Assembly (NCBI GenBank): GCA_943704525.1
Contig: CALSCQ010002687.1
Span: forward strand, 1 to 20,545
Direction of reading: 5' to 3'
From: Pigoraptor vietnamica
Taxonomy: Eukaryota; Opisthokonta; Filasterea
Length of the DNA: 20,545 nt
In this document: positions 1 to 20,545 of the stretch, piece by piece
Layout of the letters: each line of letters begins with the position of its first letter
Numbering within the stretch: position 1 is the stretch's first letter
The notes under the pieces: model-generated
What the model saw: the letters and a program-made list of their open reading frames with translations, nothing else
What the model was told of the DNA's origin: nothing
The model's database searches: none
Translations under genes and position numbers: made by a program

Positions 1-48
1 CCCCCCTCTCCTCCTCTCAACCACACACCCACACACACCCACACACAG

Positions 49-1352
49 GTGGATCTCGGGCGCCGCCTCATGCCCGCCTTTGGCTCGCCCTCTGGTGTGC
101 CGTTTTCCGACGTCAATCTGCACCGTGGCACTGCGCGCGGTCCGCAGTGGGGCGCGGACAGCACGACGGCCGAAGTGGCGACAGTGCAGCTCGAGTTTCG
201 AGAGCTATCGCGCCTCACCAACGAGCAGAGGCAAGTTGCTCCTATTCCTTGTCCTTCGTGTTCTTTGTGTCTGCAGCTATAACCATTGGTGCGTGTATTG
301 TCCATAGTGCCGGTGCTTACTCGTTTGTGCGCAGGTACCGGGAAGCCGCGGACCGCGTCATTGCGCGCATCGGGGAGCAGTCCAGTGGCCTCGTGCCCAT
401 GTTCATTAGCCCGCACTCGGGCGCCCTCCGCTCGTCCACCATCACTCTCGGCGCGCGCGGCGACTCGTACTACGAGTACCTCTTGAAGCAGTGGCTGCAG
501 GGCGGGAAGAAGGAGAACGAGTTGCGCGACCGCTACCTCAGCACGATGAGGGAGGTCAAGGACAGGCTGTGGCGGTACTCGCAGCCGCACAAACTCGCCT
601 TCGTCGGAGAGGAAGAAGTCGGAGGCTCGTTCAGGCCCAAGATGGTGAGTTTGCTTGCAAATGTTTCGTCTCTGTGTTCGGGAGGGTGTGCTTTTGTGTG
701 CGGGACTGTGTCTTCGAGCATGCTGACTTCGACATCATTCCTCCTGCAACCACCCGTGTTTTATCTGCTTGTGTGCTGGGCTGTCCGTCTTCTGTCAAAC
801 ACGCTTGTTGACGGCCCCGTCCACTCTCTTCAGGACCACCTTGTGTGCTTCCTCCCGGGGACCCTTGCGCTGGGCGCGTGGCACGGCCTCGACCCCGACC
901 ACCTCGTCATGGCGAAGGAGATGATCGAGACGTGCTACCAGATGTACCGCCAGATGGCCACGGGGCTGAGCCCCGAAATCGTCTACTTCAACATGAACCC
1001 CGGCGCTCAGAGGGACATTGAGGTGCACGCCGCAGACACGCACAACCTGCTTCGCCCGGAGACGGTCGAGAGCCTCTTTGTGCTATTCCGTGTGACGGGC
1101 GATCCAAAGTACCGCGAGTACGGCTGGGAGATATTCCAGGCCTTCGAGAAGCACTGCCGCGTGCCCACGGGAGGGTACACGACGCTGCAGGACGTCACGC
1201 GCGTGCCTCCACCGCAGCGAGACAAGATGGAGAGCTTCTTCCTCGGCGAGACGCTCAAGTACCTCTACCTGCTGTTCAGCGACACGTCGGTGATTCCGCT
1301 CGACGAGTGGGTGTTCAACACAGAGGCGCACCCGCTGCCCATATGGAAGTAG
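49..1352 (+). CDS. Class I alpha-1,2-mannosidase (GH47), 3' part
   Basis: Glycoside hydrolase family 47 enzyme, which trims alpha-1,2-mannose from N-glycans in the ER or Golgi lumen. Exons are 49-230, 335-644 and 834-1352 (stop TAG at 1350). The gene enters from the left, where 1-48 is a pyrimidine-rich intron end with its AG at 47-48. The 336 visible residues include [11 protein letters not shown], the motif [33 protein letters not shown], the acidic motifs [11 protein letters not shown] and [22 protein letters not shown], and the closing FNTEAHP, whose Thr binds calcium in this family. All are hallmarks of GH47 and the acidic residues expected in this part are present. Intron 1 (231-334) has a GC donor and splits an Arg codon; intron 2 (645-833) is GT-AG in phase 0. 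The N-terminal part, with any signal anchor, lies outside, so ER and Golgi forms cannot be told apart. Identity is secure. Confidence 0.93.
231..334 (+). other. GC-AG intron in the GH47 gene
   Basis: The donor reads CAGAG|GCAAGTT and the acceptor GTGCGCAG|GTACC. Removing 231-334 joins LTNEQ and YREAADRVI through a split AGG (Arg) codon, which restores the continuous family sequence. The reading frame leaves no nearby GT donor that fits. The GC donor has an otherwise strong consensus (AG before the cut, AAGT after), as is usual for GC-AG introns. Confidence 0.8.
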
Positions 1353-1492
1353 GCGCGGCCGTGGCTCGCTTGCGTGCGTGCGCGTGCGTGCGTGCGGTGC
1401 GTCTGCGTTACCATCTCATAAACCCATCTCAGCCACCAATTGCCCAAAACGTGCTCCAATTGCCAGGCTATTCACATAATATATTAGGCCGG
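1353..1492. other. Convergent intergenic gap between the GH47 and CFAP73 genes
   Basis: Only 140 bp separate the two stop codons, so the two 3' UTRs must be very short or overlap. The gap begins with a GTGC-type simple repeat (about 1371-1397) and holds an AT-rich stretch near 1470-1484 that could contain cleavage/polyadenylation signals for either gene. No gene is seen here. Confidence 0.6.
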
Positions 1493-3188
1493 TCACGTGC
1501 TCTCGGCGTCCGGTAATGTCCGCGGCGACTCCTTCTTGGCGTGGTCGTCGGCGCCCGCGCCGTCCTTCGCGTCACGCAGTTCCTTCCCGTCCTTGGACTC
1601 GCGCAGGGAATCGGCGCCGTCTTTCTTCTCCTCCTTCTTTTCCTCCTTCTTCTCCTTCGCCTCTTTGTGCTCTTTCGCCTTCCCGCCAGCAGACGCCGCC
1701 TTCCCGCCGTGCTTCCCCGTCGCGCCCTTCGCAGGCGTGCGGTGCGCGGGATCGGCAGAGCCGATCGGCCCTTCTCGGCTGGCCAACGACGCAATCGCCT
1801 CGAGATCAAGCAAGCGCTCCTGCGCGCGATGTGTGCGTGTGCGCATAGAGGTGAATACAGTGCGGCTGGGCGCACGAAGGACAACAATGGCGAGAAACGG
1901 TCCCGTAATGCGGCCAAAAAGGTGACTGCTTCGTACCTGAATCGTGGCGAGCTTTTCGTTGAGGGTCTCGGCGGGGTGCGCGCTCGTGTTACGCAGACAC
2001 CGCTCGGCGATGTTGTGGATCGCCATCCGAATTTCGCGGAACTCGCGCACTTGCTTTCGACCCGCCTTCTCCCGCTCCGAAATGGCCTGCTCCAGCTGCG
2101 CCGTCCGCTGCTTCGCACTCTCGAGCCGCTTCTGCGTCGTCGCGAGCTTGCTGTTCGTGAGCATGAGAATCTTGCTGTTCTCTTGGATGAGCTGGCCCAG
2201 CAGCGCCTGCTTCTCCTCAATCTCGTCGTAGTACCGTTGCACCTGCAGGCACGCGACAGCATATATCAGACGCGACCAAGAACCCATAATGCACGTCGAC
2301 AGCCTCAGCACTCCGTGCGAAAGAGTGAGTGGGGAGTGCGCAGACGCGAACACAACACGCAGGTGCACGTTGACACCCTCAACACCCAGTGCGCTTAAGC
2401 AGTAGAACAAAAACGCAGAGACCGCGGACAGTGACTGCGCACCTGCCGCACAAGGTCCTCGTTCGTTTCGCTGAGCGTCTTGTGTCGCATCATAATGTCT
2501 TTAATCTGCGGCTCCGGCACTTCGAGGTAGTCTTCGGGCAGCGACTCGACCACGCGCTGAAGGTACGCCTCGTACTTGCGGTAGACGTCGAGCGTCTTCC
2601 GCACCTGCTGCGACGACACGCGCATCGCGCCCAACTGCTCGCCGAGCTCGTCGTAGTCGCGCTCCTTTTGCTCGCGCAGCTTGAGCTCCGCGAGGTACTT
2701 CTGGTTCGCGCGCTGCCGCTTTGCGTCGTTGTCCTTGAGGAACTTCTCAAACTTCCGCACGCGGTCCTTGATCTGTTTCTGCTTGTTGCGCAGCTCGAGC
2801 TGCTTCTCGGCGCACGCGCGCATGCGCTGAGCAAACTGATCGCGTTGTCGCTCGAGCTCGCCCTGCACTTCGACCATCTCCTTTCGCTTTTGGAGGAGGA
2901 GCGTCGACTGCAGCGTGTTGCGCCCCTCGGTGAGGAGTTGCCGCGGTTGCTGCGCGAAACGGACGCACGTGTGAGCATGCTTGTAGAAGGAAGGTGCCAG
3001 TCTGCATCAACTCGAACTAGCAGAAGTACCAATCTGAATCAACTCGCACTGTCAGAGAGAGCGTGCGCGCGCGGGTGAGTGCTGGTCTGTTACGCGCGTC
3101 TATCAGGCGACAACGGGCGCAAAAGCAGCGCTTACGCACATCTTGCACGAGCGGGAATTTTCGGAGCAGCGGGTCATCTTCGTCCTCC
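1493..3188 (-). CDS. CFAP73: CFAP73/CCDC42-family axonemal coiled-coil protein (first exon not located)
   Basis: Exons on the minus strand run 3188-3140, 2949-2443, 2242-1937 and 1819-1493; the three introns between them are in phase 0. The second visible exon carries the DUF4200-type coiled coil typical of CCDC42/CFAP73: LLLQKRKEMVEVQGELERQ, then a segment with KFEKFLKDNDAKRQRA, then KYEAYLQRVVESLPEDYLEV. The third carries the second helical block (YYDEIEEKQALLGQLIQEN and AIHNIAERCLRN). The last exon ends in a Lys/Glu/Ala-rich tail that is probably disordered. In Chlamydomonas this family (MIA2) forms part of the modifier-of-inner-arms complex on the flagellar axoneme. The first visible exon reads EDEDDPLLRKFPLVQD after a TGCAG acceptor at 3191-3189 and needs two bases from an upstream exon. 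I found no convincing ATG exon between 3189 and about 3500. Family assignment is good; CCDC42 versus CFAP73 is not separable here. Confidence 0.82.
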
Positions 3189-4129
3189 CTGCAGCGCAAT
3201 CGAACGTGTCACGCACACATTGGACAATAGAAACCGCCAAACTCACACGTCCTCTTCTTCTCCTCTTCCCTATGGACCTTTCCCTATGGACCTTCTCTAT
3301 GGGCCCCCCGTTTCTCACGTCCAAAAGCACCTCCAACCAAGGAAAGGACCGACAAGCTCCCACGACCCCTCTCGCCACAATTCAACCCCCCTTTTTGCGA
3401 CTAGATTTCCCTCATACAATTCCAAGGGCATCTCACACAGCTCGACACGACATCATCTCTCTTTTTCCAGTCTCCCACAACAAACGACCACCCACTTTCT
3501 GTCCAGTTGTGTGACGAACACATTTCGCCGCGGGGCCTCAAATTGGAGGCCGCCGCCGGTTGCGTACGCCATGGCACGCGAATGCGCAAAGCGCACAGTT
3601 GTCGCGAAACTACAGCGAGTCTATAGTCGATTTGCTGGGGAAAAATGACGAAGTGGGGCTCGCACCCTCGGCCCTTGGGGCAATCGCGCGCGTAAAGTCG
3701 CCAATATCCGCCCCACACCAGTGTCGCGCAGTACACGAACGTCAAGCGTCACGTGGGCGCACGCAGAGAGATGCAGGCGAGAAAGGGCAATAACACAAAC
3801 AGCTTCAAAGCGGTAAAATGCGCGTGCGATTTCAATTGGCGTCCAATCCGCAGTTGTCAAGGAGATCGATAATGACGCCATCAAATCGGGCAGATGACGT
3901 ATCATCCACGTGAGCACACACAATTTCATGCGAAAGCTCGGCAAATTCAACGTGTGTAACATCAACGAGTGTTACAACTTTCTTCGTGAGCCCTTGTCGA
4001 GCACCAGCAGATTTTTTCTTGCGCCCTTGTGGCCACTTCATTTGCTGCCGGCCAGCAGCGGCAAAAGAGTGCAACCGAACACAAGTGGCGCAGCGCCCGC
4101 GAAAGGTGAGGGCTAGGCGGGGCGTGCAA
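3189..4129. other. Intergenic region between CFAP73 and PRORP
   Basis: This 941-bp stretch is less GC-rich than its surroundings. It should hold the unlocated first exon and promoter of the CFAP73 gene and the 3' flank of PRORP. It contains a long pyrimidine-rich tract (about 3240-3300) with a repeated TATGGACCT motif, a perfect 6-bp hairpin (GGCCTC/GAGGCC, 3534-3551), two CACGTG motifs (near 3752 and 3908), and one weak minus-strand ORF described separately. No tRNA or other RNA gene could be recognised. Confidence 0.5.
3832..4041 (-). CDS. Possible small hypothetical protein (69 aa)
   Basis: An ATG-started minus-strand ORF that begins MKWPQGRKKKSAGARQGLTK and ends at TGA (3832). The first part is basic; the rest is a mix of hydrophobic and acidic residues (TLVDVTHVEFAEL, FDGVIIDLLDNC) that looks like a small folded domain. 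Codons are more A/T-ending than in the neighbouring genes. It lies 88 bp downstream of the PRORP stop on the same strand, so it could also be 3' UTR, an alternative exon, or a remnant. I do not recognise a family. It is listed because the composition is protein-like, not because of any homology. Confidence 0.25.
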   Translation of the reverse strand: MKWPQGRKKKSAGARQGLTKKVVTLVDVTHVEFAELSHEIVCAHVDDTSSARFDGVIIDLLDNCGLDAN

Positions 4130-5741
4130 CTATTTCGACTTCGTGATGCAGAGCCAGCCGGTCTCGCCGGGCACGTGCCACGAGGTCTCGGATCCCTGGA
4201 GCACGGGGTCCACGTTCCTCGGCGGCAACACGTAGAGGCTGCCGTCGACCAGCGTGATTTTCACCTGCGTGGTGTAGTCAAGGTGAGCGGACGCCGATGG
4301 CAGCATGTGTTGCGACTTTAGCACACGCAAGGGACGACATCGACAAAACAAGCGGCCAAAAGTGCAGTATCGCACGCACGCAACGCACCTGGTGGGCGCG
4401 CTGCCAGCGCTTGAAGTCGACGCGAAGATCTTCCGGCAACATCCGTGCGTGGTCCCGCATCATGTCGTTCGTCACAACAATCGCGCCAAGGTTGCTGTCC
4501 AGCGCCGCGTACAGCCAGTACAGGTCGTCCGCTCGCCCGGAGGCCGCAAAGTAGATGCGAGGGTCGGGGCGGCCGCGCGGAAAGTCGTTGATGTTCGTGT
4601 CGCGAAGGAGCCCCATGACCTTGTACCCGAGGTTCGAGAAGTGGTCGAGGATCTTGAGGAATCGCGAGGGGTTGAACGAGAGCTGGTTGAGATGCCCGAC
4701 GTTGAGGCCGTCCAGCACGACCTCGAATGGCCCGCGCTGCTTGAGCCACGCGCAGAACGCCTTGAACTCGCGCGTTTGGTCCGAGTCGCGCAGCATGGCG
4801 CGCACGGCCTTCATGAGTTGATCGCGCTTGGCGATCGAGAGGGAGAGGAGCTCGAGCGAGTGCCCGCAGCCACGGCACTCACCGCTGCAAGCGTTCGTGC
4901 ATGTAAGTATGGTTCGGAACGAGGCAACGGTGGCCAAAAGTGACACACCAGCACGGCGTACAAATGACGTGACGTTCGAGCAAATCGGGAAAGCGAAAAC
5001 TCTGGGGCGCGGGCGAGAAGAAGAACGGGGGGGGGGGTGTCACATGTGGGGGTGTCGGGGAGGGGATGCGATGAGCGGAGAGTGGAATGCAACCGCTGGC
5101 CCACCTTTGATTGTCCTGCACCGAGACCTCGGTAATTCTCCACGGAATTTGTTCAACTTGCCTGCACATGCCACACGTGAGCGACCACAGCGGCACGCAG
5201 TCGCAAACGCGCGTTCGAACTTGACGGAATAACAACAGACAGCCGGGGAACACAGAACCCGACGGGAGCCATAAACTCGACAGGTCGACTCTATGGTAAC
5301 TGTGATGGAAATGCCGGACACAGCAGGCTACGCTACCCTAACACCAACTGAACCCACCGTTGGCTCATGAAAAACAGGCGCGCGGCTTCGACGACGGCGT
5401 CGGGGTACGGCCCACCAAGCCTTCGCATGTCCGCAAACACGTCGGCGGAGTGCGCACGAAACTCGCGCGAGGACGTCGCGGCCATTGCATTGAGCATGAC
5501 GGCGAAACACTCGTACTCCATAGTGACTCCGTGTCTGTGAAACCGCTGGTAGGCGTCCCACGCGCGGTCGTGCTCGCCGCGTTTGAGGAACTCACACACG
5601 ACGGGGAGCAGAATGCGACCGCGCGGCTTTAGTTTTCTGCAAAGCGAGTGCCGAGTGCGGGTGTATGTGCGTGTGTGTGTAATGTATGTGTGCGTTGTGT
5701 GTGTTGTGTGCGTGTGCGTGTGCGCGTGTGTGTGTGCGTGC

Positions 5742-5772
<31 letters not shown>

Positions 5773-6757
5773 TGTGTGTGTGGTAGGTGGGTAAGGAGCG
5801 TGAGCATACACGAGGAAGGACATTGCACCACATATCCCTAGCTGCCCAAGATCGCAGAAGCCGCGCAGCCCTGCATACACCGCACAAACACAGGCACACA
5901 CACAGCAGCGCCACCACGCACCTGCTTTCCATGTCGTCAATAAAAGCGATGGCCTTCTCAATTTCCCCGGCCACGACCGCAGCGCCCACAGCACTTGCAT
6001 ACAGTGACTCCACCAGCGGCAGCGGTTTCGCAGCGCGGTGCGTTCCCGACTCCCCCGTCGAGGCCGCTTGCACTCCCGCACTCGCAGTCGCCACAGCTTT
6101 CGCCTCGCTTCCCTCTCCCGCGTCTCCCACACCCTCCGTTACCGCGCTTTCCGCCACTTCGTTCGCGGTTTGCGTCGCCCCCTTCTTCCCCTCGCCCGGC
6201 GGTGGCGGTATCGACGTGGAACCGGGCGGGTACGCGGCCACCAGCCTCTCAAAGATGCTCACGGCTTCCGCCGCCAAGCCCTCCGACGTGAGCACGTGCA
6301 GCCCCGTGCTAATGACGCGCGGCAGATAAAAGCGGTACGCGAGCATGTACTCGAGCGCGTAGAGCATTTCGCGGCCCGTGTTCTCCCGCTCGCACAGCCG
6401 AGTGCAGATGCGCATCATCGCCTCCGATTCGGTCAGCTTATCTTCCTTGGGCTCCTTGCGCCGCAACACACCCGCCATGCGGTGCGAGTAGCGCGTCGAT
6501 ATCAGCTCGAGTTCGGGTCCCGTCGGCGCATCAGCGCTTGGCAGCGGAAGAATCTCTTTCAACGCCGCACGCGAAGACAACTGCGCGCGCTTGGGCGCTT
6601 CCTCGCGGGCGGGGCGGGAGGAAGGCGACAGCCTCACGCGCGAATCGTGTAGCATGCGGACGCGCGGGAGCCCAGCGCGCGTTCCCGCAAAAGCGCGCGC
6701 CACGCCCCTATGGAGCAGCCACAGCGCCCCAAGCGGGGACGCACGAAGGCCTGTCAT
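4130..6757 (-). CDS. PRORP: Protein-only RNase P (PRORP)
   Basis: A metallonuclease that removes the 5' leader from precursor tRNAs without an RNA subunit. Exons are 6757-5922, 5636-5358, 5161-5105, 4884-4389 and 4264-4130. They close in frame to 600 residues with intron phases 2, 2, 2, 0. The N-terminus (MTGLRASPLGALWLLHRG) is Arg-rich and lacks acidic residues for over 30 positions, like a mitochondrial presequence. Residues about 100-370 are helical PPR-type repeats (EKAIAFIDDMESR; LKPRGRILLPVVCEFLKRG), interrupted by an Ala/Glu/Pro-rich insert at about 175-255. The central zinc site is C394 and C397 (SGECRGCG) with H586 (SWHVP) and C595 (GWLC). The NYN-type nuclease domain keeps all expected acidic residues: D449 (LDGLNVG), D510 and D511 (ADDLYWLYAA), D531 (TNDMMRDH). 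The start is the ATG at 6757, the only one giving the presequence. Localisation is inferred. Confidence 0.94.
5637..5921 (-). other. PRORP intron 1 containing a GT/CA microsatellite
   Basis: A GTGCGT donor at 5921 and a TTTGCAG acceptor ending at 5637 join MES and KLKPRG through a split AGA (Arg) codon. The 285-bp intron is in the same open frame as both exons for much of its length, so a naive ORF reads through it and yields a spurious Thr-His run from the repeat. Confidence 0.85.
5661..5782. repeat. GT/CA-rich microsatellite
   Basis: About 120 bp of GT-rich sequence on the plus strand, ending in a pure GT run (about 5757-5782) next to a GC-alternating stretch (CGCGCGCG, about 5740-5755). 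It lies inside PRORP intron 1, where the transcript carries CA repeats upstream of the acceptor. Alternating purine-pyrimidine DNA of this length can form Z-DNA and is probably length-polymorphic. Confidence 0.9.
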
Positions 6758-6961
6758 AACAAGAGAGAGGCGCGCGAACGCAGCGAAATGCGCCGCTGAA
6801 GTGGACGCATCGTGTTTCGAGTGGGTACCTTGTGGCCGCTTTCGCAGTGAGCACGCGATCGGCAGTCACGTGGCCCATTGTTACTCGCACCATCACTGTC
6901 ACGCCGGCACAAGTCTTCGCGAGATCTGTTTTGCCGCGATTTCACGCAGCACACTCGCGGC
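6758..6961. promoter_or_regulatory. Shared divergent promoter of PRORP and BRF1
   Basis: Only 204 bp separate the two start codons, which face away from each other, so both promoters and both 5' UTRs must fit here. A CACGTG palindrome lies at 6867-6872 in the context GTCACGTGGCC. No TATA box is evident. A shared promoter would allow coordinate expression of a Pol III factor and a tRNA-processing enzyme; that link is inference. Confidence 0.5.
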
Positions 6962-9552
6962 ATGGACGGCTCGTCGCCGCCGGTGTGTCCGCACTGCGGC
7001 GGTGCCGTGGAAGTGGTCGCGGATGCCGGCGGGTCCGTCTGCGTGCGGTGCGGTGTGCTTGTGGATGGCGTCTTGCTGCACGAGGATGTGGACTTCGGGG
7101 AAAACGGGCCGGTGGGTGTGCACGCGTGTAGAGTGTGTGAGAGTGTCGTTTGCGGCGTGTGCTTTACGTGAGCGAAAGGAGGCATGCGTGCGCACTCGCC
7201 CACAGTGTGCCCAATGAGCATGGCACAAATACGACGGTGTGCATGCAGGTGGGCGTGCGTGTGGCGCAGCACTCGACGGGTGCGCTGGAGAACAGGCAGT
7301 ACATTCCCACGCGGCTCAACAACGGCGCGATCGTAAAGCGCACATTCCGCTGCGTGACGGGCGAGGTGTGTGTCACGCGTAACACTCTGATCATGTAGGG
7401 TTCGCGTGTAACACCATGGGAGTGCGCTTGTCTGCGTTCGCGCACGCACACTTGCATACAAGTGAACGGCATATGTCACATCCCACCCACACCCTCCACC
7501 CCTCCACAGGACCGCGCCCATGGCTCCCTCCGCCGCCTTGCCGTTACAATGGGCCTTGGGCAGCGCATCACGGAGCAGTCGCACGCACTCTTTTCCAACC
7601 TCGTCGCCGGAGGGTTTTTCCGGCGCTTCGGACGCCGGGGCCGTCTTGCGGGTGCGGCGTGCGTTTACATTGCTGCGAGACAGAGCCGGCTGCCCGTAGC
7701 CCTTGTGGAGATTGCGGTGCGTGGAAGCACCGTCTGCTCGCCTCATGCGCAACACACACACACTTGCGTGCAGTGCCGGCGCGCTCGTGTCCACACTCCA
7801 ATGCCCACCGCGGGACACACACTCATGCGCCACGCACTCATGTCGCACAACCACAGGACTTTATGCAGTGCAGCGTGTTTGCGCTGGGTCGCGTATATGC
7901 GGCCATTCTGCGTCATGCGGACGTGGCCATTCCCGCCAACGAACCCGCGCTTTTCGTCGAGTCGTATGTGGCCGATGCACTGCCGAATGCACCGTTAACC
8001 GCGCGGCTCCTCGTCGCGAGGGTACGCATCGCTGGGCGTTGCGTTATACGTGTGCGGTTGTGTGTGTGTGTGTTGGGGGGGGGGGGGCAAGTTTGCATGC
8101 TTTGTGTGTGTGTATGATTCGGCGTGATTTAGCAACCGCACGTCCGACCTCAACCTCTCTTGTTGTGCACGTAGCACGCGACGCGCCTTCTTGCCTTCGC
8201 CAAGGAGCGTTGGCTTGACACCGGCCGCCGCCCCAGTTGCCTCGCTGCCGCCGCCGTCGCACTCGCCATCGATGTCTGTGTTGATAGTGCTGCGTCCCCA
8301 AACGGCCGGAAGGGACTGTCATCGGTAGGCACCGTCTGCCCTGCCCTTTGCTGCGCAGTTATCAGCTTGCTTCGCCCTCACATGGATTCTCTGAGAAAGA
8401 AATATTTGTGCGCTGTCTCCACGCACAATATTGTTGACCCCCCCCCCCTCTCTTCTAGATTGCGAGCATCGCGGGACTCAGCATGCGCGTTGTCCGCGCG
8501 CGCTATGGCGAGCTACTTGACGTGCTGACGGACAAGTGCCGCCTTCTTCCGTGGGGCGCCGACGTCGACCGCAGCAATGTGCTTCTGCACGGCGCGTCTC
8601 TCCTCGAGAACGCGGACCTAATAACCCTCGCGTACGGCGGCGCGCACCCGCCCTCCTCCGCGCAAGAGATGCCCCTGATCGAATACCCTGCTGACGGCGC
8701 AGCGCATAAGAGCGAGATGGTCGTTGCGACGAAATCGCCGGACGCTGCGTGTGTCGAAAGGGCGGCGCCGTTGGAAGCGTTGAGGGGTCCGCCGGCGTTT
8801 TGCCGGAGCGAGGCTAACAGGCGTCGCTCCGCGGGCAAATTGGCGCGCGCGAAGGAACGCCTCCGTGCGACGCTGTCGGGTGCCGGGAAGGAGAGCGGGG
8901 TCCGTTTGGACGACGAGGACCTTGCGATGGAGCGCATGCTGTTGGCAGGCAAGGTGGGGCGTGCTGGGTGTGCTGTGGCCGTGTCAGAGGTATTGGCTGC
9001 ATTGCTAATTTTCTCTTCCAATTTCGCAGGACGACGAATACATTTTGTCGTGCACCCCAACGTCACTCGCCCGCGGCTCGTGCGAATCGGCCGACGCAGC
9101 GCCCCGCTCTGCGCGCAGTTCTGTGCCCTCGACACCCGCGTCGGCTGCAGACTCTGCGGCCAGTTCGCCGGGGGAGTGGGACGACGCGGAGTTGTCCGAG
9201 AGCGACATGCCGGAAGAAGAGTTCGGCTCGTATGTGCTCTCGGCCACGGAGGTGGGTGTTCGTGTTCGAGCATGCACGCGCACACAACACACAAAATTAC
9301 CCCATTGTTTCCGTACTCAAACGCATGCCGTCATTCCAGGCGTCTGCGCTCGAGCACCTCCGCGGCCAGCTCGGGCTTGCCATTGTGGAGTGCGCGGGCG
9401 ACGACAGCGAGTGCAACGACAGCGAGGCACACGAAGCGAAGCGCAAGAGAGAAGACGACGACGATGGCGCCCCTGTGCGCCCAAATGCCAGCGCACGGCT
9501 TGGCCCGTCCCCAAAGCGACCCACGCGAAAACAGCACGAGGACGCAAAGTAA
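6962..9552 (+). CDS. BRF1: TFIIIB subunit BRF1 (TFIIB-related factor)
   Basis: BRF1 recruits RNA polymerase III to tRNA, 5S and similar promoters. Exons are 6962-7111, 7249-7365, 7510-7716, 7857-8021, 8175-8324, 8459-8953, 9030-9251 and 9340-9552, giving 572 residues. All seven introns are in phase 0. The N-terminal zinc ribbon uses C9, C12, C27 and C30 (CPHC...CVRC). Cyclin repeat 1 spans about 90-175 (LGQRITEQSHALFSNLVAGG). Cyclin repeat 2 spans about 178-290 and has the BRF signature KERWLDTGRRPSCLAAAA, where TFIIB proper differs, followed by ASIAGLSMRVVRARYGEL. The acidic C-terminal part carries DDEYILS and EEEFGSYVLSATE, which resemble the conserved BRF1 homology block that binds TBP and Bdp1, and ends in a charged Lys/Arg/Asp tail with a KRKRE cluster. 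The start is the ATG at 6962, just before the zinc ribbon. TFIIB is the main alternative; the signature and the acidic tail favour BRF1. Confidence 0.92.
8075..8087 (+). repeat. G13 homopolymer in BRF1 intron 4
   Basis: A run of 13 G follows a GT repeat inside the intron at 8022-8174. It is complementary to the C run in the next intron, on the other side of exon 5. Confidence 0.9.
8438..8448 (+). repeat. C11 homopolymer in BRF1 intron 5
   Basis: A run of 11 C just before the CTCTCTTCTAG acceptor forms part of the polypyrimidine tract of the intron at 8325-8458. It can pair with the G13 run upstream of exon 5. Confidence 0.9.
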
Positions 9553-9653
9553 CCATTTCTTACATTGCGACGCCATACGCAAGCGAATGCACGCACGCAC
9601 GCGCACGCACGCACGCCCGACAACGCAGACACAATCGAAGCTCCATAGCGCCG
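9553..9653. other. Convergent gap between BRF1 and the CCDC83-like gene
   Basis: The 101 bp between the two stop codons contain a CACG-type simple repeat (about 9590-9616). The 3' ends of the two transcripts probably overlap. Confidence 0.6.
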
Positions 9654-12464
9654 TCACTTGGCGACGTCGCCCGTTTTTATCACCGCCACGTGCCCTCTCC
9701 GTCTTGTCGACGTCGCGGGCGCGTGCACGACGGGTGCGAGTGCGACGGTGCGACTCACTCCATGCGCCGCGGCTCCTCGGAGCAGCTCACCGACCGTCTT
9801 GGGTCCGACATCAACCTTGGGCTCCGACGGCGGCACCGGTACCAGCGAAGTGCTGTTCGTGGCGTCGTGCTCTGCCGTGGGCGCTGGGTCTCCTGTGACG
9901 ATGAGGACGCCGCCGGGTGCCGCCGCGCCCGCCACCCCCTCCGGACCTCTCCGACGCCAGCTGCTCGCAATGAGCGCCCGCGAATTGTTGAGGGCCTCGC
10001 GCGCGTAGTCGTCGTCGCTCGAGTCTGTGTCGGAATCGTCGTCGTAGGGTATGCTGGTTGGCCACGGGGGGCTGCCCTCTGGGCGCGACGACGGCCGGTG
10101 CGGCAGGCGCACGCTGCCGAGAGGCGCCCACGGTGACTTGTGGCCGGGTGTTTTTTGAAACGACACGCGCGGCGGCGACTGCCACGCTTGCTCGTCTCTA
10201 CGCGGCGGGGACGGACCGTCGGTGTCTGCGGGCGCCGGGGAGGGAGTGAGGGCCGGCAGGGTGAGGGTGACGGGCTCGTTATCGAGGCGACGGTACGTGT
10301 CGAAATTGCCCCAGCGCATCGACTCGAGGGACAGTTCGAGCGAACCCTGCATAAGGTCGACGTTGCTCTGCTCAAGCTCCGCAATCTGCTCCTCGATGCG
10401 GCGTAGCGTTTCGAGGTGTATGGAAATTTCGTGCGTCAGCCACGCGTGGTCCTGAATGTCCCTGCGACACTTCTCGTCCATTGCCTCGATAACGCTCTGC
10501 GGGCACGAGGGACACGTCATTGGTCTGTGGTGAATGCAGACGCACATCGCCCCATTCGGCGCAACGAAAATCAAATGAAAAAAGAAGAAAAAGAGTGTGT
10601 GCGAACGCAGCGGGTGTCTCACGCACCAGCGACGCCGTCTCCTCGAGCACGTCGATCTTCTGGTCAGCCACTTGCTGTATCTGGACCATCGCGTTTTCAA
10701 ATTTGAGCGCCATTTGCCGCCGCTCCTCGGCGTGGCGCGCCTCCCACTCGCCGATCGACGCCTGCAGCGTGACCATGTGCGCCGCGTTCTCCACGTGCTT
10801 GGTGTGCTGCGCGAGGTATTGCGCGTGTGAACAATTGGCTGAGAAAGAGATCACCATGAACAGCCCCCACATTACTCCGCACGGGCAGGCATGCTAGCCT
10901 GGCAGCAAGCATAGAAAATTACGCGAACCCCATTACGCCGCACACGCAGACCCAGGGACGCACGCAGCGCGCACACACCGCACCAAGCATAGAAAAGTAC
11001 GCGAACCCCATTACGCCGCACACGCAGACTCAGGGACGCACGCAGTCGCGCGCGCACACACGCACCTTGAACTCCTTCAACGTGGAAATCTCGCGCTCAA
11101 TCGCCTGCTTCTTCTTGTCCAATTCGTCAATCTGACCGCGCAGCACGTCTACCTCGCGTTCCTGCGCCGCCGCAAACTCCTTCGTCTCCGCACTTGCAAG
11201 ATCTCGCTTGGCCTGGAAAGATTCGGAGGCCGCAAAGAGCTCGTGCAACTTCTCCTCCGCCTTGCCGAGAAGCTTCTTCATCGTCAGGTTCTGAAGCGCA
11301 GTTGCGGCACAAAGGTGAGCGACTAAGGGGGGAGAAAAGAGAACGTTGCGCACGGTAGTCTGGCTGCGACACGGAGGCACTTGTGCGTACACGCGCAGTC
11401 GTGCATGGGAGAGGGACACTTCGCAACAGCAGACCCCATTCCCGCGGTATCCCTTTGTCACCATCATACAATAAGGAACAACGCCCGACTAACTAAATAA
11501 CAGCGTGGCACTTCAGGTCGCGCAGGGACGGAATACTCACAGACTCGCGCTGTGTTTGCGAGAGCTCCTTGTTCAATCGTACGTTGTCCTCGTGCCTGCG
11601 CGAAGTCGAGGTCAAAGGACGGCAGACAACACTATGTGCACGCCACATCTTTGCAATACTACACAAGCACGCAACACACATACATTCCTGGTTCAGACAA
11701 AAGCTGCGCGTACCAAACCCACAAGCGTACGCATGCACTTCACATGGAAACAGACACTCACAGCGACACGTGCGCTTCACGTGAGACAGACACACTCACA
11801 GCGACCATGCGCTTCACATGGAGACAGACACTCACAGCGACGCATGCTCTTCACATGGAGACAGACACTCACAGCGACGCGTGCCACATTGAGACAGACA
11901 CTCACAGCGACGCATGCGCCCCATTGAGACAGACACTCACAGCGACGCATGCGCTACATGCAGACAGACACTCACAGCGACGCATAGCGCATCTTGTAGC
12001 CCGCAATGGACTTCTTGCGCGCATCAATTCTGCTCAGTAACACAGTGAACGGTGAGGAGAGACGATAGAATCAGTGCGACTAAACCACAGCACGCGAACC
12101 CAGGGCGACAATGTACTACTAGCGCAAGCCAGATTCCTGCGACTGTCGTTTCGCCACATTAACATACGTTCTATGGCAGTGGCATTCACACGCAACCACT
12201 CGGCACACCTCAAGCATGAAATCGCACGCACAGCGCGAAACGGAACGCGCACACACGCAGGGCCACTCACTCGAATTCGAGCCATGACTCGATGAAGGGC
12301 ACCTTTGCCCCCTTGGTCGCCCTCACGAGCTTCGGCAAGTCCGTCTTGGGCTTTGGCGCATTCTGTGCGCTCTTGGAGGACGCGTCCGACGCATTTCCGT
12401 CGCTCTTGTTTCCCTTCTTTTTGCCCTTCTTTCCCTTCTTCTTCTTCGGCTTGTCGTCGGGCAT
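9654..12464 (-). CDS. CCDC83-like coiled-coil protein
   Basis: Exons run 12464-12271, 12029-11976, 11595-11541, 11290-11066, 10806-10627 and 10496-9654 and close in frame to 516 residues (intron phases 2, 2, 0, 0, 0). The start is the first ATG (12464), followed by a Lys/Gly-rich head (MPDDKPKKKKGKKGKKKG). A long coiled coil follows: FIESWLEFEIDARKK, HEDNVRLNKELSQTQ, VDVLRGQIDELDKKKQAIE, HMVTLQASIGEWEARHAEE, and HAWLTHEISIHLETLRRIE followed by ELEQSNVDLMQ. The order and spacing of these blocks, especially the last one, resemble CCDC83, a conserved protein of poorly known function in ciliated organisms. The C-terminal 240 residues are Pro/Ser/Asp-rich and probably disordered. Weaker alternatives are other ciliary families with similar coiled coils such as BBOF1 or CCDC166. 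Several of its introns carry tandem repeats beginning at the splice donor. Confidence 0.68.
10906..11065 (-). repeat. Two tandem 78-bp copies inside an intron, starting at the splice donor
   Basis: Two near-identical copies lie at about 10906-10983 and 10984-11061 in the intron 10807-11065 of the CCDC83-like gene (shared core AAGCATAGAAAA, then CGCGAACCCCATTACGCCGC). Read on the minus strand, copy one begins with the real donor GTGCGTGTGTGCGCGC and copy two begins with the closely similar GTGCGGTGTGTGCGCGC. Confidence 0.85.
11750..11985 (-). repeat. Seven-copy minisatellite of a 5' splice site
   Basis: The core CACTCACAGCGA occurs at 11755, 11793, 11829, 11866, 11899, 11934 and 11969, with spacing of 33-38 bp. 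On the minus strand the core reads TCGCTGTGAGTG. The copy at 11969-11980 is the genuine exon 2/intron 2 junction of the CCDC83-like gene (exon ends TCGCT, donor GTGAGTGTCTGTC). Most other copies repeat both the last part of the exon (GCATGCGTCGCT) and the donor. The array accounts for the first half of the intron 11596-11975. Confidence 0.9.
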
Positions 12465-12996
12465 CTTCACAAGCTACGCCGGACGCCTCGCCCGGCGAAA
12501 AATCCCCCTCAGCTCATTCCGCAGTGTGTGGCACAGAAAAGATCACGAAATCATGCGTGCGTGCACACGCACACGCCTCACATTAGGAGAGTCGTGTGCG
12601 TAAATCTCAATAACAGACTATCAAAGATGCGGTGTCGGCGTGAAGGTTCAAATTGGCAACTCTCCTACCGATCGGAACGGCCAACCATGACAACCGTAAA
12701 ATGTTTTTCCGATGAGATTTTACACTGGGTTTTACACCAAATAATCTCTAAATGTAACCTCTCTCCCGCCAAAACGATGGGACGAACACGTGCAACCACA
12801 GTTCGCGCGCGCAAACATACACACGCATCCACTCGCCCTCGCGTGTCTTGCCCACTTCTGTTCGTGGTCTCCACTTGAGACTCCGTTCCCCACGCTCCAT
12901 ATCCGAAGCGCGCACTTGCGATTCGTTAACGGACTGCGCCGTTTGTACAGTTGCGTTGATAAGTGTCCCCTGTCGCGCTGACGCACACTTCGAAAG
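12465..12996. promoter_or_regulatory. Divergent promoter region between the CCDC83-like and J-protein genes
   Basis: The 532 bp between divergent start codons include an AT-richer core (about 12690-12770). In it, TTTTACAC occurs twice, at 12718-12725 and 12730-12737, about one helical turn apart. An imperfect dyad, GTTCAAATTGGCAAC (12646-12660), loosely resembles an RFX X-box. No gene or RNA gene is recognised. Confidence 0.4.
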
Positions 12997-15900
12997 ATGG
13001 CGTCAAAGAGCGGAAAGCTGACGCGGCAGGAGAGCTTCGACATACTCGGCCTGCCGCACACGGCCACCGAGGAGGAGATCAAGTGCGTGGTCTCCCTCTC
13101 TCTCGCTCTTAACCTGCGTTTTCCCCACTCAGCCTCCCTGCATCCACTCATGCCTCCTCACGGCTCCGATCTCACTCGCTTGTACACACACACACACACT
13201 CTCTCTCTCTTTCTCTCTATCTCCCCCTCGGCGCCCACCGACACATGACATCGTTTCCGGACATTGGAACACACGAATCACGTTAACCGCACGTTAGATG
13301 TGCACCCCAATTTGCCACTGACGCGCGGCTGCTCTCCCCAGGTCGACGTACAAGCGCCTCGCCCTGAAGCACCACCCCGACAAGAACGAGGACAAAGAGG
13401 CCGCCACGCAGACGTTCCAGCGCATTTCCGCCGCGTACACGTGCCTCATTCAGAAGAAGGATGTCGACCAGGCCAGCTTTGCGCGGGCGTTCGACCATTT
13501 CTTCCGCGGCGGCGGCTTTGACGACGAGTACTTTGACGACGAGTTCTTCGATGACGACGACTACGACGATTACGACGACGACGACGACTACGACGACTAC
13601 GACGACAGTCACCACCACCACCACCACCACCACCACCACCCCTACCACGGCCACTTCGGCCCCGGGGGGATTTTCGGCATGTTCTTCGGCGATCCCATGT
13701 TCCGCGACATCTACGGGAGGCCGTTTTTCGAGTTTGAATTCAAGTGCGTATGGGTCCACTTGCATGCGTCCCTTGCATGCGTGTAGTGTCTGCTCGCTCG
13801 TGCTTAAGCTCGTTGCCTCGCGCAGGAGTGACAAAAAGGCGGCGCCCCGGAGGCCCACCTTCGAACCGCGGAAGCCCGAACCGCCACGTGACCCCAAGGA
13901 GATGCCCGGCTACGCGTTTTTTGGGGAGAGCAAGAACGCGATCGTCACGGCCATTCGCACATGCGACACGCAGGCTGTGTACGATGCGGTGAGTGTGTCG
14001 GTCGTGTTCGCCCAACTGTGCATAAATTTGTCGTTCTCTCGAATTTCCGTTTTGAGAATGTCTGTTGTCGTCTTACTCATTACCCTTCTCGCTGTCGTCT
14101 TGCCTCACCTCACACCCCCCTTGCGCATTTCGTCCTCAGTTCGACAAGAGCCCCCATCTCGCCCTTGCTGACGTCGGCCGCGGCAACAATGTCATGCACG
14201 TGTGTGCGTTCTACGGGAATGCGGACCTCGCTAAGGCCCTCGTCAAGCGCTACGCGTGCCTCCGCTGCACCGCCGCCCACAATGAATTCAACATGACGCC
14301 CGCGGCCATCGCCAAGGACCAGCACCCGGAGCTCCACTCGGTGTTCAACGCCCTCGCCAAGCAGTTCCAGGCGGTACGTTCACGCACATGCGTTTTACGT
14401 GGCGCGTTTGTGAACTGCATGTGCGACGAGGCCTTGTCATTTTTGCGCTCATGTCGTCTGTTCTTATTTTGTATTTCCTTTGCAAACCGCAGGAGGAGAA
14501 CGAGCGCAATCGCGAGAAGGCGCGTGTGCAGCAGGAGGCGTCGGCCAAGCGCGCTGCGGCCGACCTGCTCCAGGAGGAGGAGCGAAGGGAGGCTGCCAGG
14601 AAGGAGCGCGAGGCCGAGCGCGAACGCAAGCTCAAGAAGAAGGAGGCGGAAGAGAGCGCCCGCCGTCGCAAGCACCTTCAGGCGACCGCCGACGCGTGGC
14701 AGAAGAAACAGGAGGATCGCATCCGTCGCGGCCTCAAGCCCCTCAACGACGACGGAAGCGTCGACACGAGCAGCGAGAGCAGCGAAGACGAGGAGGTCGA
14801 GAGTGCCCCTGCGAAGGCCCCCGCTGGAGCGCCCAGCACGCCCCCCGCGACGCCGCCGAGCGCGGAACCGGCCAAGGCAGCCGTGGCGCCCCAGCGCACC
14901 AAGGTTAACAAGCCCACGGCGAATGGGCGCCCCGCGGAATCGAATGTAACGCCTGCGGCCGCGCAGAAGCCACAGGCCCAGCCGACGGTCGCACAAAAGC
15001 CGCAGGCCCAGCCCACAAACGCACCCAAGCGGACGCACGTCCCGCCTCCCGCGCGCAAAAGTGTGCCTGCGGCCTCCACGTCTTCGGCCCGCGCGCAGGC
15101 ACCGCAGGCGACCGCCGTACCCGCACCCGTCGAGGAAGAGGCGCCTGACACGACGACGCACGACGAGCGCGTTGCGATGCTCTTGGACATGGGGTTCGCG
15201 TTTGAGACGGCGGCGAAGGCTGCGGAGCAGACCAAGTCGCTCGACGCGTCGATTGCGCGCGCTCTCGAGCTGCACGAGGTTGCCGAAGCGGCCGCCAAGC
15301 GCGAAGCCGAGAACGAGCGCGCGCGTGCGAATCGCGAGCGGAATGCGCGTGGTGGTGCGAAGGGCATGCAGTCGTCCGCGACACCCGTTGCTAGTGCGAC
15401 GCAGCCGCGCACAGAGCCCGCGCCACAGCCGCGCACAGAGCCCACGCCGCCGGTGACCCCACCCCGCGAGGGTGCACGTGACCAGCCCGCGAAACCTCCG
15501 GTTGGGCCTGCGACGCGCGTCTTCCGCCCGTCAAAGTCGCCCTCGAAGACCTCTGTCGCTGCGACTGTGCACGCTCCGATTGGAACGCTCGCCGGGCCCG
15601 CCCCGCCGCAGGCGACTGCCTCTACGCCGGCCCCCCGCGTCGTTGCGGACGGCGCCGCTGCGCCAAAGTCCGCGCCGAATGCCCCCGCGAAGACCGAGTC
15701 TGCGAATGCAACTGCGCCGGCGAAGCCCGCTGTCAACGCGCCAGTTAAGCCGGCTGCCGGCGCACCCGCCGTTGCTCAACCCGCAACGACGCCCAATCCC
15801 GCGCCTTCGATGCCCGGTGCGCTCGCGTCCAAGCCCGCGGCGCCGCCAGCTCGCACACCTGCAAAGGCCCCCGAGCCGGCCAAGCGGGAGGGTCCGCAGC

Positions 15901-17405
15901 CGTTTGTGCAGGTGATTCACCACGACGAACCCGCGACGCCCCCGGTTCAGGAGAGCCGTCTGTCGCTCGGCGACTTCCTCTTCCGCGAGGGACAGCGCGT
16001 CAACGCGTGCAGCACCTTCCGGCGCAATGCTTGCCGCTACGGCAATGACTGCATGTACCGCCACATGACGGCGGAAATTCGCGGGCCGTTTCGCCCCGAC
16101 GTGCACGAGCGTCTGTTTGACGAGGGCGTCGTGGATCCCGTGCCTGCTGGGCAGTTTGTGTTCCGAGACAACGCATTCCCCGGACTCGACGGAAAGACGC
16201 CGCCCCCGCAGCCGGCGCGCGTTCCCGCGCCTAGTAACGCGCCCACCGCGGCTTCGATTGCGGCGGCCTCGCTGCAGCCCGCGCAGACGGCAGTCAACGC
16301 GTCGCATGCACAGCCCCCCGCGGCGCAAGGAGCAGCCACTCACTCAGCCACGTCCGGCGCACCCATGGATGCCGCCAAGCCGCAGCAGCCAGAGATTGCG
16401 TCGTCTGCGGAGCCGTCTGTGCGGACCAGCGTCAATTCGCCGAACCGGAGGGGCCAAGCGTCGCACGCCAAAGGCGGACACGGGCCCGCGCGCTCGCATG
16501 CGCCCGCACCCGCCGCGAAGCCAGCGACGGCGGAGGCGTCGCACGGAGGGCCTGCTGCCCCGACCAGTGCCGACGGTGCGTCCGCGGGCGCCCCTGCGCG
16601 TGGGCGCGTGACGCGGAAGGTGGCTCTTCAGGCGCCCCTTCCGGCCGCCACTCCTTCGCCAGTGGACTTCTCCGCAGCCCCCATTCCCACGCCCGTGACG
16701 GCCGCGGACCCGCAGTCGGTGCGCGTGCCAAAGCCGATCCCCGTCCAGGCCGCACCTGCCGCGCCGCAGGTCAGCCGCGCGCCTCGCGCCACGGCCCCGG
16801 CGTTCACCGGCTTTGCGCAGCCCTCGGCCTCTGCCACCGCTGCCGCCGCTTTCGGCAACCAGGCGCCTGCTACGACTGCGTACGGGAACGCCGCGACGGC
16901 GAGTGCCCTGTATGGGAAGGCCGCCCCCGCCGGCGCCTCTTACGGAAACCAGGCGCCTGCGGCGCGTGCTGCCCATGCGCCCACGCCCTCGAGCGTCCCG
17001 CGCATCCCGCCGACGAGTGCGCATTACGCGCCGCGTCCCGGCCTGTTCGTGCCGCCGGCGCCGCCCGTGGAAAACCCGCCCGCGCCCGCTGCGGACGAGG
17101 CGATTGACGACGAGGCCGCGAACGCGCAGCTGTTCCAGTCGCTTGCCGCGCAGACGTACGGCGGCTTCCCTTTGTGGGGCACTGCGGCACCCGCGTTGTG
17201 GGGTGCGCAGATGTACGGGCAGTTCATGGCGCCGCCTGCGTCTGGGGCGGACGCGCATGCGGCTGCGGCTGCGGCTGCGTACGATGCGTCGTATACGCCG
17301 TTTTACGGTGCGATGTATGGACAGCCCCCGGGGCTTGGGATGTATGCGCCGCAGCTGCCCGCGGACGGCGTTGCGAACAACTACGGGTTTGCCGGTCGTT
17401 CGTGA
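12997..17405 (+). CDS. J-domain protein with ankyrin-like repeats, UBA domain and CCCH zinc finger
   Basis: Exons are 12997-13082, 13342-13743, 13826-13988, 14140-14373 and 14493-17405, giving 1265 residues (phases 2, 2, 0, 0). In order: J domain at about 10-75 with HPD at 40-42 (KHHPDKN), so an Hsp70 co-chaperone is likely; Asp/Tyr/Phe-rich stretch at about 88-117; ten histidines at 119-128; a Gly/Phe segment (GIFGMFFGDPMF); ankyrin-like helices at about 190-295 (GNNVMHVCAFYGNADLAKAL); a Glu/Arg/Lys-rich single helix at about 296-370; a UBA domain at about 518-560 (VAMLLDMGFAFETAAKAAE), which would bind ubiquitin; long Pro/Ala-rich linkers; a CCCH finger, C801-x7-C809-x5-C815-x3-H819; and a Tyr/Gly/Ala/Pro-rich tail (AYGNAAT, SYGNQAP). 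The finger suggests RNA binding. No signal peptide. A co-chaperone linking ubiquitin and mRNA handling is inference; the individual domains are clear. Confidence 0.9.
13184..13218. repeat. CA and CT microsatellite
   Basis: An AC run (about 13184-13200) followed by a CT run to about 13218, inside intron 1 (13083-13341) of the J-domain protein gene. Confidence 0.85.
13610..13639 (+). repeat. In-frame CAC trinucleotide run encoding His10
   Basis: Ten CAC codons without a synonymous change follow GAC/TAC/GAT codons encoding an Asp/Tyr-rich stretch (from about 13520). The pure codon run points to recent trinucleotide expansion and possible length variation. Confidence 0.95.
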
Positions 17406-17805
17406 GGGAACCCATGTACAGTGCATAGTAAACTTAAGATGATACAGAGTGACAGGGTCTCAAGCAAAAAGAGAAAAAAAAAAAGAAGATAGAAAAAAAA
17501 AACGAAAAGAAAAAAAAACTTCCAATAATTGCGCCTCTCTAGATGTTTGTAACGTCGTCTAATTGGAGATCAAAACGATCCCGCAAAAGAGGTCGGCAAG
17601 GGTGTGTCTGCACTGTGGTCTGGCGGCACGCACGTGCTTAATGTGTCTCGGAGGTGCAGGCAGCGCCTCGGTGTATATAGGCCTCAGGGCCATCGCAAAC
17701 ACGACACTGGGTCGCGTCTAGTCCTCTCTGAGTAACAAATTCCCATCCAAGTTGAGCACACGCGTCATTGTACTAATCGGCGCACACACGCCCACACATA
17801 TCGCC
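17406..17805. other. Convergent intergenic gap with a purine/A-rich tract
   Basis: The 400 bp lie between the stops of the J-protein and patatin genes. An A-rich, almost pure purine tract covers about 17464-17518, about 60 bp after the J-protein stop, and could act in 3' end formation or transcription termination. A TATATA motif lies near 17673. No gene is seen. Confidence 0.6.
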
Positions 17806-20010
17806 TCAGTTGCGCCCCTCGGCCTTGAGCACGGCGACGGCGTCCTTGTAGCCCTGCTCGATCATAAACTGCGTGTTCTTCGGGTCGAAGTCGAGGAAGA
17901 AGCCCGGCAGCCACACCGAGGGGTAGATGACGCGGATCTTGGCGTCGGGGTACGCCACGCGCGCGTTCTGGATGTCCTTCATGAAAATGTCCTGGAGCTG
18001 CGAGTGCAACGCAAGAAGAAAGACGCGTCAATAAACATCGACGGGCGTATGCAAGCGCGTGTGTGCGAGTGCATGTGTGGAGCTTGGCCGGTTGACAGCA
18101 CATGGGCGCGGTATGTGCACGGAAGTGAGTGTGAAGTGTATGCGTGCGAATGTGAAGCGTGAAAGAAGAAAGAGACAGCGAGACAGAGGGACGCCCAACT
18201 CGTGCGCACCTTCATCGCAATTGTCCGGACAAGCAGCGCCGGCGTGTTCCACTTGAAGTTGGACGGCGGCAGCTCAAGGCCCACGCAGAGCACCACGTCC
18301 ACCGTGACGTCATCCGCGACTGTCTTGCACCGCTGGATGGCATCGGCCACTGGCGTCTGTTGGGGGAGGCAATGGCGTGCGCGCGGACGGTAAGAGAGTG
18401 AAGCGATGGGACCAGCAACACGCGTTGTCGCAAACGTGCGGCAGAACGAGACATTAAACAGCGACGAAGAACGGATAACCCAATCAAAAAGGCTCGAGTA
18501 TACACGCACAACAAGCGTCGCCATTGTCCCACATTTTTTTTCCACACAGCAAACATAGGATGCATGCCTCGAGTGCACACGAGTGGCAAGCATCGCCTTT
18601 GTCCCACATTTCTCTCCACACAGCAAACATAGGATGCACGCAAGAGCGCGCGCGCACTAACCATGTACTCGGCGCCGCCGTCGACGTACATCTGGTCGCG
18701 GAGGGCGACGGCGGGGAAGACGCCGGGCACAGCGCTCGACGCGCGAAGGGCCGTGAGGAAGTCCGGGTCCGTCTTGGAGAACTGCTGGTAGTTGGCGTCG
18801 GTGAGGGACGTCGCGCCCACCACGCAGTCGCGGCCGCTGTTCGTCAGGTTGGTGAAGTCGACGTGCGCCTGCGGGAAGCACGGAGCTTGAGCACAAATTC
18901 GGAGGCTTTGTGGGCGTATGGTACGTGTGCCGAGTGTTGTGTGCGTGCGTGCGTGCGTGCGTGCGTGCTACTCGTATGCAAGGAGGGGCAGCGAGGCAAT
19001 GCGCGCCCACCGCAAGCCGACAAGAGGGGACGTGTCGAAGACGCTTTGTGTGGATGCATGTGCCGGCGTAAGTGTGAGGGCGAGTGTGCGTGCGGGGGGG
19101 GAATATGTCCCACCGCAAGGTAGTCGACAAGCGGGGACGTGTCGAAGAGGCCAGACTCCGAGAAAAAGCCCTGGACAAGGCCAAGCGGCCAGTCCTTGTA
19201 GATGTCTGCGGGGGGCGTTACGACTGTTACGCGGGAGGAGCGAGACGTCTTCCAAGAAGGCGAGGCGAGGGAGATGGGGAGAAAATGCCAACCAACTCGA
19301 TAATCGAAGGCACGATGATATCACGCGTAAAACGCGCACATTCCATTCCGGAGGGCACACGCACGCACAGCCAAAACTGCACACGCGCCACTCACCCGAC
19401 TTGCGAATGGCGAGCCACTGGTCCACGAGCCAGTTGACGCCGTCAATCTCGTCTCCCACCTGCGACAAGAGGGCGTTAGGCATGCGAACAAGGGGACTCC
19501 ATACACTCACACACGCGCACACGCGCACGCATGATGCTGCGTATAGCAGCACGCGTGCGCACACATGATACGCATGCAAGACACGCATCGCACTCAGGCA
19601 ATCACAACATGAGGGGCATCAGAAGCGCTCGCTCATGCAGAGCAAACACAACGCCAGCCATTCCAAGCACGCGTAATACAACACAAACAGACACACACAA
19701 CAACGCCCACTCAGCACGCATTGCATCTCGCAAGTCAAACGACTCCAGCGCACGCACTCGCCTTGAACTGGCAGAGGGCGCCCGTATTGATGGACCCGGC
19801 CGAGATGCCCGTGACGACGTTCCACGTCACCTGGTCGGCGGGGAGGTTCTCGACAAGGCCCAGCAGAGCACCGGCCTCAAACGCACCGCGGTCGCCGCCG
19901 CCCGCAAGCGCCAGCGCACGGCACGTGCCGCTCTTCGCAGACGGCGCTGCGGATGCGACGGCAACGCACAGCGCAGCCATAAGGGCGCCGAACGCAAGGA
20001 CTCGCGCCAT
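17806..20010 (-). CDS. Secreted patatin-like phospholipase
   Basis: A lipid acyl hydrolase of the patatin family. Exons are 20010-19762, 19459-19396, 19205-19114, 18868-18662, 18356-18210 and 17997-17806, closing in frame to 316 residues (phases 0, 1, 0, 0, 0). A signal peptide (MARVLAFGALMAALCVAVASA) with a likely cut near residue 21-22 points to secretion or a vacuolar/lysosomal lumen. The oxyanion-hole motif is GGGDRGAFEAG (37-47), the nucleophile Ser70 lies in GISAG, and the catalytic Asp198 in YVDGGAEY, so the Ser-Asp dyad is complete. Family segments such as GLVQGFFSESGLFD, ASSAVPGVFPAV and the C-terminal LDFDPKNTQFMIEQGY support full length. The frame is open upstream of the chosen ATG, but only this start gives a signal peptide. 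Intron 1 uses a GC donor. Substrate is unknown. Confidence 0.92.
18493..18641 (-). repeat. Tandem duplication of about 75 bp in patatin intron 4
   Basis: Two copies, about 18493-18567 and 18568-18641, share CTCGAGT at the left, a TTGTCCCACATTT core and AAACATAGGATGCA at the right. They lie in the intron 18357-18661 and end about 20 bp from its donor (GTTAGTGCG at 18661). Confidence 0.85.
18941..18968. repeat. GTGC tetranucleotide microsatellite
   Basis: Seven tandem GTGC units in the intron 18869-19113 of the patatin gene. Confidence 0.9.
19006..19149 (-). repeat. Duplicated exon end and donor site in patatin intron 3
   Basis: The segment 19006-19043 resembles 19109-19149, offset by about 103 bp. 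The second contains the last 36 bases of exon 3 (19205-19114) plus its donor. On the minus strand both read TCTTCGACACGTCCCC followed by (C/G)TTGTCG and then TTGCGGTGGG. The copy lies inside the intron and is diverged by substitutions and a small deletion. Confidence 0.8.
19460..19761 (-). other. GC-AG intron 1 of the patatin gene
   Basis: The donor reads CAGTTCAAG|GCGAGT and the acceptor TTGTCGCAG|GTGGGAGAC. Phase 0 on both sides gives CQFKVGDEIDG, matching patatin spacing after the GxSxG motif. A nearby GTGCGT donor 4 bases further in would shift the frame and is less likely. Confidence 0.7.
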
Positions 20011-20545
20011 TTTATGGGGTGTGAGCGTGAAATCACTCTTCGACGTTTCAAAATAAGTACACGATCGCGAAATGGAACAGTAATGGAATTCATACACACG
20101 CACGCCCACACACGCACATGCACACCGGACGGGATAGCAAACGACTGTGAGTGTGTGTGTGTGCGTGTGTGCGTGTGTGTGGAACAGCGGCAGCCACCCT
20201 CCCCAACCAGCCAATCACAGGCACTGCTATTTTTATCCGGATTTTTCCGCCGCAACAACTCGTGACCCTCCGACGCCCCGCCGTCATCCCTCGTCCAGTC
20301 ACTTGCTCTCAGGCCTCTTCCCCTCTCTTCCCCTCTCACTTGCCTCGTCACTTTGGCGCAGAACTCCCAAAGTGTCGAGGAAGAGGGCCAGGTAGGGGAG
20401 TTCTGCGCTCTTCCCAGACTCCCCTAAGCCCTTTCTTCGTCACTTGGCACTGCTTCAGTGTAAGAAGGAACTGGATGTAACTAAAGCGAGCCCAGGGAAC
20501 CGATTGGCCAGCCGCTTCGGCCGCGAGGGGGGAGGGAAGGGGGGG
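20011..20545. promoter_or_regulatory. Upstream region of the patatin gene
   Basis: A GT microsatellite lies at 20147-20180, about 140 bp upstream of the start codon. CCAAT is present at 20211-20215 and its complement ATTGG near 20504. A 13-bp perfect inverted repeat lies at 20356-20408. No further gene can be supported before the window ends. Confidence 0.45.
20356..20408. repeat. Perfect 13-bp inverted repeat
   Basis: GCGCAGAACTCCC (20356-20368) is the exact reverse complement of GGGAGTTCTGCGC (20396-20408), with a 27-base spacer. It could fold as a hairpin or be a dyad binding site. Confidence 0.85.

Follow-up and report, generated by a model that had tools for sequence, protein, structure and literature searches.

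Results

The window, a 20,545-nucleotide stretch of Pigoraptor vietnamica DNA (contig CALSCQ010002687.1), has a eukaryotic look, with apparently spliced genes. Pfam scans of 20 ORFs in the window yielded matches for two, both on the minus strand. The ORF at 4281 to 5039 matches protein-only RNase P (PRORP, E = 9.5e-28), and mitochondrial RNase P protein 3 and plant PRORP1 are among its solved relatives. The ORF at 18215 to 18967 matches the terminal part of a patatin-like phospholipase domain (profile positions 141 to 189 of 191, E = 2.9e-8).

On the plus strand, five exons between 12997 and 17405 join into one frame of 1,265 codons plus a stop, in agreement with the original prediction of a single 1,265-residue protein. 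Exon 1 (12997 to 13082) begins with an ATG at 12997 that has A at −3 and G at +4 and an in-frame stop 15 bases upstream (12979 to 12981). Exon 2 (13342 to 13743) encodes the remainder of the J domain, an acidic run, a His10 run, and a G/F-rich stretch; exon 3 (13826 to 13988), where coding bias was judged weakest, encodes a basic and proline-containing linker and the first ankyrin-like helices (assigned by eye); and exon 4 (14140 to 14373) encodes the core of the ankyrin-like region. Exon 5 (14493 to 17405, with TGA at 17403 to 17405) encodes a charged helix, a UBA-like stretch, a CCCH finger, Pro/Ala linkers, and a YG-containing tail, and the charged helix, UBA-like stretch, and finger do share one uninterrupted frame (ORF 14286 to 17405), as had been proposed. 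All four introns are GT..AG, with the donors GTGCGT, GTGCGT, GTGAGT, and GTACGT in order. Because the J-domain match crosses the intron 1 junction, that splice is independently supported; the splices of introns 2, 3, and 4 are supported by consensus sites and frame. The five-exon model is plausible as predicted from the genomic sequence.

GC content was highest at the third codon position in all five exons (0.78 to 0.89). The spread of GC among codon positions was 0.48, 0.60, and 0.48 in exons 1, 2, and 4 and 0.24 and 0.15 in exons 3 and 5, compared with 0.13 to 0.22 in the four introns. Codon-phase bias thus marks out exons 1, 2, and 4 only, and it clearly supports these three as coding. A position-specific coding model was built from 263 codons taken from the RNase P and patatin ORFs in the same window. 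The frame of the gene model ranked top among the three forward frames in 5/5 exons, with scores of 0.210, 0.596, −0.016, 0.463, and −0.097 bits per codon for exons 1 to 5. Reverse frames scored above it in exon 1 (0.301 versus 0.210) and exon 5 (−0.043 versus −0.097), and the best reverse frame of exon 3 was nearly equal to it (−0.025 versus −0.016); the best intron frames reached −0.025 and −0.046. Exons 3 and 5 showed no more coding bias than some introns did, and exon 3 is weakly supported as coding. Support for exon 5 comes mainly from its open frame of 1,039 codons, together with its GC content (0.71, versus 0.46 just downstream of the gene) and its domain matches; the model frame led in eight of ten tiles within this exon.

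The single-gene model is predicted from genomic DNA, and neighboring J-ankyrin and UBA-CCCH genes artificially joined at intron 4 would be the alternative. As many as 41 GT..AG pairs near intron 4 preserve the frame, so the open frame is no proof of this junction. Introns 3 and 4 are without a stop in the incoming frame, the unspliced frame of exon 4 continues to 14949, ATGs at 14388 or 14451 could start an exon 5 gene, and the phase spread of exon 5 is itself low (0.15). Against such a join, the GTACGT..CGCAG pair is the strongest of the 41, as judged by eye, and intron 4 (GC 0.48, spread 0.13) differs from exon 4 (0.64 and 0.48) and from exon 5 (GC 0.71). The first 300-base tile of exon 5 clearly favors the model frame (0.26 versus −0.59 and −0.99), and the same two ATGs, the only ones in the frame of exon 5 within 14286 to 14800, both fall inside intron 4. 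A split into two genes near 14380 to 14493 is disfavored, and we consider a wrongly joined model very unlikely.

The J domain (13036 to 13459, amino acids [aa] 14 to 68, across intron 1) is identified with certainty from its sequence. It matched PF00226 with E = 2.2e-17 and 63.3 bits (cutoff, 27.8) in a whole-protein Pfam scan, and the predicted HPD motif is intact at aa 40 to 42 (codons 13373 to 13381); among solved structures in the PDB, Ydj1 and DnaJ led the matches. A short G/F-rich stretch follows the domain. An Asp/Tyr-rich acidic run (13517 to 13609, aa 88 to 118) and the ten histidines noted originally (13610 to 13639, aa 119 to 128, a CAC run) derive from simple codon repeats. The whole-protein scan, which covered matches up to E = 5, returned DnaJ, zf_CCCH_4, and Torus only, and none of the zinc-binding and C-terminal domains of class A/B proteins. 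With a J domain and without those class A/B domains, the predicted protein is a class C J-domain protein.

The ankyrin-like region (13929 to 14370, aa ∼198 to 294, across intron 3; bounds set by eye) contains the repeat core GNNVMHVCAFYGNADLAKALV and an Ank_2-matched core at 14167 to 14313. Segments cut out of the protein matched Ank (E = 0.007 to 0.02), Ank_2 (0.02 to 0.046), and Ank_3 (0.012 to 0.031); cut-out segments were picked by eye, and their E-values are therefore flattered. The three models scored 14.7 to 17.1 bits, all below gathering (best, 17.1 versus 21.1), and no ankyrin match appeared in the whole-protein scan at E up to 5. Designed ankyrin proteins led the PDB matches at E = 3e-12, a value summed over many target repeats, with the best single stretch of the top match at only E = 16; among the best 60 of 82 PDB matches, 4 had one stretch that passed E = 1 alone. 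A single-sequence AlphaFold model of exon 4 alone (pLDDT 45) was too poor to use. The ankyrin-like part of the original prediction thus stands as a repeat core with weak profile matches, not as a domain above cutoff. A match of the segment to Avs3a (E = 0.0068, with 13.5 bits where the cutoff is 2800) was dismissed as chance, as was CUSTOS (E = 0.088, below cutoff), the only Pfam match of the proline-free, E/R/A/K-rich charged stretch that lies at 14493 to 14738 (aa ∼296 to 377).

Exon 5 was also cut blindly into ten tiles, with Pfam matches taken up to E = 1. Only two tiles gave matches, one UBA-like (UBA_7, E = 0.017) and one CCCH (two best models, E = 0.0041 to 0.0043), and the other eight gave none at that threshold, indicating that these matches are not general noise of an Ala/Pro-rich protein.

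The UBA-like stretch (15165 to 15278, aa ∼520 to 557) carries an MGF motif at the place expected in a UBA. Across cut-out segments and the tile, UBA_7 (E = 0.003 to 0.017) and UBA (E = 0.054) matched the same MGF stretch, with 17.9 bits against a cutoff of 27 and 13.8 against 22.4, and covered the profiles partially (positions 4 to 28 of 48 and 4 to 27 of 37). No UBA match was found in the whole-protein scan at E up to 5. The best PDB matches were the UBAs of USP13 (E = 0.18), DDI1 (0.62), and CBL-B (∼1). Single-sequence AlphaFold gave one 62-residue helix (pLDDT 94), not a compact three-helix fold; this result is weak because the stretch was modeled without an alignment, and the input carries an Ala/Glu-rich flank that may favor helix. 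What remains of the predicted ubiquitin-binding UBA is a set of weak, subthreshold matches around MGF, and ubiquitin binding by this stretch would be speculative.

The CCCH zinc finger C-x7-C-x5-C-x3-H (16008 to 16064, aa 801 to 819) is the sole such pattern in the protein and takes three of its just eight cysteines; when the same numbers of Cys and His were placed randomly, a CCCH pattern arose in 2 of 200,000 cases. In the whole-protein scan, zf_CCCH_4 (E = 0.092) and Torus (E = 0.96) matched and zf-CCCH was not listed. Seven zinc-finger models matched a 31-aa segment (E = 0.0004 to 0.03), and one of them, zf-CCCH, exceeded its cutoff by 0.1 bit (20.6 versus 20.5 bits; 17.3 to 18.4 on longer segments). 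PDB matches were led by 6nzl (E = 3.6e-4) and included CPSF4 (0.003), tristetraprolin (0.029), and RBM22 (0.052). The finger is a likely assignment: the exact pattern anticipated in the original prediction is present, and the profile cutoff is passed on the trimmed segment only.

A LARP1 DM15 repeat in place of the finger was rejected, as the full region favors the CCCH protein 6nzl (E = 3.6e-4 versus 0.007). For a 56-aa piece without the first cysteine, the whole-sequence E-values were 0.0073 for 6nzl and 0.0086 for LARP1, and LARP1 was ahead by best single stretch (18.6 versus 14.4 bits); the finger is preferred, since none of its four zinc ligands is missing and their spacing is exact. From about 16026 to 16154, the second half of the finger and the residues that follow align with one LARP1 DM15 repeat, and Pfam LARP1_HEAT matches there with E = 0.06 to 0.15. 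This resemblance is probably chance, but the residues downstream of the finger may form a fold. An FPGL motif at 16176 to 16187 recalls the FPxL motifs of RNA-associated proteins.

The tail (16845 to 17405) is Ala/Pro rich with scattered YG pairs, and a DEC-1_N match to it (E = 2.8) was discarded as chance. An A-rich stretch (17466 to 17519) lies soon after the stop codon. Patterns for the strict p97-binding motif, SHP box, PAM2, PPxY, UIM-like motif, and C-terminal EEVD had no matches in the protein, nor had strict R-x5-AA-x2-R; a loose p97 pattern matched at aa 67 and 677, both outside the charged stretch. The protein has two RGG triplets, far apart.

Relatives were sought in viral, genome-contig, plasmid, and phage collections, which are not meant to hold eukaryotes. 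Viral contigs were searched with aa 1 to 383 and with the CCCH region, and genome contigs with aa 1 to 383; where candidate stretches matched at all, they did so only over the J-domain end (1 of 1 in one search and 5 of 26 in another), and the remaining search had no match among 9 candidates. Plasmids searched at the DNA level with 14140 to 17405 were negative, as were phages searched at the protein level with the ankyrin-to-charged part.

Discussion

The predicted features support one protein that joins a J domain of the Hsp70-recruiting type to a CCCH finger. At somewhat short of even confidence, we read the locus as a spliced gene whose product, a large J-domain protein of class C, would bring Hsp70 to RNA-containing complexes. 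Recruitment and stimulation of an Hsp70 would fall to the J domain, anchoring on RNA or an RNP to the finger and low-complexity arms, and binding of a partner protein to the ankyrin-like segment, so that Hsp70 would reach clients bound to RNA. A preference for ubiquitylated clients, added by a UBA, is possible and is the weakest step. In a review (PMC13254874), class C proteins are described as sharing only the J domain and as having been considered specialists, with few clients or with places such as the ribosome. Under that specialist logic, this protein would be positioned by its finger and low-complexity arms, with Hsp70 recruitment left to the J domain. A link to mRNA or stalled translation, as first suggested, would be a further possibility. 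Weighing against the RNA-directed reading are the subthreshold ankyrin and UBA matches, the E-value of 0.092 for the finger in the whole-protein scan, and a domain set that is known from one sequence.

A CCCH finger that stands alone may have a structural role or bind protein, and it is less tied to RNA than tandem fingers are. On that view, both the finger and the ankyrin-like parts would bind protein, and the whole would be a class C co-chaperone of a general kind, with RNA irrelevant. This is consistent with the lack of any other RNA-binding family among the Pfam matches and with just two distant RGG triplets; the PDB matches of the finger, which include CPSF4, tristetraprolin, and RBM22 besides 6nzl, point the other way, and we hold RNA irrelevance to be unlikely, though a serious contender. 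Rather unlikely, too, is a protein with ankyrin and UBA parts that hand ubiquitylated clients to Hsp70 and with a CCCH finger that sites it at RNP granules or stalled ribosomes. That the UBA stretch is among the only two matching tiles of exon 5, with UBA_7 and UBA on the same MGF residues and UBAs leading its PDB matches, speaks for such delivery; the scores below cutoff, the partial profile cover, and the single predicted helix speak against it. A new type of class C J-domain protein that would sense both ubiquitin and RNA and call Hsp70 to ubiquitylated RNP proteins, for instance at stalled ribosomes or in stress granules, strikes us as improbable. Our preferred reading remains the tentative one of Hsp70 brought to RNA-containing complexes. 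Should the architecture prove conserved and functional, a single protein would link RNA, and possibly ubiquitin, to the Hsp70 machine; if it reflects lineage-specific domain shuffling, it would be a further example of class C J-domain proteins freely gaining parts.

In the excerpts of openly licensed literature searched, no description was recognized of a J domain, ankyrin repeats, a UBA, and a CCCH finger in one protein. Judged from those excerpts and Pfam, the arrangement is likely a new one, in a class known for such variety. Class C (type III) proteins, as portrayed in PMC13254874, share only the J domain and differ from protein to protein in their other parts; the accessory set here was not met in the excerpts searched. 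Class A/B DnaJ and Ydj1, the closest solved J domains, likewise have a J domain with HPD followed by a short G/F-rich stretch, but this protein, by Pfam, is without the DnaJ zinc-binding or C-terminal client domain. Vms1/ANKZF1 resembles it in having an ankyrin segment and then a charged stretch, whereas this protein has neither the strict R-x5-AA-x2-R pattern nor a Vms1-type domain among its Pfam matches. Plant ankyrin-CCCH proteins (RR-TZF) also have ankyrin repeats before CCCH fingers, but their fingers are in tandem and they have no J domain. The yeast auxilin Swa2, with UBA, TPR, and J, would be a further case of a J domain sharing a chain with a UBA, provided that the UBA here is genuine, but in the opposite order and with different accessory parts.
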